From NCBI RefSeq assembly GCF_014191305.1, contig NZ_JACHWJ010000003.1, positions 186,001 to 250,000 of the forward strand: DNA of 64,000 nt, in the 5' to 3' direction. A program made the position numbers and the translations under genes. The notes below the pieces were generated by a model, which was not told the DNA's origin, searched no databases, and saw nothing but the letters and a program-made list of their open reading frames with translations. The DNA comes from Pseudoclavibacter helvolus (lineage in GTDB: Bacteria; Actinomycetota; Actinomycetes; Actinomycetales; Microbacteriaceae). Positions 1 to 64,000 of the stretch are shown piece by piece; position 1 is the first letter of the stretch, and each line of letters begins with the position of its first letter.

Positions 1-1356
1 GAACGGCATGTTGATGTCCCACCAGCCGTTCGAGTCGTTGACGATGACCTGACCGGTCTCGAGCTCTTCGATGAAGCGGTACGCCTTGCTGAGGCTCTCC
101 GTGAACACGGCCGACTGGAGGCCGAGGCGGTCGGCGTTCGCGATCCGCAGGGCGTCGTCGTCGTCTTTCGCGGTGAGGATCGGCAGCACGGGACCAAACG
201 ACTCCTCCTGCGAGAGCAGGCTGGCTTCGCTGACACCGTCGACGATCGTGAAGTCGTAGTACAGGTCGGTGGGGTGCCCAGCTGCGCGACCGCCGCCGAG
301 GAGCACGTCGAACCCGAGGCGCCGGGCCTCGTCGAGGTGCCGATCCATCTTGGCGGCGACGCCCTCGTTGTTGAGCGGGCCGAGGTTGACGGATGCATCG
401 AACGGGTCGCCGAGCACAACGTGCGAGCTCGCGTAGGCGAGCGCCGACTCGACGAAGGCGTCGTGCACGCGGTGGTGCACGATGAGGCGCTCGGTCGCGC
501 AGCACACCTGGCCGCCGCAGTAGAAGGCGGAGTCGACAGCGGCTTTCGCGGCGCGTTCGATGTTCGCGTCCTCGAGCACCACGATCGGCCCGTTGCCGGA
601 GCACTCCATGAGCGAGCGCTTGAGGCCGGCCGTCTGGACGATCTTCGCGCCGGTCGCGGAGGACCCGATGAAGCCGATCGCGTCGATGCCGGGGTGCGAG
701 ACGAGCTGGGCGCCGAATGGGCCGTCGCCGGGGAGCACGCTGACGAGTCCGTCGGGAACGCCCGCCTCGAGCAGGCAGTCCATGGCTGCGAGGACGGCGA
801 GGGGCGTGTTGCTCGGCGGCTTGACGATGCACGCGTTGCCGGTCGCGAGGCCGGGGGCCACGAACTCCGTGAACATGAGGAGCGGGAAGTTCCAGGGAGT
901 GATGATGCCCCACGTGCCGACGGGCGCTCGGTAGGTGAACATGCGCTTGTCGACGTCGCTCGAGGGGAGCGTCTCGCCGTAGAGGCGCAGTGCGTCCTCG
1001 GCGTGCAGGTGGAAGAGCTGTGCGGCTTCCTTGATATCTGCGATCGACTCCGCGACGGGCTTGCCCTGCTCGAGCGTCTGGAGCCGCGCGAGCTCGTCGA
1101 CGCGGTGTTCGATGGCGTCGCCGATGCGGTGGCAGACCTTGGCGCGCTCGAAGACGCCGAGCTTGCGCCACGCCTTCTGGGCGGTCCGAGCCTTCTCGAC
1201 GGCCCTGTCGAGATCCGCCTGGCCCGGCACTGCGATGGACGCGATGACCTGGCCGGTCACGGGGCTCACGACGTCAGTCTGCTCCCCGGTGGAGCCATTG
1301 ACGAAGTCTCCAGCGAGGAAGAGCTGGGTACGGGTTGCTGCAGGCAGAGTTGTCAC
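1..1356 (-). CDS. NAD(P)-dependent aldehyde dehydrogenase, 3' end cut by window edge
   Basis: Oxidises an aldehyde to its acid in the cytosol. The visible 452 residues carry the family landmarks: the N-terminal Asn region TPWNFPLL, the Rossmann motif GFIGSSATG, the general-base Glu in LMECSGNG and the catalytic Cys in YCGGQVCC. The reading frame is open at base 1, so the C-terminus lies outside the window. The start is GTG at 1356, six bases after a perfect AGGAGG. It is divergent from an amino-acid permease and a PuuB-like oxidase, so a role as gamma-aminobutyraldehyde or similar dehydrogenase in putrescine breakdown is inferred from context; substrate cannot be read from sequence alone. Confidence 0.9.
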   Translation of the reverse strand, partial: MTTLPAATRTQLFLAGDFVNGSTGEQTDVVSPVTGQVIASIAVPGQADLDRAVEKARTAQKAWRKLGVFERAKVCHRIGDAIEHRVDELARLQTLEQGKPVAESIADIKEAAQLFHLHAEDALRLYGETLPSSDVDKRMFTYRAPVGTWGIITPWNFPLLMFTEFVAPGLATGNACIVKPPSNTPLAVLAAMDCLLEAGVPDGLVSVLPGDGPFGAQLVSHPGIDAIGFIGSSATGAKIVQTAGLKRSLMECSGNGPIVVLEDANIERAAKAAVDSAFYCGGQVCCATERLIVHHRVHDAFVESALAYASSHVVLGDPFDASVNLGPLNNEGVAAKMDRHLDEARRLGFDVLLGGGRAAGHPTDLYYDFTIVDGVSEASLLSQEESFGPVLPILTAKDDDDALRIANADRLGLQSAVFTESLSKAYRFIEELETGQVIVNDSNGWWDINMPF

Positions 1357-1553
1357 TCCGCACCTCCTTGTGTGGTGAACGATCTCCTTCACCATACGGC
1401 GTTGCTTTCTCACGAACAAGCAGTTATGTTTCGCATCAGTTACGTTTTGAGCAACTTGGGTGCCAATATCTTGCGCTGACGAAGAAGTCGGAGTCAGAGT
1501 TGGCGCACCGCGACGGCGAGAGCATCGCCGCCCCCGAATCGATGGAGTCACGC

Positions 1554-3014
1554 ATGTCGACAGAACAGATCACCGCTGCGGCCCAAGCCGAGCACCTCCC
1601 CAAGCGAATGCGATGGTTCGACGGCTTCGCCATGGCGATGACGATGCCCGCCGCGCTCATCGCCACGCTCGGCGCATCCATCGCAGGGCTCGGCGGCTGG
1701 GGCGCCGCCGTGCTGTGGGCAATCTCAATGCTGCTCGCGATGGGCGTCAACTGGATCTACACCGAGCTGGCGACCATGTTCCCCGACTCGTCAGGCGGCA
1801 TCGCCCACTACGCGGCCGAGGCGTGGAAGAAGCGGGCACCGTGGGTCGCCCCGCTCGCAGGCGTCGGCTACTGGCTGCCCTGGGGCACGAACCTGGCGAC
1901 CTACGGTGCCGTCACCGGGTCCCTCGTCATGGCCCAGTGGTTCCCAGACCAAGACTGGGTGCTGCAGCTCGGCCCGATCTCGATCACCTTCCCCGTCATG
2001 GTGGGCCTCATCGTCATCGGCATCATGTACCTGATCAACGTCATCGGCGTTCGCGTCACCATGACCTTCGTCTACGTGACCGCGGCCATCCTCATGATCC
2101 CCCTGTTCGTCTTCATCGTCTTCCCGCTGTTCCAGTCGGACTGGGCGCCCATGGACCTCACGTGGAACCTGCACGGCATCGAGGGCCTCCACACGGCGAT
2201 CGTCTGGCTGTACATCATGGCCTGGACCACGTTCGGCATCGAAGTGTGCGCGACCTTTGCCCCCGAGTACCGCGATTCAGTGAAGGACACGACGCGCGCC
2301 ATCAAGGCGTCCGTGCTTTTCTGCCTCGGCGTGTTCTTCCTCGTGCCCCTCACGCTGGGCGGCTACGCAGGAGAAGCCGCCATCGCGGAGGACCCCGCCA
2401 CGTTCTTCGTCGCGAGCTTCGCGAACCTCGTGGGCGGCGCATCCGACTTCATGGTCGTGTGCCTCATCGCATCGCTGCTGCTCATCATGACCACGTCAGT
2501 GGCGGATGCGTCGCGCGTGCTCTTCAACATGGGTAAGGAAGGCGTGACCGTCCGCGGGCTCGGCGTGCTCAACAAGCGAGGCGTGCCGCTGCGCTCGCTC
2601 AACGTGATGCTCGTCATGAACGTCGTCATCCTCGTCGTGCTCCAGAACCCGCTCGCGATCATCGTCACGGGCAACCTCGGCTACATCCTCACGCACCTGC
2701 TCGCCGTTTCCGGGTTCTTCCTGCTCCGCAAGGATCGGCCAGACGCCGAGCGACCGATCAAGCTGCCCCGCTTCTTCGTCCCACTCTCGATCGTCCTTTC
2801 CGTGATCCTCGCGATCATCCTCGTCGTCGGAGCCACGGGCTTCTCGGTCACCGGCTACGGAGGCTTCCTCGAGCTCGGGATCGCGCTCGGGCTGCTAGCT
2901 CTGGGCGTCGTGATCTGGTTCTTCGTGCAGCGAGGGACGGATCGTCGAGCACATCCACCAACACCCGACAGCGCGTCCACCCAAACGGTAGGTACGCAGG
3001 GTAGACACGACTAG
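1554..3014 (+). CDS. APC-superfamily amino acid/polyamine permease
   Basis: Integral membrane transporter of 486 residues with about twelve hydrophobic segments. The APC signature near the first helix is seen as TMPAALIATLGASIAGLGG, followed by the unwound-helix type Gly-rich turns. I chose ATG 1554, preceded by GGAG at 1544-1547; an in-frame ATG at 1542 would add MESR. It begins a co-directional run permease - FAD oxidoreductase - cupin with short gaps, opposite an aldehyde dehydrogenase, which points to uptake of an amine such as putrescine or GABA. The exact substrate is not determinable here. The C-terminal tail after the last helix is polar and low in conserved features. Confidence 0.9.
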   Translation: MSTEQITAAAQAEHLPKRMRWFDGFAMAMTMPAALIATLGASIAGLGGWGAAVLWAISMLLAMGVNWIYTELATMFPDSSGGIAHYAAEAWKKRAPWVAPLAGVGYWLPWGTNLATYGAVTGSLVMAQWFPDQDWVLQLGPISITFPVMVGLIVIGIMYLINVIGVRVTMTFVYVTAAILMIPLFVFIVFPLFQSDWAPMDLTWNLHGIEGLHTAIVWLYIMAWTTFGIEVCATFAPEYRDSVKDTTRAIKASVLFCLGVFFLVPLTLGGYAGEAAIAEDPATFFVASFANLVGGASDFMVVCLIASLLLIMTTSVADASRVLFNMGKEGVTVRGLGVLNKRGVPLRSLNVMLVMNVVILVVLQNPLAIIVTGNLGYILTHLLAVSGFFLLRKDRPDAERPIKLPRFFVPLSIVLSVILAIILVVGATGFSVTGYGGFLELGIALGLLALGVVIWFFVQRGTDRRAHPPTPDSASTQTVGTQGRHD

Positions 3015-3058
3015 GCAGCAGCACACAGATGGCCATCACCCCCAAACGGAGGACACCA

Positions 3059-4492
3059 ATGACCACGTTCGATCGAGCAGAAGCCGAGATCAGCGGGGAG
3101 CGCGTTGCCGCGTCCCTCGCCGGTGCGAAGGCGGCGACCTACTGGCTCGACGACCCCGGCCGCCCGGCGGCCCTCCCTCCGCTTCGCGGCAACCACACGG
3201 CCGACCTCGTGATCGTCGGCGGCGGATACACGGGGCTGTGGACCGCGCTGCTCGCGAAGGAGCGCGACCCGAAACGGAAGGTCGTGCTCCTGGAAGGGCA
3301 GCGGGTCGGCTGGGCCGCATCCGGTCGCAACGGCGGATTCTGCGAGGCGAGCCTCACCCACGGCGCCTCAAACGGCAAAGACCGCCTGCCTCACGAATTC
3401 GCGAAACTGCAGGCCCTCGGCCTCGAGAACCTCCGCGAGATCGGCGACACGGTGAAGCGGTACGGCATGGACTGCGACTACGAGGAGACCGGCGTGCTGC
3501 GGGTCGCCACAGAGCCGCACCAGGTCAAGGAACTCGAAGAAGAGGCAGTCGGCGACTCGAGCATCGAGTACTTCGACCGCCAGCACGTGCAGGCAGAGGT
3601 GGCCTCGCCGCTGTATCTGGCCGGCGCCTACGAACGCGAGGGAACCTCGCTCGTGAACCCCGCGAAGCTCGTCTGGGAACTCCGGCGGGTGGTGCTCGGC
3701 ATGGGCGTCGCGATCTTCGAGAACACCCCCGCTCGCTCGCTCGACGCTGATGGCGGAGGCGTCACCGTCACAACCGACGAGGGCAGCGTCTACGCGCAGC
3801 GAGTCGCGCTCGGCACCAACGCCTTCCCCGCGCTCATCAAGCGCGACCGCTTCTACACGGTCCCCGTCTACGACTACGTGCTCATGACGAACCCGCTGAG
3901 CGACGAGCAGCTCGAGTCGATCGGCTGGAAGCGACGCCAGGGCATCACCGACCTCAACAACCGCTTCCACTACTCGCGACTTGTGAAGGACGCGGACGGG
4001 CGGACGCGCATCCTCTACGGCGGGTACGACGCCGTCTACAACTACGGCGGGCGCATCAAGAAGGAGTACGACCAGCGGCCCGAGACGTTCGAGAAGCTCG
4101 CGGCGCACTTCATCGCGACCTACCCGCAGCTCGAGGGCCTCGGCTTCTCGCACAAGTGGGGCGGCGTCATCGACACGTGCACGCGCTTCTTCTCGTTCTT
4201 CGACACCGAGTACGACGGACGGGTCGCGCATGCCGCAGGTTTCACTGGCCTCGGCGTCGGCGCGACCAGGTACGCGGCCAACGTGCTCCTCGACCTGCTC
4301 AGCGGCGAGGAGACCGAGCGAACGCGCATGGACTTCGTCAAGAAGAAGCCGCTGCCGTTCCCGCCGGAGCCGTTCGCGTCGTTCGGCGCGAAGGTGTCGC
4401 TCGCCGAGATGGCACGCGCCGACCGCAACGAAGGCAAGCGCGGACTGTGGCTGAAGACGATGGATGCGGTCGGGCTGGGGTTCGACTCGTGA
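3059..4492 (+). CDS. FAD-dependent oxidoreductase, DAO/PuuB-like
   Basis: Soluble 477-residue flavoprotein of the D-amino-acid-oxidase fold. The ADP-binding motif VIVGGGYTGLWTALLAKE sits about 45 residues in, followed by GWAASGRNGGF, which in this family places the isoalloxazine ring. The C-terminal FAD contact is HAAGFTGLGVG. Gamma-glutamylputrescine oxidase and related amine oxidases have this arrangement. The start ATG 3059 has GGAGG at 3048-3052; an upstream in-frame ATG at 3029 lacks a Shine-Dalgarno. It lies 44 bases after the permease and runs into the cupin gene, so co-transcription is likely. Assignment to putrescine, as opposed to another amine, is contextual. Confidence 0.88.
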   Translation: MTTFDRAEAEISGERVAASLAGAKAATYWLDDPGRPAALPPLRGNHTADLVIVGGGYTGLWTALLAKERDPKRKVVLLEGQRVGWAASGRNGGFCEASLTHGASNGKDRLPHEFAKLQALGLENLREIGDTVKRYGMDCDYEETGVLRVATEPHQVKELEEEAVGDSSIEYFDRQHVQAEVASPLYLAGAYEREGTSLVNPAKLVWELRRVVLGMGVAIFENTPARSLDADGGGVTVTTDEGSVYAQRVALGTNAFPALIKRDRFYTVPVYDYVLMTNPLSDEQLESIGWKRRQGITDLNNRFHYSRLVKDADGRTRILYGGYDAVYNYGGRIKKEYDQRPETFEKLAAHFIATYPQLEGLGFSHKWGGVIDTCTRFFSFFDTEYDGRVAHAAGFTGLGVGATRYAANVLLDLLSGEETERTRMDFVKKKPLPFPPEPFASFGAKVSLAEMARADRNEGKRGLWLKTMDAVGLGFDS

Positions 4493-4536
4493 GCGGGGAA
4501 GGTGTGAGCGAAACGGGCGCTACTGGGGGAGACGGT

Positions 4537-4944
4537 ATGAGCGAAGTTGATGGCGCCGCGAGAAACATCTCGGTGGGAGGCGTGATCGGGATGCAGCCCG
4601 GTTCGGTTGTGCACGCGCGGGGCGCATCCCTCTCACACGAACCCGTCGAGGGATGGCAGAAGGTGAGTGGTGAGCCGACGACCGCCGCGCTCGAGCTCGG
4701 TGCCTTCGCGGGCGCGGAGTTCGGGCTGTGGGAGATGTCGGCCGGATCGATGTTCGACGTCGAAGCCGACGAGGTGTTCCTCGTCATCAGCGGCACGGCG
4801 ACGGTCGAGTTCCTCGAGCCTGCGCTGCCGCCGATCGACCTCGAACCGGGCTCCATCGTGCGCCTCGGCGAGGGGATGCGCACCCGGTGGACCGTCACCG
4901 GCGCGCCACTGCGGAAGCTGTACCTCGTGGAGGGCGGCAGCTAG
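4537..4944 (+). CDS. Small cupin-domain protein
   Basis: A 135-residue single-domain protein with the conserved cupin core: EMSAGSMFDVEADEVFLVISGTA is split here as motif one (residues DVEADEVFLVISG) and motif two (LEPGSIVRLGEG). Metal-binding His residues typical of enzymatic cupins are mostly missing from motif one (the pattern has Asp/Glu instead), so it may bind a ligand rather than catalyse. Two starts are possible: ATG 4537 with GGGGGAG five bases upstream (chosen), or GTG 4489 that overlaps the stop of the oxidoreductase as GTGA. Such cupins are often last in amine-catabolic operons; the role is unknown. Confidence 0.8.
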   Translation: MSEVDGAARNISVGGVIGMQPGSVVHARGASLSHEPVEGWQKVSGEPTTAALELGAFAGAEFGLWEMSAGSMFDVEADEVFLVISGTATVEFLEPALPPIDLEPGSIVRLGEGMRTRWTVTGAPLRKLYLVEGGS

Positions 4945-5005
4945 GTCGCCGGTTGCTGCGGCGCGGTCCGCAGCACGCGGGCTTGGGCCTGGCCCCAGCG
5001 CGTCG

Positions 5006-5160
5006 TTTGATGGGTTCCTCTAACTCGTGATGGCGCGTTACCCACCACCGGTCGGCAAAACCCATCGAAGTCTGGCGCAGGGCTAGTCGATCCTTCACCT
5101 TGATGGGTTTCTCTGACTCGCGATGGGGGGATTCCCATCACGACTCGGCGAAACCCATCA
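5006..5160. repeat. Two copies of a hairpin-forming repeat in the 4945-5268 gap
   Basis: The 324-base gap holds no gene but two related inverted repeats. Copy one spans 5006-5069 (GATGGGTT at 5009-5016 pairs with AACCCATC at 5059-5066). Copy two spans 5101-5160 (GATGGGTTT at 5102-5110 pairs with AAACCCATC at 5151-5159, with an inner GATGGG/CCCATC stem at 5122-5139). The left 25 bases of the two copies match at 21 positions. They could be a REP/MITE-like element or tandem terminators of the upstream operon. Confidence 0.7.
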
Positions 5161-5268
5161 GGATGGTCCGCCGGGACGGGCTGCCGCGACCTTCGGTGTC
5201 ACTTTCAACGCACCTTCGGGCTGTGGATATCTCGGAAGGCAAGCTCTGCATCCCTCTACCCTTGGCCC

Positions 5269-6234
5269 ATGTCTGGGCCTGAGGAGATGCTCTCCGGAGT
5301 GGGGAACGAACCCTTCGCGTTCAGGGATGGGCTGCGCGCGGGCCTGACACGGCAGCAACTGAACGGCTGCGAATTCTCCAAACCTCACCGCGGCGTGCGG
5401 ATGCGTGGGGCAGTGCAGTCTCCGCTCGAGATCGCGCGCGCCTTCGTGCCGAGGGTCAGGGATCGCTGCGTGCTGGGCGGACTGACTGCCGCGAGAATCT
5501 GGGGTTTGCCGGTGCCACGCCGATTTGAAGGCGACTCGACCGTGTACCTGCTTGTACCGGCGGGGAGGAACAGGCCGACCGGTCTGGGTGTCACGTCACG
5601 AAGCGTCAGGGCGCAGCTGTGGGACGCTCGCGAACTGCGCGGCGCACCGGTCGCGTCGCCCGCGCTGACCTGGGCGACCTGTGCCCGGCACCTCGACGTC
5701 AACGAGTTGGTCGTGCTGGGGGATGCGCTGGTCGCTACGTCCACGAACTACGAGGGCATCGTGCGGCCCGAGCAGCCACCGGAGGGAGCTCGGACGGCGC
5801 CGCCCCTCGCGACGCTGGAGGAGCTTGAGGAGATCGCGCGAACCTGGGGCAACGGTGTCGGTGGGGCGTCCCTGCGGGCGGCGTTTGCGCGAATCCGCAC
5901 TGGGGTCGAGTCACCGATGGAGACCTGGACCAGGTTGGTGATCGTCGCCGCCGGGCTTCCGGAACCGGAGGTCGGCGTCGAGGTCTGGGACGGGGCGGAG
6001 TTCGTCGGGCGGATCGACCTCGCGTATCGGGCTCAGAGGATCGCCATCGAGTACGAAGGCGATCATCACCGCACCGACAAGCGGCAGTGGCGGAAGGACA
6101 TCGGGCGCATCAACCGCTTGCAGGAGATCGACTGGTTCGCGATCCGGGCCACCACTGCGCAGCTGTGGCCGACACCGACGCGCTTCGTTGAGCAGGTGCG
6201 TTCGGCGTTGCGGAGGGCGGCGGGCAGCGGGTAA
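5269..6234 (+). CDS. DUF559/Vsr-like endonuclease-fold protein with N-terminal winged-helix-like segment
   Basis: A 321-residue protein of a family common in actinobacteria. The N-terminal 90 residues (RDGLRAGLTRQQL, then HRGVRMRG) resemble the winged-helix part of AbiEi-type proteins. The C-terminal third carries the restriction-endonuclease-like core: ESPMETWTRL, GRIDLAYRAQRIAIEYEG and QWRKDIGRINRLQ, with the Asp and Glu-x-Glu that would coordinate metal. ATG 5269 is six bases downstream of TACCCT (5257-5262), so translation is probably leaderless. The function is unknown; nuclease activity is predicted from the fold only. It stands alone, flanked by repeats and small hypothetical genes. 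Confidence 0.8.
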   Translation: MSGPEEMLSGVGNEPFAFRDGLRAGLTRQQLNGCEFSKPHRGVRMRGAVQSPLEIARAFVPRVRDRCVLGGLTAARIWGLPVPRRFEGDSTVYLLVPAGRNRPTGLGVTSRSVRAQLWDARELRGAPVASPALTWATCARHLDVNELVVLGDALVATSTNYEGIVRPEQPPEGARTAPPLATLEELEEIARTWGNGVGGASLRAAFARIRTGVESPMETWTRLVIVAAGLPEPEVGVEVWDGAEFVGRIDLAYRAQRIAIEYEGDHHRTDKRQWRKDIGRINRLQEIDWFAIRATTAQLWPTPTRFVEQVRSALRRAAGSG

Positions 6235-6375
6235 CAGCCCCTTGAATGCTCCACGGCTGCCTGTTCCGCATAGCCACCGACGCCATGATTCGGACCACCA
6301 CCGCGGTCCGGGACTTCTCGACGATGTCGCAGCGGTAGCCGGGACGAGCGACTGACGGTCTGGCGCAGGAATCCG

Positions 6376-6603
6376 TCAGTGAGAGTCGCTACTTCGGAGA
6401 ATCTCGTCCACGCGGCTGCGATCGATCTCGAGGATCATTGCGATGTCGGCGCGTGCGTACCGCTCACGGCTCATCGCCACGACAGCGGAGGCGACGCGCG
6501 CATCTGCCACGAACTTGGCGTCATCCGCCTTGTCGGTGGCGGTCTTCGCTGCTGCGACAGTTGCGGCGACGCGGCCGAGTTCTAATTTTGACAACCTCGC
6601 CAT
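6376..6603 (-). CDS. Small helical protein with C-terminal helix-turn-helix-like segment
   Basis: A 75-residue protein that I do not recognise. It begins MARLSKLELGRVAATVAAA, has a charged Ala-rich middle (KTATDKADDAKFVADARVAS) and ends in RYARADIAMILEIDRSRVDEIL, which fits the spacing of a helix-turn-helix. G/C at third positions is high in this frame, supporting translation. The Shine-Dalgarno is weak. Its 5' end overlaps on the opposite strand a Gly-rich hydrophobic fragment at 6600-6670, so one of the two is probably not expressed. Confidence 0.55.
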   Translation of the reverse strand: MARLSKLELGRVAATVAAAKTATDKADDAKFVADARVASAVVAMSRERYARADIAMILEIDRSRVDEILRSSDSH

Positions 6604-6723
6604 GGGCGGCGGCATCGGGATGCTGCTCGGCATCGTGCTCGGCGCCGCCTATCAGGCGAACCGTCAGTAGCGGCGATCGGTCCTCTCACCGTACGGCGCG
6701 GGCCTCGTCGCTAGTCTCGGGGC

Positions 6724-7008
6724 ATGACAAATCAGCTCCACGAAGTGGCCGCTCCCGGGCACCCTCGCGTGCGCCTGCACTGGCTGGCCGTTGCCTTCTT
6801 CATCGTGTCGCCGTTGCTGATCGTCTTCGGCGGGCTCACCGTGGCGGGCACGACGCTCGCCACCTACGACCTGGCGAAGACATCCACCATGGTGGGCACC
6901 GTCATGTTCCTTGTCGGGCTCGCCACGCTCATGGTCGCGTTTGTGCTCGTCGGTGTTCGTTCAGCCGCCCAGCAACAACTTGACGTGCTGCTCGCGCGCC
7001 ACCGCTGA
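6724..7008 (+). CDS. Small membrane protein with two transmembrane helices
   Basis: A 94-residue protein with two hydrophobic segments, WLAVAFFIVSPLLIVFGGL and a second around MVGTVMFLVGLATLMVAFVL, joined by a short polar loop. The N-terminus (MTNQLHEVAAPGHPRVR) and C-terminus (SAAQQQLDVLLARHR) are polar. No family could be assigned. The upstream region has TAGTCT (6711-6716) seven bases before the ATG, which fits a leaderless start. It stands alone between hypothetical genes. Confidence 0.7.
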   Translation: MTNQLHEVAAPGHPRVRLHWLAVAFFIVSPLLIVFGGLTVAGTTLATYDLAKTSTMVGTVMFLVGLATLMVAFVLVGVRSAAQQQLDVLLARHR

Positions 7009-7034
7009 CGCGGTTTTCAGGCGCATGATGGCCG

Positions 7035-7307
7035 TCATGCGTTCAGTCGCCCGATCACCACGTCGACGCTGTCTCCGACGTCCTTCTTGAGCTTCTTCCG
7101 CAGTGCGGCGCTCATCGAGATGAAATGGTCGCCCTGTCCTGTCGGCATGAGTGCTGAGGTCACCACGAAGCCATCGACGGTCGTGTCGGCCTTCACGGAC
7201 TTGCCGGTCCCGAAGAACTCCTTCGAGCCGGGCACCTCGATGACCGACCAGGTGGGCATCCACTCTGGGTTGACGATTGCACCGGTAAACACGAGCTTGT
7301 CAGTCAT
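7035..7307 (-). CDS. DUF1905 domain protein
   Basis: A 90-residue beta-rich protein beginning MTDKLVFTGAIVNPEW. The segment VDGFVVTSALMPTGQGDHFISMS followed by ALRKKLKKDVGDSVDVVI is characteristic of DUF1905, found alone or fused to YdeI-type domains; the biochemical role is unknown. The true start is ATG 7307, six bases after the -10 box TACGCT (7319-7314 on this strand), so the message is probably leaderless. Downstream lie the remains of a reductase gene on the same strand, 23 bases upstream of this gene's start. Confidence 0.8.
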   Translation of the reverse strand: MTDKLVFTGAIVNPEWMPTWSVIEVPGSKEFFGTGKSVKADTTVDGFVVTSALMPTGQGDHFISMSAALRKKLKKDVGDSVDVVIGRLNA

Positions 7308-7330
7308 GCGGCGAGCGTAGCGCGCCCGGA

Positions 7331-7656
7331 TCAGCTCGTGCGGGGTGATGTGATCGCGGCAACAACCTGCGCGACGGCGGCCTCGAGGCCGGCCTTCGCC
7401 GCATCCGCGTCCTCCGACTCGCGGATGAACGCCTTCGCGCCTCGGGGCATGCCGCAGTAGTCGAAGACGCCTGCTCGATCTGCGTGCTGAACGACTCCTC
7501 ATATCCGTGGCGCGCAAACGAGGCCTCCGAGAAGCCGGACACGGGTAGCAGGTGCGCGGTCAGGTGCCCGAGTTTGGGCAGCACGCGCTCGTCGTCGAGC
7601 GCGAACGCCCAGCCCGTGATGAAGACGCGGTCGATCCAGCCCTTGAGCAGCGCGAA
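7331..7656 (-). pseudogene. C-terminal remnant of a flavodoxin-fold NAD(P)H quinone reductase, frameshifted
   Basis: Two minus-strand frames together encode the C-terminal half of an MdaB/KefF-type reductase. The first frame reads FALLKGWIDRVFITGWAFAL and continues to EESFSTQIEQ near 7470. A one-base deletion after the CAG codon shifts the frame; the continuation GVFDYCGMPRGAKAF ends at a stop at 7333-7331. Restoring one G after CAG would rejoin the frames (EQ-GVFDYCG). No FMN-binding N-terminal half is present upstream, so the gene is truncated as well as frameshifted. A sequencing error could explain the shift but not the lost 5' part. Confidence 0.75.
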
Positions 7657-7794
7657 GTCGTGTGTGGAATCCGGGGAAAACTTCCCTGTGGATAAGCGGG
7701 ATTCCGCTCCAGGAGTCGCTAGCGTCACAAGCGGTGGATCGATTCGCTTGTCGAAGCGTGCGACACCCCGGCGTGGAAGGAACCCAGCGGAAGC

Positions 7795-8163
7795 ATGTCT
7801 CATGAGTCGCTCACGCCCGAACGCATCGATGACACGACCGAGATCCTCGTCACGAACGCTCTTATCAAGCATGCCGATGACGCAGTGGCGCGCGCTCGGT
7901 CGCTGAACTTGATCAAATCCTTGCGTAAGACGTCCTGGCAGGAGCGTCGCAGCACGGTCGACGTCGGGCGGGCCAATTCGCAGCTTGCCATCGCCGCGGC
8001 TCACGAGACGTTGCGCGCAGAGGGCGCGTCGCTTATCGCAGATGCGACGGATGCCGGTCCGCGCAGCTTCAGCGCCGTCGGCGTCAAGAACTATGGGACT
8101 CAGCTCATTGCGGTCGACGCGATCGCTGCCTCGCTCGGCTGGACGCGCGCCGCCGAATCATGA
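7795..8163 (+). CDS. Hypothetical protein, 122 aa
   Basis: An open frame of 122 residues with G/C-rich third positions. No family was recognised. The N-terminal half is helical and charged (TPERIDDTTEILVTNALIKH, then DDAVARARSLNLIKSL); the C-terminal half is Ala-rich (LIADATDAGPRSFSAVGV) and ends TRAAES. A GGAAGGAA stretch 17-24 bases upstream and GGAAG next to the start are imperfect ribosome-binding sites. It lies between a decayed reductase gene and a stretch of gene fragments, so it may itself be part of a disrupted region. Confidence 0.5.
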   Translation: MSHESLTPERIDDTTEILVTNALIKHADDAVARARSLNLIKSLRKTSWQERRSTVDVGRANSQLAIAAAHETLRAEGASLIADATDAGPRSFSAVGVKNYGTQLIAVDAIAASLGWTRAAES

Positions 8164-8505
8164 GAATGGCACGGACTTCACAACGCCATGGAGCGGCGGC
8201 TACCCCGCCATCGCGACCCTGACTGAGGGCGGATCTGGGTGAAGTCCCTCGCGCAGGCTGCCTCCATCGTCATGATCATCCTCTCGCCTGAGTACGCGAC
8301 GATCGAACGCGAAGAGGAACTCGCCCGGGCCAGCATGCGCTGAGTTCGTTCGGGCCGCGCACCCTGAGGATCGACCGGGGCTCAGCAGCAGCAACCGTTC
8401 TGGAACCTCGAGAACGGTGGGATGCTCCGCCTCGAGGACATCGAGTTCACGGTGCTCCTCGCCGTCCTACACCCGCCGTACGCCGACGTCGTCCGGTTCA
8501 AAACC
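8164..8505. other. 342-base stretch with only short coding debris
   Basis: No complete gene is visible. A 34-codon plus-strand frame at 8239-8343 (VKSLAQAASIVMIILSPEYA then a charged tail) and a short frame ending at 8523 (LEDIEFTVLLAVLHPPYADV) look like pieces of degraded proteins. The second overlaps the 3' end of the WYL regulator gene on the other strand. Together with the reductase remnant at 7331-7656 this marks a zone of gene decay. Confidence 0.5.
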
Positions 8506-9582
8506 TCACGGGGTATCACCTAAATCGGCGATGCCGAGTGAGCTCGGTCTGGCGCAGCCATCGCTCTCGTCCCTGAGCCTCTTCCGCAGAGCTGTCCCGT
8601 TCGCGGGCGCGAAGCGGGTGGCGAGGGCAGCGGATGCCACGGCCAGCTCTGGCGGGCCGAGCACCTCGAAGTCGGCGTCGAACCTGGCGATGGACGCAAG
8701 CACGCCGGTCCACGACCAAGAGCCCAAGTGCACTCTGCAGGTCGTAGCGTCGACTTCCATGACAGTCGCGTCTGGTAGCCAGTTCGCCGCCTCGGGCGCG
8801 GGCACCCGAAGCAGAACGTCCCCTGCGCAGGGCCACTGGTTGGCGTCGCTCGTGCCCTTGAACCTGGCTTCGAGGAACGTGCCAGCGTCCCCGGTTGGGA
8901 TGGTCCGCTCGTCGAAGCTCGCCCCGAGCGGAGACCGGGGCGTCAGGCGGTCGAGGCGGTAGACGCGCCACTCGGAGCGGTCGAGGTTCCACGCCACGAG
9001 ATACCAGCGCCCGCCCCGCGCGATGACCGCGTGCGGTTCGACCCGGCGGGGGGCGGCCGGTGTCGATTCCGCGGCCGCGGCCGGGGCGGTCTCTGGGCTT
9101 GGCGTGTAGTCGAACCTGAGGACGTGGCGCTCGCGGGCGGCTTGGCTCACGATCTCGAGCACCGAGGGGGCGACGCGGGCGGCGGGGCTCGCATCCGCTG
9201 GACCGGTGAACCGGATGCCGTCAACGCGGTGCCGCAGCCGCGACGGCATGACCTGCCGGACGGTCTCGAGGGCCCGGGCGGCGGCTTCGTCGATGTCGAC
9301 GCCCAAAGCCGGCGCGCCCCGGAGTGCCACGGCGATCGCGACGGCCTGCTCGTCGTCGAACCGCAGTGGCGGTAGCTCTGAGCCGGCGGCGAGGCGGTAG
9401 CCGCCGGCCGGCCCCTTCCACGCCTCGATCCGGTACTCGAGTTCGCGGAGCCGGTCGATGTCGCGGCGCACGGTGCGGGGAGTGACGCCAAGGCGCTCGG
9501 CCAGCTCCTGCCCCGACCAACCGCGCCGGGTCTGCAGCAGCGACAGCAGGGTGAGGATGCGCGAGGACGTTGCCGAAGTCAT
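8506..9582 (-). CDS. YafY-type transcriptional regulator (HTH-11 + WYL domain)
   Basis: A 358-residue DNA-binding regulator. The N-terminal DeoR-type winged helix is SSRILTLLSLLQTRRGWSG followed by LGVTPRTVRRDIDRLRELEY. The WYL region around residues 150-220 contains RVEPHAVIARGGRWYLVAWN and RVYRLDRLTP. WYL domains sense ligands, often nucleic-acid-derived. ATG 9582 was chosen over an in-frame TTG at 9600. It is divergent from a VOC-family gene; the 107-base gap between the two starts contains a perfect 10-bp inverted repeat at 9600-9626, so autoregulation and control of the VOC gene are likely. Confidence 0.9.
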   Translation of the reverse strand: MTSATSSRILTLLSLLQTRRGWSGQELAERLGVTPRTVRRDIDRLRELEYRIEAWKGPAGGYRLAAGSELPPLRFDDEQAVAIAVALRGAPALGVDIDEAAARALETVRQVMPSRLRHRVDGIRFTGPADASPAARVAPSVLEIVSQAARERHVLRFDYTPSPETAPAAAAESTPAAPRRVEPHAVIARGGRWYLVAWNLDRSEWRVYRLDRLTPRSPLGASFDERTIPTGDAGTFLEARFKGTSDANQWPCAGDVLLRVPAPEAANWLPDATVMEVDATTCRVHLGSWSWTGVLASIARFDADFEVLGPPELAVASAALATRFAPANGTALRKRLRDESDGCARPSSLGIADLGDTP

Positions 9583-9599
9583 GCGATCAGTCTCGCTCA

Positions 9600-9626
9600 A
9601 GTAGAGGACCGAAGGAGTCCTCTACT
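9600..9626. promoter_or_regulatory. Operator candidate for the WYL regulator
   Basis: Perfect inverted repeat: AGTAGAGGAC (9600-9609), seven-base spacer, GTCCTCTACT (9617-9626). It sits in the gap between the divergent WYL regulator and VOC gene. Confidence 0.65.
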
Positions 9627-9689
9627 GCTGGGAGGCTCGCGTCGCGGCACGGGGCCGCGGTCAGCACCCCAACCAGAAAGCGGAAGATC

Positions 9690-10151
9690 ATGAGCATCAC
9701 CACAACAACCCACCTCAACTTCGCCGGCACAGCGCGGGAGGCGCTCGAGTTCTACGCCGAGGTCTTCGGCGGTGAGGTCTCCATCGCCACCTACGCGCAG
9801 TTCGGGATACCCGCCGAGCTGCCTGGCGCATCCAACGTCGTGTTCGGGCGAGTGGATGCCCCGAACGGCTTCCGTGTGCTCGCGTACGACACCCCGGGCC
9901 AGCCGGCCGCGGGGCTCGCGGGCCCCGCGGGGGAGACCAAGCGCGAGCAGGGCACGACGGTCACGACCCAGCCGTTCTTCCTCGCGGTGAGTGGCGAGAC
10001 GCTCGACGAGGTCAGCGGCTACTGGGACTCGCTCTCGGCCGGGGCCACCATCATCGAGTCGCTCGCCGCATCCGCGTGGTCGGCAGGCTTCGGGATGCTG
10101 CGCGACCGCTTCGGGGTCACTTGGGTGCTCGACGTGGCAGTCTCGGTCTGA
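9690..10151 (+). CDS. VOC-family protein (PhnB/glyoxalase-like)
   Basis: A 153-residue protein with the vicinal-oxygen-chelate fold: HLNFAGTAREALEFYAEVFGG at the start and MLRDRFGVTWVLDV at the end are hallmarks of the PhnB subgroup, which are often annotated as 3-demethylubiquinone-like or of unknown activity. ATG 9690 is preceded by GGAAG. It is divergently paired with a WYL regulator across a palindromic operator, which suggests that it is the regulated target. No catalytic reaction can be assigned; PhnB-type proteins generally lack the full glyoxalase I metal site. Confidence 0.85.
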   Translation: MSITTTTHLNFAGTAREALEFYAEVFGGEVSIATYAQFGIPAELPGASNVVFGRVDAPNGFRVLAYDTPGQPAAGLAGPAGETKREQGTTVTTQPFFLAVSGETLDEVSGYWDSLSAGATIIESLAASAWSAGFGMLRDRFGVTWVLDVAVSV

Positions 10152-10180
10152 GCGTCAGCGCTGGTTCCAGCGCTTGGTAC

Positions 10181-10846
10181 TCACGGTGACATGTCGCCGT
10201 GAGTGACGACGCGGCAGAGCTCGATCCGGCCGTCTTGGAGGTGCCAGGCGTGTAGGCGCCTGGCACCGGCCGCCTTGAAGCCGACCGAGTAGCGGAAGCA
10301 CCTCGCATCGTCCTCGGCGCGGACGACTTCGGGGGCGCGTGCCCCGGTGCCGCTGCGCAGGGGGTGCGCCTCCCGGGAATGGAGGTGCCGTCCGCGCCGG
10401 GTGACGACGTCGACGGCGGCCCGCCACACCTTCGCCTGCAACTGGGGCGCGAGGGGCCTGACCGAATCCGCGAACGCCGCACCGACGAGGTACTCGCCGA
10501 GCGGATGCGCGGCCCGGTCGATCGCAGAGTAGTTCTGGAGCCAGCCGAGGTGCACGTGGTGGCGTACCCACTCTTCGGCGTCGGCGAAGTCGATGCTCGG
10601 TGTTGCCTCGTCACGCGTTTTCTGGAGTCCGCGGAGCTTCTTCTGCGTCCCGCGAAGCCGGGTTTCCGAGTCCTGCAGCTTGTCGGCGAGGTCGGCATTC
10701 TCACGCCGGAGCGCGCGGAGCTCTGAGAGCAACTGCGCATCAGTCTTGGCGTGCGGAAGCCTCCGCGGTTCCGTCTGTTCGCTCGTCTCGACCAGGCGAA
10801 GCGTGCCCATCGACATCAGTGCGGTGGGTTTCGGTAGCGCGGACAT
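10181..10846 (-). CDS. Hypothetical protein with N-terminal coiled coil
   Basis: A 221-residue protein of unknown family. Residues 30-80 form a strong coiled-coil candidate (LLSELRALRRENADLADKLQ, continuing with DSETRLRGTQKKLRGLQKT). The rest is a soluble domain with conserved-looking aromatic and charged residues (EEWVRHHVHLGWLQNYSAID, VWRAAVDVVTRRGRHLH, RYSVGFKAAGARRLHAWHL). ATG 10846 has GAGGAG five bases upstream. It stands alone, convergent with the VOC gene. The layout of coiled coil plus small globular domain could fit a nucleic-acid-associated or scaffold protein, but nothing in the sequence proves it. Confidence 0.75.
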   Translation of the reverse strand: MSALPKPTALMSMGTLRLVETSEQTEPRRLPHAKTDAQLLSELRALRRENADLADKLQDSETRLRGTQKKLRGLQKTRDEATPSIDFADAEEWVRHHVHLGWLQNYSAIDRAAHPLGEYLVGAAFADSVRPLAPQLQAKVWRAAVDVVTRRGRHLHSREAHPLRSGTGARAPEVVRAEDDARCFRYSVGFKAAGARRLHAWHLQDGRIELCRVVTHGDMSP

Positions 10847-11016
10847 CTGGACTCCTCACATCGCTGGTACGGGGCACGGTCGGGCCAACGTATGCGGAGG
10901 TCGTCGAATGCGAAACGGTGGGTGTCTCCGGGTGTCTCGCAGCTCAACTTTTCGTCGCTCGGCGTCAGCTTGACGAACGACTCTCAGCTTGACGCGCTTC
11001 AGTTGCGGGTCGCGCG

Positions 11017-11682
11017 CTACTCGGGCTTCCAGGGGCTGTCGTCGCGCCACGGTGCGAGGTCGACCTCGTTGCCTTCAGGGTCGGTGAGCGTCCAGTACTC
11101 GGGGGCGCTGTCATCGCTGACGACGTGGCCGCCAGCGGCGAGGGCGGCCTCAAGGCGCGCATCAATCTGGTCGCGGGGTACGTAGACGTCGATGTGCATC
11201 GTGTTCCGTTCCGCGCGGAGTGCGTCGATCTGCTGGAGCCACATGTTCGGCCCGACGGCGATGGGGTCGGCAAGGTCTTCTCCGCCGCGGCGCTCGTAGG
11301 CGAGGACCGCCTCCCAGAAGGGGATCACGGCGTTGAGGTCGACGACGTCGATCGCGAGCTGGATGCTCTGCACCGTGCTCGGGGTCGGCTCGATGCCCAG
11401 CCCGCGTGCGATCTTGGAGATTCTCGATGCCATGGCGATGTCTCGCTCGCTGACGTCCCCGACGTCGTGGCTGATGAGGCGCACCATCACGGAGCCGTAG
11501 CGCAGGTCTACGTCTGGGTGGTGGTTGGCTTCATCGGCGGCCCGCGCGATCTCGGCCACGAACTTGGCGCCCTTCGTGAAGTCGCCTGTGGCGAAGTTCG
11601 CGCGGGCACCGTCGCCGACGACGCGCCAGTCGCCGGTGCCGTCGGCCTGGCGGAATTGCTTGGGGGAGACTCGATCGCTCAT
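11017..11682 (-). CDS. Pterin-4a-carbinolamine dehydratase-like domain fused to a VOC domain
   Basis: A 221-residue two-domain protein. Residues 1-100 match the PCD/DCoH fold, with the active-site EANHHPDVDLRYGSVMVRL (His-His-Pro-Asp) followed by LISHDVGDVSERD. Residues 105-221 form a glyoxalase/VOC domain (IQLAIDVVDLNAVIPFWEAV, ending EYWTLTDPEGNEVDLAPW). The dehydratase recycles oxidised pterin cofactor after aromatic hydroxylation; the VOC domain's substrate is unknown. Fusions of this type occur in actinobacteria. ATG 11682 starts the gene. The neighbouring upstream gene on the same strand is an Lrp regulator, 28 bases away. Confidence 0.88.
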   Translation of the reverse strand: MSDRVSPKQFRQADGTGDWRVVGDGARANFATGDFTKGAKFVAEIARAADEANHHPDVDLRYGSVMVRLISHDVGDVSERDIAMASRISKIARGLGIEPTPSTVQSIQLAIDVVDLNAVIPFWEAVLAYERRGGEDLADPIAVGPNMWLQQIDALRAERNTMHIDVYVPRDQIDARLEAALAAGGHVVSDDSAPEYWTLTDPEGNEVDLAPWRDDSPWKPE

Positions 11683-11710
11683 GACGGCGATTGTCGCCGA
11701 AGCAGGTGAG

Positions 11711-12169
11711 TTACGCCGGTGAGACGTGGCGAGCCGGGAGGTGGCTCGAGTAGACGACGCTCGTCGTGATGCCGCCGAGCCCGGCGATGCGCCCCGTGAT
11801 TCGCTCGAGGTCCCGCATCGACCGAGCGAGGACTTTGATGATGAAGCAGTCCGCGCCGGTCACGTGGTGCGCTTCGATGATCTCCGGCGTCGCCGCCACG
11901 AGGTCGTCGAATGGCGTGTAGTTGCCGGAGGGGTAGGCGAGCCGGACGAACGCCATGACGTTGTACCCGAGGGCTTCTGGGTCGACGGTGATCGAACAGC
12001 CGGTGACGACTCCGGTCTCGGTGAGGCGGCGCACCCGTTCCGCAGTCGCGCTCGGCGAGAGCGACACGGCTCGAGCGACCTCGGTGATGCTGGCCCGGCC
12101 GTCGGCCTGCAGGTGCGCGAGGATCGCATGATCGGTGCCGTCCAGCTTGGGCCGTTGATCGTTTGGCAT
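11711..12169 (-). CDS. Lrp/AsnC-family transcriptional regulator
   Basis: A 152-residue regulator: N-terminal helix-turn-helix (LDGTDHAILAHLQADGRASI, then EVARAVSLSPSATAERVRRL) and a C-terminal RAM effector domain (ALGYNVMAFVRLAYPSGNY to GGITTSVVYSSHLP). These form octamers and respond to amino acids or similar small molecules. ATG 12169 gives the usual family length; longer in-frame extensions lack a ribosome-binding site. It is divergent from a small NTF2-like protein gene and may govern it; the fused PCD-VOC gene follows on the same strand. Confidence 0.92.
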   Translation of the reverse strand: MPNDQRPKLDGTDHAILAHLQADGRASITEVARAVSLSPSATAERVRRLTETGVVTGCSITVDPEALGYNVMAFVRLAYPSGNYTPFDDLVAATPEIIEAHHVTGADCFIIKVLARSMRDLERITGRIAGLGGITTSVVYSSHLPARHVSPA

Positions 12170-12189
12170 GAGCTCAAAACTACCGTGGA

Positions 12190-12264
12190 ATTCGTTTCCG
12201 AATGGGGTCGATGCCGTTGTGTGGGCCTTTCGGAGTTGCCTGCTCGGCGCTTGGATTGTAGGGA
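12190..12264 (+). promoter_or_regulatory. Promoter of the NTF2-like gene with possible Lrp site
   Basis: TTGCCT (12236-12241) and TAGGGA (12259-12264) are 17 bases apart, a good -35/-10 pair for the gene starting at 12287. Upstream, ATTCG (12190-12194) and CGAAT (12199-12203) form a short inverted repeat close to the divergent Lrp gene. Confidence 0.45.
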
Positions 12265-12286
12265 CCACTAACGCGAAGGAACCCGC

Positions 12287-12655
12287 ATGTCACTTCATTC
12301 AGTCCCGTCAGCCGCGGCAGCCATCGAGCTCTACTTCGAGGCGCTGCATGAGTGCGACGTCACGAAGCTCGACAGGGTCTTCCACGAGACTTCGAGCCTC
12401 TACGACGTCACCGACGGAGTGTTCACGGCGATGCCGTTCGCCGAGTGGCGTGAGATCGTCGCGAATCGACCCTCGCCGCACTCCGTGGGGCAGCCGCGCC
12501 AGGATGAGCTCATCTCACTCGACTTCCTCTCGCCCGACCTCGCCGTGGCGAAAGTGCGCTTGCGCATCCTCGACGAGGTCTTCGAGGATCACCTCTCGAT
12601 CGCGCGCATCGACGGGGCCTTCCGAGTCGTGGCGAAGACCTGGCGCGACGCCTAG
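12287..12655 (+). CDS. NTF2-like (SnoaL/lumazine-binding type) small protein
   Basis: A 122-residue single-domain protein. The opening AAAAIELYFEALHECDVTKL followed by DRVFHETSSLYDVTDG and the end DHLSIARIDGAFRVVAKTW are typical of the NTF2-like putative lumazine-binding family, whose members serve as small enzymes or binding modules. GAAGGA lies eight bases before the ATG. It is divergent from the Lrp regulator and convergent with an MFS exporter; the two convergent genes share the palindrome CTAG as both stop codons (12652-12655). The function is unknown. Confidence 0.85.
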   Translation: MSLHSVPSAAAAIELYFEALHECDVTKLDRVFHETSSLYDVTDGVFTAMPFAEWREIVANRPSPHSVGQPRQDELISLDFLSPDLAVAKVRLRILDEVFEDHLSIARIDGAFRVVAKTWRDA

Positions 12656-14091
12656 CTTCGACGCTCGGCTTCTGGCTCCTTGACCTCCGGGGTGGCTGCG
12701 CCGGCCTCCGACTCTGCCGCGTCAGAGTTCGGCGGCGGGGTCTCCGCGTACGACTTCGACAGGAGCCTGTACTGCGGGGACGCGAACGCGACGATGACCA
12801 GCCCGAGCAGCAGGATGCTCGCGATCAGGAACACGAGGGCGATGCCTCGGGCGTCGCCGTCGCCGAGCAGCCACCCCAGCGAATCCTGGCCTTCGCGCGT
12901 CTCCATGTAGGGAATGAGCCAGAACTCGGCGATCGGGCCGATCATGAACGCGCTGATCGGGGTGGACGCCGACTCGACCGTTGCCGCGAAGCCGAACACG
13001 CGCCCCTGCTTCTCGAACGGCACTACGCGTTGGATGACGGTCTGCTCCGCCGCCTCGGCAATGGGCATGATCGCCATGAAGATGAACATGCCCACGATGA
13101 ACAGCCAGCCGTACTCGCGGATCGTGAACGTCGCTCCGAGGAGAGCCACGCCGGTGTTCACGAGCAGCAGGGTGCGCACGGGGTTCTTCCCGAGCCCGAA
13201 CTTTGCGACCAGGCCACCGCCCACGATGAAGCCGATGCTCGTGACTCCGAGCCAGACGCCCCACATCTCCACCGAGAAGAGCGTCAGTCCGTACGGGTCC
13301 ATGAGTGCCATGAAGACGCCGCCGACGAGGTTGTTGAGCGTCGTGAAGAGGATAAGCGCCAGCAGACCAGGCACGAGCAGAACAGCGGGGATCGCGCCGC
13401 GGAAGTTGACCTTGGCCGCGCCGCCCTCTGGGTTGTGCGCGATGCCGCGCTCCGGGATGGAGACGAACAGCAGGTGCGCAAATGCCACGGCCGTCGCCAC
13501 GATTGCGATGAACACGGTCGGGCCCATGCCGAGGAGGCCGACCGAGAGCCCGGAGAAGACGCTGGTCACCATGAACGCGATGCCCTGCACCGTGCCGACG
13601 AGGCCATTCGCCTTGTCTCGGCGGTCGGCCGGCACGAGCAGCGTGACGGTCGTCGAGAGCGCGATGTTGCGGAGGTTCTCGACCACACCGCCGACGAGGA
13701 TGACACCCGCGAAGAGCCAGAACCAGATGCCGTTCCAATCGATGAGCGACTCCTCCGGGAAGCTCAGGTAGAGCACGCCGGCGAGCAGGTAGGTGATGAG
13801 GGTGACCGCGCTCGAGATGAGCATGACGGCCTTCTTCTTCATGTGGTCGACGATCGCGCCGAAGATCATGCCGAAGATTGCGACGAGCAGCATGTAGCTG
13901 CCGCCGATGATCGCGGTGGCGAGCACTGAGCCGGTCTCGAGATACGCCCAGAATGTGAGCGCGAACCAGAGGTAACTCGTCGTGACGTTGGCGATGAGCG
14001 TGTTGACGAGCACCTGGTAGAAACTGCGCAGTGTTGCCAGCGTTGGGACGTCCTGGTGGGGGAGGGCGGGCGGAGTCGGCTTGTCAGTCAT
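12652..14091 (-). CDS. MFS transporter, DHA3-like drug exporter
   Basis: A 479-residue integral membrane protein with about twelve helices. The loop between helices two and three reads GAIVDHMKKKAVMLIS, the MFS motif A in the variant found in MefA-type macrolide exporters, and the C-terminal half has EKQGRVFGF, also typical of this DHA3 group. The C-terminal 40 residues are acidic and low in complexity. It is divergent from a WYL regulator across a palindrome at 14197-14211, so repression or activation by that regulator is likely. Export of a toxic compound is inferred; the substrate is unknown. Confidence 0.88.
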   Translation of the reverse strand: MTDKPTPPALPHQDVPTLATLRSFYQVLVNTLIANVTTSYLWFALTFWAYLETGSVLATAIIGGSYMLLVAIFGMIFGAIVDHMKKKAVMLISSAVTLITYLLAGVLYLSFPEESLIDWNGIWFWLFAGVILVGGVVENLRNIALSTTVTLLVPADRRDKANGLVGTVQGIAFMVTSVFSGLSVGLLGMGPTVFIAIVATAVAFAHLLFVSIPERGIAHNPEGGAAKVNFRGAIPAVLLVPGLLALILFTTLNNLVGGVFMALMDPYGLTLFSVEMWGVWLGVTSIGFIVGGGLVAKFGLGKNPVRTLLLVNTGVALLGATFTIREYGWLFIVGMFIFMAIMPIAEAAEQTVIQRVVPFEKQGRVFGFAATVESASTPISAFMIGPIAEFWLIPYMETREGQDSLGWLLGDGDARGIALVFLIASILLLGLVIVAFASPQYRLLSKSYAETPPPNSDAAESEAGAATPEVKEPEAERRS

Positions 14092-14196
14092 GCGTGTTCC
14101 TGGTCTCGTGAATCGGTGATCTCATCATTCACCTGACCTCCGACATTCGAAAGCCATTCGGGTGATGGTTGCAAGAATGAGGTTGCCAGTCATTAC

Positions 14197-14227
14197 GGCC
14201 AGATACTGGCCACAATTTCCCTACGAT
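14197..14227 (+). promoter_or_regulatory. Operator palindrome and leaderless promoter of the second WYL regulator
   Basis: GGCCAGATACTGGCC (14197-14211) is a perfect 6-3-6 inverted repeat covering the expected -35 region. TACGAT (14222-14227) is the -10 box, six bases before ATG 14234. The palindrome lies between the MFS exporter and regulator starts. Confidence 0.65.
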
Positions 14228-14233
14228 GGATGC

Positions 14234-15208
14234 ATGTCCACCGGTTCCCGCATGCTGCAGCTCCTCACGCTCCTCCAGAACCACCGGTTCTGGGCTGGCG
14301 ACGAGCTCGCGTCGAAGCTCGACGTGAGCCCACGCACCCTGCGCCGAGACGTGGAGCAGCTCCGCGAGCTTGGCTACCCGGTGGAGGCCACGCGTGGGGT
14401 CGGCGGCGGCTATCGGCTGAGCGCGGGAGGCTCGCTGCCGCCGCTCATGGTCAGCGACGAGGAGGCTCTCGCGATCGTGCTCGGCCTGAGGGCCGTGACG
14501 GCCAGCGGTGTCCAGGGGGTGCAGGATGCGGCGGTTGGCGCGCTCGCGAAGATCGTCCCGGTGCTGCCCATGCACGTGCGGAAACTGGCCGCCGGTATCG
14601 GTGCGATGGTCTCCGCCGGGCAGGCGCGCGAGGGTGCCCCGCAGGTCGAGGTCGCCGTCCTCGCGAGCGTTGCGACGGCCTGCCGCGACCACACGATGCT
14701 GGCGTTCGACTACGAGAAGCGAGGCGGATCCCTCTCGAGTCGCCTGGTCGAGCCGCACGCGCTTGTCCCGGTCGCCAGGCGCTGGTACCTCGTCGCGTTC
14801 GACGGTGGAGCGGGTGACTGGCGCACGTTCCGCATCGACCGGATGCGCGGTGTCGAGTCCCGGCCGAAGAGCTTCGGCACGCGGCCGATCCCTGGCGGGA
14901 CCGCCGAGGCCTTTGTGCAGTCGAGTATCCGCAACCTGCCTGCCCGCTACGAGGCAGTTGTGCGAGTCGAGGTGCCCGCCGACCAGATCCGCGCCGAGGT
15001 TGGCCAGTGGGGCGAGGTGCGCGAGCGCGAGGGCGGCTGGAGCGAAGTGCGAATGCGCACCGACGACCTCGACTACGTGGTCTACCTTCTCGCGAGGCTC
15101 GACGCCTCGTGCGAGGTCGTCGGCCCGCTCGAGCTCGTCGACGCGCTGCGGAGCTGGGGGCAGCGCCTGTCGCGCGTGGGCCTCAGCGATGAGGCCGGTC
15201 GCCCCTAA
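14234..15208 (+). CDS. YafY-type transcriptional regulator (HTH-11 + WYL domain)
   Basis: A 324-residue regulator with a DeoR-like winged helix (MLQLLTLLQNHRFWAGDELA, LDVSPRTLRRDVEQLRELGY) and a WYL domain (RLVEPHALVPVARRWYLVAF followed by WRTFRIDRMRG). It resembles the regulator at 8506-9582 in layout but is clearly a different paralogue. ATG 14234 was chosen because it follows TACGAT by six bases; longer in-frame starts would read through this promoter. Its divergent neighbour is an MFS drug exporter, a common arrangement for WYL regulators. Confidence 0.92.
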   Translation: MSTGSRMLQLLTLLQNHRFWAGDELASKLDVSPRTLRRDVEQLRELGYPVEATRGVGGGYRLSAGGSLPPLMVSDEEALAIVLGLRAVTASGVQGVQDAAVGALAKIVPVLPMHVRKLAAGIGAMVSAGQAREGAPQVEVAVLASVATACRDHTMLAFDYEKRGGSLSSRLVEPHALVPVARRWYLVAFDGGAGDWRTFRIDRMRGVESRPKSFGTRPIPGGTAEAFVQSSIRNLPARYEAVVRVEVPADQIRAEVGQWGEVREREGGWSEVRMRTDDLDYVVYLLARLDASCEVVGPLELVDALRSWGQRLSRVGLSDEAGRP

Positions 15209-15220
15209 GGTGAGCGGGCG

Positions 15221-15811
15221 TCACACGTATTGGTTCATGGCCGCGAACTCGATCGAAACGGTCTTGATATCGCTCCAGCTGAGGGCGCAGGCCGAATCGG
15301 TAGCCTGCGGCTGGGCGGCGCGGTCGAGGATGCGCCGGGCGAGCAGGTCCGGGTCGTCGCAGTCGGTGAGGAGCAGGAAGGTGGCAACAAGGTAGTCGCC
15401 GTGCTCCCTCGCAACCTGCTCGTGGAGTCGTGTGGCGGCCCGCTCGCAGGCGGCAAGCGCGACCCGTGCATCGAGAACCGGGTGCGCGAGCACCACGATG
15501 GCGTGGTGCAGCGTCGGCAGCTTCGCGGAGAGGGCGACGCACTCGTTCGTGACCTCGCGCAGGAGAATGGAAAGGCCTCGGCGACTTGTTATTCGGGAAG
15601 CTTCTCTGCCGATAACGAGAGAAACAGGGTTCGCCCCAGCCGCCTCGAATTGCGGAGGCGCATTGACTTCCGTGCGGAATCGCCTTTGTAGCAGGGTGAA
15701 GCACGACAAAGCGTCGCCCCGGATAATGAGTCGGGGCGCAATTTGCCCATTTGCTGGTCGTGCGTGACGAGCGCCCGGCGCCGTTTCGGCGCCGGGCTTC
15801 GACGAAAACAT
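15221..15811 (-). CDS. Hypothetical protein; 5' end uncertain
   Basis: The frame from ATG 15811 encodes up to 196 residues, of which the last 110 look genuinely coded (KLPTLHHAIVVLAHPVLDAR, LAACERAATRLHEQVAREHG, LLARRILDRAAQPQATDSAC, ending FAAMNQYV). Codons before residue 85 are atypical (ATA, ACA, AGT) and the first 20 codons run through a GC-rich hairpin at 15773-15797, so the real start is probably further in, or the gene has lost its original 5' end. No family was recognised. It is convergent with the WYL regulator, 12 bases away. Confidence 0.5.
   Translation of the reverse strand: MFSSKPGAETAPGARHARPANGQIAPRLIIRGDALSCFTLLQRRFRTEVNAPPQFEAAGANPVSLVIGREASRITSRRGLSILLREVTNECVALSAKLPTLHHAIVVLAHPVLDARVALAACERAATRLHEQVAREHGDYLVATFLLLTDCDDPDLLARRILDRAAQPQATDSACALSWSDIKTVSIEFAAMNQYV
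15773..15797. terminator. GC-rich hairpin, possible factor-independent terminator
   Basis: GCCCGGCGCC (15773-15782) and GGCGCCGGGC (15788-15797) form a perfect 10-bp stem with a five-base loop. No U-tract follows on either strand. It could end transcription of the small gene at 15893-16012. Confidence 0.4.
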
Positions 15812-15892
15812 TGGTTGACACCTCGTTCAGAACTGCCAGGGATCCGCGTGCGCGCTCCCGTCCATGCAGGCCGCGCCGGGCGGCCGCCTGTT

Positions 15893-16012
15893 CTAGCTCT
15901 TGCGCTTGAACACGTCCTCGGCTTGGGCCTTGTCACGCTTGAGCGCGCGGCGCTCCTTCAGGCTGAGCTGGGGCGCCTTCTTGGCGCTTTCCTTCGATTT
16001 CCGGTCTGCCAT
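15893..16012 (-). CDS. Very small basic protein, 39 aa
   Basis: A 39-residue frame, MADRKSKESAKKAPQLSLKE followed by RRALKRDKAQAEDVFKRKS, with a quarter of its residues Lys or Arg. Third positions are G/C-rich, ATG is preceded by GGAAGCGAG, and similar short Lys/Arg-rich proteins are recurrent in this family of actinobacteria as far as I know. The composition suggests an RNA- or ribosome-associated peptide, but no function is established. It would be missed by length-filtered gene calling. Confidence 0.65.
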   Translation of the reverse strand: MADRKSKESAKKAPQLSLKERRALKRDKAQAEDVFKRKS

Positions 16013-16173
16013 TTTCTTGCTCGCTTCCCTTTTTTCAGCTGGCGGGTATCCGGATGACCATAGTCCATTTCGAGAAGTTTCTCGCCTCCCTGCGGAAAAG
16101 GCTTTTCTTCGACTTTCGAGCTATGGTGAGTGTTTACCCTTTGTCGCTTCGCGACACGGACGAGGAGGCCAAC

Positions 16174-16566
16174 GTGGAAACGGTCTGGATGACGCCGACG
16201 GCCCTGCGCGCTCTGCAGGACGAGCTCGAGGCGCTGGTGCGTAGCGGAGCCGACGCGACGTCGCGCGGTAGGGAGATCCGCAAGCTCGTCGAGCACGCCG
16301 AGGTCGCGGCGAAGCCCGACGACGGGCTCGTCGAGGCAGGCATGCAGGTCACCGTGCGCTTCGAGGACGTGGGGCGAGAGGCGACGTTCCTGCTCGGAAG
16401 CCGCGCGCTGGCTGGCTTGGATCCGAATGTCGCTGTCGACGTGTACTCGCTGGAGTCGCCGCTCGGCGAGGCCATCTTGGGCAGTCGAGTGGGCAGTACG
16501 GTGACGTTCACCCCACCTGCCGGTCAGCAGCGCGTCAGCATCCTGGCGGCGGTGCCGTTCTCCTGA
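16174..16566 (+). CDS. GreA/GreB C-terminal domain protein
   Basis: A 130-residue protein. Residues 1-50 form a short helical region (LRALQDELEALVRSGADATS) and residues 55-130 match the GreA/GreB C-terminal FKBP-like domain: MQVTVRFEDVGREATFLLG, then SPLGEAILGSRVGSTVTFTP, the motif SPLGxAllG being diagnostic. The N-terminal coiled-coil hairpin is too short for normal RNA-polymerase cleavage stimulation, so it may be a Rnk- or Gfh-like modulator of polymerase. GTG 16174 has GAGGAGG five bases upstream, which settles the start over the upstream ATG 16054. Confidence 0.85.
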   Translation: METVWMTPTALRALQDELEALVRSGADATSRGREIRKLVEHAEVAAKPDDGLVEAGMQVTVRFEDVGREATFLLGSRALAGLDPNVAVDVYSLESPLGEAILGSRVGSTVTFTPPAGQQRVSILAAVPFS

Positions 16567-16591
16567 AGCGGGGTTGTCGTCGCACGGCCGC

Positions 16592-17479
16592 TCAGCGCTC
16601 GGCGACGAACCGCCTCGTGACGGCGATGTCCCGCTCGCCGAGGCCAGCATCCACGAGCTCGTCGAAGGCGGCCCGAAGGGTGGGCAGGAGCACCGGATGC
16701 GTGCCGGTCGCGTCTGCGACGTCGGCCGCGAAGGTCAGGTCCTTCACCATGTACTTCGCGACGCCAGAAGGGGAGTCGTCGCCCGTGACGAGCTTCTCGC
16801 GTCTGCTCTCGAGCAGGTTCGAACCCGCGTAGCCGCCCCCGAGCAGATCCCACAACACGGCAAGGTCGATGCCGCTGCGCTCGGCGAGCACGCTCGCCTC
16901 GCCGAGGGCCAGGATCGTCGACGAAACGATCATCTGATTGCAGGCCTTCGCGACCTCGCCGGCGCCGAGTGGGCCGAGGTGCACGGGGCGACCGCACGGG
17001 CTCAGGATGCTCGTGGCCGTCGCGACGTCGTCGGCTGGCCCGCCAAGCATGATGGACAGCGTTCCCGCCCTCGCGCCGTCCTCGCCGCCGGAGACGGGTG
17101 AGTCGATGACTCCCACGCGCCCGTCGGTCTCTGTGGCCAGGCGCTCGGCGAGCTCGCGGAGGCCAGTTGGGGAGACCGTGGAGCTGACCATGATGAGCAG
17201 CTCGTCTGCACCCGCGAGGAGGCCGTCCTCCCCGGCGAGCACGGATTCAAGTTCAGGAAGGTCGGGAAGCACGACGAGGACCGCGTCACTCGCTGCGGCC
17301 AGTTCGCGGGGTGACTCGTGCCACGTGGCGCCCGCCGCGACGAGCTCGGCCGCTCGCTCGGGGCGACGGCCCGTGAGGTGGAGGCTGCCGTGGGCAGCAA
17401 GCAGGTGGCCGGCCATGGGCAGGCCCATGGCTCCGAGGCCAAGAACGCCGACGCGAGGGGTGTGAGCAGCAGTGGTCAT
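16592..17479 (-). CDS. NAD(P)-dependent beta-hydroxyacid dehydrogenase (3-hydroxyisobutyrate dehydrogenase family)
   Basis: A 295-residue oxidoreductase. The N-terminal nucleotide motif is VGVLGLGAMGLPMAGHLL; the substrate loop is DSPVSGGEDGARAGTLS; the catalytic Lys lies in GEVAKACNQM. These define the family that includes tartronate semialdehyde reductase and 3-hydroxyisobutyrate dehydrogenase. ATG 17479 is six bases after the -10 box TAGGGT, so translation is probably leaderless. It is divergent from a D-2-hydroxyacid dehydrogenase and faces the IclR-site palindrome at 17518-17533, so it may belong to the adjacent sugar-acid regulon. The exact substrate is unknown. Confidence 0.88.
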   Translation of the reverse strand: MTTAAHTPRVGVLGLGAMGLPMAGHLLAAHGSLHLTGRRPERAAELVAAGATWHESPRELAAASDAVLVVLPDLPELESVLAGEDGLLAGADELLIMVSSTVSPTGLRELAERLATETDGRVGVIDSPVSGGEDGARAGTLSIMLGGPADDVATATSILSPCGRPVHLGPLGAGEVAKACNQMIVSSTILALGEASVLAERSGIDLAVLWDLLGGGYAGSNLLESRREKLVTGDDSPSGVAKYMVKDLTFAADVADATGTHPVLLPTLRAAFDELVDAGLGERDIAVTRRFVAER

Positions 17480-17517
17480 GAGCACACCCTAGCTTGATGG
17501 ACATTGTGTAGGACAGT

Positions 17518-17533
17518 GTTCACAGTGTTGAAT
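17518..17533. promoter_or_regulatory. Proposed IclR operator, site 1
   Basis: GTTCACAGTGTTGAAT matches the perfect palindrome at 19556-19571 in 14 of 16 positions. It lies between two divergent dehydrogenase genes, 57 bases upstream of the forward one. Confidence 0.65.
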
Positions 17534-17590
17534 CACCGTAGACTCAAGCTCGAGAAGCTTCACCTGTCGCCACGAATCGAAGAGGATCCC

Positions 17591-18649
17591 ATGACTGACA
17601 GTCCCCAGAAACTGCGCGCGGTCGTCGCTGTCGACCTGAGCGAAGAGCTCTGCCAGCTCGTCGAGCGCCTCGAGCCGCGACTCGAGGTCGTGCGTGACCA
17701 CACCTTCTACCGCCCCATGCGCGGCCCCGCCGACTGGTCAGGCGACCCGAGTGTCACCCGAACCTCAGCGCAGCAGGCCGCATTTGATGAACTGGTCGAC
17801 TCGGCCGACGTGCTCTTCGGGCTCCCGGACGTCGACCCAGCCTCGCTCGCGCGCACCGTCGCGGCGAACCCGCGCCTCCGCTGGGTGCACGCGACGGCGG
17901 CGGGCGGCGGCGGGCAGGTCAAGGCTGCCGGCCTCGATCAGGAGGCGCTCGAACGCATCGTCTTCACGACAAGTGCCGGAGTCCACGGCGGAACGCTCGC
18001 GGAGTTCGCGCTCTTCGGCGTGCTCGCAGGCGCGAAGGACCTCCCGCGGCTCCAGCAGCAGCAGTCCGCGAAGCAGTGGACGGACCGTTGGGAGATGCGC
18101 CAGCTCGATGAGATGACCGTGCTCATCGTGGGCCTCGGCGGTATCGGCAAGGCAGCCGCCCTCAAGTTCTCGGCCCTCGGCGCGACGGTGCTCGGCACGA
18201 CTCGAAGCGGGGAGGCTGTCGAGGGCGTCGACAGGCTCGTGCCCATCGACCAGCTCGCATCGGCCGTGTCTGAGGCGGACGCGATCGTCGTCACCCTGCC
18301 GGGTACCGCCGCCACGACAGGGCTCCTCAGCGAGGAGGTCTTCGCGAACGTGAAGCCGGGCCTCATCGTCTCCAACGTCGGCCGAGGTACCGTCATCGAC
18401 GAATCCGCACTCCTCGGCGCGCTCGACGACGGCCGCGTCGGCTTCGCGGCGCTCGACGTCTTCGAGGTCGAGCCACTCCCATCCGAGAGCCCGCTCTGGT
18501 CGCACCCGAACGTGCTGGTCAGCCCGCACACGGCGGCGCTCTCGAGCGCCGAGGAGTCCCGCATTGCAAAGCTCTTCGCCGAGAACGCGCGTCGACTGCT
18601 CGATGGTGAGCCGCTCAAGAACGTTGTCGATATCGTCGAGTTCTACTGA
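17591..18649 (+). CDS. D-2-hydroxyacid dehydrogenase
   Basis: A 352-residue NAD(P)-dependent enzyme that interconverts 2-keto acids and D-2-hydroxy acids. The Rossmann motif is VGLGGIGKAAALKFSALG. The three catalytic residues are visible: Arg in SNVGRGTVIDE, Glu in DVFEVEPLP and His in SPHTAALSS. ATG 17591 follows AGAGGA. Members of this group include 2-ketogluconate/glyoxylate reductases, which would fit the idonate-gluconate genes downstream. It precedes an IclR regulator by 67 bases on the same strand and is fronted by the proposed IclR operator. Confidence 0.9.
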   Translation: MTDSPQKLRAVVAVDLSEELCQLVERLEPRLEVVRDHTFYRPMRGPADWSGDPSVTRTSAQQAAFDELVDSADVLFGLPDVDPASLARTVAANPRLRWVHATAAGGGGQVKAAGLDQEALERIVFTTSAGVHGGTLAEFALFGVLAGAKDLPRLQQQQSAKQWTDRWEMRQLDEMTVLIVGLGGIGKAAALKFSALGATVLGTTRSGEAVEGVDRLVPIDQLASAVSEADAIVVTLPGTAATTGLLSEEVFANVKPGLIVSNVGRGTVIDESALLGALDDGRVGFAALDVFEVEPLPSESPLWSHPNVLVSPHTAALSSAEESRIAKLFAENARRLLDGEPLKNVVDIVEFY

Positions 18650-18716
18650 TTCCCCACCTGTGGGCCCGCTGCATCGGCGGCGGGCAGGCGGGCGCGACGA
18701 AGCGAGGAGCGGCACC

Positions 18717-19529
18717 GTGCCAGACGAACCGGATGCATCAACGAAGTCAGACGGGCAAGACGCGCCCGAGCGCGATCTCGCGCCCGCCGTCACGCGCTCG
18801 CTGCGCATCCTGACCCTGCTTGCCGAGGCTGACGGTGCGCCCATGACGCTGAGCGATATCGCACGTGCGCTCGGCATCGCGAAGTCGTCGACCGCCAACC
18901 TCGTGGCTGTGCTCGAGGACGGGCGGATGCTGCAGCGTGTGCCCCAGGGGTACCAGCTCGGCAGGCGCACGGCCGAGCTTGGTGGCGCGTTTGCGCAGCA
19001 GTTCAACCAGATCAGGGAGTTCTTCGGCGTGTGCGACGCGTCGCCCGTGCTCCGGAGCGAGCTGGTGCAGGTGGTCATGCTCGACGGTCCGGATACGGTC
19101 TACCTCGCGCGTCATGAGGGGCGTCGGCGGTACCAGCTCGGCACACCGCTCGGGTCGCGGCTGCCGGCTGCGCTCACGGCGTCGGGGCGTGCGCTGCTCA
19201 TGCTTTTCGACGACGAGGAGGTTGTGGAGCTCGTCGGTGACTCCGCGCCCTTCCCGAAGCTCACCGCCGAGAGCATCGGGACGATGCAGGAGCTGCTCGA
19301 CTGTCTCGCGGTCGCTCGAGAGCGCGGCTACTCGATCGACGCGAACGGCTCGGTCGGCGGCGTGACGGGCGTCGCAGTGCCGCTCGCCTCGTGGTCGCCG
19401 AGCGACCCACCGTTTGCGCTCGGGGCAGCGCTGCCGACAGAGCTCGCTGACGCGGAGCACGTCGCGCGCGTCGGGGAGGCGCTCATCGAGGCGGCCCGGG
19501 AGCTCACTAACCCGCTCGCGGGCCGATAG
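18717..19529 (+). CDS. IclR-family transcriptional regulator
   Basis: A 270-residue regulator with an N-terminal winged helix (AVTRSLRILTLLAEADGAPM, then LSDIARALGIAKSSTANLV) and a GAF-like effector domain (DTVYLARHEGRRRYQLGTPL to ALTASGRALLMLF). IclR proteins commonly repress catabolic genes for organic and sugar acids and are relieved by a pathway metabolite. GTG 18717 has GAGGAG seven bases upstream. It sits between a D-2-hydroxyacid dehydrogenase and the permease operon, and two near-identical 16-bp palindromes lie upstream of those two transcription units, making it the probable regulator of both. Confidence 0.92.
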   Translation: MPDEPDASTKSDGQDAPERDLAPAVTRSLRILTLLAEADGAPMTLSDIARALGIAKSSTANLVAVLEDGRMLQRVPQGYQLGRRTAELGGAFAQQFNQIREFFGVCDASPVLRSELVQVVMLDGPDTVYLARHEGRRRYQLGTPLGSRLPAALTASGRALLMLFDDEEVVELVGDSAPFPKLTAESIGTMQELLDCLAVARERGYSIDANGSVGGVTGVAVPLASWSPSDPPFALGAALPTELADAEHVARVGEALIEAARELTNPLAGR

Positions 19530-19555
19530 TTCGGACGCGCGGAGACATCTGTCGC

Positions 19556-19571
19556 GTTCAAAGTGTTGAAC
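19556..19571. promoter_or_regulatory. Proposed IclR operator, site 2
   Basis: GTTCAAAGTGTTGAAC is a perfect inverted repeat (GTTCAA-AGTG-TTGAAC), 100 bases upstream of the MHS permease start. It matches site 1 at 17518-17533 in 14 of 16 positions. Confidence 0.7.
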
Positions 19572-19671
19572 GTCGTCCAACGGAGTGTTAGCTTGCGATG
19601 AGCAAGCATGCACCGCGAGTCGCTCGGGAACACCGACGCTGTGGCGCACCGCACATCAAAGGAGATGTTTC

Positions 19672-21123
19672 GTGACTGAGAACACCAGGCCTCCAGTGCC
19701 GTCGGACGACCCGGAGTACGCAGACAACCTGCGCCGCGCGACGTTGGCCTCGAGCATCGGATCCGCGCTCGAGTACTTCGATTTCGCGCTCTACGGCCTC
19801 ATGACCGCACTCGTCTTCAACAAGCTCTTCTTCGACCAGAGCGACCCCGCGGTCGCCGTCATCGGCGCGTTCGCGATCTACGGCGTCGGCTTCGTCGCCC
19901 GCCCGTTCGGCGGGCTCTTCTTCGGCACGATGGGCGACCGCCTCGGTCGCAAGGGTGTGCTGGTCATCACGATCGTGCTCATGGGCGGCGCATCCACCGC
20001 CATCGGCCTCCTCCCGACGTACGAGACCATCGGGCTGTGGGCTCCCGCGCTGCTCGTGCTCCTCCGCCTCGCACAGGGCTTCGGCGCCGGCGCAGAGCAG
20101 GCGGGTGCCACGGTCCTCATGGCCGAGTATGCGCCCGTCAAGCGTCGCGGCTTCTTCTCCGCGCTGCCGTTCGTGGGCATCCAGGCCGGCACGCTCCTCG
20201 CGGCCGTCGTCTTCAGCCTGCTGACGCTCATGCCAGACGAGGCGTTCCTGTCCTGGGGCTGGCGCATCCCGTTCCTCGGGTCGTTTGCGCTCATCCTCGT
20301 CGCGCTGTTCATACGCATGCGCCTCCGCGAGACGCCGACGTTCGTCGAGCTCGAGAAGAGCGACCAGGTCGCAGACCACCCGATCCGCGAGATCTTCACG
20401 CGCGGCATGCCAGGCGTCATCACGGGCGTCGGCCTGCGCATGGCCGAGAACGGCGGCTCGTACATCTTCCAGAACGTGTCGCTCGCGTTCGTCGCAGGCA
20501 CGTTCATCGCGAACCCCGTCGACCGCGGCATCGCGACCTGGGGTGTCACGATCGGCTCGCTCATCGGCATCTTCTCGGTGCCACTCACGGGGCACCTCTC
20601 CGACAAGCTCGGCCGCCGCGCCGTCTACCGCTTCGGCGCCGTCTTCATGCTGCTCTTCGCGTTCCCCGCCTGGTGGATGCTGTCGCTCGGCAACGGGCCG
20701 CTCACGATCGCGGTCATCGCGGTTGGCATCGGCGTCGCCGTCAACTCGATGCTCGGACCGCAGTGCGCCATGCTCCCCGAGCTGTTCGGCAATAAGCACC
20801 GCTACCTCGGCGTCGCGATGGCCCGAGAGATCTCCGCCGTGCTCGCCGGTGGACTCGCCGGAGTCGTCGGCACCTGGCTGCTCACGCTCACGGGCGGCAA
20901 CTGGGTCGTCATGGGGCTCTACCTCGCGACACTCGCCGCCATCACCACTGCAGCGACGTTCCTCGTTCCAGAGACGAAGGGGCGCGACCTGCTCCGCAAG
21001 GAGGACGCCATCCGCGTCTCCACCGACGAAGAGGACACCGGCTTGATCGACCTGCAGGACATCTACGAGGCCGCGCCGAGCGCCGGCGCTGCATCCGCTG
21101 CCACCGTGGGGGCCAAGTCGTGA
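19672..21123 (+). CDS. MFS permease, metabolite:H+ symporter (MHS) family
   Basis: A 483-residue, twelve-helix transporter. The start SSIGSALEYFDFALYGLMTA and the loop GTMGDRLGRKGVLVITI are the signatures of the MHS group (ShiA, KgtP and ProP relatives), which import organic and sugar acids with protons. GTG 19672 is preceded by AAAGGAGAT. It heads a tight operon with SDR, FAH, zinc dehydrogenase and gluconokinase genes, so a sugar acid such as idonate, gluconate or a keto-gluconate is the likely substrate. The stop overlaps the next start as GTGA. Confidence 0.9.
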   Translation: MTENTRPPVPSDDPEYADNLRRATLASSIGSALEYFDFALYGLMTALVFNKLFFDQSDPAVAVIGAFAIYGVGFVARPFGGLFFGTMGDRLGRKGVLVITIVLMGGASTAIGLLPTYETIGLWAPALLVLLRLAQGFGAGAEQAGATVLMAEYAPVKRRGFFSALPFVGIQAGTLLAAVVFSLLTLMPDEAFLSWGWRIPFLGSFALILVALFIRMRLRETPTFVELEKSDQVADHPIREIFTRGMPGVITGVGLRMAENGGSYIFQNVSLAFVAGTFIANPVDRGIATWGVTIGSLIGIFSVPLTGHLSDKLGRRAVYRFGAVFMLLFAFPAWWMLSLGNGPLTIAVIAVGIGVAVNSMLGPQCAMLPELFGNKHRYLGVAMAREISAVLAGGLAGVVGTWLLTLTGGNWVVMGLYLATLAAITTAATFLVPETKGRDLLRKEDAIRVSTDEEDTGLIDLQDIYEAAPSAGAASAATVGAKS

Positions 21124-21917
21124 GCTTCCCCGGCGGGTTGAAGGCCTTCGACCTCACGGGCAGGACCGCCCTCGTCACGGGTTCGAGCCAGGGCATCGGC
21201 CGGGCCCTCGCCGGCGGCCTCGCCGCAGCAGGCGCAAGGGTGGTCGTGCACGGCCGCGACCGCGCCAAGGCTGAGCGCGCCGCCGCATCCATCTCCGACG
21301 CCCTCGGTCTTGCAGGAACCCCGGCCGAGCCGATCGTCTCGACCTTCGACGTCACGGATGCGTCCGCGGTGGATGCCGGCATCGGCGAACTCGAGGCGAG
21401 CATCGGCACGGTCGACATCCTCGTCAACAACGCGGGTATCCAGCGCCGTGCCCCCATCGCCGAGTTCACTGACTCCGACTGGCACGAGCTGCTGGCCACG
21501 AACCTCACGAGCGCGTTCCTCCTTTCGCGCCGTGTGGCCCGCGGTATGCAAGCTCGCGGCACCGGCAAGATCGTGAACATCGGGAGCGTGCAGTCGCAGA
21601 TCGCCCGCCCCTCGATCGCGCCGTACAGCGCGACGAAGGGTGCCATCGTGATGCTCACGAAGGGCCTCTGCGCCGACCTCGCCCCGTCGGGCATCACGGT
21701 CAACGCGCTTGCCCCCGGCTACTTCGCGACCGAGCTCACGAGAGCACTGGTCGACGACGTCGAGTTCTCTGCCTGGGTCGCGCAGCGAACGCCAGCGGGA
21801 CGCTGGGGCCACGTGGATGAGCTTGTCGGTACGCTCGTGTTCCTCTCCAGTGACGCTTCGGCGTTCGTGAACGGCCAGACGATCTATGTCGATGGCGGAA
21901 TGACGGCGGTTGTGTGA
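21120..21917 (+). CDS. SDR oxidoreductase, gluconate 5-dehydrogenase-like
   Basis: A 265-residue short-chain dehydrogenase. It has TGSSQGIGRALAGGLAAAG for cofactor binding, NNAGIQRRAPIAEF, the catalytic Ser in NIGSVQSQ and the YxxxK pair in YSATKG, followed by GITVNALAPGYFATEL. The phrase after NNAG (IQRR-P) is seen in gluconate 5-dehydrogenases (IdnO), which reduce 5-ketogluconate to gluconate. The start GTG overlaps the permease stop by four bases, and the stop overlaps the next ATG, so expression is coupled. IdnO-type function fits the adjacent zinc dehydrogenase and gluconokinase. Confidence 0.88.
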   Translation: MSFPGGLKAFDLTGRTALVTGSSQGIGRALAGGLAAAGARVVVHGRDRAKAERAAASISDALGLAGTPAEPIVSTFDVTDASAVDAGIGELEASIGTVDILVNNAGIQRRAPIAEFTDSDWHELLATNLTSAFLLSRRVARGMQARGTGKIVNIGSVQSQIARPSIAPYSATKGAIVMLTKGLCADLAPSGITVNALAPGYFATELTRALVDDVEFSAWVAQRTPAGRWGHVDELVGTLVFLSSDASAFVNGQTIYVDGGMTAVV

Positions 21918-22654
21918 TGCGAATCTCCAGGATCCAGACCAGTGACGGCACCGTCACGCACGCGTTCGCCGACGGCGACTCGTGGGTGCCGTGCAGCGAC
22001 CCGTACGAGGCGTTCGCGCGTGGCGTCGAGCCGACGCGGCAGGGGGAGGCCGTCGCCGATGCGACGCTGCTCGCCCCGAGCGAGCCGCGCATCGTCGTGG
22101 GCATCGCGCAGAACGGGCCAGAGCATCCCTCACCCATTCAGGCGTGGCTGAAGAGCCCGCGCACAGTCGTGCCGAGCGGGACCCCCGTCGAGCTGCGCCG
22201 GAACGTCGGCAACGTGGTCGTCGAGGGTGAGGTGTGCGTCGTCATTGGTCGAGACGCGGTCGACGTGTCCGTCGAGGACGCGCACACCGTCATCCTGGGC
22301 CTCACCGCCGTGAACGACATCTCCAACCCTGACCGTGCCAGCGTCGACCCCCGCAACTTCGAGGGCAAGGGCGGCGTGGGGTACACGCCGCTCGGCCCGT
22401 GGATCGAGACGGGCGCCGACCTCGCCAACGCCGAGCTCGAAGTCCGCATCAACGGCGAATGCAGGGTGCTGACCGGAAGCCACGAGCTCCCGGCCGGTGT
22501 TGCCGAGTGCGTGGCCTACGTCACGAGCTGGGTGCCGCTCGGCCCCGGCGACATCATCATGACGGGCGCCCCGAAGTCGGCGTTCGCCGCCAACCCGGGC
22601 GACCTCATCGAGATCACCGTCGCCGGTGTGCCGCTGGTCACGCCGTGCGTGTGA
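21917..22654 (+). CDS. Fumarylacetoacetate hydrolase-family protein
   Basis: A 245-residue protein with the FAH C-terminal fold. Metal ligands are seen in NVVVEGEVCVVIGRDA (Glu-x-Glu) and the Asp of TAVNDISNPD; PLGPWIETGADL and GDIIMTGAPKS are further conserved stretches. Family members hydrolyse, decarboxylate or dehydrate acyl-pyruvate or 2-keto-3-deoxy sugar acids. Within a sugar-acid operon a 2-keto-3-deoxy-aldonate-cleaving or dehydratase role is possible, but the reaction is not proven. ATG 21917 overlaps the SDR stop (TGATG). The stop codon lies inside a 15-bp tandem repeat. Confidence 0.85.
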   Translation: MRISRIQTSDGTVTHAFADGDSWVPCSDPYEAFARGVEPTRQGEAVADATLLAPSEPRIVVGIAQNGPEHPSPIQAWLKSPRTVVPSGTPVELRRNVGNVVVEGEVCVVIGRDAVDVSVEDAHTVILGLTAVNDISNPDRASVDPRNFEGKGGVGYTPLGPWIETGADLANAELEVRINGECRVLTGSHELPAGVAECVAYVTSWVPLGPGDIIMTGAPKSAFAANPGDLIEITVAGVPLVTPCV

Positions 22655-22707
22655 GCGTCGTGCGTGTGGACATCGTGCGTGTGAAGCAGGACCGACAGGA
22701 CCGACAG
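22645..22707. repeat. Short tandem repeats at the FAH stop codon
   Basis: Three 15-bp units that share GTGCGTGTG start at 22645, 22660 and 22675. The first contains the FAH stop. Two copies of GACCGACAG follow at 22690-22707, next to the AGGGAGG ribosome-binding site of the next gene. Confidence 0.75.
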
Positions 22708-22718
22708 GGAGGCCAGTC

Positions 22719-23795
22719 GTGACCCAGGAGAATCTCGCGGTTGTTGCCCACGGGAAGGGCGACCTTCGGCTCGACGGGCTGCCGGAGCCTGCGCCAACTG
22801 CAGACCAGGCCGTCATCGCGATCGCCTACGGCGGCGTGTGCGGGTCCGACCTGCACTACTGGATGCACGGGGCCGCGGGGGAGTCGATCCTCCGCGACCC
22901 GCTCATCCTCGGCCACGAGATCGTCGGCACCGTTCTCGAAGCCGCGGCTGACGGCAGCGGCCCCGCGGCCGGCCAGCGAGTGGCGGTCCACCCCGCGACG
23001 CCTGGCGACGACGGCGTGACGCCCTACCCGGCCGACCGGCCGAACCTCTCGCCTGCCGGTACCTACCTCGGTTCGGCCGCGCGCATCCCGCACACGCAGG
23101 GAGCGTTCGCGCGTCGAGTCGCCCTGCCGGCGCGCATGCTCCGCGTGCTGCCGGAGGGCCTCGACCTCAAGCTTGCCTCGCTCGCAGAGCCCGCCGCCGT
23201 CGCCTGGCACGGCGTGGGACAGGCGGGCGACGTGCGAGGCAAGCGTGTGCTTGTCATCGGCGCTGGTCCCATCGGCGCGCTTGTCGTCGCCGTGCTGAAG
23301 CACCACGGCGCGGCCGAGATCATCGCGAGCGACCTCCACGAACTGCCACTCTCGATCGCGACTGAGCTCGGGGCCCACCGCGTCATCAACGCGCGAGACG
23401 CCGACGCGATCGCCGCAGTGCATGCCGACGTCGTCATCGAGTCGTCCGGCACGGTTCCGGGGCTCGCCAGCGCGATCCGTGGCGCCGGTCGTGGGGGACG
23501 GGTTGTCCTGCTCGGCCTGCAGCGCAGCGGCGAGGTGCCGGCGCTGCTCTCGCTCGCGATCACCCGCGAGCTCACGCTCGTCGGCTCGTTCCGCTTCGGC
23601 GACGAGATCGACGCCGTCATCGAGGCGCTCGCCGACGGGTCGTTGGTCGTTGATGCCGTACTCACGCACGAGTTCCCCGTCGAGCAGGCGCTCGACGCGT
23701 TTGCCGTCGCGGGCGACGCGTCGAAGTCATCGAAGGTGCTGCTCTCGTTCGCTTCCGAGGGCACCGGCCCGGCAGCAGAGGGGGCACTCTCGTGA
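22719..23795 (+). CDS. Zinc-binding alcohol dehydrogenase, L-idonate 5-dehydrogenase-like
   Basis: A 358-residue medium-chain dehydrogenase. The catalytic zinc ligands are Cys in YGGVCGSDLHYW, His-Glu in LILGHEIVGTV and Glu in ASLAEPAAVAWH; the cofactor motif is VIGAGPIGALV. The combination GVCGSDLHYW and RIPHTQGAFA is typical of L-idonate 5-dehydrogenase (IdnD), which oxidises idonate to 5-ketogluconate. The four-Cys structural zinc site is not evident, as in several idonate dehydrogenases. GTG 22719 has AGGGAGG five bases upstream. The stop overlaps the gluconokinase start (GTGA). Confidence 0.88.
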   Translation: MTQENLAVVAHGKGDLRLDGLPEPAPTADQAVIAIAYGGVCGSDLHYWMHGAAGESILRDPLILGHEIVGTVLEAAADGSGPAAGQRVAVHPATPGDDGVTPYPADRPNLSPAGTYLGSAARIPHTQGAFARRVALPARMLRVLPEGLDLKLASLAEPAAVAWHGVGQAGDVRGKRVLVIGAGPIGALVVAVLKHHGAAEIIASDLHELPLSIATELGAHRVINARDADAIAAVHADVVIESSGTVPGLASAIRGAGRGGRVVLLGLQRSGEVPALLSLAITRELTLVGSFRFGDEIDAVIEALADGSLVVDAVLTHEFPVEQALDAFAVAGDASKSSKVLLSFASEGTGPAAEGALS

Positions 23796-24379
23796 GCTGT
23801 GATCAGACCGAGCGGCAGGCGCGCGCAACCACAGCCGCGCATCCCGCCCTCGCGTACCCGCCCATGATCGTCATGGGCGTGCAGGGCACGGGGAAGACGA
23901 CGATCGGCTCGGCGCTGGGGGAGCGGCTCGGCGTGACGTTCATCGACAGCGACGACCTGCATCCGCCCGCTAACAAGGCCAAGATGGCGGCGGGCACTCC
24001 ACTCGAGGACGAAGACCGCGTGCCGTGGCTCAAGATCGTCGGTGCGACGATCGTCGCGAACGCCGCCGAGGGGCGCACGACGATCGTCGCGTGTTCCGCG
24101 CTCAAGCGCTGGTACCGGGAGCTGCTGCGCTCGAGCGTGCCAGAGCTGCAGTTCATCCACCTGGCCGGTCAGCGCGACCTCGTCGCGTCCCGCCTCGCGA
24201 CGCGGCAGCACGAGTTCATGCCGACGACCCTGCTCGACAGCCAGTTCGAGGTGCTCGAGCCGCTCGCGCCGTGGGAGGCCGGAGTTGTCGTGCCCGTGGC
24301 CGGAACGCCCGCGGAGATCGTGGATGTGGTCGCCGAGTACCTCGCGCGGCCCGCGCCCTCCGGAGATTCCGAGGCCTGA
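23792..24379 (+). CDS. gntK: Gluconokinase
   Basis: A 195-residue P-loop kinase that phosphorylates gluconate to 6-phosphogluconate for entry into the pentose phosphate pathway. The Walker A is MGVQGTGKTTIG, followed by the family signature FIDSDDLHPPANKAKMAAG, LEDEDRVPWL and ACSALKRWYRELLR. The N-terminal 22 residues before YPPMIVMG are a small extension. It is the last gene of the operon and overlaps the idonate dehydrogenase by four bases. The set permease, IdnD-like, IdnO-like and GntK forms a complete idonate to 6-phosphogluconate route. Confidence 0.93.
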   Translation: MSCDQTERQARATTAAHPALAYPPMIVMGVQGTGKTTIGSALGERLGVTFIDSDDLHPPANKAKMAAGTPLEDEDRVPWLKIVGATIVANAAEGRTTIVACSALKRWYRELLRSSVPELQFIHLAGQRDLVASRLATRQHEFMPTTLLDSQFEVLEPLAPWEAGVVVPVAGTPAEIVDVVAEYLARPAPSGDSEA

Positions 24380-24389
24380 GGCCGCGCCG

Positions 24390-25277
24390 TCAGAGCTCGA
24401 CCTTCACCGTGCTCGCGAAGTCGGAGCCGGTGGCATCGACCAGCGCATCCACGAGTGGGTGCCACGGCCGCGTGTTCGGCCCGGACAGCACCAGCTGCCG
24501 CGGCCTACGCGCCGTGAGTGGGCGCATCAGGAGGTCGCCGGGGAGCATCCCGCGGCCCAGTGAGGGGATGACGGCGACGCCCATGCCCTGCTGCACCATG
24601 CGGAACATCGTGCTCATCTCGCGCACTCGGTGCGAGAACACGTAGGGCAGACCGAGCTCGTCGTGCATCTTCTTCACGTGCGTCTCGCACCCGCCGGTCG
24701 ACACGATGAGGCCGTCCTCGTCGAGCTCATCGAGCGGGATGGAGTCCTGCTGCGCGAGCGGATGGTCGGCAGGTACCAGCGCAGCGAACTCATCCGTCGC
24801 GACGAGGAGTCCTCCAGGCGGAACGGGGGACGGCTCGACCAGGACGGCGGCGTCGACGAGTCCCGCCTCCAGCCACTCCGGCATCTCCTCGTCGTCGCCC
24901 TCGTAGATCGACACGGCGATGCCCGGCAGCCGCGCAGACCACAGGGCGAGCAGGTCAGGCACGAGCCCCTGGCACACGGTGGCCACCGCGCCGAGTCGGA
25001 CGGTGCCCGCCAGCGTCTCGTCCCGGCGCACGGCGCTCTCCAGGGCGGAGACGGAGGCGAGGGCCGCCCGCGCGTGCTCGATGACACCCTGGCCGAGCGC
25101 GGTGAGGGCGATCCCACCGTCGCGTCGGAGGACGCGACCGCCGACGGCCTTCTCGAGCCCGGTCACGGAGTGCGAGATCGCCGACTGCCCGACGCCGAGC
25201 TCGGCGGCGGCATCTGTAAAGGATGCACGGTCAACGACCGTGACAAGGGCGCGGAGCTGGGCGATGGTGACGGTCAT
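24390..25277 (-). CDS. LysR-family transcriptional regulator
   Basis: A 295-residue regulator. The N-terminal helix-turn-helix is IAQLRALVTVVDRASFTDAA with LGVGQSAISHSVTGLEKAVG; the remainder is a periplasmic-binding-like effector domain (GTVRLGAVATVCQGLVPDLL, EEMPEWLEAGLVDAAVLVEP). ATG 25277 starts it. It is divergent from a DMT-family exporter by 70 bases, the classic layout for a LysR regulator and its target. The gap contains CATGTGGGAATG and, inverted, CATTTGCCTCATG, an imperfect dyad that could be its site. Confidence 0.93.
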   Translation of the reverse strand: MTVTIAQLRALVTVVDRASFTDAAAELGVGQSAISHSVTGLEKAVGGRVLRRDGGIALTALGQGVIEHARAALASVSALESAVRRDETLAGTVRLGAVATVCQGLVPDLLALWSARLPGIAVSIYEGDDEEMPEWLEAGLVDAAVLVEPSPVPPGGLLVATDEFAALVPADHPLAQQDSIPLDELDEDGLIVSTGGCETHVKKMHDELGLPYVFSHRVREMSTMFRMVQQGMGVAVIPSLGRGMLPGDLLMRPLTARRPRQLVLSGPNTRPWHPLVDALVDATGSDFASTVKVEL

Positions 25278-25347
25278 GAGTTCTCTTCATGTGGGAATGA
25301 GCCGAATGCATTTGCCTCATGCGGGGGTGCGGCCAACAATAAGTCCC

Positions 25348-26349
25348 ATGAGACCTTCCGGCAACACCCGAGACGCGGGTAACACGCGCGGCACCGTCGC
25401 CGCCTTTGTGGTCCTGTCGCTCGTGTGGGGTGCGAGCTTCCTCTTCATGAAGGTCGGGCTCGAGGGGCTGAGCCCCGCGCAGCTTGTCCTCGGCCGCCTC
25501 ACGCTCGGGGCCGCAGCGCTCATTGCGATCATGCTGGTCACGCGCCGACGCTGGCCACGGGGTCGGACGATCTGGGTGCACATGCTTGTCGTGTCCCTCG
25601 CGCTTGCGGTTGTGCCCTACTCGCTCTTCGCCTGGGCGGGCCAGTACATGCCGAGCAGCCTCTCGAGCATCTACAACGCGACGACGCCCATCATGACGTT
25701 GCTGCTCATGCCGCTTGTACTCGTCGGCGAGCGGCTCACGCGCACGCAGGTTGTCGGGCTCGTCGTGGGGCTCAGCGGTGTCGTCGTGCTCGCGGCGCCC
25801 TGGCAGCTCGTCGGCGTCGGCCAGTCGCCAGAGCTGCTGCCCGCGCAGCTCGCCTGCCTCGGTGCCACCATCTCCTACGGCTTCGCCGGACTCTACATGC
25901 GCCGGTTCCTCACCAACTCGGGCTATGACACGATCACGCTGTCGACCGTCCAGATTGGCCTGGCTGCCGTCATCGTCTGGCTTCTCGCGCCCTTCACCGC
26001 GCGGGGCGAGGTCTCCATCGATCTGCCGGTGTTCCTGGCCGTCGCCGGTCTCGGGGTGCTCGGGACCGGGTTCGCCTACATCTGGTACAACCGCATCCTG
26101 CGCGACTGGGGCCCGGCGCGCGCATCCACCGTGACCTACCTTTCACCGGTGGTCGGGGTTGTCCTCGGTGTCGTGGTGCTCGGCGAGTCGGTGCACTGGA
26201 ACCAGCCGCTCGGCGGCCTCATTGTCGTGGTCGGCGTGCTCGCGAGCCAGGGGCGCATGCCAGGGATGCGCGCGCTGAGCCGGCGGAATCGGGTCGATGT
26301 CGAGGCGCCCGGGGCCGTTGTTCCGGCGGCTCCGAAACCGCGGGAATAG
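25348..26349 (+). CDS. EamA/DMT-family transporter
   Basis: A 333-residue membrane protein with ten predicted helices in two EamA repeats: VVLSLVWGASFLFMKVGLEG at the start of the first, LACLGATISYGFAGLYMRRF at the start of the second. Such proteins export amino acids or metabolites, or are of unknown substrate. ATG 25348 follows CAATAA by a few bases. The C-terminal 30 residues are basic and Pro/Ala-rich. Divergence from a LysR gene suggests inducible expression. Confidence 0.9.
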   Translation: MRPSGNTRDAGNTRGTVAAFVVLSLVWGASFLFMKVGLEGLSPAQLVLGRLTLGAAALIAIMLVTRRRWPRGRTIWVHMLVVSLALAVVPYSLFAWAGQYMPSSLSSIYNATTPIMTLLLMPLVLVGERLTRTQVVGLVVGLSGVVVLAAPWQLVGVGQSPELLPAQLACLGATISYGFAGLYMRRFLTNSGYDTITLSTVQIGLAAVIVWLLAPFTARGEVSIDLPVFLAVAGLGVLGTGFAYIWYNRILRDWGPARASTVTYLSPVVGVVLGVVVLGESVHWNQPLGGLIVVVGVLASQGRMPGMRALSRRNRVDVEAPGAVVPAAPKPRE

Positions 26350-26453
26350 ATCCGCACGCGCTACGTTGTATGCATATGCATGGAGTTGGGACTCAGGATC
26401 CTTCCCCCTCCCGGACCCACCGGCCCCGTGCATCCACAACGAAAGGGCTGATC

Positions 26454-27620
26454 ATGCAGTTCGGAATCTTCTCCGTCAGCGACATCACGCGCAACCCGGT
26501 CACCGGCGAGACGCCGAGCGAGGCCGAGCGCATCGACGCGATCGTCAAGATCGCCCAGAAGACCGAAGAGGTCGGCCTCGACGTTTTCGCGATCGGCGAG
26601 CACCACAACCCGCCGTTCTTCTCCTCCTCGCCCGCCGTGCTGCTCTCGCACATCGCGGCGCTCACGAAGACGCTGCGCGTCTCCACGTCGACGACCCTCA
26701 TCACGACCAACGACCCCGTGCGCATCGCCGAGGAGTACGCGATGCTGCAGCACCTGTCGAAGGGACGCATGGACCTCATGCTCGGCCGCGGCAACACCGC
26801 CCCTGTCTACCCGTGGTTCGGCAAGGACATCCGCTCCGGGCTTCCCCTCGCCCTCGAGAACTACAACCTGCTGCACCGCCTCTGGCGCGAGGACGTCGTC
26901 GAGTGGGAGGGCAAGTTCCGCACGCCGCTGCAGGGCTTCACCTCCACGCCGCGCCCCCTCGACGACGTGGCGCCCTTCGTGTGGCACGGTTCGATCCGCA
27001 CCCCGGAGATCGCCGAGCAGGCCGCCTTCTACGGCGACGGCTTCTTCGCGAACAACATCTTCTGGCCGAAGGAGCACTACATGCGCCTCATCGACTTCTA
27101 CCGCCAGCGCTACGAGCACTACGGCCACGGCAAGGCGTCGCAGGCGATCGTCGGGCTCGGCGGGCAGGCGTTCATCGCCAAGAACTCGCAGGACGCGAAG
27201 GACCAGTTCCGCCCCTACTTCAACGAGGCACCCGTCTACGGCCACGGCCCGCGCATGGAGGACTTCATGCAGCAGACCCCGCTGTCGGTTGGCAGCCCTC
27301 AGGAGGTCATCGACAAGACGCTGACCTTCCGCGAGCACTTCGGCGACTACCAGCGCCAGCTGTTCCTCATGGACCACGCGGGCCTGCCGCTCGGCATGGT
27401 CCTCGACCAGCTCGAGCTGCTCGGCTCCGAAGTGGTGCCCGTGCTGCGTCGCGAGCTCGAAGCGCTGCGCCCCGCCGAGGTGCCGGACGCCCCCACGCAC
27501 GAGTCGCTCGTGCTCGCCAAGTACGGCGACGCGGCTCCTCGCCAGCCTCGCCCCAACGAGAACCGCGGCGACAACGTCACCGGCTCCTCGCCCTACCAAG
27601 ACACCGAGCTCGTCGCGTAG
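26454..27620 (+). CDS. LLM-class flavin-dependent monooxygenase, CE1758 type
   Basis: A 388-residue bacterial-luciferase-like flavoenzyme with the TIM-barrel landmarks MQFGIFSVSDITRNP, FAIGEHHNPPFFSSSPAVLL, MLQHLSKGRMDLMLGRGN and GSPQEVIDKTLTF. The family uses reduced FMN and oxygen on substrates such as aldehydes or ketones. The length and the paired FMN reductase directly downstream match the CE1758/CE1759 gene pair of corynebacteria and relatives. ATG 26454 follows GAAAGGG. The C-terminal 40 residues are charged and probably disordered. A long hairpin separates it from the reductase gene. Confidence 0.9.
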   Translation: MQFGIFSVSDITRNPVTGETPSEAERIDAIVKIAQKTEEVGLDVFAIGEHHNPPFFSSSPAVLLSHIAALTKTLRVSTSTTLITTNDPVRIAEEYAMLQHLSKGRMDLMLGRGNTAPVYPWFGKDIRSGLPLALENYNLLHRLWREDVVEWEGKFRTPLQGFTSTPRPLDDVAPFVWHGSIRTPEIAEQAAFYGDGFFANNIFWPKEHYMRLIDFYRQRYEHYGHGKASQAIVGLGGQAFIAKNSQDAKDQFRPYFNEAPVYGHGPRMEDFMQQTPLSVGSPQEVIDKTLTFREHFGDYQRQLFLMDHAGLPLGMVLDQLELLGSEVVPVLRRELEALRPAEVPDAPTHESLVLAKYGDAAPRQPRPNENRGDNVTGSSPYQDTELVA

Positions 27621-27630
27621 CTCCCGAAGT

Positions 27631-27671
27631 GGATGCGCGGGGCCGGCCCCGCTGGCTGGCCCCGCGCATCC
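27631..27671 (+). terminator. Hairpin between monooxygenase and FMN reductase genes
   Basis: A perfect 14-bp stem pairs 27631-27644 (GGATGCGCGGGGCC) with 27658-27671. The sequence after it is C/T-rich but has no U-run. Because both flanking genes probably belong together, it may act as partial terminator or mRNA stabiliser. Confidence 0.5.
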
Positions 27672-27717
27672 GCTCGTCTTCTCACTCTTCGACTCGCACA
27701 CGTTCGGAAGGACTCCC

Positions 27718-28395
27718 ATGACCAACGCACAAGGCGCCTACCGGGTCGTCGTCGTCAACGCAGGCATCAGCGACCCGTCGTCAACCAAGCTCCTCGCAGA
27801 CCGCATCGAGCGCGGAGTCGCGAAGCTCGCCGCCACACGAGGCCGCGACGTTGTATCGACGCACATCGATCTACGGCTCCTCTTGCCAGAGCTCCCCGCC
27901 GCCCTCGGCTCGCAGAGCTTCGGCCCCCAGTTCGAGCGCGCGATCGCGGCGCTCCGCGACGCGGACGGCATCATCGCGGCGGCTCCCGTCTACAAGGCCG
28001 GGCCGAGCGGTCTCTTCACGTCGTTCTTCCAGACCCTCGACAACGACCTCCTCATCGCCAAGCCGGTTGTGCTCGCGGCAACTGCCGGCACCGCCCGTCA
28101 CGCGCTTGTCGTCGACGAGCAGATGCGGTCGATGTTCGCGTACCTGCGCAGCATGACCGTGCCGACGTCGCTCTTCGCCTCAACCGAGGACTGGCAGGAC
28201 TCCGGCCTCGGCTCCCGCATCGAGCGTGCATCCGTCGAGCTGCTCGCACTCATGGAAGCCGGAATCGAGCAGACGATCCGCGGCGACAACTGGGGTGGCT
28301 ACCAGCACGAGCTTGGCAGCGCTGGCGGAACAGAGCTCGGCATCGAGCTCAACTCCGACCTCATGCGGATGGCAGCCGGCGGCGGCGCCGCGTAG
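27718..28395 (+). CDS. FMN reductase, CE1759 family
   Basis: A 225-residue flavodoxin-fold NAD(P)H:FMN reductase. The phosphate loop is VVVNAGISDPSSTKLLADRI and the flavin contact is AAAPVYKAGPSGLFTSFFQT, as in SsuE-like enzymes. It supplies reduced flavin to the luciferase-like monooxygenase upstream, an inference from the recurring pairing of the two families. The ATG is preceded by GGAAGGA. The C-terminal Gly/Ala tail is short. Expression relative to the monooxygenase may be modulated by the intergenic hairpin. Confidence 0.9.
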   Translation: MTNAQGAYRVVVVNAGISDPSSTKLLADRIERGVAKLAATRGRDVVSTHIDLRLLLPELPAALGSQSFGPQFERAIAALRDADGIIAAAPVYKAGPSGLFTSFFQTLDNDLLIAKPVVLAATAGTARHALVVDEQMRSMFAYLRSMTVPTSLFASTEDWQDSGLGSRIERASVELLALMEAGIEQTIRGDNWGGYQHELGSAGGTELGIELNSDLMRMAAGGGAA

Positions 28396-28536
28396 TCCCC
28401 GCGCCGCCTCGTCCGGGCTCGCGTCCCTCCCGTTCTCACGACTCGGGGTCGCCGGCCGTGCCGTGCGGTCGGTGGAGGCACAACCGACAGCTCCGGCGCA
28501 GAGGGGCCGGTCAGGTGCGACCGCGAGACTTGGCAA

Positions 28537-29100
28537 ATGACTGCTCAGAGCAAGGCCTTCGGCAAGCGCGCGATTCTCTCGACCAGCCAGGGGGTGCTGA
28601 CCGCCGTCTACTACTCGACCCCCGACTTCATCCCTTCGAAGTTGGCTCGCGGTGTCGTGAAGACGGCGATCACGCTCGGCGTCACCGGGCTGGCAGTTTT
28701 GGAGTACCGCGACGAGAAGCAGGCGGCGGTGCAGCGAGGTGACCTCCTCGCGCAGCCCGCGGCGCAGGCTCCCGGCGAGCTCATCGGCGGGCCGAGCGAT
28801 CGGAACGACGAGCCGCACCCGGCTGAGGGTCGGCGTGACGGAGGTGGCACGGGCTCGCAGGAGGGGTTCTCTGACTTCTGGCTCTCGCTCACGCCGGCAC
28901 GGCGTGCGGGGCTGAGCGGCCTCGGCATCGCGGGTGCGATCGCGACGGCCGCCGGAATCGCTGCCGCCGAGCGTGGCATCTACAGGTTCAGCGAGCGCCG
29001 GGCAGAGCGCGGGGTCGTCGCCGCACATACCAAGACAGGCCTCGTCATCAGCGGTCTCACGACGCTGCTTGCGCTCATCCCGCCGCCCAAGGACAAGTAG
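28537..29100 (+). CDS. Hypothetical membrane protein, 187 aa
   Basis: A 187-residue protein that I do not recognise. Hydrophobic segments lie near residues 40-55 (VVKTAITLGVTGLAVLEY), 125-145 (GLSGLGIAGAIATAAGIAAA) and 167-182 (KTGLVISGLTTLLALIPP). The middle is polar and Pro/Gly/Glu-rich (residues 70-112). No Shine-Dalgarno is obvious; the ATG may be read from a leaderless or short-leader message. It ends at a long bidirectional hairpin shared with the convergent aminotransferase gene. Confidence 0.7.
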   Translation: MTAQSKAFGKRAILSTSQGVLTAVYYSTPDFIPSKLARGVVKTAITLGVTGLAVLEYRDEKQAAVQRGDLLAQPAAQAPGELIGGPSDRNDEPHPAEGRRDGGGTGSQEGFSDFWLSLTPARRAGLSGLGIAGAIATAAGIAAAERGIYRFSERRAERGVVAAHTKTGLVISGLTTLLALIPPPKDK

Positions 29101-29129
29101 CGCGGGGCCCGTGACCGCCGCGCGTTTCC

Positions 29130-29187
29130 GGATGGCCTCCACGCATGCAGATGGCTTGCAACCCCTCTGCGTGCGCGAAAGCCATCC
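29130..29187. terminator. Long inverted repeat between convergent genes
   Basis: Arms of 23 bases, 29130-29152 and 29165-29187, match at 18 positions; the outer seven bases (GGATGGC/GCCATCC) and the inner CGCA and GCAGA parts pair. The position between two convergent genes fits a bidirectional terminator. Confidence 0.6.
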
Positions 29188-29226
29188 GAATCCGCGTCGG
29201 GCGGCGCGGTGGGCCGGGCCGAAGGC

Positions 29227-30546
29227 CTAGAAGCCGGCGAGCACCTCGTCGATGATCGCCATGCCGCGGCGTGCGTCCGCGTCGGTGATGACGGCGGGCG
29301 GGACAACGTGGATGCGGTTGTCGGCGATGAACGGCAGGAGCCCCCGGGCGACGAGCTGCGACTTGATGGTCGCCATGTCGGCGGCTGCGAGCGGGGCACG
29401 CGTCGCGGGGTCGCTCACGAGCTCGACCGCCCAGAAGACTCCCTTGCCGCGCACCTCGCCGACGACGTCGTGGCGGGAGGCGAGGTCGTGCAGTGCTGGG
29501 CCGATGACCTCCCGGCCGAGGCGGGCCGCGTTCTCGACGATGCCCTCCTCTTCCATGGTCTCGAGCGTCGCGACGATGGAGGCCGCTGCGAGCGGGTGCC
29601 CCGAGTAGGTGAGGCCTCCGGGGAAGACCTGCTCGTCGAAGTGCGCGGCGATCTCCTCGGAGATGACAACGCCGCCGACCGGCACGTAGCCGGAGTTGAC
29701 GCCCTTCGCGAAGGTGATGAGGTCTGGGCGAACGTCGTAGGCGTCGAACGCGAACCACTCGCCCGTTCGCCCGAAGCCGGCCATGACCTCGTCGAGGATC
29801 AGGCGCACGCCATAGCGGTCGCAGATCTCGCGCACGCCCGCGAGGTAGCCGGGTGGTGGCAGGAGCACGCCGGCGGTGCCCGGGATGCTCTCGATCAGGA
29901 TCGCGGCGACCGAGGCCGGCCCCTCCGCCTGGATAACGCGCTCGAGGTGGTGCAGGGCGCGCGAGCTCTCCTGCTCGGCTGTCTCCGCCCAGAACTCCGA
30001 GCGGTACAGGTACGGCCCGAACGCGTGCACGTGGCCGCGCGCGTACTCGTTCGGGATGCGGCGCCAGTCGCCGGTCGCGACGATCGCCGAGCCCGTGTTG
30101 CCGTGGTAGCTGCGGTACAGCGAGACGACCTTGTCGCGACCCGTCGAGAGGCGGGCCATGCGGATGGCGTTCTCGATCGCATCCGCTCCGCCGTTCGTGA
30201 AGAACACCTTCGAGAAGCCCTCCGGGGCGTGCGACAGGATGAGCTTGGCGGCCCGTGCCCTGGTCTCGTTGGCGTGGGCCGGTGCGATCGTGACGAGCTG
30301 TGCCGCCTGCTCCTGGATGGCGGCGATGACCTTCGGGTGCTGGTATCCGATGGTGACGTTCACGAGCTGGCTCGAGAAGTCGAGGTACTCGTTGCCGTCG
30401 AAGTCCCACAGCTTCGCGCCCTCGCCGCGCGCGATGGGGAGCGGCGTTATCTTCCCCTGGGCCGACCAGGAGTGGAACACCGAGGCGAGGTCGCGCTCGC
30501 GGACGTCGGCGTTGCTGAGGGAGGTGCTGAGGGCTGAAGCGGTCAT
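29227..30546 (-). CDS. Class III PLP-dependent aminotransferase (omega-amino acid type)
   Basis: A 439-residue transaminase. Conserved parts are EYLDFSSQLVNVTIGYQHPK, FTNGGADAIENAIRMAR, LILDEVMAGFGRTGEWFAFD and the PLP Lys in ITFAKGVNSGYVPVGG. The family moves an amino group from omega-amino acids such as beta-alanine, GABA or diamines to a keto acid. ATG 30546 gives the usual length. It is divergent from a PucR regulator by 108 bases and lies near a CoA-acylating semialdehyde dehydrogenase, which would complete beta-alanine breakdown to acetyl-CoA. Substrate assignment is inferred. Confidence 0.9.
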   Translation of the reverse strand: MTASALSTSLSNADVRERDLASVFHSWSAQGKITPLPIARGEGAKLWDFDGNEYLDFSSQLVNVTIGYQHPKVIAAIQEQAAQLVTIAPAHANETRARAAKLILSHAPEGFSKVFFTNGGADAIENAIRMARLSTGRDKVVSLYRSYHGNTGSAIVATGDWRRIPNEYARGHVHAFGPYLYRSEFWAETAEQESSRALHHLERVIQAEGPASVAAILIESIPGTAGVLLPPPGYLAGVREICDRYGVRLILDEVMAGFGRTGEWFAFDAYDVRPDLITFAKGVNSGYVPVGGVVISEEIAAHFDEQVFPGGLTYSGHPLAAASIVATLETMEEEGIVENAARLGREVIGPALHDLASRHDVVGEVRGKGVFWAVELVSDPATRAPLAAADMATIKSQLVARGLLPFIADNRIHVVPPAVITDADARRGMAIIDEVLAGF

Positions 30547-30622
30547 GCATCCACTTTGGAGCCGCGGATGCACCGAGTCGGTCAGCAAATCGGTGAGAAT
30601 GGGTGCCATGACTCGACAAAAG

Positions 30623-30640
30623 CGCCAGAACGCTCTGGCG
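30623..30640. promoter_or_regulatory. Operator candidate upstream of the PucR regulator
   Basis: CGCCAGAACGCTCTGGCG is a perfect inverted repeat (7-4-7), 14 bases upstream of the PucR start and 77 bases upstream of the divergent aminotransferase start. Confidence 0.55.
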
Positions 30641-30654
30641 GACAGGGGGCTGTC

Positions 30655-32265
30655 ATGAGTGTCACGCTGCGCGAGCTTGTGGAGGAGACCGAGTTCAAGC
30701 TGCGGGTGCTGCACGCCGCTGACGGGGGTGCGCTGGACCGCCCGCTCGTCTGGGCGCATAGCTCCGACTTGGTCGACCCCACCCCGTGGCTCGAGGCAGG
30801 CCAACTGCTGCTCACCGACGGGATGCAGTTCGCGGTGCCCGAGGCTCTGGGGTCGGATGGCACGACGGACCTCTCCGATGCTGGCTCGCGCTCTCCCGTC
30901 TCCGCGACCGCCACGGTTCGCTTCCAGTCGCTCGCCAGCGAGGACGTCTTCGACGCATACGTGGCGCGGTTGCGAGAGGCCGACGTTGCGGTGCTCGGCT
31001 TCGCGACCGAGGTCATCCACGCGGCCGTTCCCGCCGACCTCGTCGCTGCGTGCCGGCGCCACGGGCTGACGCTCGTCGAGGTCACCGAGCGCACCCCGTT
31101 CATCGGCATCATCCGTTACCTCGCCGACCAGCGTGCACTCGAGCAGCGCGCGCGGCTCGAGTGGTCGCTGCAGGCGCAGCGCAAGCTCGCCAGGGCGGCG
31201 CTCAGGCCGGGTGGTCTCGGCGCGATTCTCGTCGAGCTCGAACGGCAGTTGGAGAGCTGGGTTGCGCTGTACGACTCGACCGGACTCCGCGTCGAGGCGC
31301 AGACGCGCATCCAGGTACCGGAGACCGAGGCCCCCGAAGTCGAACGGATGGTGCAGAGCCTGCTCGCGCGCGGCGGCCGTTCCGGCGCGCGGCTGCACGG
31401 CGAGGGTGGGGACGTGACCCTGCAGACGGTCGGCCAGCACGGACAGCTGCGCGGGGTGCTCGCGGTCGGAGGACGCGCGCCCCTCGACCTCGCGGGCAAC
31501 GACCTGGTTGCGAGCGCCATCGGCCACGCGTCGATCGCGCTCGAGCAGAACCGGGAACTGGATGCGGCGCGCGGGCACCTGCGGGTTGGCCTGCTCGAGC
31601 TGCTGCTCGCGGGTGAGATGGAGGTCGCGACGCGGACGGCGGGGACGGTGTGGGGAAAGCTGCCGGAGGCCCCGATCAGAGTCACTCAGGTGCGAGGCGG
31701 CGAGCCGGGGCAGGCGCTCCTCGACCGGCTCGAACGACTGGCGGGTTCCGGCGGCGAGCCGTTGTTCTTCGCTGCGCGGGAGCAGGAGCTCATTGCGATC
31801 GTGCCAGCGGCGGGCGGTGCGAACCTCTTCGAGGCGTTGAACGACGCAGGTTTCTCGGCTGGGGCTTCCGCGCCAGGCGGTTGGCCCGAGTTGCCCCGTC
31901 TCCTGTCCGAGGCGCGCAAGGCCGCAGAGCGCAGCACCCCCACTCGGCCGTTGGTGCGATTCGAAGAGCTCGCCACGACGGGGATGCTCGGGGCGCTCGA
32001 GGCCGCGGATGGTCGGGTCACCGCCCGCCGGGTCCTGCAGCCGCTGCTCGAGCACGGTGAACAGGGGCTGCTGCTGCTGGAGACGCTCGCGGCCTGGACT
32101 GAGGGGAACTGCGCGTGGGATCCGGTCGCGAAGTCGCTTGGCATCCACCGGCACACGCTGCGCAGCCGCGTGTCGACGGCCGAGCAGCTCCTCGGCGTCG
32201 ACCTGCAGACCTTCGCCGGCCGCGCCGAGGTGTGGGCCGCGATGCGGCTCCTCGACGAGGCGTGA
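30655..32265 (+). CDS. PucR-family transcriptional regulator
   Basis: A 536-residue regulator. The N-terminal purine-catabolism PucR domain covers residues 1-160 (MSVTLRELVEETEFKLRVLH, HSSDLVDPTPWLEAGQLLLT). The C-terminal PucR_HTH is at 480-530 (LLLETLAAWTEGNCAWDPVA, LGIHRHTLRSRVSTAEQLLG). Family members sense nitrogen-containing metabolites and activate catabolic genes. ATG 30655 follows a GGGGG stretch. The divergent aminotransferase and the 7-4-7 palindrome between them make that gene its most likely target. Confidence 0.92.
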   Translation: MSVTLRELVEETEFKLRVLHAADGGALDRPLVWAHSSDLVDPTPWLEAGQLLLTDGMQFAVPEALGSDGTTDLSDAGSRSPVSATATVRFQSLASEDVFDAYVARLREADVAVLGFATEVIHAAVPADLVAACRRHGLTLVEVTERTPFIGIIRYLADQRALEQRARLEWSLQAQRKLARAALRPGGLGAILVELERQLESWVALYDSTGLRVEAQTRIQVPETEAPEVERMVQSLLARGGRSGARLHGEGGDVTLQTVGQHGQLRGVLAVGGRAPLDLAGNDLVASAIGHASIALEQNRELDAARGHLRVGLLELLLAGEMEVATRTAGTVWGKLPEAPIRVTQVRGGEPGQALLDRLERLAGSGGEPLFFAAREQELIAIVPAAGGANLFEALNDAGFSAGASAPGGWPELPRLLSEARKAAERSTPTRPLVRFEELATTGMLGALEAADGRVTARRVLQPLLEHGEQGLLLLETLAAWTEGNCAWDPVAKSLGIHRHTLRSRVSTAEQLLGVDLQTFAGRAEVWAAMRLLDEA

Positions 32266-32276
32266 CGCGCTTCGTC

Positions 32277-32316
32277 GTGACTGCGTGACTGCGTGACTGC
32301 GTGACTGCGTGACAGC
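32277..32316. repeat. Octanucleotide tandem repeat
   Basis: Four perfect copies of GTGACTGC and one with a single change (GTGACAGC) fill 32277-32316. They occupy the whole gap between the stop codons of two convergent genes. Confidence 0.9.
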
Positions 32317-32318
32317 GG

Positions 32319-32798
32319 CTACCGCTCGTCGCGGAGTCTCGCCGCGAGCTGCCGCATGCTGATGGCCCGCTTCTGCCAGAACGTCCACATCCCGAACCAC
32401 ACGAATGGCGTCAGGAGCCCGGCACTCACCTTGAGCTGGTCGCGGTAGAGGGTGCGCCCGCCCGGCAGCGGCGCAACCACCATGGTGTGCTCGAAGGTCG
32501 TCATGACGGCGAGCAGCCCTGACTCGGGGTACCCGCGGTCGCGGAGCTCGTGCATCCCGTTCCCCAGCTCGCGGTACTGGCCGTCGATCACCTGCGTGCC
32601 GATCGGCACGACGCCGAGCAAACTGATCTCGACGCGGTGCGGGCTGTCTGGCGACCAGCGTTCCGGGAAGCCGCCGGGCTCGAGCGAGCGCACCTCGGCG
32701 AGGGGAGCGGCGACGGACCGGAACGCCTCGGGGCGCTGCAAGGCGTCGGCGAGGAGTTCGGTGGGGCAGTCGAGCTCGAGCTTCAGGAGGATGCGCAC
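32319..32798 (-). CDS. SRPBCC-type (polyketide cyclase-like) hypothetical protein
   Basis: A 159-residue protein. The beginning VRILLKLELDCPTELLADAL, the middle FEHTMVVAPLPGGRTLYRDQ and the C-terminal helix WTFWQKRAISMRQLAARLRD give the beta-strand/helix-grip pattern of the SRPBCC superfamily, which binds hydrophobic ligands. GTG 32798 has GGGAGG eight bases upstream; longer frames reach back through a terminator hairpin and are unlikely. It is convergent with the PucR gene, separated by an octanucleotide repeat. No specific ligand is suggested. Confidence 0.75.
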   Translation of the reverse strand: MRILLKLELDCPTELLADALQRPEAFRSVAAPLAEVRSLEPGGFPERWSPDSPHRVEISLLGVVPIGTQVIDGQYRELGNGMHELRDRGYPESGLLAVMTTFEHTMVVAPLPGGRTLYRDQLKVSAGLLTPFVWFGMWTFWQKRAISMRQLAARLRDER

Positions 32799-32852
32799 GG
32801 ACGCATCCTCCCGCGCGTTCCCGCACGGCACCTGCACGAGCAGCTGGTCATA

Positions 32853-32902
32853 GTTGTGGCGTTGTGCGGTTGGCTCGCGGGCCAACCACACAACGCCACA
32901 AC
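32853..32902 (-). terminator. 22-bp-arm hairpin downstream of the semialdehyde dehydrogenase gene
   Basis: Arms 32853-32874 and 32881-32902 are complementary with one mismatch around a six-base loop. No U-tract follows. The outer octamer GTTGTGGC/GCCACAAC is also found in the hairpin at 58640-58689. Confidence 0.7.
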
Positions 32903-32945
32903 CCTGGGGCGCAGGGCCCCCAGCTGGCTAGTCGTGCTGGGCTGG

Positions 32946-34466
32946 TTAGTCGTTTTCGGGGAAGCCGAGGTTGATGCCGCCGTGCTTGGCGGGGTCGAGC
33001 CAGCGGCTGGTGACGGCTTTCTCGCGGGTGTAGAAGTGGAAGCCTTGGAGGCCGTAGGCCTTGCTGTCGCCGAAGGCGGAGTCTTTCCATCCGCCGAAGG
33101 AGTAGTAGGCGACGGGGACGGGGATGGGCACGTTGATGCCGATCATGCCGACCTGGATCTCGTTCTGGAAGCGGCGGGCGGCGCCGCCGTCGTTGGTGAA
33201 GATCGCGGTGCCGTTGCCGAACTGGCCGGTGTTGATGAGCTCAACGCCTTCCTCGAAGCTCTTGACGCGGACGATGCCGAGGACGGGGCCGAAGATCTCT
33301 TCCGTGTAGGCGCGGCTGGTGGTGGGGAGGTTGTCGATGAGGGTCGGTCCGAGCCAGAACCCGCCGTCCGCGCCTTCGGCCTGGATGGTGCGGCCGTCGA
33401 CGAGGACGTCGGCGCCGTCGTCTTTCGCGATCTGGATGTAGGAGGCGATCTTGTCGCGGTGTACTTCCGACACGATGGGGCCCATGTCGGGTTCCTTGTG
33501 GGTGTCGGTGGGGGTGCCGTCACCGATGCGGAGCTTCGCGATGCGCTCGGTGACTTTCTCGATGAGCTTGTCGGCGACGGGTTCGATCGCGAGGACCACG
33601 CTGATGGCCATGCATCGCTCGCCCGCGGACCCGTAGCCGGCGTTGATGGCCTGGTCGGCGACGAGGTCGAGGTCCGCGTCTGGGAGCACGAGCATGTGGT
33701 TCTTCGCGCCGCCGAGCGCCTGGACGCGTTTGCCGTTCTTGGACGCGGTTTCGTAGATGTACTGCGCGATCGGGGTCGAGCCGACGAACGAGATCGCGGC
33801 GACGTCGTCGTGGTTCAGGAGGCCATCGACGGCTTGCTTATCGCCGTGGAGGACGTTGAAGACACCGTCGGGAAGGCCCGCTTCTTTCCAGAGTTCGGCG
33901 AGCCAGATCGCGGCGGATGGGTCCTTCTCGGAGGGCTTGAGGACGACGGTGTTGCCGACGGCGATCGCGATGGGGAAGAACCACATGGGGACCATGGCGG
34001 GGAAGTTGAAGGGGCTGATGATGCCGACCACGCCGAGGGCTTGCTTGATGGAGAACACGTCGACGCCGGTGGAGGCGTTCTCGGTGAAGTCGCCCTTCAT
34101 GATGTGGGGGAAGCCGGTCGCGAGTTCCACGACCTCGAGGCCGCGCTGGATCTCGCCAGCGGCGTCGGAGACGACCTTCCCGTGCTCGGACGTGATGATG
34201 CGGGCGAGCTCGAACTTCCGCTCGTTCAGCAACTCACGGAAGCGGAACAGCACTCCCTGGCGCTTCGCGACGGATGCGTTCGACCAAGCAGGGAACGCGG
34301 CCTTCGCCGCGGCGACGGCCGCGTCGATCTCCGCCTGCTCCGCCAGCGCGACCTGCGCGGTGGCCACACCGAGCGCGGGGTTGAAGACGGGCGAAGTGCG
34401 GGTGGGGGTCGCTGTCGCGAGGGCGCCGTCGATCCAGTGCTGGATCGTGGGAAGGGCAGAGTCCAC
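32946..34466 (-). CDS. mmsA: CoA-acylating methylmalonate/malonate-semialdehyde dehydrogenase
   Basis: A 506-residue member of the aldehyde dehydrogenase superfamily that converts methylmalonate or malonate semialdehyde to propionyl- or acetyl-CoA. It carries SPFNFPAMVPMWFFPIAI, the nucleotide region SFVGSTPIAQYIYETASKNG and the catalytic Cys in YGSAGERCMAISV; the Glu general base of hydrolytic aldehyde dehydrogenases is absent after VQALGGAKNHM, as expected for CoA-acylating members. GTG 34466 has GAGGAG seven bases upstream. It probably works with the class III aminotransferase at 29227-30546 in beta-alanine or valine breakdown. Confidence 0.93.
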   Translation of the reverse strand: MDSALPTIQHWIDGALATATPTRTSPVFNPALGVATAQVALAEQAEIDAAVAAAKAAFPAWSNASVAKRQGVLFRFRELLNERKFELARIITSEHGKVVSDAAGEIQRGLEVVELATGFPHIMKGDFTENASTGVDVFSIKQALGVVGIISPFNFPAMVPMWFFPIAIAVGNTVVLKPSEKDPSAAIWLAELWKEAGLPDGVFNVLHGDKQAVDGLLNHDDVAAISFVGSTPIAQYIYETASKNGKRVQALGGAKNHMLVLPDADLDLVADQAINAGYGSAGERCMAISVVLAIEPVADKLIEKVTERIAKLRIGDGTPTDTHKEPDMGPIVSEVHRDKIASYIQIAKDDGADVLVDGRTIQAEGADGGFWLGPTLIDNLPTTSRAYTEEIFGPVLGIVRVKSFEEGVELINTGQFGNGTAIFTNDGGAARRFQNEIQVGMIGINVPIPVPVAYYSFGGWKDSAFGDSKAYGLQGFHFYTREKAVTSRWLDPAKHGGINLGFPEND

Positions 34467-34665
34467 GTGATACTCCTCGGGCTTGCTGAGCTGGGCTGGG
34501 CTGGTGGGGCTGACTGTGTCTGCTGAACAGAAGCAAGGTCAGACTACGGACGGCCACCGACGCTCGAGTGGCGGCTTTGTAGAGGCGCTCGGCGCTATTC
34601 GACCAAACTGGCAACACGTTTTGCGTCAGACTGGCACGGAGAACACGACCGAGCCGAGGAGCAAA

Positions 34666-36042
34666 ATGTCCAAGTACCGAGTGCAGAATCCCGCAACTGG
34701 CGAGGTCGTCGAGACCTTCGACGACGCGACGGATGCGCAGATCGAGCAGGCCGTAGCGAGTGCCGACTCGGTCTACCGTGAGTGGCGGGAGCGCAGCGTC
34801 CAGGACCGCGCGGCCGTCGTGAGGCGCGTCGCAGCGATTTTCCTCGAGCGCAAGGACGAGCTCGCGAACCTCATCGCGGTCGAGATGGGCAAGTCCGTGC
34901 AGGAGTCGATCGACGAGGTCGAGTTCGCGGCATCGATCATCGACTACTACGGCGTCCACGGCCCGAGCTTCATCACCGACTACGAGATCCCGAGCACGGT
35001 TCCAGGTAAGGCGTTCATCGAGCACCGTCCGGTGGGCACGCTCCTCGGGGTCATGCCGTGGAACTTCCCGTACTACCAGGTGGCCCGCTTCGCCGCCCCG
35101 AACCTCGTGCTCGGCAACACCATCCTGCTCAAGCACGCCGACATCTGCGCGCGGTCCGCCCTGACCATCCAGGAGATCATGGAGGAGGCGGGTGTTCCTG
35201 TCGGCGGGTACCAGAACATTTTCGCGTCGCACGACCAGATCGCGACGCTCATCGCGGACGACCGCGTGCAGGGCATCTCGCTGACGGGCTCGGAGCGTGC
35301 GGGCGCCATCATCGGCGCGCAGGCGGGCAGCAACCTGAAGAAGTGTGTGCTCGAGCTCGGCGGCATCGACCCGATGGTGGTGCTCGACTCCGACGACGTC
35401 GCATCCGTCGCGAAGCAGGCGTGGGACTTCCGCGTCTACAACGTCGGCCAGGTCTGCAACTCGAACAAGCGGCTCATCGTCATGGACGACATCTACGACG
35501 AGTTCGTGGCGGAGCTGAAGAAGCTCGCGACCGGCCTCGTGCCTGGGGACCAGCTGGATCTCGGTGACGGCGAGTTTGCGCCCATGTCGAGCCGAGCGGC
35601 CGCCGAGACGGTTGACGCTCAGGTGCAGAAGGCGGTCGCGGAGGGTGCGACGCTCGAGGCCGGCGGCGTGCTGTCGGATGGGCCGGGCTCCTACTACTCG
35701 CCCGCCGTGCTCACTGGCGTTCCGCGCGACTCCGAGTCCTACGGCGTCGAGATCTTCGGCCCCGTCGCGACCGTGTACCGGGTCTCCAGCGACGAGGAGG
35801 CACTCGAGCTCGCGAACGACTGCGCGCTTGGCCTCGGCGGCTCCGTCTTCTCGACGGACGAGGCCCGCGCGACTCGCGTCGCGCAGCGTCTCGAGGTGGG
35901 CATGGCACACGTGAACACGATCGCGGCCGAGGCCGCCGAGCTGCCGTTCGGCGGGGTCAAGAACTCCGGATTCGGGCGCGAGATGGGCCCCATCGGCATC
36001 GGGGAGTTCGCCAACAAGCGCCTCTTCTTCGTCTCGGCTTGA
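34666..36042 (+). CDS. NAD(P)-dependent succinate-semialdehyde dehydrogenase-like aldehyde dehydrogenase
   Basis: A 458-residue aldehyde dehydrogenase of the short succinate-semialdehyde (GabD/Sad) group. Motifs are VMPWNFPYYQVARFAAPN, LTGSERAGAIIG, Glu in LELGGIDPMVV and catalytic Cys in VGQVCNSNKRLIV. The expected product from GABA-derived succinate semialdehyde is succinate. ATG 34666 is preceded by GAGGAG five bases upstream. It is divergent from the methylmalonate-semialdehyde dehydrogenase by 199 bases, consistent with a joint amine/amino acid catabolic region. The precise aldehyde is not proven. Confidence 0.9.
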   Translation: MSKYRVQNPATGEVVETFDDATDAQIEQAVASADSVYREWRERSVQDRAAVVRRVAAIFLERKDELANLIAVEMGKSVQESIDEVEFAASIIDYYGVHGPSFITDYEIPSTVPGKAFIEHRPVGTLLGVMPWNFPYYQVARFAAPNLVLGNTILLKHADICARSALTIQEIMEEAGVPVGGYQNIFASHDQIATLIADDRVQGISLTGSERAGAIIGAQAGSNLKKCVLELGGIDPMVVLDSDDVASVAKQAWDFRVYNVGQVCNSNKRLIVMDDIYDEFVAELKKLATGLVPGDQLDLGDGEFAPMSSRAAAETVDAQVQKAVAEGATLEAGGVLSDGPGSYYSPAVLTGVPRDSESYGVEIFGPVATVYRVSSDEEALELANDCALGLGGSVFSTDEARATRVAQRLEVGMAHVNTIAAEAAELPFGGVKNSGFGREMGPIGIGEFANKRLFFVSA

Positions 36043-36154
36043 GTGGATGCGGGGCGGGCTGTGCAGCAGCCCGTCCCGCGTTTCCTGCGGGGACCCGCGC
36101 ATCCACCTGTGGAAAAGTCGCGCGGGCCGCGCCTCGAGCGGTCATGATGGAGAT

Positions 36155-36610
36155 ATGGAAGACGAGCAACTCATCACCGTCCTGAGCGACGAGGAAAGCC
36201 GCGAGCTCCTGAGCGCCACGACGTTCGGGCGTATCGCGTTTGCACTGAACAGCCGCGTGGAGATCTACCCGCTCAACATCGCCTACAGCGAAGGCAGCGG
36301 TAGCGAGAGCGCTGGCGAGATCGTCTTCAAGTCGGCGCCGGGCTTCAAGCTCGCCGGTGCGTCCATCGCCAAGGAGGTCGTGTTCCAGGCGGATGCGCTC
36401 GGCGACGGCTTCGCGACGAGCATCGTCGCGCGTGGTGAGGCGCGTGTGCTGAGCACGGAGTCTGAGCTCGAGTGGGCAGCTGGGCTCGACGTCAGCCCCC
36501 TCATCGCGACCCCCAAGAACGAGTACGTCGCCATCAGGGTGGTGGAGGTCTCCGGGCGTCGCTATGTCACGGGCGAAGAGCTCGAGCCCCTCATCGACAC
36601 CGTCGCCTAG
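36155..36610 (+). CDS. Pyridoxamine 5'-phosphate oxidase-fold flavin-binding protein
   Basis: A 151-residue split-barrel protein. ITVLSDEESRELLSATTFGR IAFAL is the opening pattern of the PPOX class (residues 6-30), followed by EIVFKSAPGFKLAGAS and EVVFQADAL, where FMN- or F420-binding strands lie. Many actinobacterial proteins of this type bind F420 or FMN and act on unknown substrates or as stress proteins. The start ATG 36155 is two bases after GGAG, so a leaderless message is also possible. The methyltransferase gene begins two bases after its stop. Confidence 0.85.
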   Translation: MEDEQLITVLSDEESRELLSATTFGRIAFALNSRVEIYPLNIAYSEGSGSESAGEIVFKSAPGFKLAGASIAKEVVFQADALGDGFATSIVARGEARVLSTESELEWAAGLDVSPLIATPKNEYVAIRVVEVSGRRYVTGEELEPLIDTVA

Positions 36611-36612
36611 GC

Positions 36613-37731
36613 GTGGGAGACACTGCACTGGGCAGGGTAGTGGCCGGCGCTGAGCCTGACCCCGTCGACCGGCTCATCCTCGACGAGGCCGCAGCACTCG
36701 GTGGCCCGAGCTCGCCGCTCGCCGTTGTCGGCGACGCCACTGGTGCGCTCGCCGTCGCCGCCGCGGAGCGCTTCGACCTCGACGTCGTACGCACCTTCCA
36801 CGACTCCGTCACCGACGAGCGGGCAAGTGATGAAGCGGTGCGAGCCAGCTTCCGTTCGCTTCAGGCCGTGCGCTTTGGGCTCGAGCCGGCCCTGTTCGAG
36901 GGGGTGCGGCTCGTGCTGTTGCGGCTCCCGAAGTCGCTCGCCGAGCTCGACGAGATCGTCCGCCTGGTTGCCGCGCACGCGCATCCTGACGTTCGGATCG
37001 TCGCGGGAGGCCGCATCAAACACATGAGCCGCGGCATGAACGAGACGTTGGAGCGCTCGTTCAGCGAGGTCTCTGCGAGCCTCGGCAGGCAGAAATCGCG
37101 AGTGCTGCACGCGAGCGCGCCGAGGGCCGAGCTGCTCGGAGCCGAGTCGGGGTACCCGATCGTGCAGAACTCCGACGAGCTCGGGTTCGCGATCGCGAGC
37201 CACGGCGGGGCCTTCGCGGGTCCTCGTCTCGACCTCGGCACGCGCGAGCTCCTCGCAGTGCTGCAGTACCTGCCCGCGGACGCGCTGCCCGAGGACGGCC
37301 TTGCCGTCGACCTCGGCTGCGGCACCGGTGTGCTCGCTGTCGCGGTGGCAAGACTCAGGCCGCAGCTCGAGGTCATCGCAAGCGACCGTTCCTGGGCGGC
37401 CGCCGCCTCTGCCCGCGAGACGATCCGCCTCGCCGGGGTCGGGGACAGGGTCGAGGTCCGCCGCGAAGATTCTGGCTCGAGCATCGAGACGGGCACGGTC
37501 GACGTCGTGCTGCTCAACCCGCCGTTCCACGACCGTCACGAGGTCGTCGAGGACATGGCGCATCCGCTGTTCGAGCAGGCGGCGCGGATGCTGAAGCCGG
37601 ACGGGAGCATGCTGACGGTGTTCAATTCCGGCCTCGCGCACCGTGCCGCGCTCGAGCGAATCGTGGGTCAGAGCAGGCAGATCGCGCGGGGCGCGAAGTT
37701 CACGGTGGTGATCAGCCACAAACGTGTCTGA
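36613..37731 (+). CDS. RlmG/RsmC-like SAM-dependent methyltransferase
   Basis: A 372-residue two-domain methyltransferase. The N-terminal half is an inactive Rossmann-like domain (ARVVGDATGAL-like start, LVLLRLPKSLAELDEIVRLV, HPDVRIVAGGRIKHMSRGMN). The C-terminal half has the SAM motif AVDLGCGTGVLAVAVARLRP and the catalytic motif LLNPPFHDRHE. NPPF and the duplicated layout match RlmG/RsmC enzymes that methylate guanine N2 in rRNA. GTG 36613 follows the PPOX gene by two bases, so translational coupling is likely. The rRNA position is not certain. Confidence 0.88.
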   Translation: MGDTALGRVVAGAEPDPVDRLILDEAAALGGPSSPLAVVGDATGALAVAAAERFDLDVVRTFHDSVTDERASDEAVRASFRSLQAVRFGLEPALFEGVRLVLLRLPKSLAELDEIVRLVAAHAHPDVRIVAGGRIKHMSRGMNETLERSFSEVSASLGRQKSRVLHASAPRAELLGAESGYPIVQNSDELGFAIASHGGAFAGPRLDLGTRELLAVLQYLPADALPEDGLAVDLGCGTGVLAVAVARLRPQLEVIASDRSWAAAASARETIRLAGVGDRVEVRREDSGSSIETGTVDVVLLNPPFHDRHEVVEDMAHPLFEQAARMLKPDGSMLTVFNSGLAHRAALERIVGQSRQIARGAKFTVVISHKRV

Positions 37732-37799
37732 TTGTCGCCCAAATGCGCGCCACGCGAGGGCATCCGTTCGGTAGGCTGATGATCTGAACCGGAGGCGCT

Positions 37800-39347
37800 A
37801 TGACCGATCTCATCCACATGCTCCGCGACTGGATGCCTAAGCAGCGGTGGTACTCGGGCGGGGAGGGCCGGGCGCCGCAGCTCACCCACCTCGGTAGCTA
37901 CGTGCTCGCGAACCCGAACGGCGAAGCTGGCGTGCACCTTGTGACCGTGCCGTGCATCCTCGATTCCTCCGGCGACGAGCCGGTCGTGTACCAGGTCCCG
38001 ACCGTGCTTCGCGAGGTAGATGCGCGAGTGCCTGCCCTCGGCTACATCGGGTCGATCAGCAACGCGTCGGGGCGTGTGAGCGCCGTCGTCGACGGGCCGC
38101 ACGACATTGCCTTCGCGAAAGCGCTCCTCACGCTCCTCGAGCGCGAGGGACATGCGCCAGGGGCCGGCGGACGCAGCGACATCGCCGCTTATGGGTTGCC
38201 GATGCCCGGAGCGGTCGTCGGAAGTTTCGTGACGAGCCGCGTGCTGTCTGGTGAGCAGTCGAATACCTCGATCATCTGCGAGATGCGCCTGCCCGATGGC
38301 AGTGACGCGGCACCGCTCATCCTCAAGGTCTTCCGCATGCTGCACGACGGCGAGAACCCGGAGGTCACGCTGCAGTCGGCGCTCGCCGCTGCCGGCTCCG
38401 TGCGCGTGCCGCCAGCCATCGGCCACCTCTCGGGGTACTGGCCGGACCCGCGGGCACGAGACGGCCGAGCATCCGGCAACTTCGTGTTCGCTCAGGAGTT
38501 CCTGCCGGGTGTCGAGGATGCGTGGCGTGTGGCCCTGCGCGCGGCCGAGACGGGCGACGACTTCGGCGACGCCGCCTACACGCTCGGCGAGGCGACCGCT
38601 GAGGTGCACCGCACGTTGCGCGAGGTGCTGCCGAGCGTCGAATCGACCGTGCCGAAGGTGCAGGCCGAGGTGGCCGCCATGCGTCAGCGCTTGGACGCGG
38701 CGATCGCCGTCGCGCCGGCCCTGGAGCGCCTGCGCGGGGCAGCGGAAGAGGTGTACGCGCACGCCGCAGACATGCACTGGCCCAGGTTGCAGCGAGTGCA
38801 CGGCGACCTGCACCTGGGGCAGGTGCTTGCCGTTCAGGACCGCGGTTGGGTGTTCCTCGACTTCGAGGGGGAGCCGCTGCGCACCATCGAGCAGCGCAAC
38901 ACGGCGGATGCACCGCAGCGCGATATCGCTGGCATCCTTCGGTCGTTCGACTACGTCGCGGGCTCGCTCGAGATGACAACCGGGCGCAATGTCGCTGGCG
39001 ACTGGGCAGCGCGGGCGCGTCAGTCATTCCTCAACGGATACGCGGCCGCCGTCAGCGGCGAGGCCAGGGTCGGGCGCCACACGGGCGCGATCACGCTCGA
39101 GGGGCGGGCCGCTCGTCGGCAGGCCGAGGACGCTCACGATGCCGCAGACGCCCGCGAACTTGCCGGTGCGGCCGGCGGCAGCGGCGGCAGGTCGCTCGAG
39201 GACCGTCCGTTGAGCGCCGCGGAAGCCGCCGCGCTCATCAGGGTGTTCGAACTCGACAAGGCCCTGTACGAGGTCATCTACGAGGCATCCCAGCGGCCAG
39301 CATGGTTGAGGATCCCCGTCAGGGCCGTGCAGCGCATCCTCGCCTAA
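37800..39347 (+). CDS. Maltokinase
   Basis: A 515-residue kinase that forms maltose 1-phosphate from maltose, feeding the GlgE alpha-glucan pathway. The N-terminal cap has LIHMLRDWMPKQRWYSGG; the kinase core has VHGDLHLGQVL (catalytic loop) and VFLDFEGEPLR (metal-binding DFEG). It is encoded alone here, without treS or glgE beside it. Residues around 400-470 contain a charged Ala/Gly-rich insertion (RRQAEDAHDAADARELAG) that appears low in complexity. GGAGG is six bases before the ATG. Confidence 0.9.
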   Translation: MTDLIHMLRDWMPKQRWYSGGEGRAPQLTHLGSYVLANPNGEAGVHLVTVPCILDSSGDEPVVYQVPTVLREVDARVPALGYIGSISNASGRVSAVVDGPHDIAFAKALLTLLEREGHAPGAGGRSDIAAYGLPMPGAVVGSFVTSRVLSGEQSNTSIICEMRLPDGSDAAPLILKVFRMLHDGENPEVTLQSALAAAGSVRVPPAIGHLSGYWPDPRARDGRASGNFVFAQEFLPGVEDAWRVALRAAETGDDFGDAAYTLGEATAEVHRTLREVLPSVESTVPKVQAEVAAMRQRLDAAIAVAPALERLRGAAEEVYAHAADMHWPRLQRVHGDLHLGQVLAVQDRGWVFLDFEGEPLRTIEQRNTADAPQRDIAGILRSFDYVAGSLEMTTGRNVAGDWAARARQSFLNGYAAAVSGEARVGRHTGAITLEGRAARRQAEDAHDAADARELAGAAGGSGGRSLEDRPLSAAEAAALIRVFELDKALYEVIYEASQRPAWLRIPVRAVQRILA

Positions 39348-39547
39348 GGCGGCAGCGGCAGGCGCAGGTGCAATTGCAGCTGCAGTCGCGGCGGCGGCGC
39401 TTCCGGGGTCCGCGGTTCGGGTTGTCCCTGGATGCCCGTGCCGTGCCCGTGCATGTCCTCGTCGAGGTCGAGGTTATCCACAGATTCGCCAGCTCATCGT
39501 TTGGGTTGCCGCCGCACGACTACCTTCGCGAGTACGCAATCGGAAGG

Positions 39548-39880
39548 ATGTATGTGCCGAGCAAGGACACGTTCAACAGTTCGCCTGGCGACCCGCGCGG
39601 GGTGCCGAGTACCGGAGGCTACTCACCCGAGGTCTACGACTTGTTGCTTGATGCGGGCGGTCGGCTGGCGGCGTTCTACGCCGCGAAAGCCGCTCGTGCA
39701 CGAAACGCTCCCGAATACCGGCGTTGGCAGAACAAGCTCGCCGCGCTGCGCGAGGAGATCGCCGACGTCGACGCTCAGTCGAACGTGAGCGTCGTCGGCA
39801 AGCGCAATGAGCTTCTCGAGCGCTATCGAGTCGAGACGAGCGGCAGCGAAAGCAGCGGAACGGCGCGAGGCGCAAGCTGA
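39548..39880 (+). CDS. Small protein 1 of the zeta-kinase operon (candidate antitoxin, paralogue A)
   Basis: A 110-residue acidic, helical protein with no family that I can name. Its core, GYSPEVYDLLLDAGGRLAAF through LLERYRVE, aligns without gaps to the core of the next gene product with about 22 identities in 75 positions, including Y-P--YD, RL and the terminal R(Y/F)RVE. The two genes are thus probably a tandem duplication. It lies 49 bases upstream of that paralogue and at the head of the zeta-kinase operon. ATG 39548 follows a TACGCA element; no standard Shine-Dalgarno spacing is seen, so the start is tentative. Confidence 0.7.
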   Translation: MYVPSKDTFNSSPGDPRGVPSTGGYSPEVYDLLLDAGGRLAAFYAAKAARARNAPEYRRWQNKLAALREEIADVDAQSNVSVVGKRNELLERYRVETSGSESSGTARGAS

Positions 39881-39929
39881 TCGACATGGAGACGCGGGCT
39901 CCGAGGACACCCACGACGAGAGGACGACC

Positions 39930-40190
39930 ATGACCGACGAAGCGAACAGCGACCCCGTCGACGACTACGACCCCATGATTTACGACGCCATGCGTGAAGC
40001 CGCGAATCGGCTTGGCGGGCTGTACATGGAGCGCTGGCACTTGGCGACGAACGAAGCGGAGAAGGAAAAGTGGCTCTCCCTCAACCACCGAGTGTGGCGT
40101 GAATCGCGCGATATCGACCCGGGTTCTCTTGACGATGTGCAACGCGCCCGCGCTGACTTTGTGGCGCGTTTCAGGGTCGAGGAACTGTGA
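39930..40190 (+). CDS. Small protein 2 of the zeta-kinase operon (candidate antitoxin, paralogue B)
   Basis: An 86-residue, strongly acidic helical protein (MTDEANSDPVDDYDPMIYDA, then RDIDPGSLDDVQRARADFVA). It is a paralogue of the preceding gene product. Its stop codon overlaps the ATG of the zeta-kinase (TGATG), a coupling seen in toxin-antitoxin pairs in which the antitoxin is made first. The size (about 90 residues) and predicted all-alpha character match epsilon-like antitoxins, though there is no clear sequence similarity to epsilon or PezA. GAGAGGAC lies upstream of the start. Confidence 0.8.
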   Translation: MTDEANSDPVDDYDPMIYDAMREAANRLGGLYMERWHLATNEAEKEKWLSLNHRVWRESRDIDPGSLDDVQRARADFVARFRVEEL

Positions 40191-41377
40191 TGTTCCGCGA
40201 CGAACTGAGTCGCGAGGAGCTTGTCGAGATCTTCGACCGATCTATCAGCGACAAGTTGAAGACAGAGTCCGCAGTTCCGGACCCGACGTTCGTCCTGGTT
40301 GGAGCCCAACCCGGTGCGGGGAAGACACGTGTCGTTGCGCTGGCCGAGCGCGCTCACTCTGGCGCCGTTGCCGTGGTTGGTGACGACTTCCGCCAGTTCC
40401 ATCCCGACTATGCGCGCCTCATGCGGGAGGAGCCACTGCGCATGCCCGAGGTGACGGCGCAGGCAGCTGGCGCGTGGGCGCGCATGTCGAGCGACTATCT
40501 GCGGGAGCGGCAGGCGTCGGTTGTCTTCGAGACGACCTTCAGGCAGCCCGATGCGGTCGTGGCGACGGCCAAGGAGTTCCGGGATGCGGGCTACCGAGTT
40601 GAGGTTCGGGCGCTCGCGGTTCCCGAGGCGGTGTCGCGCCTCGGCGTGCTGTCGCGCTACGCGGAGCAGGTGCGTGACCAGGGCGTCGGTCGTTGGACTC
40701 CTCAGGCGTTCCACGACGCCGCCGCCGAGCAGATGCCCAAATCGCTGGAGCGAGTCATCGCCGAGGGACACGTCGACAGGGTGCTTGTCGTCGATCGCGC
40801 CGGCCGCGCCGTGTACACCGCAGATATCGAAGCGACAGCCGCGAGCTCGCCAGGCGCGCGAGACGGAGCCGAAGCCCGCACCGCCGTCGACGCCGGGAGG
40901 CGGATCGAAACCCTCGACAGCGAGGCGGCGCGAACCTGGCTTGGCACCTTCGAACGAGACGCGAACTTCGTCCTCGACCGCGCCGACCTCGGCAGCGACG
41001 TGGTCGCCACCATCGATGACCTCCGCCGAGACGGCGACCGAATCGCCAGGCTCGCGCACGAACAGGGCAGCCCCTCGCTCACCGCAGCGGAGTCGAACCT
41101 CGCCGTCCTCGGGGTCCGCACCAGCGCCGCGCGGGAGCTCCTCGAACGCAACGAGCAGCAGCTGAAGGCGGGCGCAACAGGCGAACCCTTCCGCGCCGAG
41201 CAACTGGGCCAGAGCCGCAACCGCATCACAAACACGCAGCTCCACTCGGAGCTTCAGACGCAGCTCAGCACGAACCTCGGCCGAAACACCAGCACCAAGC
41301 TCCAAGCCAACCCGCAACAGCTCTTGGACTCAGCCCGCAGTCGAACCGAGCAGCCGACACTCGACCACGGCCGCTGA
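40190..41377 (+). CDS. Zeta-toxin-family kinase with C-terminal extension
   Basis: A 395-residue protein. Residues 1-210 form a zeta-type P-loop kinase: Walker A FVLVGAQPGAGKTRVVAL, substrate-binding VVGDDFRQFHPDYARLM and the downstream VFETTFRQPDAVVATAKEF. Zeta toxins phosphorylate UDP-N-acetyl sugars and block wall synthesis; related kinases may have other substrates. Residues 215-395 are an extension not found in minimal zeta toxins: helical, charged, ending in a Gln/Asn/Thr-rich tail (QTQLSTNLGRNTSTKLQANP). The ATG overlaps the upstream stop codon. Toxin function is inferred from family and operon layout. Confidence 0.85.
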   Translation: MFRDELSREELVEIFDRSISDKLKTESAVPDPTFVLVGAQPGAGKTRVVALAERAHSGAVAVVGDDFRQFHPDYARLMREEPLRMPEVTAQAAGAWARMSSDYLRERQASVVFETTFRQPDAVVATAKEFRDAGYRVEVRALAVPEAVSRLGVLSRYAEQVRDQGVGRWTPQAFHDAAAEQMPKSLERVIAEGHVDRVLVVDRAGRAVYTADIEATAASSPGARDGAEARTAVDAGRRIETLDSEAARTWLGTFERDANFVLDRADLGSDVVATIDDLRRDGDRIARLAHEQGSPSLTAAESNLAVLGVRTSAARELLERNEQQLKAGATGEPFRAEQLGQSRNRITNTQLHSELQTQLSTNLGRNTSTKLQANPQQLLDSARSRTEQPTLDHGR

Positions 41378-41381
41378 CGCC

Positions 41382-41475
41382 GGAACCGCCAAACCCGGAA
41401 CGGCTGACCTCGGAACACTGAACCTGGAACGGCTGCCCGCTGCAACACTGCCCCCGGAACACCGCGCCCGCAACA
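41382..41475. repeat. Degenerate 15-nt repeat array
   Basis: Seven units with a GGAAC or GCAAC core start near 41382, 41397, 41412, 41426, 41442, 41456 and 41470, at 14-16-base intervals. They fill the gap between the zeta-kinase stop and the end of the convergent DUF1023 gene. Confidence 0.65.
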
Positions 41476-41508
41476 CCGGGGACGTGCGTCCGCCGAAGCT
41501 GCGTCGGA

Positions 41509-42846
41509 TCAGCCGACCCGGCGCAGCTCCGGCTCCCGCACCTTCAGGAACGGCGCGTACGGCAGCATGAAGCGCTGCGCGACGCGGGCTAGCGCCCCCG
41601 CATCGGGAGCCAGCTCCACCTCGGCGCCATCGCCCATGAGGACCGCCGCCATGTTCTGCTTCGCGGTTGTGCCCCACTGCTCGAGGATCGTCGTATGCCC
41701 CGTCAGCAGGTCGCCCAGTGACAGCGGCGCGCCGGCCGACCGCTTCTCCTGAGCCGCACCGAGCACGCCCGTCTCCAGCCTCACCACTCCGGGCGTGCTC
41801 GCGGGGTCTGCGCCATGGCCGAAATGGCCCGCCCGCCCCAGGAATGGGAGATGCACGTTGATGCCGAGGATCAGTCCCACCGACGGATCCACGGGAGCCA
41901 GCAGCGAATAGTGCGGAACACGGGCCGACGCCGGCAGGTCGTCAAGCGACGTCACCCCGTGCCCGAGGCCAGCGCTCGACACGTGCACAACCCGATCGAC
42001 GCGCATCCCCAGCGACATAGCGCGCCCCGTGACCCCGCCGCCGAAGCTGAAGCCGAACGCCGTCAACGCAACACGTCCGTCGCGCGGAATCGAGTTCACG
42101 AACGTTCCGAGCTTGCGAGCCAGACCGTCGGCCATCGCTGCCGACAGCGCCAACGGCCCGCGCGGGAACCGGCCGCCCTGCCACACAACAAGCCCAGCCT
42201 TGCCTGCCGGCGCGAGCTTCAGCAGCTCCGACATCGTGTGCGCCTTGCCCTCGAAGTCCAGCAGGCGAGCTTCGTTGCCGGGCACGAACACACCTACCGA
42301 TGTGACGCCCTCTGCAAAGGGAGACGCCAGCGGATCCTCCGACTCTGAGATCGCTGGCCCCACGTATTCGACGATCGAGTCCCGCTCGGGATCGAACGCC
42401 AGCACGAACCTCGGCTTGCCTCCGCGATCGACAAAACCACGCCCGCTGTGCAGTTCCTTGAGCTGGTGCACAAGCCGTTCGCGGTCTCGCAGCTCGCCCC
42501 GGCTCGCATCCGCCAAGATGCTCTTGATCTCGCCGCCCGCAAACGCGCTCGCGCTGCCAAGGGCCCGCTCGATGGATGCTCCGGACTCGAGCGCGTTGAT
42601 GGCCCGCCCGAGAGATTCTCGGTTCGCCCGCACGCGCACCGCCCACGGGATGCCGTCGAGGTTTCCGACGAGCAGCGGCACCTGCTTGAGCAGGCGGCTG
42701 TGCTCGGCGTCGGGGAGCGAAGCCCACCACTCGCGCGTCGTCGCAGCGGAAGGTGGTGCGTTGAGGACGCGGCGCAGTCGCCCGCGCGATATGGGCCTCG
42801 ACTCGATCAGGCGGGTGAGGTCAGCAAAAGAAGAACGGGCTCGCAC
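41509..42846 (-). CDS. DUF1023 alpha/beta hydrolase
   Basis: A 445-residue protein. The N-terminal part has the W-W---P----LL--VP-LVGNLDGIPW pattern common in actinobacterial DUF1023 proteins, and the C-terminal half is an alpha/beta hydrolase with nucleophile elbow GFSFGGG (Gly-x-Ser-x-Gly). Acid and His residues probably lie in HYSLLAPVDPSVG and TGHTTILEQWG. DUF1023 proteins are often found next to secreted or toxin-like genes, and the substrate is unknown. GTG 42846 is six bases after TACGCT, so translation is probably leaderless. It is convergent with the zeta-kinase operon. Confidence 0.82.
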   Translation of the reverse strand: MRARSSFADLTRLIESRPISRGRLRRVLNAPPSAATTREWWASLPDAEHSRLLKQVPLLVGNLDGIPWAVRVRANRESLGRAINALESGASIERALGSASAFAGGEIKSILADASRGELRDRERLVHQLKELHSGRGFVDRGGKPRFVLAFDPERDSIVEYVGPAISESEDPLASPFAEGVTSVGVFVPGNEARLLDFEGKAHTMSELLKLAPAGKAGLVVWQGGRFPRGPLALSAAMADGLARKLGTFVNSIPRDGRVALTAFGFSFGGGVTGRAMSLGMRVDRVVHVSSAGLGHGVTSLDDLPASARVPHYSLLAPVDPSVGLILGINVHLPFLGRAGHFGHGADPASTPGVVRLETGVLGAAQEKRSAGAPLSLGDLLTGHTTILEQWGTTAKQNMAAVLMGDGAEVELAPDAGALARVAQRFMLPYAPFLKVREPELRRVG

Positions 42847-42934
42847 GCAGAAAGCGTAGCGAGCCCGTCCGACAATTCACGAAGCGAATCGGCCAGTCAC
42901 GCGGGCATCGATCAGCCCACGTGACAGGCGCGAA

Positions 42935-43714
42935 TCAGTAGTACTCGCCCTGGCGGAAGTCCCAGCTGTTGAACGACTCAGCGAGGATCGCCATGATGCG
43001 GTTGATGTCGAGGCCCTTGCGGATCACGACGGGCGCGGGGGAGATGGAGCGCTGGCCGCCCTGCTCGGGGATGAGCGTGCCATCGGCGTCGACCATCGAG
43101 ATCATGACGCCCTGCTCGTGACGCGTCTCCGTCGTCGCTTCAGGCTGGATCGATGCGACGTAGTCGTTGGCCTCGATGATGAGGTCAGCGCGGTCGTGGA
43201 TGCGCTCGCCGATGCCCTCGACGAGTCCGCGGTTGCCCTTGCCGGAAGGGTTTGCGGAGCTCGCGAACGCGAAGCGCCCGTGGTTCTCGTAGAGCTCCTT
43301 GGCGAGCTTCTCGCCGGGGACGCCGAACTTGATGACGAAGCAGCTCGTACCGCGGCCGTCCATCATGAGTTCCTTCGTGCCGTCATCCGGGAGGGCCGCG
43401 ACGGCCTCTTCCTTCCAAGGCAGGATGCAGCCGAGGAGGATGTCGTCGTTCCAGTGACGCTCGTAGAACGCGTCGATCTCAGGCGTGAGCTGCGCGAGGG
43501 CCCGAAGCTGCTCGAGCGAACCGCAGAGCACAACACCTGGCTTGTTGCGGTTGCGCTCCTTCGCCTCGAACTTGCGCTCGAGTCCCTCCTTGTCGGAGGT
43601 CATGATGATGTAGCCGACCTTCGTCGGGACGACGACGAGTCCGCCGTCTCCCGTGAGGATCTCGACGGCTTCTGGCTGCACGTCGCCGTTCCACGCGATC
43701 AATTTGCTGTCCAT
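42935..43714 (-). CDS. YrdC/Sua5-family protein (L-threonylcarbamoyladenylate synthase-like)
   Basis: A 259-residue protein. The YrdC fold is shown by LVVVPTKVGYIIMTSDKEGL, ERNRNKPGVVLCGSLEQL and FAFASSANPSGKGN, where the Lys/Arg and SSAN residues bind ATP and threonine. The family makes threonylcarbamoyl-AMP for the t6A modification of tRNA, but several actinobacterial paralogues have unknown substrates. The extra C-terminal 60 residues (GLDINRIMAILAESFNSWDF) are unusual for minimal YrdC. ATG 43714 was chosen because upstream codons do not match the family. Confidence 0.85.
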   Translation of the reverse strand: MDSKLIAWNGDVQPEAVEILTGDGGLVVVPTKVGYIIMTSDKEGLERKFEAKERNRNKPGVVLCGSLEQLRALAQLTPEIDAFYERHWNDDILLGCILPWKEEAVAALPDDGTKELMMDGRGTSCFVIKFGVPGEKLAKELYENHGRFAFASSANPSGKGNRGLVEGIGERIHDRADLIIEANDYVASIQPEATTETRHEQGVMISMVDADGTLIPEQGGQRSISPAPVVIRKGLDINRIMAILAESFNSWDFRQGEYY

Positions 43715-43859
43715 GGCTGCGTTTCTCTCGAAATTGGTGCTCGGGCTCGTCGAGCCGGAGTGAACTGTTGCGTCCGCTTGGGTCGCGTCGAGGATCGATC
43801 TTACTTGGTGTTGGCACGCGGCCAGGGTCGGCCGAGCCCACGCCCGTAGGGTTGAGGAC

Positions 43860-44810
43860 ATGGAGACTCCCCAGCAGGCCCCAGACAGCGCTGCATCTTC
43901 CGGGGCTGAGCCCGAGGCGCTGGTGATCGCATCCGGCCCCCGCCCGACCACACCCGAAGAGGCGGCCCGTGTCCTTGAGCGGTTCGTGCGCGAGACGATG
44001 CCGCCGATCTTCGACGCTGACAACACCATGGACGTGCGGGGCCTCGACCTGGCACGCGTCACCGCGCATCCGCTCGCCGGGGACCTCTTCGGCCTCGACG
44101 TCGATCTCACGGGTCTTGACGTGGCCTTCGACGCGACGGTTGAGGATGCGCCCCCGCCGCCGGTGTTCCCCGAGTTCGGCACCGAGGCGTCGAGGGCGGA
44201 TGCTCGCCTCGCCGAGGTGCGTGTGCGCGCAGTCCCCGCGCGGATCCAGGGCGCGAGCGTCGAGGCGACGATCACCGCTGGCGGTGTGCACGTCGACTGG
44301 GCCGAGGACGACCGCGGCCAGTTGGCGCTCGCGCTGAGGCAGGGCACGGCAGGTGGTCAGGCGGCAACTGTCTTCCCTGTCGACACGCTCCTGCTCGACG
44401 TCGCGGCGAAGCAGCAGGAGGTCGTGGATGCACTGGTCGCCATCGTCACGGAGTCTGGCGCGGGCCAGGGGTTCCACCTCTCGGATGTCGACCTCGAGCT
44501 CACTCAAGCCGGGCCACGCGGGGCGCACCTGCACGCGGCGGGCAAGGTCAGGCGCGGTCTCCTGCGAGCGAGTCTGCTGTTCACAACCGAGGCGCAGCTT
44601 GGCGACGATTTGAAGCTGCAGCTCATCAATCCGCGGCTGACGAGCCGGAACCCGATCATCGGCCTGCTGCTCCTTGCCGTCCGTGGCCAGATCCGCAGCG
44701 AGCTCGCGGATCCCATCGACCTCCGCGACCTGCAGCTCGACCCGCTGAAGCTCGTCGACGCGCAGTTCGAGGTCGGCGAGCGCCTCCGTCTGCGGCTCGA
44801 GTACAAGTAG
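43860..44810 (+). CDS. DUF2993 (LmeA-like) family protein
   Basis: A 316-residue protein whose C-terminal half matches DUF2993: LDVAAKQQEVVDALVAIVTE, FHLSDVDLELTQAGPRGAHL and RGQIRSELADPIDLRDLQLD. LmeA in mycobacteria is a phospholipid-binding periplasmic protein involved in lipoglycan maturation. No signal peptide is apparent here, so localisation is uncertain. ATG 43860 is seven bases after TAGGGT, which suggests a leaderless message. A lipoprotein gene follows 28 bases downstream on the same strand. Confidence 0.8.
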   Translation: METPQQAPDSAASSGAEPEALVIASGPRPTTPEEAARVLERFVRETMPPIFDADNTMDVRGLDLARVTAHPLAGDLFGLDVDLTGLDVAFDATVEDAPPPPVFPEFGTEASRADARLAEVRVRAVPARIQGASVEATITAGGVHVDWAEDDRGQLALALRQGTAGGQAATVFPVDTLLLDVAAKQQEVVDALVAIVTESGAGQGFHLSDVDLELTQAGPRGAHLHAAGKVRRGLLRASLLFTTEAQLGDDLKLQLINPRLTSRNPIIGLLLLAVRGQIRSELADPIDLRDLQLDPLKLVDAQFEVGERLRLRLEYK

Positions 44811-44838
44811 CACCACGCTCGCGGACACAGGAGGAATC

Positions 44839-45255
44839 ATGCACACCGTGCCCACGTCAGGCCGCACGCGGGTGGTGCTGTCATCGCTGGCCCTCGTCGT
44901 CGTCGGATTAACGGGTTGTGCCGCACCGGCGCTCTCCAAGGCGGAGCTGGTCGGTATCTGGACGGTGAGCCAATCGCCGAGCGGCGTTCCTGCCGAGTTC
45001 GCCACGGCCACCCTCAAGTTCACCGACGAGTACGCCTCCGCCGGGGCCGGGTGCAACGGTGCCGGTGGGGCGTACTCGGTGGCAGGTAGTCGGATTCGTA
45101 TTGACTCCTGGGCGGCGTCTGAGGTCGGATGCGATCCGAATCTCCATATCGTGGAAGACCTGCTCTACAGCGGCTTCACGGGCATGTCCATCGACGGTGA
45201 AGAGATCGTGATGCCAACCTCTGCCGGAGAAGCCCGCTTCATTCGCGAGGACTGA
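44839..45255 (+). CDS. META-like lipoprotein
   Basis: A 138-residue exported lipoprotein. A 26-residue signal peptide ends in the lipobox LTGC (Cys about residue 27). The mature part, with ELVGIWTVSQSPSG, CNGAGGAYSVAGSRIRIDSW and SGFTGMSIDGEEIVMPTSAG, resembles META/HslJ-type beta-rich domains in which a conserved C-N-G pair occurs. AGGAGG is seven bases before ATG 44839. It follows the DUF2993 gene closely. The function is unknown; a cell-surface role is inferred. Confidence 0.85.
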   Translation: MHTVPTSGRTRVVLSSLALVVVGLTGCAAPALSKAELVGIWTVSQSPSGVPAEFATATLKFTDEYASAGAGCNGAGGAYSVAGSRIRIDSWAASEVGCDPNLHIVEDLLYSGFTGMSIDGEEIVMPTSAGEARFIRED

Positions 45256-45305
45256 ACCTTTCGCTAGGACGGAGCAGTTTCGCGGAATGAACGGAGTCGT
45301 TCGGG

Positions 45306-46157
45306 TCAGGCTGCCCCATCGGCTGATCGCACTTCGCTCAGAGCTGCGGCGATCTGCTCGACTCTTCCGAGGCCCGTGAGCCCCAGCCAGAGCATCATCG
45401 TTGTCGACGCGAAGGATGCGAGGCGCGGGAAGTCGCCGCCCGACAGGACAAGCTCTGCTGCCGTGGCGGCGACCACGGCAGCGGTAGCGCCGGCCGCGAT
45501 GGGCAGGAGCAGGGGCGAGACGGCGCGTCGCTGATCGATCGCGGCCTGCAGCTCGTCGATTCTCGAGATGTTGATGCGAATACGGTCGTTGGCTGGGTTG
45601 ACGGATTGCTCGAGGAGTCTGCGCGCGCCGCGATCGAGCTGCGTGTCTCGGTGAGCGATGGCCAGCCAGGCCAGCAGGAACACGAGGGAGAACGCAAGGG
45701 CCCCGGTCACGCCGAAGAGTGCTGCCCCGACCCCCTTCTGCCACGGATCGGGCGCCTCGGCGAGGGTCAAGGTCAGCCAGACACCCGAGACTGCGCCGAC
45801 GGCTCCCGTGATCATCAGGGTGCGGATGCGTGCTGGCGGCAGCAGCGAGGGGAGATGCTGCACGGCGGCGCGCCAGCCGAGGGTCGTGACAGGCGTGGCT
45901 GTGGCGTCCACCTCGCGGATCTCGCCCGGACCGAGGGCGGTGAGAACGCCCGGGCCGGCCTTGGCCATCCGGGCGTCGCCCCAGCGAAGCCCAAGCAACG
46001 CGGCAGGCGCGAGGACCAGTGGTAACCCGACGAGGGCGATGAAGATCACCCAGCCGGTCTGGGCGCCGAGCAGTGCCGCGGCCGCCACGATGCCGATGAG
46101 CAGCAGGGCGCTCGCGACGACCGCGAGCGTTCCCTTGCGGTTGCGGTTTCTCGGCAT
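45306..46157 (-). CDS. Hypothetical membrane protein, 283 aa
   Basis: A 283-residue protein of unknown family with about six hydrophobic segments: two at the N-terminus (TLAVVASALLLIGIVAAAAL, TGWVIFIALVGLPLVLAPAA), two in the middle (MITGAVGAVSGVWLTLTL, GALAFSLVFLLAWLAIAH) and two near the C-terminus. A charged helix (NPANDRIRINISRIDELQAA) lies between the second and third pairs. ATG 46157 was chosen because upstream codons look non-coding; GGGGCG precedes it. It is convergent with the lipoprotein gene. Confidence 0.75.
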   Translation of the reverse strand: MPRNRNRKGTLAVVASALLLIGIVAAAALLGAQTGWVIFIALVGLPLVLAPAALLGLRWGDARMAKAGPGVLTALGPGEIREVDATATPVTTLGWRAAVQHLPSLLPPARIRTLMITGAVGAVSGVWLTLTLAEAPDPWQKGVGAALFGVTGALAFSLVFLLAWLAIAHRDTQLDRGARRLLEQSVNPANDRIRINISRIDELQAAIDQRRAVSPLLLPIAAGATAAVVAATAAELVLSGGDFPRLASFASTTMMLWLGLTGLGRVEQIAAALSEVRSADGAA

Positions 46158-46272
46158 CGGCGCCCCGTTTTCAGATCGCAGCTTCGCCGGCGTTGCCGTG
46201 CGCTGGGTCGACGGCCACGCTATCGAACGGGCGCGGCAGAAGGCTGGACGGCTAGCCATGCGGGGCGAGCCC

Positions 46273-46839
46273 CTATCGGACGGGCGCGCTCATCCCCATC
46301 CCCATCGCCTGCTCGTGGTCGATGAGCGCCTGGCGCACGGACACGTCGTCGGCGTGCCCCGCGAGTTTGCCACTGGCGCGGACGATGCGGTGGACGGGGA
46401 CGAACAGGCTCACGAGACAGGCCCCGCAGGCGCTCGCGGCTGCCCGCGCGGCGCGTGGATGCCCGGCAATGGCGGCAACGTCGCCGTAGCTCGCCAAGGT
46501 TCCGGGTTCGACGAGCCTCGCCGCACGCCACATGGCGCGGCGCAGCTCGGTGCCTTCCTGGTGCACGTCGATTGCGTCGAGCAGGGATGCGTCTCCGTTG
46601 TCGTAGGCGCGGACGGCGGCGAGGGCGCTGTCGTCGTCGTCGAGCGCTTCCGTCTCGAGGAGCTCCGACTGGCGGCCGAAGACCGAATACGCGAGGGAGC
46701 TTGGGCAGCCGAAGCCGGCGGCGCGCACGGCCTGCGAGTCGCCTGCCTTCACAATCGAGAACCACTCGCCGAGCAGTTCGACGCTTCCGACGCGGAGGGT
46801 GCGGAGCGGGAGAGTGGTCGCTTCGGGTGCAGGGGCCAT
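46273..46839 (-). CDS. Alkyltransferase-like protein (Ogt/MGMT fold) lacking the acceptor cysteine
   Basis: A 188-residue protein with the MGMT/Ogt C-terminal DNA-binding domain: RRAMWRAARLVEPGTLASYG, DVAAIAGHPRAARAAASACG and FVPVHRIVRASGKLAG. In active methyltransferases the last motif is P-C-H-R; here it is P-V-H-R, so the acceptor Cys is replaced by Val. The Arg finger and helix-turn-helix residues (RAARAAA) remain. This matches alkyltransferase-like proteins, which flag alkylated bases for excision repair, although those usually have Trp or Ala. ATG 46839 starts it; the upstream clpB gene is divergent. Confidence 0.85.
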   Translation of the reverse strand: MAPAPEATTLPLRTLRVGSVELLGEWFSIVKAGDSQAVRAAGFGCPSSLAYSVFGRQSELLETEALDDDDSALAAVRAYDNGDASLLDAIDVHQEGTELRRAMWRAARLVEPGTLASYGDVAAIAGHPRAARAAASACGACLVSLFVPVHRIVRASGKLAGHADDVSVRQALIDHEQAMGMGMSAPVR

Positions 46840-46962
46840 GCCGAGAACTCTGCCACGTTCAGAGAAGCCCCGGTCAGCCGCAAAGTACAAGCGAGCACGC
46901 ATCGCTGAGAGTTGACTGAATGAAGCGCTCTGGAGTGGCAATGGCGCGCTCCAGGCTCTAAA

Positions 46963-46983
46963 CTTGAGTCACACCGACTCAAC
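46963..46983. promoter_or_regulatory. HAIR operator (HspR site) upstream of clpB
   Basis: CTTGAGT (46963-46969), seven bases, ACTCAAC (46977-46983): one mismatch to the HspR consensus CTTGAGT-N7-ACTCAAG, 60 bases upstream of the clpB ATG. Confidence 0.85.
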
Positions 46984-47043
46984 TCTTGACCCGTTCGGGT
47001 CTCGATCCATCCGAGTCGAAAGCAACTTTGAACAAGGAGCCCC

Positions 47044-49215
47044 ATGGCCAACATGCAAGGCGCTCAGGCACCAGACGAAGAGGCCAAGAGCGCACTCGAA
47101 CAATACGGAATCAACCTCACCGACATCGCCCGCTCGGGCAAGCTCGACCCGGTCATCGGGCGTGACTCTGAGATTCGGCGCGTCAGCCAAGTACTGACTC
47201 GCCGCACCAAAAACAACCCGGTCCTCATCGGCGAGCCCGGCGTCGGCAAGACGTCGGTCGTCGAAGGGCTCGCGCAGCGCATCGTCGCGGGCGACGTCGC
47301 CGAGTCGCTCAAAGACAAGGAGCTCGTGAGCCTCGACATGTCGGCGCTCATCGCCGGCGCCAAGTACCGCGGCGACTTCGAGGAGCGTCTCAAGGCCGTC
47401 CTCAAGGAGATCACCGAGTCTGACGGCCGCATCATCACGTTCATCGATGAGCTCCACACCCTCATGGGTGCGGGAGGCGGCGAGTCGAGCATCTCGGCCG
47501 CCAACATGCTCAAGCCCATGCTCGCCCGGGGTGAGCTGCGCCTGATCGGCGCGACGACCCTCGACGAGTATCGCCAGTTCATCGAGTCGGACGCGGCGCT
47601 CGAGCGCCGCTTCCAGCAGGTGTTTGTCGGTGAGCCGAGCGTTGAGGACTCGATCGCGATCCTCCGCGGCCTCAAGGAACGGTACGAGGCGCACCACAAG
47701 GTTTCGATCGCCGACCAGGCGCTCGTCGCCGCGGCCGCCCTCTCGAACCGCTACATCACAGGCCGAAAGCTCCCGGACAAGGCGATCGACCTGATCGACG
47801 AGGCCGCCTCGCGCCTCCGCATGGAGATCGACTCCTCGCCCGTCGAGGTCGACACCCTCCAGCGGCAGGTCGACCGGCTTCGCCTCGAGGAGCTTGCCCT
47901 CAAGAAGGAACACGACGACGCGTCCAAGCAGCGCCTGGCCGCGCTGCGGGCCGACCTCGACACCAAAAACGCGCGCCTCGGCGAGCTGAAGGCGCGCTGG
48001 AACGTCGAGCGTGCATCCCTCAACCGCATCGGCGAGCTGCGTGAGCAGCTCGACAACATCCGCATGCGCGCCGACCGGGCGCAGCGCGAGGGCAACCTCG
48101 AGCTCGCGTCGCGCCTCCTCTACGGCGAGCTGCCTGGAATCCAGAAGCAGCTGCACGAGGCTGAGGCGACGGAAGACGGCGGCCCCAAGCTCGTCAACGA
48201 CCACGTCACGGCCGAAGACATCGCCGGGGTCGTGGCTGCGTGGACGGGCATCCCCGTCGGCAGGCTGCTGCAGGGCGAGATGGAGAAGCTCCTGCACCTC
48301 GAGGCCGAGCTCGGCAAGCGGCTTGTCGGCCAGGAGAAGGCGGCGGCAACGGTGGCGGATGCGATCCGTCGCACCCGCGCCGGCATCGCCGACCCCGACC
48401 GCCCCACCGGTTCGTTCCTCTTCCTCGGCCCGACGGGCGTCGGCAAGACGGAGCTCGCGCGTGCCCTCGCGGAGCTGCTGTTCGACGACGAGAAGGCGAT
48501 GATCCGCATCGACATGTCCGAGTACGGAGAGAAGCACTCCGTCGCTAGGCTCGTCGGCGCCCCTCCCGGGTACGTCGGCTACGAGCAGGGCGGGCAGCTC
48601 ACCGAGGCTGTGCGGCGCAGGCCGTACTCGGTGGTGCTGTTCGACGAGGTCGAGAAGGCGCATCCGGAGGTCTTCGACATCCTCCTGCAGGTGCTCGACG
48701 ACGGTCGACTCACCGACGGGCAGGGCCGCACGGTCGACTTCCGCAATGTCATCCTCATCCTCACCTCCAACCTGGGGTCGCAGTTCCTCATCGACCCGCT
48801 CCTTTCTCCCGAGGAGCGAGAGGACCGCGTGATGGCGGCCGTCCGGCAGTCGTTCAAGCCAGAGTTCGTGAACCGCCTCGACGACATCGTGGTGTTCAGC
48901 GCGCTCTCGCAGGACGAGCTCGCGCAGATCGTGGCGCTCTACATCGACCGCCTACAGCGCAGGCTCGGCGAGCGTCGCCTCACGATCAAGGTCGACGACG
49001 ACGCCCGTGCCTGGCTGGCCGAGCGCGGCTACGACCCGATCTACGGGGCGCGGCCGCTGCGACGCCTCATGCAGCGCGAGATCGACGACCGCCTCGCGCG
49101 GGCGCTGCTCGCGGGCACCGTGCGCGACGGCGACACCGTCTCGGTGGTTGTCGCGAGCGACGGCGACTCCCTGAACGTGCAGTCGACGACGCCGCACACG
49201 GCCGCCGTCGAGTAG
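47044..49215 (+). CDS. clpB: ClpB-type AAA+ disaggregase lacking the N-terminal domain
   Basis: A 723-residue chaperone that threads aggregated proteins through a hexameric pore together with DnaK. The N-domain (about 145 residues in long ClpB) is missing; the protein begins directly with the linker [23 protein letters not shown]1 has Walker [14 protein letters not shown] and FIDELHTL. The coiled-coil M-domain follows ([35 protein letters not shown]). AAA2 has [17 protein letters not shown] and [12 protein letters not shown]. No ClpP-binding loop is visible, so it is ClpB, not ClpC. The HAIR operator upstream indicates HspR control. Confidence 0.92.
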
Positions 49216-49269
49216 GCACTGGCGGGCTGGCCCTGGCCTGAGGCTGGGCTGACGCCGGAACACCCACCT

Positions 49270-49325
49270 AAGAGTGAGCCAGATGCATCCTCCAATTCGC
49301 TGGAGGGTGCGTCTGGCTCACTCTT
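49270..49325 (+). terminator. 25-bp-arm hairpin after clpB
   Basis: Arms 49270-49294 and 49301-49325 are complementary except for two positions, with a six-base loop. The sequence after it (CTGCGTTAAGG) has no U-tract. Confidence 0.75.
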
Positions 49326-49417
49326 CTGCGTTAAGGAGGACGACAGGACGTCTCTGGTGGGTAACTCGGGCGCGTCGCGACAGCGGAGCATCCACTAGCC
49401 CGCTTATCTTGAGCGGC

Positions 49418-49945
49418 ATGGAGCACCTGCGCTGGATACTGCCACTCATTGCCGCACCCGTCGTCGCCGTGCTCGGCATCGTCGGCGTCATCGCCCTGTC
49501 GCTGCGGAGACTCACGTCGGCACCTGTCGCGAGCGACGACGTCATGGTGCTGTTCGGCCGCGACGCCTACCAGTTCTTCCTCGGCATGCTCGTGCCGCTT
49601 GTGCTGCTCCTCTTCATCGTCGGTCTCATCGCGTACGCCGTCTATGCGGTCGGCACGACGTTCGGGTGGATCGCGTTGCGCGAGACGCCCCTCTTCACGG
49701 CGTGGACGCTGCCGCTGCTCTTCTCGCCGGCCATCGCGGTCGTCGTCTTCTTCGTCGTCGCGTTCATGCCGTTCGTCGCGGGGCCGAGCGAGGCGCTTGT
49801 TCCCGTCGTGAGCGCGCTCGTCGCGTTCATCGTGTGTCTCGCCGTTGCGGGCGCCCTCTGGTTCCGTGGAACGCTCGGCGCGCGCGCGAGCAAGCGTGCG
49901 GTGGATGCGGCTCCAGCGACCGGCGAGGTGGGCGTCGCCACCTGA
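49418..49945 (+). CDS. Hypothetical membrane protein with four transmembrane helices
   Basis: A 175-residue protein with four long hydrophobic segments: ILPLIAAPVVAVLGIVGVIA, FFLGMLVPLVLLLFIVGLIA, LPLLFSPAIAVVVFFVVAFM and VSALVAFIVCLAVAGALWF. The loop after the first segment is polar (RRLTSAPVASDDVMVLFGRD) and the C-terminus is short and Ala-rich. No family was recognised. ATG 49418 is seven bases after TATCTT, so it is probably leaderless. It stands alone, ending at a 53-bp palindrome before a convergent gene. Confidence 0.75.
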   Translation: MEHLRWILPLIAAPVVAVLGIVGVIALSLRRLTSAPVASDDVMVLFGRDAYQFFLGMLVPLVLLLFIVGLIAYAVYAVGTTFGWIALRETPLFTAWTLPLLFSPAIAVVVFFVVAFMPFVAGPSEALVPVVSALVAFIVCLAVAGALWFRGTLGARASKRAVDAAPATGEVGVAT

Positions 49946-49951
49946 ACGCCG

Positions 49952-50004
49952 AGAGCGGCCTGGTGGTCGTCAGAACTCAGTTCTGACGACCACCAGGCCG
50001 CTCT
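49952..50004. terminator. 53-bp perfect palindrome between convergent genes
   Basis: Arms of 26 bases (49952-49977 and 49979-50004) are perfectly complementary around a single base at 49978. It lies between the stop codons of two convergent genes, fitting a bidirectional terminator. Confidence 0.8.
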
Positions 50005-50053
50005 GTGATTTCGCCAGGCGAGGGTTTCCCCTCGCGAGGGCGGATGCTCGTGC

Positions 50054-50833
50054 TTAGTTGAGCGCGGGAGTGTCGGTCGGGATCACTCCGTTGCCGTACA
50101 GGTCGGTCGCGAGGTCGCGGAGTGCACGAAGGGCGACGCGCTGCGTGAGCGGGCCGTAGGAGACGCGGGCGACGCCGAGCTCCTGGAACTCGGCGGCGGT
50201 GAGCGCGCCGGGCAGCCCGATGACGGACAGCTTGCCGACGCCAAGGCCTTCGACGAGGGGCTCGACGACCTCACGGCTGACGGCGCCCGGCACGAAGACG
50301 AGGGCTGCGCCGGCGTCGAGGAACGCGCGCCCGCGGGCGATGGCGTCGTCGATGCTCTCCGAGATGGGACGCTCGCCTCCGCGCACGATGGCATCGGTGC
50401 GTGCGTTGAGCTGGAAGTTGACGCCTTCCGCCTCGGCGGCGGCGATGATCGCGGCAACGCGGGCCACGGACTCGTCGAACGGCCGCAGGCGGTCTTCGAC
50501 GTTCGCGCCGACGATGCCGAGTCCGATCGCGCGGCGGATCGTCTCGGCCGGGTCGTCGTAGCCGTCGTCGAGGTCTGCCGTGACGGGCAGGTCGACCGCA
50601 TCCACGATCACCTTGGCGCCGGCGAGGGCCACGTCGAGCGGCATGCCGCCGTCCGCATATCCGTAGGACGCGGCGATCGAGTGGCCCGCCGTCGCGATGG
50701 CCTTCGTCTCGGGGAGGGCCGCGACGGTCTTCGCGCTGATCGCGTCCCAGACGTTCACAACTCGGAGGATCTCGGGGGCTCGGTGAAGGTCTGCCAAACG
50801 GTTGGCGAGGTCGGCGGTGCTGACATCTGTCAT
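50054..50833 (-). CDS. Isocitrate lyase/PEP mutase-family protein
   Basis: A 259-residue TIM-barrel enzyme. Key stretches are LPVTADLDDGYDDPAETIRR (metal-binding Asp residues), GANVEDRLRPF and FQLNARTDAIVRGG. The catalytic KKCGH-type loop of isocitrate lyase is absent, as in the oxaloacetate decarboxylase/carboxyphosphonoenolpyruvate-mutase-like subgroup, so a C-C or C-P bond lyase acting on a small 2-oxo or 2-hydroxy acid is likely. ATG 50833 was chosen; AAGGAC precedes it. A nitroreductase gene lies upstream on the same strand. Confidence 0.88.
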   Translation of the reverse strand: MTDVSTADLANRLADLHRAPEILRVVNVWDAISAKTVAALPETKAIATAGHSIAASYGYADGGMPLDVALAGAKVIVDAVDLPVTADLDDGYDDPAETIRRAIGLGIVGANVEDRLRPFDESVARVAAIIAAAEAEGVNFQLNARTDAIVRGGERPISESIDDAIARGRAFLDAGAALVFVPGAVSREVVEPLVEGLGVGKLSVIGLPGALTAAEFQELGVARVSYGPLTQRVALRALRDLATDLYGNGVIPTDTPALN

Positions 50834-50986
50834 CGTGCTGTCCTTACTTCTTCGGTCGTGTCGTGAGTTGCTGCTTTGGTGTCGAAGCTGGTCGCCGCGC
50901 ACCTGGGCCGTGTCTGGCGGTCTCGGCCGCCGTCAACGTGTATACGCCACCCGGCTGAGGCCAAGCGGGGGCCCGTCGTGGGCTGG

Positions 50987-51568
50987 TCAGCGCTCGATCG
51001 AAGCGAAGTCGCTGAGCTCGCGGCGCGAGCGGGGCGAAGTGTCGCGGGCGCGGATCTTCTCGCTCACCGCGTCGGAGGCGTCGTACTGGCCCACGGCGAT
51101 GACGGTGATCGGGATACGGCCGGCAGGCAGCTCGAGGGCCTCGGCGAGCGCATCCACGTGGAAGCCGCCCATCTGGTGCGTGTGGAGGCCGCGCGACTGG
51201 CCTTCGATCGTGAGGTGTGCGGCGACCTGGCCTGCGTCGTACTCGGCCCAGCGGAGGGCCTTGCCGTCGCGCTCGGTCTCGACGGTCACGGCGATGAGGA
51301 GCGAGGCGCGGTCGGCCCACGTGAGGTTGAAGTCCATGAGCGCGCCGTAGATCTTGTCGAAGGTCGCGGTCCCGCGGACACCCGCGACGAGGGTCGTCGG
51401 CTGCGTGTTGCTCGCCGACGGGGCCCAGCGTCCTGCCTCGAGGATCGCCGTGATGTCCTCGTCGGAGATCGCATGCGTGGCGTCGAAGCCGCGTGGGCTC
51501 CAGCGGTCGGAGAGGGCGTCCAGGATCGGGACGGAGGTCTCGTTGCGGACGGTCAGCTGCTCGGTCAT
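50987..51568 (-). CDS. Nitroreductase-family flavoprotein
   Basis: A 193-residue FMN enzyme. DALSDRWSPRGFDATHAISD and EAGRWAPSASNTQPTTLV are the FMN-binding N-terminal segments; WAEYDAGQVAAHLTIEGQSR and PAGRIPITVIAVGQYD complete the fold. The family reduces nitro groups, quinones or flavins with NAD(P)H as a dimer. ATG 51568 has GGAG upstream; longer in-frame starts lack a site. The neighbouring PEP mutase-family gene is 153 bases downstream on the same strand. The physiological substrate is unknown. Confidence 0.9.
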   Translation of the reverse strand: MTEQLTVRNETSVPILDALSDRWSPRGFDATHAISDEDITAILEAGRWAPSASNTQPTTLVAGVRGTATFDKIYGALMDFNLTWADRASLLIAVTVETERDGKALRWAEYDAGQVAAHLTIEGQSRGLHTHQMGGFHVDALAEALELPAGRIPITVIAVGQYDASDAVSEKIRARDTSPRSRRELSDFASIER

Positions 51569-51716
51569 GTGACTCCGTTCAAAGCGCTTACGCTCGTGGT
51601 TTGCGGGGAACATGGCCGGAGCCACTCGTACGGCAACAACCACTTGTACCTGCAAGCTATTCCCACGAGCTGGGTGTGTTCGTCAGCGTTACGGCGTATT
51701 TCCGGATGCGCCTGAT

Positions 51717-52909
51717 GCTCCTATGTCTGTCAAGCGGCGTTGGTGAGCCATTGTCGGTAGCGGTGGGTGAAGTCTGGGTCGTGGATGATGCCTCGCTCGA
51801 CGCGTGACATGTGGTTGATGTTCGTCGTGAGTAGCGGCGCGATGTGGTTCATCGAGTAGCCGAGCCTGAGGCGGTGTGCGCGGAGGTCGTCGATCGCTTC
51901 GACGGGCTGCGGTTTCACGAGATGTTGGAACACTTCCCAAGCGATCGCGCGCTTTAACGCCCGCAACGCTTCCTTCTTCGTTTTGCCCTCGCTGAGACGC
52001 CGCGCGAAGTACTCCCTCGAGCGTTGATCGTGCGAGATACGGACGAGCGCGATGCGATGGATCGCGGCGTTCGCGGCCCGGTCCCCGCCCCGGTTCAAGC
52101 GAAACCTGGTCGTCTTCCCCGAAGACGCTGGGATCGGGGCAGTACCCGCGAGCATCGCGAACGCTCCCTCGGATCGCAACCGCTCCGGGTTATCGCCCGC
52201 GGTGACCACGAGCTGCGCCGCGGTCACCGGCCCGACGCCGAACGCCGCCCGCAACGCGGGAGCGGCCCGCTGGGAGAGCGCATCGATCTGCTCGTCCAGG
52301 TCCGTGACCTCCTCGTCCAGCGCCGCGCAACGGCGAGCGAGCAGCCGCAACACGGCCCGCGTCGTTTCGGTGACCGATCCCGTGTCCGAGGCGTTCGGGC
52401 GCAACGAGCGCAGTTTCGCGTGCCGACGCAGCGCCGACAAGCCTCGCAGCTGCGCTCGGAGTTCCTCGGGAGCGGTCACGAGCAGCGACGTGATCTGGAC
52501 CTGAGCTGCGACTCGCGCGCGCATCGCGGAGCGCCTCGCTGCCAGCAACACCCGCAACGATTCACTGTCCCCGACCGCGGACTTCGGGACCGGCAACGTC
52601 GGGTCAGCGAGCGCCGCCCGCGCCGCCGCATACGCGTCGATCGGGTCGGACTTCCCGCCCCGACGCGCTGCTCTCGAGGGGCGGATCACTTCCGCGACCT
52701 GCAACCCCGCCGCGGGGAACTCCGCGTCCCCGAGGAGCGCTCCCGTGATCGAGACCACGGCCGCGTGGTGCGTGTCCGCGTGCGTATCGACGCCGGCCAC
52801 GACATTCCCAACACTGTTTGTCATCATTGACGTGCTTCCTTCCCAAGAGGGGCACTCTGGTCGGGCGGCAGGCAAGACGTTGACGGGACTCTTTGGTCAG
52901 GCTCCTATG
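51717..52909 (-). mobile_element. Decayed IS110-family element with candidate end repeats
   Basis: GCTCCTATG occurs at 51717-51725, five bases beyond the transposase stop, and again at 52901-52909, upstream of its start. They enclose 1.2 kb. IS110 elements lack terminal inverted repeats but share short sequences at their junctions, so these are plausible ends. The right end may lie further out, since the 5' non-coding part would be only 82 bases. The Nudix promoter at 53058-53063 is intact, limiting the element to the left of it. Confidence 0.5.
51730..52827 (-). pseudogene. IS110-family transposase with internal in-frame deletion
   Basis: A 365-residue transposase. The N-terminal RuvC-like part starts normally (NVVAGVDTHADTHHAAVVSI, first catalytic Asp) but jumps from GDAEFPA to AGLQVAEVIRPSRAARRGGK SDPIDA (near residue 40). 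In full-length relatives about 45-50 residues lie between, including the catalytic Glu of the G-(V/I)-E-G-T-G-S-Y-G motif. The C-terminal transposase domain is intact (FGVGPVTAAQLVVTAGDNPE, then the Ser-containing IPASSGKTTRF), as is the extra C-terminal helix-turn-helix (LGYSMNHIAPLLTTNINHMS). It is therefore probably inactive. Confidence 0.75.
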
Positions 52910-53069
52910 AAGTCACGTCCGCCCGGCCAGAACACCAAGCAAACACTGGCCTCGGGCCGTCGAATCATTCGAAAGACAACCCCGCAAGCAGGTGCCAGTC
53001 GGTGGCAGAGACAGACCCGAAACCAGTTCTCCCATCATCAACGTCGGTGGCCCTGCGTATCTTGGGGTC

Positions 53070-53783
53070 ATGTCGCATCCACTCACCCACGGGCACCTCG
53101 GCGTCGACGTGCCAGACAGCCGCGGCCGCACCGGGCTCGACCAGGCCGGGCGCGAGCTGACTCGCAACCCGAACGTCGAGGTCGAGAACGTCGAGGTCAC
53201 CTCAGACGGCTGGCACGTGCTGCGGCGCACGACGTTCCGGTACCGCGGGCGCGACGGCGAATGGGCGACGCAGCAGCGCGAGACCTACGACCGCGGCAAC
53301 GGCGCCACGATCCTCCTCTACGATCTCGACAGTCGCCAGATCCTGCTCGGACGCCAGTTCCGCTACCCGGTCTACGTCAACGGTCACGAGGACGGCATGC
53401 TCCTCGAGACGGCCGCGGGCCTCCTCGACGGCGACTCCCCTGAAGACGCGATCCGTCGCGAAGCGGAGGAAGAGCTCGGGGTTGTTGTCGGGCAGGTCAC
53501 TCCCGTCTTCGAGCTGTACATGAGCCCCGGTTCGGTGACCGAGAGCATCCACTTCTTCGCCGCGCCCTGGTCGGCCGCTGCCCCCATCACGGGCGGGGGA
53601 GGCGTCGAGGAGGAAGGCGAGGAGATCGAGTCGGTTGCCCTCGACTTCGACGAGGCGCTGCGCATGATCACAACCGGTGAGATCCAGGATGCGAAGACCG
53701 TGCTGCTCCTGCAATGGGCAGCCCTCAACCTGCCGTGGCCCGCCGCTGAAGGACAGCCTGGCGAAGGAGGAACGCATGCCTGA
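53070..53783 (+). CDS. Nudix hydrolase, NudK/ADP-sugar pyrophosphatase-like
   Basis: A 237-residue Nudix protein. The Nudix box reads GLLDGDSPEDAIRREAEEELG, spelled here as its parts (GLLDGD, REAEEELG) and keeping the metal-binding Glu residues. VEVENVEVTSDGWHVLRRTT and LLGRQFRYPVYVNG are typical of the GDP-mannose/ADP-ribose pyrophosphatase group. ATG 53070 is six bases after TATCTT, so it is probably leaderless. Its end overlaps the next gene by eight bases, a strong sign of co-translation. The 242-base upstream region borders the IS110 element. Confidence 0.88.
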   Translation: MSHPLTHGHLGVDVPDSRGRTGLDQAGRELTRNPNVEVENVEVTSDGWHVLRRTTFRYRGRDGEWATQQRETYDRGNGATILLYDLDSRQILLGRQFRYPVYVNGHEDGMLLETAAGLLDGDSPEDAIRREAEEELGVVVGQVTPVFELYMSPGSVTESIHFFAAPWSAAAPITGGGGVEEEGEEIESVALDFDEALRMITTGEIQDAKTVLLLQWAALNLPWPAAEGQPGEGGTHA

Positions 53784-54669
53784 TTCACTCTTCCGGGGCG
53801 TCAGCGCCTTCCCGCTCACCCCCATCACTTCGACGGGCGTCGATGCAGCCAGTTACGCGGCTCTCGTCGAGCGACTCCAGGCTGCTGGCGTCGACTCGAT
53901 CAGTGCGCTCGGCTCGACGGGCAGCTACGCGTACCTCGACCTCGGCGAGCGGGCGTCCGTCGCCAAGCTCACCGTGAAGCACGCGGGATCGGTGCCCGTC
54001 ATCGTCGGCATCGGCGCGCTCCGCACTCGTGACGTGCTCGAGAACCTCCGGACGGCTGAGGATGCGGGTGCCTCGGCGGTTCTGCTCGCCCCGGTGTCGT
54101 ACCAGCCGCTCACGGAGGACGAGGTCTACGGGCTCTACGAGGACGTCGCTGCGACTTCGAGCCTGCCGATCATCGTCTACGACAACCCGACGACGACGGG
54201 GATCGTCGTGAGCGACGCCCTCCACGCGCGTATCGCCGGGCTCGACCTCGTGCGATCGATCAAGATCCCGCCGGCGTCGCTCGACGTCGCCCAGGTGAGC
54301 GAGCGAGTCACCGCCCTTCGCGATGAGGTCGGTGGCCCCATCTCGGTGGGCATCAGCGGCGACCCGTACGCTGCCGCCGGGCTGCTCGGCGGATGCGACG
54401 TCTGGTACTCGGTGCTCGCCGGCGTCCTGCCGGCCGAGAGCCTCGCCATCACGCGGGCTGCGTTGAGCGGCAAAGCCGAACTCGCGCTGAGCCTCTCTGC
54501 ACGCCTCGACCCGCTGTGGGAGCTGTTCCGGGCCCACGGCAGCTATCGAGTCGCATCCGCGATCGCCGCGCAGCTCGGCCTCGTGCCGACCGTCAACCTG
54601 CCGAGGCCCGTCCACGAGCTGGATGGCGCAGGCCAGCGCGCCGTCGCGGCGGCACTCCGCGCGATCTGA
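53776..54669 (+). CDS. DapA-family aldolase/lyase
   Basis: A 297-residue TIM-barrel enzyme of the dihydrodipicolinate synthase superfamily. The Schiff-base Lys is in VRSIKIPPAS, the Tyr in IVYDNPTTTG, and the carboxylate-binding loop GSTGSYAYLDLGER replaces the GTTGE of true DapA. The family cleaves or condenses 2-keto acids. The changed loop argues against lysine biosynthesis and for a catabolic or unknown aldolase. ATG 53776 has AAGGAGG and overlaps the Nudix gene. The two gene products may act on a common sugar-derived substrate. Confidence 0.88.
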   Translation: MPDSLFRGVSAFPLTPITSTGVDAASYAALVERLQAAGVDSISALGSTGSYAYLDLGERASVAKLTVKHAGSVPVIVGIGALRTRDVLENLRTAEDAGASAVLLAPVSYQPLTEDEVYGLYEDVAATSSLPIIVYDNPTTTGIVVSDALHARIAGLDLVRSIKIPPASLDVAQVSERVTALRDEVGGPISVGISGDPYAAAGLLGGCDVWYSVLAGVLPAESLAITRAALSGKAELALSLSARLDPLWELFRAHGSYRVASAIAAQLGLVPTVNLPRPVHELDGAGQRAVAAALRAI

Positions 54670-54718
54670 CGCGTGCCCGCACCGTGCCTGCACTGAGCGC
54701 GCTCTTGGCCGGTGGCTA

Positions 54719-55333
54719 ATGAGTGAAATCGTGAGCCTCGAACTGCTCTTCGATCACGCGAGCGAAGCGCGTATCCGAGGCGAGTGGCGGGCGCTGCAGG
54801 AGCTCGGCGTGTCCAGCATGGGCGCGCACGCCTCGGTGAGCAATCGTCCGCACCTCTCGCTGCTCGTGCGAAGCGGGTCGCAGGGGGGGGCGCAGTGTGA
54901 GGCCGGCCCTGACCTTGCGGGCGCGGCGGCCGGTCCTTCGCCGGTCGAGCCTGGTCCTAGCGAGCCGTCGCTCGTCGACGTCGAAGCCGTCCGGGATGCG
55001 GCGGGCCGGTTGCCGATCGCTCTCACGCTCGGCGGGCCCCAGCTATTCGTGCACGGCACGCGCGCGGTCCTCGCGCGGAGCGTCGTGCCGTCCGTCGGTC
55101 TCCTCGAATTCCATGCGGAGCTGCACCGATTGGCCGGCCGCGAGGAGGTCGCGGTCGATCTGCCACACAGGACGCCAGGGAGCTGGACTCCGCACGTCAC
55201 GCTCGCAAAACGGCTGAAGCTCGCCGACCTGGAGCGTGCGGTGTCCGCGCTCGACCTCGAGCCGATGCACGTGCTGGCCACCGAGCTGCGGCTCTGGGAC
55301 GCGCGCGCGGGCACCACGCAGCAGCTTCGCTGA
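54719..55333 (+). CDS. 2'-5' RNA ligase-like protein
   Basis: A 204-residue 2H-phosphoesterase-superfamily protein. The two HxT/S motifs, RPHLSLLV and TPHVTLAKR, are separated by about 115 residues and define the active site. The family includes RNA ligases and cyclic phosphodiesterases; the true substrate in bacteria is mostly unknown. Between the motifs is a Gly/Pro/Ser-rich insertion (GPDLAGAAAGPSPVEPGPSE), probably disordered. ATG 54719 is weakly preceded by a GGTGG element. It lies 49 bases after the DapA-family gene on the same strand. Confidence 0.8.
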   Translation: MSEIVSLELLFDHASEARIRGEWRALQELGVSSMGAHASVSNRPHLSLLVRSGSQGGAQCEAGPDLAGAAAGPSPVEPGPSEPSLVDVEAVRDAAGRLPIALTLGGPQLFVHGTRAVLARSVVPSVGLLEFHAELHRLAGREEVAVDLPHRTPGSWTPHVTLAKRLKLADLERAVSALDLEPMHVLATELRLWDARAGTTQQLR

Positions 55334-55543
55334 CCAAGCACAGTGCAGATCTGCGGCGCAGCGGCCGTTCTCGTCGGATTCTCCCAAGAATCGCGCTGAT
55401 GTGCGCCAGGGCCGCAACCGGACGAGACGCGCGCCCGTCCAACTCCCGTGATGGACGCGCCCGCCGGGCTGGCTTCTCCTCGGTCTGCGCCCGTTTGTCC
55501 CGGAAGTTGGCCGGGTCGGAAGCCAGATTGAGTGGCCTGGGGC

Positions 55544-56554
55544 CTAGCGCGAGATTTTTGCCTCGCCGAGCCGGACGACAACAACGCCGACCATGATCAG
55601 TGCCCCGCCCACGAGCTGCACCGGGTTGGGGAGCTCGCCGAGCAGCAACCACGCGAACAGCACCGCTGCGACGACCTCGGAGAGTCCGACAAACGAGGTC
55701 AGTCGGGGCCCGAGGCGGCGCGCTGCTGCGATGCCGGCGACGTAGGCACCGGCCGCAGTCACGAGTCCAAGCACGAGCACCGCGACCCACCACGGCATGG
55801 ACGCCCCGCCCAGCTCGACGGGCGCATCCGTCACCGCCATCGGTAGGACGCCGACAAGGCCGCCGAGGCCAAGCACAACAGCGCCGACCAGGAGCCCGCC
55901 GCCGGCGAGCACCGTCCCGGGGAGCTCCGTGTCGGTGTCGGCCGACATGACGAAGTAGAAGGCGACGCCGACCATCGCTCCGAGCGCCCACAGTACGCCC
56001 GCGACATCGAGCTGCACGCCGCCGAAGATCTGGAGCACGAGCAAGAGCCCGCCGGCGGCGACGGCGGCGCCGATGAGGGTGAGAGCGTGCGGACGCTGGC
56101 GGTGCCGCAGCCACATCCACAGCACGACGATGGCCGGTGCCGTGTACTCGATGAGCAGCGCGACACCAACCTGCAGGGTCGCTACGGCTGTGAAGTAGGC
56201 GAGCTGCGTGCCCGCGACGGCGATCGCGCCGTAGACCGCGAGCCTCACGAGGTTGCCGCGGTTGGCGAGGAGGTACCAGCGGCCGCGCAGTGCGATCAGA
56301 GCCACGGGTGCAAGCGCAAGTGCCGCGAGCGAGACGCGGGCGGTGACTGCGGCACCCGGCGTCCAGCCTGCATCGAGCAGGCCGCGCGCGAACGGACCGG
56401 ACAGGGCGAAGGCGCCCGCCGAGATGAGGGCGAAGAGGAGGCCGGATGCAAGGCGAGAGTTCGCCGAGGAGGGAGCGACGAGCGGGGTCGCGGATGCCCC
56501 GATCGCGCTCGCAGACGTTCCAACACTGTGTGTGTCATTGGCGTTCACCTTCAT
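55544..56554 (-). CDS. EamA/RhtA-like DMT transporter
   Basis: A 336-residue, ten-helix membrane protein with two EamA repeats: LLFALISAGAFALSGPFARG and GVLWALGAMVGVAFYFVMSA. The proline-rich loop with HRQRPHALTLIGA and the end SFVGLSEVVAAVLFAWLLLG are typical of the RhtA subgroup that exports amino acids or related compounds. The N-terminal 40 residues are Ser/Ala/Thr-rich. ATG 56554 was chosen. It is divergent from a CGNR-type zinc-finger regulator by 38 bases, suggesting control by it. Confidence 0.88.
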   Translation of the reverse strand: MKVNANDTHSVGTSASAIGASATPLVAPSSANSRLASGLLFALISAGAFALSGPFARGLLDAGWTPGAAVTARVSLAALALAPVALIALRGRWYLLANRGNLVRLAVYGAIAVAGTQLAYFTAVATLQVGVALLIEYTAPAIVVLWMWLRHRQRPHALTLIGAAVAAGGLLLVLQIFGGVQLDVAGVLWALGAMVGVAFYFVMSADTDTELPGTVLAGGGLLVGAVVLGLGGLVGVLPMAVTDAPVELGGASMPWWVAVLVLGLVTAAGAYVAGIAAARRLGPRLTSFVGLSEVVAAVLFAWLLLGELPNPVQLVGGALIMVGVVVVRLGEAKISR

Positions 56555-56592
56555 AGAAGATGACACTAGCCGCGGTTTGGTAATCTGCAAAG

Positions 56593-57138
56593 GTGCTTTT
56601 CACTAATGACACCGAGGAGGCGCTCTCCGCAGCCGCGGCGCTCGTGAACAGCGACGTCGAGCCAGTCACGCTGCGCACGCGCGGCGAGCTCGCCGACTTC
56701 TTCCGGGACCTCGGCTACACGGGCCGCTTCGACGGCGACGAGGCAGAGTTCCAGCGCATCCGGGCGATCCGCCCACGACTGAGGGAGCTGCTCACCGCCG
56801 ACCGAGATGCCGCAGCCTCGCTCGTGAACCAGACGCTGGTCGAGTACAACGCGACCCCGCAGCTTGTGCGCCACGGCACCGCCGACTGGCACCTGCACGC
56901 CGTCGACTCCGAACGCCCGCTTGACGAGCGCATCACGGTCGAGACGGCGCTCGCGGTCGTCGACCTCATCCGCGCCGACGAGATGTCCCGCCTCGGCACC
57001 TGCGACGCCGACAATTGCGAGGGTGTTGTCGTCGACCTCACCCGCAACCGCACGAAGCGCTTCTGCTCAACGAGGTGCGCGAACCGGTCTGCCGTCGCGG
57101 CCTACCGGGCTCGCCGCCGCGAGCATCCGGAGCTCTGA
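56593..57138 (+). CDS. CGNR zinc-finger regulator (ABATE domain)
   Basis: A 181-residue putative transcription factor. The N-terminal ABATE domain (EEALSAAAALVNSDVEPVTL, FFRDLGYTGRFDGDEAEFQR) is followed by a C-terminal CGNR zinc finger: CDADNCEGVVVDLTRNRTKR then FCSTRCANRSAVAAYRAR, with the four Cys that bind zinc. The family binds DNA and is often placed next to exporter genes. GTG 56593 is six bases after TAATCT, so it is probably leaderless. The divergent DMT exporter is its probable target. Confidence 0.9.
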   Translation: MLFTNDTEEALSAAAALVNSDVEPVTLRTRGELADFFRDLGYTGRFDGDEAEFQRIRAIRPRLRELLTADRDAAASLVNQTLVEYNATPQLVRHGTADWHLHAVDSERPLDERITVETALAVVDLIRADEMSRLGTCDADNCEGVVVDLTRNRTKRFCSTRCANRSAVAAYRARRREHPEL

Positions 57139-57160
57139 CGAGGACCGCCGGACCTGGTGG

Positions 57161-58060
57161 TTACGAGGCCGCGGCCCTCGCTTCCGTGGCTGTCGCGCTG
57201 AATGCGCGTACCAGCGGATTCGTGTCGTTGGCCCTGTGTGCGAGCTGGACCGAGCTGACGGTCCGAGTTGACTCGAGTGGGACCGCGACAGCTCCACGCG
57301 GTAGCGGCCCGACCGCACTGGCAGGGGCGAGTGCGACGCCCAGCCCCGCCGCGACAAGGTGGAAGATGGTGCCCCACTCCGCACCGCTGTGGCCGAGTCG
57401 TGGCTCGATGCCCGCCTCGCGGAAGGGCCGCAGCGTGAGGGTGTGGGCTCGTGACCCGGACGCCTGCGGGAAGAGCACAAGCGGTGACGATGCGAGCTGG
57501 GGTGCGGTGACCGTCTCGTGTTCGGCCAGTTCATGATCGGCTGGTAGGACGGCCATGAAGGGGTCCACGAAGAGGGTCGAGATCGTGAGCCCATCGTGTT
57601 CGTCGGCGTCGCGCACGATCCCTACGTCGGCGGTGCCGCGTTCCAGGCGCTCCAGCACCACTGAAGTGGGGCCCTCATGGAGCTCGACGAGCACGTCTGG
57701 TCGGCTGAGCGTGAAGTGGCGCAGCGTCGAGCTCACGATGCCAGCCCCGGAGGAGATGAACGAGACGTCGATGCGGCCGGACTCGCCGCGCGCGACGCGG
57801 CGCGCCTCATCCACATCGGAGGCGAGCAAAGCGAGCAGTCCATGCGCTCTCGGGTGGAACCCGCGTCCAGCCTCCGTCAGCTCGACGGAACGCGACGTGC
57901 GAGTGAAGAGCAGGACGCCCATCAGCTGTTCGAGCTGGCGGATCTGCTGCGAGAGTGCGGGCTGTGCGATGTGCAGGCGAGCGGCGGCGCGGCCGAAGTG
58001 CAGCTCCTCGGCAAGCGCGAGGAAATAGCGGAGGTGGCGCAGTTCAACACGGGGATCCAT
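57161..58060 (-). CDS. LysR-family transcriptional regulator
   Basis: A 299-residue regulator. The helix-turn-helix is LRHLRYFLALAEELHFGRAA with LHIAQPALSQQIRQLEQLMG; the effector domain includes GRIDVSFISSGAGIVSSTLR and FHLVAAGLGVALAPASAVG. ATG 58060 is six bases after TAAGCT, so translation is probably leaderless. The divergent gene is a GNAT acetyltransferase 70 bases away. The regulated gene is otherwise unknown. Confidence 0.92.
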   Translation of the reverse strand: MDPRVELRHLRYFLALAEELHFGRAAARLHIAQPALSQQIRQLEQLMGVLLFTRTSRSVELTEAGRGFHPRAHGLLALLASDVDEARRVARGESGRIDVSFISSGAGIVSSTLRHFTLSRPDVLVELHEGPTSVVLERLERGTADVGIVRDADEHDGLTISTLFVDPFMAVLPADHELAEHETVTAPQLASSPLVLFPQASGSRAHTLTLRPFREAGIEPRLGHSGAEWGTIFHLVAAGLGVALAPASAVGPLPRGAVAVPLESTRTVSSVQLAHRANDTNPLVRAFSATATEARAAAS

Positions 58061-58130
58061 AACCCAAGCTTATTGATGTCGCGGTCATCCGGTATTGGAC
58101 CTCTTGATGCGAGCGCGGCACCCTTGAGGA

Positions 58131-58625
58131 GTGCCAGAGCTCCAGACCCACATCACCGTGACCTCACTCTCCTCCCTTGAAGACGCCGCAGCCTTCCGAG
58201 AGATCAGCGAAGCCTGGATTTCGCGCCTCTTCAGCGTGACGGCCGACGATCGCAGGCTGCTCGACGACCCCCTCGGTGAGATTCTCGAGCCGGGTGGTGA
58301 CGTGCTGCTCGCGCGCGCGGAATCCGGCGGCGTACTCGGCTGCGTTGCACTCCTGCCTTACGGGGAAGGGGTGTTCGAACTCGCGAAGATGGGCGTCTCG
58401 CCGGAGGCTCAGGGGGCGGGAGTGGGTCGGCGCCTTGTCGCCGCGGCTATCGAGCGTGCCCCGCAGCTCGGCGGTCGCGTGGTCTTCCTCGGCTCCCACT
58501 CGACTCTCCTGCCCGCGCTGCACCTCTACGAGACGGCAGGCTTCACGCGCATCACTCGAGAGCAACTGCCCGTGGCGGACTACTACGCGCGGGCCGACAC
58601 CTTCATGAGGCTCGAACTCGGCTGA
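58131..58625 (+). CDS. GNAT-family N-acetyltransferase
   Basis: A 164-residue acetyltransferase. The acetyl-CoA motif A is FELAKMGVSPEAQGAGVGRR (R/Q-x-x-G-x-G/A), followed by GSHSTLLPALHLYETAGFTR. Length and motifs match small-molecule or antibiotic-modifying GNATs; the acceptor is unknown. GTG 58131 is adjacent to GAGGAG without proper spacing, so a short-leader or leaderless start is likely (CACCCT upstream). It is divergent from a LysR regulator, which may control it. Confidence 0.88.
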   Translation: MPELQTHITVTSLSSLEDAAAFREISEAWISRLFSVTADDRRLLDDPLGEILEPGGDVLLARAESGGVLGCVALLPYGEGVFELAKMGVSPEAQGAGVGRRLVAAAIERAPQLGGRVVFLGSHSTLLPALHLYETAGFTRITREQLPVADYYARADTFMRLELG

Positions 58626-58639
58626 CACCAGCGCGCAGA

Positions 58640-58689
58640 GTTGTGGCCCATTACTGCTCCCAGTGCCGGGAACAACAACGGGCCACAAC
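58640..58689. terminator. Hairpin between GNAT and PII genes
   Basis: GTTGTGGCCC (58640-58649) pairs perfectly with GGGCCACAAC (58680-58689) around a 30-base loop that has a smaller TCCC/GGGA stem. It lies between convergent genes. Confidence 0.6.
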
Positions 58690-58715
58690 GATCTGGGCGC
58701 CGCGGCCGGCGTGGG

Positions 58716-59054
58716 CTACACCGCGGCGGGGCCCGACTCGCCAGTGCGGACGCGGATGACGTGGCTCACGTCGGTCACCCACACCTTGCCGTCGCCGACG
58801 TTGCCGGTGCGGGCAGCGGCGACGACAACCTCGAGCGCCTTGTCGAGGGTCTCGTCGGCGACAAGCACCTCCACGCGCGTCTTGGCGCGGAACGAGACCT
58901 TCACGGCCTGCCCCCGGTAGTACTCGGTGAGGCCCTTCTGGTGGCCGTGCCCCTCCACCTCGGTGATGGTGAGGCCCGTGAAGCCTGCGGCCTCGAGGGC
59001 GTCCTTCACGTCGTCGACCTTCGTCGGCTGGATCACTGCGGTCACGAGCTTCAT
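58716..59054 (-). CDS. glnK: PII nitrogen regulatory protein (GlnB/GlnK family), Tyr51 absent
   Basis: A 112-residue trimeric signal protein that binds ATP/ADP and 2-oxoglutarate and usually plugs the AmtB channel. KLVTAVIQPTKVDDVKDALE and TGNVGDGKVWVTDV (phosphate-binding) are intact. The T-loop reads EYYRGQAVKVSFRAK: with unchanged numbering from Met1, residue 51 is Val, not the Tyr that is adenylylated or uridylylated in other PII proteins; Tyr46 is kept. AGAGGAG lies nine bases before ATG 59054. It is directly downstream of amtB on the same strand. Confidence 0.92.
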   Translation of the reverse strand: MKLVTAVIQPTKVDDVKDALEAAGFTGLTITEVEGHGHQKGLTEYYRGQAVKVSFRAKTRVEVLVADETLDKALEVVVAAARTGNVGDGKVWVTDVSHVIRVRTGESGPAAV

Positions 59055-59084
59055 CGGCGTGCGCTCCTCTTCTGGGCGGGCGTT

Positions 59085-59142
59085 GTCTGGGCGTTCTGGT
59101 CGTGCGGGACGCGCGTCGTCTGCGTGTTCTGGTCGCGCGGGG
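59085..59142. repeat. Imperfect 33-bp-period direct repeat between amtB and glnK
   Basis: GTCTGGGCGTTCTGGTCG at 59085 recurs as GTCTGCGTGTTCTGGTCG at 59118 (16 of 18). Both are in the 133-base spacer between amtB and the PII gene. Confidence 0.65.
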
Positions 59143-59187
59143 TGAACTGGGGCCTGCGGGTGTCCCCGCTGCGTGCATCCATCATCG

Positions 59188-60441
59188 TCAGCGGGTTTCC
59201 ATCTCGTACGCGCGCTCCGCGTGGATGCCTCGGTCGAGTCCGACAGCCTCGACCTCGTCCGGCACGCGGATGGGCACGATCTTGTTCATGACCCAGGCGA
59301 TCGCGTAGGTCACGGCGAACGCGTACACGCAGGTCACGACGATGGCGATGAGCTCGCGCCAGAGGAGGCTCGCGTCGCCGCCGAAGAAGAGGCCGGTGAC
59401 GCCGGCCGGTGCCGCGGCCGCGCCGAGGAACACCACGAACAGCGCTCCGACGATGCCGCCGATGCCGTGCACGGAGAAGGCGTCGAGCGCGTCGTCGATC
59501 TTGGCGCGGTTCTTCCAGCCGATGCAGAGCGCTACGACGGCGCCGGAGACGAAGCCGAGCGCAAGGGCGCCGAGCGGGGTGACCGCATCCGCTGCCGGGG
59601 TGATGCCGACGAGGCCCGAGATCATGCCGGTTGCCATGCCGAGCGTCGTCGCGTGCTTGTCGCGGATGCGCTCGATGAGCAAGTAGCCCATCGCGCCGGT
59701 CAGTGCGGCGAGGGTCGTGGTGAGCACCACGTAGCCGGCGAGGAAGTTCGCTCCGGCTGCGGTGCCGCCGTTGAAGCCGATCCAGCCGAAGAAGAGGAGG
59801 CCGGCGCCGAGGAGCACCAGCGGCATGTTGTGCGGCCGCATCTCTGTGTTCTTGCGGCGGCCAAGCACCATGGCGAGGGCAACGGCCGAAGCGCCAGCGT
59901 TCATGTGCACCGCCGTGCCGCCGGCGTAGTCGTGCAGGCCGAGGACGTTGCGCATCCACCCGCCGACCGTCTCGCCGTCTTCGCTCGTGAACGCGAACAC
60001 CCAGTGGGCGAGGGGTGCGTAGACGAGGATCGTCCACAGGGCGGCGAAGACCAGCCACGCCCAGTACTTCATGCGGCCAGCCGCGCCGGATGCGACGATC
60101 GCGATGCTGATGGCGGCGAAGAGGATGTAGAAGGCACCCCAGTACGCGTCGACCGTGATCATGTCGCCGTCAGAGGAGTCGGTCATGAACGACTCCATGC
60201 CGACAAACGCGAGCGGGTCGCCGATGATGCCGGCGCCGCCCACCGAGTTGCCGAGCACCATGCCGTGCACAAACAGCACGTAGATGACGGCGACGACGGC
60301 CATGGATCCGAAGACCATCATGGCCATGTTGAGCATGTTCTTGCTGTTGAGCATTCCTCCGTAGAAGAACGAGATTCCGGGGAACATCAGGAGGACGAGG
60401 CCGAATGCGGCGAGCATCCAGCCGAGATCGGCAGCGGGCAT
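59188..60441 (-). CDS. amtB: Ammonium transporter
   Basis: A 417-residue, eleven-helix Amt/Rh channel. Recognisable stretches are FFYGGMLNSKNMLNMAMMVF, DYAGGTAVHMNAGASAVALA (the Amt signature with the pore His) and DAFSVHGIGGIVGALF (second pore His). It moves ammonium across the cytoplasmic membrane under PII control. ATG 60441 has AAGGAG upstream. glnK follows on the same strand after a spacer with direct repeats; an APH-like kinase gene precedes it, 82 bases upstream, on the same strand. Confidence 0.94.
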   Translation of the reverse strand: MPAADLGWMLAAFGLVLLMFPGISFFYGGMLNSKNMLNMAMMVFGSMAVVAVIYVLFVHGMVLGNSVGGAGIIGDPLAFVGMESFMTDSSDGDMITVDAYWGAFYILFAAISIAIVASGAAGRMKYWAWLVFAALWTILVYAPLAHWVFAFTSEDGETVGGWMRNVLGLHDYAGGTAVHMNAGASAVALAMVLGRRKNTEMRPHNMPLVLLGAGLLFFGWIGFNGGTAAGANFLAGYVVLTTTLAALTGAMGYLLIERIRDKHATTLGMATGMISGLVGITPAADAVTPLGALALGFVSGAVVALCIGWKNRAKIDDALDAFSVHGIGGIVGALFVVFLGAAAAPAGVTGLFFGGDASLLWRELIAIVVTCVYAFAVTYAIAWVMNKIVPIRVPDEVEAVGLDRGIHAERAYEMETR

Positions 60442-60523
60442 ACATGGCTCCTTGTGTGGGGGTCATGGGAGAAGAGCGTGCGGGATGCACGGGTGGAGCA
60501 GTCGGGGCGTGGACGCCCCGAAG

Positions 60524-61573
60524 TCAGTCGACGAGCCAGGTGGGGGAGGCCTTGAACTTGTCGGCGGCGAGGAGGGCGGCGTCGATGACGCCGCCGCCCT
60601 GCAGGTCGGGCGGGAGGGCTTCGTCGCGGTGGGTGGTGCTCCAGCCGAGCATCGTGAGGGTGCGCACCATCGAGAGGGCGCAGCCGAGCTCGAGCTGGGC
60701 GTCCGTCAGCTGCCCCTCGGATCGGTACCCGTCGATCCAGTTGCGCGCCATCGTGCGCAGCTCCGGCTTGTGCTCCTGGAACGTGAGCGCTGACGCGAAG
60801 TCGTAGAGGAACCAGCTGAAGCCGGAGTCATCGAAGTCGATGACGATGAGGCGCTCACCGTCGCGGATCACGTTGGTCGGCCGAAGATCGGAGTGCACGA
60901 GCCCCCAGTCCTGCCAGCCCGCGGGGGCCGCCTGCACGCGTGTCAGGGCGGCCATCTCGGCGCGCTCGAGGTGGTCGAGCTGGGCAGGGGTGAGGGATGC
61001 GCGGCGCCAGTCGCCCCACCTCGCGGTCGATCCGAGCAGGTCGGGGAGGCCCCACGTGAAGCGCGTGAAGCCTGCGGGTCGCCGCCAGCTCCGGGCGTGG
61101 TCGTGCAGGCGGGCTGTGATCTGCCCGAGCTCCGTAAACCAGGGGGCGGCGTCGTCCACGTCTTGCAGGATCGAGCCGCGCACGTGCTCGAAGTAGACCG
61201 CCTTGAGCGTGAGCCCGTCAGGTGACTGGATGCTCTGCGTCACCCGACCGTCGGCGCCTGGGATCGGGGACGGCACCTCCGCGCATCCGGAGTCGCGGAT
61301 CGCCTCGACCCACAGCATCTCGGAGCGCAGCTGCTCGTCGCCTTCCTGGTAGCCGGGCTGCTGCAGGCGTACGACCCCGACGGGCTGGTCGTCGAGCTCG
61401 ACGAGGTAGGACGCGTTCTCTGAGACCGAGATGAGCTTCGTCGCAGCCTCGGGCGCGATGCCGAACGCCGCGAGCATCCCGTCGTGCAGCCACGCCGGAG
61501 CAGCCTCGCCCTTGACGAGGGCGTCGAAGACGCGCAGCCCCGAAACGGGGTGCTTGAGCGGTGCCTCGATCAT
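60524..61573 (-). CDS. APH/choline-kinase-fold small-molecule kinase
   Basis: A 349-residue kinase of the phosphotransferase enzyme family. The catalytic loop is GLVHSDLRPTNVIRDG (H-x-D-x-x-x-x-N) and the metal motif is LIVIDFDDSGFSWFLYDFA. It is not a typical aminoglycoside-resistance enzyme; similarity in layout to hydroxylysine kinase (AGPHD1) and homoserine-kinase-II-like proteins is more likely. ATG 61573 has GAGGAG seven bases upstream. The divergent neighbour is a class III aminotransferase-fold enzyme, the same pairing as in hydroxylysine/ethanolamine breakdown. Substrate unproven. Confidence 0.88.
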   Translation of the reverse strand: MIEAPLKHPVSGLRVFDALVKGEAAPAWLHDGMLAAFGIAPEAATKLISVSENASYLVELDDQPVGVVRLQQPGYQEGDEQLRSEMLWVEAIRDSGCAEVPSPIPGADGRVTQSIQSPDGLTLKAVYFEHVRGSILQDVDDAAPWFTELGQITARLHDHARSWRRPAGFTRFTWGLPDLLGSTARWGDWRRASLTPAQLDHLERAEMAALTRVQAAPAGWQDWGLVHSDLRPTNVIRDGERLIVIDFDDSGFSWFLYDFASALTFQEHKPELRTMARNWIDGYRSEGQLTDAQLELGCALSMVRTLTMLGWSTTHRDEALPPDLQGGGVIDAALLAADKFKASPTWLVD

Positions 61574-61743
61574 GGTCGTCTCCTCGGGCTGGGGCGATCC
61601 GGGCAGCGGATGCGCGGATCGCGGCGGCTCTGGTGTGTGCCGGCTGAGTGCGGGGTGATCCATGTTTAGGTGCCGATTCGCTGGAAATGCGGCTTCTAGT
61701 GACACTCGTTACACACGATTTACCAGGAGGAAACAGTCCGCTC

Positions 61744-61812
61744 GTGTGGGGCCGCCAGGATCGAAGCGCCGACCGGGCGAAGTGCGCCCGCGGGAGAGGA
61801 CAAGCCACGTGA
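61744..61812 (+). CDS. Possible 22-codon leader peptide coupled to the aminotransferase gene
   Basis: GTG 61744 opens a 22-codon frame whose TGA (61810-61812) overlaps the GTG of the aminotransferase as GTGA. AGGAGG at 61725-61730 is 13 bases upstream, longer than usual. The upstream GTGACACTCGTTAC (61700-61713) is an imperfect dyad. Evidence is position only. Confidence 0.25.
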   Translation: MWGRQDRSADRAKCARGRGQAT

Positions 61813-63140
61813 GTAGATCCACGATCATGGACGGCAACAGCTACCGAGTGGGGGAGTCCTCAGCGGCGGCCGAGACCGAAGCCATGGTCGAGCGGCGCAC
61901 GAGGCTCCTCGGGCCCTCCTACCGGCTCTTCTACTCGAACCCCGTGCACCTCGTGCGCGGCAGCGGCACGTACCTGTACGACAGCGACGGCGTCGAGTAC
62001 CTCGACATGTACAACAACGTCGCGAGCCTCGGACACGCCCATCCGCGGGTCGTCGAGGCGATGGCCGCGCAGGCCGGCACCCTCAACACGCACACGAGGT
62101 ACCTGCACGAGGCGATCCTCGACTACACCGAGGACCTGCTCTCGACGATGCCCGCCGAGATCGGGCAGGTCATGTACCAGTGCACGGGCTCCGAGGCGAA
62201 CGACCTCGCCCTGCGCGTCGCCGCCGCCTACACGGGTGGCACCGGGGTCATCGTGACGAGCGAGGCGTACCACGGCACGTCGGGACTCACCTCGGCGGTG
62301 TCTCCCGCGCTCGGGAGCGGGCAGACGCTCGGGCTCGAGGTGCGCACCGTGCCGGGGCCAGACACCTACCGCACGGCGCCCGAGCTGGTCGGCGAGAAGC
62401 TCGCGGCCGACATCCGCGCCGCCATCGCCGACCTGGCGAAGTACGGCGTCAAGTTCTCGGCGTTCCTCGCGGACTCGGTGTTCTCGTCCGACGGGGTTGC
62501 CGCCGACCCGGCTGGGTTCCTCAGGCCTGCCTTCGACGCCGTCCACGAGGCCGGTGGCGTGTGGATCGCCGACGAGGTGCAGCCCGGCTTCGGCCGCCTC
62601 GGCCCCCGGATGTGGGGCTTCTCGCGGCACGACATCGTGCCGGACATCGTGACCATGGGCAAGCCCATGGGCAACGGCATCCCCGTCTCCGGCATGGCCG
62701 CGCGACCCGAGGTGCTTGAACCCTTCGCCACGGGCATCCCGTACTTCAACACCTTCGGCGGCAACCCCGTCGCGATCTCGGCAGCTCAGGCGGTGCTCGA
62801 CGTGCTGCGCGACGAGGGGCTGCCCGAGCGTGCGGCAGTCGTCGGCGACCAGCTGCGGGCCGCGATCCGCTCGGTGGGGGATGCTCGTATCGGCGACGTG
62901 CGCGGGGCCGGGCAGTTCACGGGCGTCGAGATCGTCTCGGACCCGGAGCTCAAGACGGCGGACGGCCAGACGGCACTCGCTCTGGTCAACGCGCTGCGCG
63001 AGCACCGAGTGCTCACGTCGACAGCGGGGCCGCACAACAACGTGCTCAAAGTGCGACCGCCGCTGTCGTTCCAGGAGCATGACATCGACCGCTTCACGGA
63101 TGCGCTCGCCGCGGCGCTCGCGGACGTGCCGGTGCGCTGA
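61809..63140 (+). CDS. Class III aminotransferase-fold enzyme, AGXT2L/phospho-lyase-like
   Basis: A 443-residue PLP enzyme. Conserved stretches: EYLDMYNNVASLGHAHPRVV, CTGSEANDLALRVAAAYTGG, IADEVQPGFGRLGPRMWGFS and the PLP Lys in IVTMGKPMGNGIPVSGM. MYNNV-x-x-x-GH-x-HPRVV and R-L-G-P-x-M-W-G-F are typical of the branch containing human ethanolamine-phosphate and phosphohydroxylysine phospho-lyases, which release ammonia and phosphate. GTG 61809 has AGGA eight bases upstream. Divergent from an APH-fold kinase that could supply the phosphorylated amine. Confidence 0.9.
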   Translation: MSRSTIMDGNSYRVGESSAAAETEAMVERRTRLLGPSYRLFYSNPVHLVRGSGTYLYDSDGVEYLDMYNNVASLGHAHPRVVEAMAAQAGTLNTHTRYLHEAILDYTEDLLSTMPAEIGQVMYQCTGSEANDLALRVAAAYTGGTGVIVTSEAYHGTSGLTSAVSPALGSGQTLGLEVRTVPGPDTYRTAPELVGEKLAADIRAAIADLAKYGVKFSAFLADSVFSSDGVAADPAGFLRPAFDAVHEAGGVWIADEVQPGFGRLGPRMWGFSRHDIVPDIVTMGKPMGNGIPVSGMAARPEVLEPFATGIPYFNTFGGNPVAISAAQAVLDVLRDEGLPERAAVVGDQLRAAIRSVGDARIGDVRGAGQFTGVEIVSDPELKTADGQTALALVNALREHRVLTSTAGPHNNVLKVRPPLSFQEHDIDRFTDALAAALADVPVR

Positions 63141-63326
63141 GGCGAGCGGCGAGGCGGGGACCTGGTCGTTGCGCGGCGGGTCGAGTGACCAACTTCGGTG
63201 ACAATTCGAACTTCGCGCCCCGATTCGGAGCGATTTCGGCCGAACAAGCACTCAAGTTGGCCAGGCGTCCCGGTGTCCGGAGGCGAGGCGGGGCCTGCGT
63301 TGCCCGCCCGCGGTAGAGTCCACGGC

Positions 63327-63347
63327 ATGTGGGAGAGCAAGGAGTGA
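63327..63347 (+). CDS. Six-codon leaderless leader ORF
   Basis: ATG 63327, seven bases after TAGAGT (63314-63319), encodes MWESKE and stops at TGA 63345-63347. That TGA overlaps the GTG of the next gene as GTGA. The ORF carries AAGGAG in its last two codons. Existence is inferred from the spacing. Confidence 0.4.
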   Translation: MWESKE

Positions 63348-64000
63348 GCGGCGGTCTGGTCGCTGCGCTGCTCGGGCTCGCGATCGTCGACTCGCTGAAC
63401 CTCTCGACGATCGCCGTCGTGATCCTCATCCTGCTCACGGTGCAACGGCCGGTGGCAACCGGATGGGTCTACGCGGCCGGCGCCGTCGTCGCGTTCTTCG
63501 GGCTGACGATGCTCGTCTACTTCGGGGCGAGCTTCGCCGGCACGCTCGTGGAGGATCTCGCGACTTGGATGCGCCGCATCATCTTCGTCGGCTTCGGGGT
63601 CGTGTTCGTCGTGTTCGGCGTGCGGCGCTTCCGCACACGCGAGCGCCGCGGCTATCCGCTGCTGCGCTGGGTGAACCCGATCACCGCCTTCCCGCTGGGC
63701 ATGGTCGCGACGCTCGCCGATCTCCCGAACGCCTTCCCCATGTTCTTCGCCGTCGAACGGCTCATCGACGCCAACGTCCCCGCGCCGGCCGCACTCACCG
63801 CGCTCGCGGGCTACACGGTGGTCTACGCCATTCCGACGGTGCTCGCGCTGGTGCTCGGCATCGTCTTCAAGGACCGGCCGCGCGACCGCTTCCGGGAGGT
63901 CTACGACCGACTCACCGGCGGCGAGGTGAGGGCGAGCCGGCCGATGGCGGGGCTGCACTTCGCGATCGCGGCGGCCTGCTTCGTGGTGGCCGCCTTCTTC
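63344..64000 (+). CDS. GAP-family (Sap/LysE-like) membrane protein, 3' end cut by window edge
   Basis: The first 219 residues of a six-helix membrane protein: GGLVAALLGLAIVDSLNLST, VILILLTVQRPVATGWVYAA, RIIFVGFGVVFVVFGVRRFR and PITAFPLGMVATLADLPNAF. The opening G-L-A-x-x-D-S-L-N and the Asp in the fifth helix are typical of the GAP family (Sap, sulfolipid-1-addressing protein relatives). Role: export or membrane organisation of lipids or small molecules, unproven. GTG 63344 overlaps the leader stop; the frame is open at base 64000. Confidence 0.85.
   Translation, partial: MSGGLVAALLGLAIVDSLNLSTIAVVILILLTVQRPVATGWVYAAGAVVAFFGLTMLVYFGASFAGTLVEDLATWMRRIIFVGFGVVFVVFGVRRFRTRERRGYPLLRWVNPITAFPLGMVATLADLPNAFPMFFAVERLIDANVPAPAALTALAGYTVVYAIPTVLALVLGIVFKDRPRDRFREVYDRLTGGEVRASRPMAGLHFAIAAACFVVAAFF

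What the first reader, a model, noticed from the sequence alone, without database searches (positions are those of the whole stretch)
39548..41377. Zeta-kinase operon with two tandem paralogous candidate antitoxins
Seen: two small acidic proteins (110 and 86 aa) lie directly before a zeta-type P-loop kinase; the second overlaps it as TGATG. An ungapped hand alignment of their cores gives about 22 identities in 75 positions (Y-P--YD, RL, Y, W, D-D, R-RVE), so they look like a tandem duplication. Known: zeta toxins pair with epsilon-like all-helical antitoxins of about 90 aa. Inferred: a three-gene toxin-antitoxin unit with duplicated antitoxins that may bind the kinase separately, or one controls transcription and the other neutralises. 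Neither resembles epsilon or PezA in sequence, and the kinase has a 180-residue extension.
Basis: partly seen in the sequence, partly recalled or inferred. Interest (0 to 1): 0.75.

Follow-up and report, generated by a model that had tools for sequence, protein, structure and literature searches.

The report
Zeta toxin with two paralogous antitoxins
A soil-bacterium toxin kinase sits behind two related small genes, apparently one matched antitoxin that is exchanged together with part of the toxin, and an older, conserved second copy, which makes it a natural test case for how toxin and antitoxin change partners without killing the cell.

Summary
Window 39548-41377 carries two small genes (P0001, 110 aa, or 108 from a better start; P0002, 86 aa) and a zeta kinase (P0003, 395 aa) with its catalytic residues. 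P0001 and P0002 are paralogues: a profile of 80 zeta-adjacent relatives, none a P0001 orthologue, finds both. The family is not in Pfam or NCBIfam, yet 80 of 94 distinct zeta loci examined have such a gene just upstream, nearly always single. P0002 is predicted as a three-helix bundle; epsilon and PezA are its best natural PDB matches, so 'unlike epsilon' is true of sequence, not of fold. The pair is a genus trait (5 of 5 Pseudoclavibacter genomes with the locus). Unexpectedly, about 370 bp spanning the P0002 C-terminus and the kinase N-terminus are replaced as one block between species: in the two closest, 56% identity inside against 93% outside, with synonymous sites saturated or nearly so inside. 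I read this as an epsilon/zeta-type unit with an exchangeable matching segment and a conserved second antitoxin-like protein outside it. P0001's function is inferred, not shown.

The parts
39473..39485 (+). 13-base conserved motif GTTRTCCACAGAT (resembles a DnaA box; that name is recalled) upstream of P0001
   Evidence: present at the locus in all 5 orthologues, single copy in own genome
39525..39548 (+). conserved leader TTCGCGAGTACGCAATCGGAAGGA holding the likely ribosome-binding site of P0001
   Evidence: two variable positions in 24 among 5 orthologues
39554..39880 (+). P0001, second antitoxin-family protein (108 aa from GTG 39554; 110 aa from ATG 39548)
   Evidence: profile 7.2e-10; dN/dS about 0.07-0.22 among orthologues
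39930..40190 (+). P0002, kinase-adjacent antitoxin, 86 aa, predicted three-helix bundle
40190..41377 (+). P0003, zeta-type kinase, 395 aa; K45, D65, E114, T116, R118, R156, R168 kept
   Evidence: Pfam Zeta_toxin 157 bits; 1gvn_B 1.1e-19
40030..40400 (+). exchanged block: P0002 from about residue 31-34 to kinase residue about 70-80
   Evidence: sliding identity, dN/dS by region, permutation scan

Best explanation
A chromosomal epsilon/zeta-type toxin-antitoxin unit. P0003 is a zeta-fold kinase that would poison cell-wall sugar-nucleotide metabolism if free. P0002 is its matched antitoxin: a three-helix bundle whose invariant first-helix start enters the ATP site (as in epsilon), while helices 2-3 contact the variable kinase N-terminus. 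These two matching surfaces are encoded side by side across the gene overlap and are replaced between species as one block, so the pair stays matched. P0001 is a tandem paralogue that diverged once and then froze. I think it most likely acts as a second, block-independent antitoxin that touches the invariant kinase core (about 0.4), or as the operon's regulator (about 0.3). Shown by computation: paralogy, predicted fold of P0002, co-inheritance, the exchanged block. Inferred: toxicity, binding, which surfaces touch, P0001's role.
For: Zeta domain and catalytic residues. A family gene lies upstream on the same strand at 80 of 94 distinct zeta loci, its stop a median 120 nt before the P-loop. 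In Nonomuraea L086 one open reading frame holds an antitoxin-family domain (119-188) followed by a zeta domain (205-364), a natural fusion. AF2 three helices, pLDDT 90.5; epsilon and PezA rank 2-3 among 164 chains compared. Closest pair G188/G274: dS 0.17 in P0001, 0.20 at P0002 12-29, saturated at P0002 31-86, 1.64 at kinase 1-80, 0.23 at kinase 84-225; 148 mismatches in the best 330-column window against at most 62 in 1000 permutations. P0002 residues 15-29 nearly invariant, helices 2-3 variable in 5 orthologues. P0001 found only in the 5 of 10 genus genomes that hold the orthologous locus. P0001 and P0002 clades group at 93/86. Published: epsilon's first-helix start blocks the ATP site (PMC5923241 section 8); zeta's N-terminal region carries a few antitoxin-binding residues and Arg158 binds the antitoxin (PMC6362051 passages and section 6).
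Confidence: 0.68

Rival explanations
1. P0001 is not an antitoxin any more: it took the place of omega/PezA-HTH and controls operon transcription, alone or bound to P0002.
For: First gene of the operon, like omega; strong constraint; basic rather than acidic (pI 8.0); conserved N-terminal stretch before the helices; conserved DNA just upstream.
Against: No DNA-binding family found in Pfam, NCBIfam or PHROGs at E up to 1 (the best Pfam row, DUF3253 at 0.017, is under its cut-off and was not pursued); it aligns over the helical region with an antitoxin family.
Confidence: 0.3
2. P0001 is an orphan immunity protein against foreign zeta kinases (plasmid or phage borne) and has nothing to do with the adjacent kinase.
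For: Family members without a zeta in the fetched stretch exist: six Microbacteriaceae loci, of which two are weak matches and one lies near a contig end; pairs L184, L185, L186; plasmid p545.
Against: 5 of 5 linkage with the kinase locus and 0 of 5 without it; such a protein would be expected to vary with its targets (inference).
Confidence: 0.2
3. The variable block is fast divergence under relaxed or diversifying selection, not recombination.
For: Antitoxin C-termini are also less conserved than the kinase core in other groups, e.g. Rhizobium.
Against: In the same pair synonymous sites are saturated or nearly so inside and about 0.2 outside; diversifying selection would raise dN, not dS. 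No other group with core identity of 0.93 or more shows the kinase N-terminal drop.
Confidence: 0.08
4. The similarity to epsilon is only a shared simple bundle; the family evolved independently as a zeta inhibitor.
Against: Epsilon and PezA are ranks 2 and 3 of 164 and cover nearly the whole domain; same gene position and same partner fold.
Confidence: 0.3

Closest known systems
omega-epsilon-zeta of streptococcal/enterococcal plasmids (1gvn)
   Same: zeta kinase fold and active site; small antitoxin gene directly upstream; predicted three-helix antitoxin; three-gene layout
   Different: first gene is an antitoxin paralogue, not omega; antitoxins not matched by the Pfam epsilon family; exchanged antitoxin/toxin block; zeta Glu100 not kept
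PezAT of Streptococcus pneumoniae (2p5t)
   Different: no helix-turn-helix domain found on either small protein
Rv0366c-Rv0367c, non-canonical actinobacterial PezAT (PMC6362051)
   Same: actinobacterial zeta-like kinase with a divergent upstream antitoxin
   Different: that antitoxin has a predicted RHH domain and its kinase lacks the N-terminal region; here the N-terminal region is present and is part of the exchanged block
SpoIISABC of Bacillus cereus (PMC4526809, abstract and outline read)
   Same: one toxin with two antitoxin genes, both reported to bind and neutralise
   Different: unrelated membrane toxin; no exchanged block mentioned in the abstract

Membership tests
epsilon/zeta toxin-antitoxin systems (broad) | zeta/PezT kinase domain | tested here: met
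   Pfam PF06414 157 bits, cut-off 22.3; 1gvn_B 1.1e-19
epsilon/zeta toxin-antitoxin systems (broad) | catalytic and ATP-site residues (Walker Lys, Asp67, Glu116, Arg158, Arg171 of zeta) | tested here: met
   K45, D65, E114, R156, R168; aligned, conserved, checked
epsilon/zeta toxin-antitoxin systems (broad) | UNAG site (GTXR motif, Glu100) | tested here: inconclusive
   TTFR at 115-118 keeps Thr and Arg; Glu100 position is Arg98
epsilon/zeta toxin-antitoxin systems (broad) | antitoxin gene directly upstream of the kinase | tested here: met
   TGATG overlap; family gene upstream at 80 of 94 distinct zeta loci
epsilon/zeta toxin-antitoxin systems (broad) | antitoxin folds as a three-helix bundle like epsilon/PezA | tested here: met
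   predicted model only, (P0002; P0001 was not modelled)
Pfam/NCBIfam epsilon antitoxin family | sequence match of the small proteins to an epsilon model | tested here: not met
   no epsilon hit at E up to 1 for 18 members; HHalign not significant
omega-epsilon-zeta (three-gene form) | first gene is an RHH repressor omega | tested here: not met
   P0001 is a P0002 paralogue; no RHH hit
PezAT | HTH DNA-binding domain fused to the antitoxin | tested here: not met
   no HTH hit in P0001 or P0002
type II toxin-antitoxin system | toxicity of the kinase and neutralisation by complex formation | not testable with these tools
   needs experiment

The most novel reading that the evidence does not exclude
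The overlapping ends of the antitoxin and toxin genes form one exchangeable 'lock and key' segment that species swap by recombination, and the frozen paralogue P0001 is a guardian antitoxin that binds the invariant kinase core and keeps the cell alive when lock and key are briefly mismatched.
Probability: 0.2. Interest if true: 0.82.

Novelty: new variant of a known kind. Interest (0 to 1): 0.56.

Why it matters
How a toxin and its antitoxin change specificity without a lethal mismatched intermediate is a standing question (my judgement of the field). Here five close species offer three natural block types on one frame (own; G274; AY1F1, G188 and AY1H1), with the putative matching surfaces on one recombining segment and a conserved second antitoxin-like gene beside it, so the answer can be tested by simple mix-and-match. 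It also gives actinobacterial and some proteobacterial zeta kinases an antitoxin family that matched no Pfam or NCBIfam model.

Tried and rejected
Sequence link to epsilon: PDB profile search, HHalign with one epsilon and with five gave nothing significant; the link rests on the predicted fold alone. Weak database rows taken as chance: CPV_Polyhedrin for P0002 (0.003, under its cut-off) and DUF3253 for P0001 (0.017, under its cut-off). A shared block between own and G274, suggested at first by a few shared residues and written so in my note, was dropped: their DNA in the block differs (44% mismatch) as much as other types do. Exchange in other groups: one search shows no comparable kinase N-terminal drop among pairs with core identity of 0.93 or more; that table's antitoxin cells for L007 are a parsing error, recomputed. 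Left out before the survey count: L001 (own locus again), L003-L006 (weak kinase matches), L027, L028 (no zeta); of the 103 loci used, 102 held a zeta by profile, L002 being the one without a hit to P0003. Counted with a family gene but not measured next to it on the same strand: 2 of the 82 distinct loci, L086 among them by its strand. Fusions: one search flagged two; looked at again, L086 is an antitoxin-zeta fusion in one frame, while in L084 the frame holds the antitoxin domain and only the start of zeta. Literature: searches listed no paper on paired antitoxins or an exchanged block at a zeta locus, judged from the listings only.

Full report
What is there. P0001 (39548-39880), P0002 (39930-40190) and P0003 (40190-41377) lie head to tail on the + strand between a gene I recognise from memory as a maltokinase (37800-39347) and a minus-strand ORF (41509-42846). 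P0003 matches Pfam Zeta_toxin with 157 bits, streptococcal zeta at 1.1e-19 and PezT at 1.9e-16. Walker Lys45, Asp65, Glu114, Thr116, Arg118, Arg156 and Arg168 align with catalytic, substrate and ATP-site residues of zeta (roles from PMC6362051 section 6). Zeta's Glu100, a UNAG-site residue in that paper, aligns with Arg98, so the substrate is open.

The two small proteins are paralogues. BLASTP gives 27 of 90 identities. A profile of 80 zeta-adjacent relatives without any P0001 orthologue (82 gathered, two repeats of genus members left out) finds P0002 at 2.3e-23 and P0001 at 7.2e-10 (Z set to 1000). The gathering began from a seed alignment that included P0001. In a 41-sequence tree the P0001 and P0002 clades of the genus group together (93/86, not quite starred), with a long stem (1.88) and short tips for P0001: I read one duplication, fast divergence, then constraint. 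Pfam, NCBIfam and PHROGs have no credited match for the small proteins.

Survey. 103 loci were used: 21 from the genome search, 2 plasmids and the best 80 of 407 confirmed hits in genome contigs, itself a capped list. 102 hold a zeta by profile; 90 of these, or 82 of 94 distinct ones, carry a gene of the antitoxin family in the fetched stretch, and 80 of the 94 have it upstream on the same strand. The 12 without it all have another ORF of 82-175 aa ending near the kinase start that did not match the profile at E 0.01; these were not compared with epsilon. A second family gene occurs in 6 of the 82: five Pseudoclavibacter loci and Streptomyces triculaminicus L045; L055 has two fragments in different frames instead. 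One locus, Nonomuraea L086, has an antitoxin-family domain and a zeta domain in one reading frame. In whole-genome samples, which overlap a little, the family is in 22 of 299 Microbacteriaceae genomes, 22 of 396 of the order and 18 of 394 of the class. The locus set favours relatives of P0003, so the fractions are not estimates for all zeta toxins.

The genus. Contig lengths tie G073 and G300 to Pseudoclavibacter sp. AY1F1 and AY1H1. Of 10 genus genomes, 6 have a zeta match; 5 of them carry this locus with both small genes. By the neighbouring maltokinase-like protein these 5 are one group (the other four 90-96% identical to the window's, the 5 non-carriers 54-60%). P0001 is more conserved than the kinase in all 10 pairs (71-94% against 66-83%) and than P0002 in 7 of 10 (P0002 50-79%); in the three pairs that share a block type full-length P0002 is slightly ahead. 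The kinase core 84-225 alone (89-96%) is more conserved than P0001 20-96 (82-95%) in most pairs.

The exchanged block. Between G188 and G274, 150-column windows are mostly 91-99% identical from 37600 through P0001 and the start of P0002, with dips to 0.80-0.87 between 39088 and 39451; the windows from 40074 to 40284 are at 53-57%, and at 40509 identity is again 95% (the end of the kinase gene also falls, in all pairs). By region dS is 0.17 (P0001 20-96), 0.20 (P0002 12-29), saturated (P0002 31-86), 1.64 (kinase 1-80), 0.23 (kinase 84-225) and 0.23 (kinase 226-320). With the ragged 3' tail left out, the best 330-column window holds 148 mismatches, against at most 62 in 1000 permutations; mismatch is 0.44 in 40030-40400 (borders chosen) and 0.07 elsewhere. 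In 7 of the 10 pairs the top window falls on this block; in the three pairs among AY1F1, G188 and AY1H1 it does not, because these share a related block (29-34% mismatch). In other groups with kinase-core identity of 0.93 or more the kinase N-terminus stays at 0.91 or more. So I take this as replacement by recombination of one segment that spans the gene overlap.

Mechanism. I commit to an epsilon/zeta-type unit in which P0002 plugs the ATP site with an invariant helix start and fixes partner specificity with helices 2-3 against the variable kinase N-terminus. Because both surfaces are encoded on one short segment, recombination replaces them together. P0001 lies outside the segment and tracks the conserved part, so it is unlikely to provide type-specific matching; a second antitoxin on the invariant core, or a regulator, are the two leading roles.

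Limits. No wet evidence; no complex model; no model of P0001; five genomes define the block. Papers were seen as follows: PMC3062530 (passages), PMC5923241 (passages, section 8), PMC6362051 (abstract, sections 6, 8, 13, passages), PMC4526809 (abstract and outline).

Noticed in passing
window 39473-39485: GTTRTCCACAGAT, like a DnaA box (name recalled), upstream of P0001 in 5 of 5 orthologues; one copy in the own genome and none in the 5 genus genomes without the locus.
   Followed up: partly
L184 (G551), L185 (G716), L186 (G385): Pairs of antitoxin-family genes with no zeta profile hit in the fetched 5-7.5 kb; in L186 one follows a gene that looks like Fic (recognised from memory).
   Followed up: partly
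L028 2426-2791 (plasmid p545); L027 5028-5258: Family members on Propionibacterium and Paenarthrobacter plasmids without an annotated zeta in the stretch shown; on p545 next to a gene annotated as toxin.
   Followed up: partly
L002 698-2301 (own genome, C12): A second zeta-like kinase (69.6 bits) preceded by a 196-aa protein that looks like an HTH protein (judged by eye).
   Followed up: no
L086, minus strand (Nonomuraea guangzhouensis): A 376-aa ORF with an antitoxin-family domain (119-188) and a zeta domain (205-364) in one frame, a second zeta beside the one on the + strand.
   Followed up: partly
L084 3563-4249 (Bifidobacterium cuniculi): Antitoxin domain and the first 50 or so zeta profile positions in one frame; the rest of the zeta match lies in another ORF.
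   Followed up: no
window 41170-41480: Kinase C-terminal tail and the following intergenic DNA align poorly between the five species.
   Followed up: no
L045 2954-3984: Independent tandem antitoxin pair before a zeta in Streptomyces triculaminicus; the two copies are sisters in the tree, so a recent duplication.
   Followed up: partly
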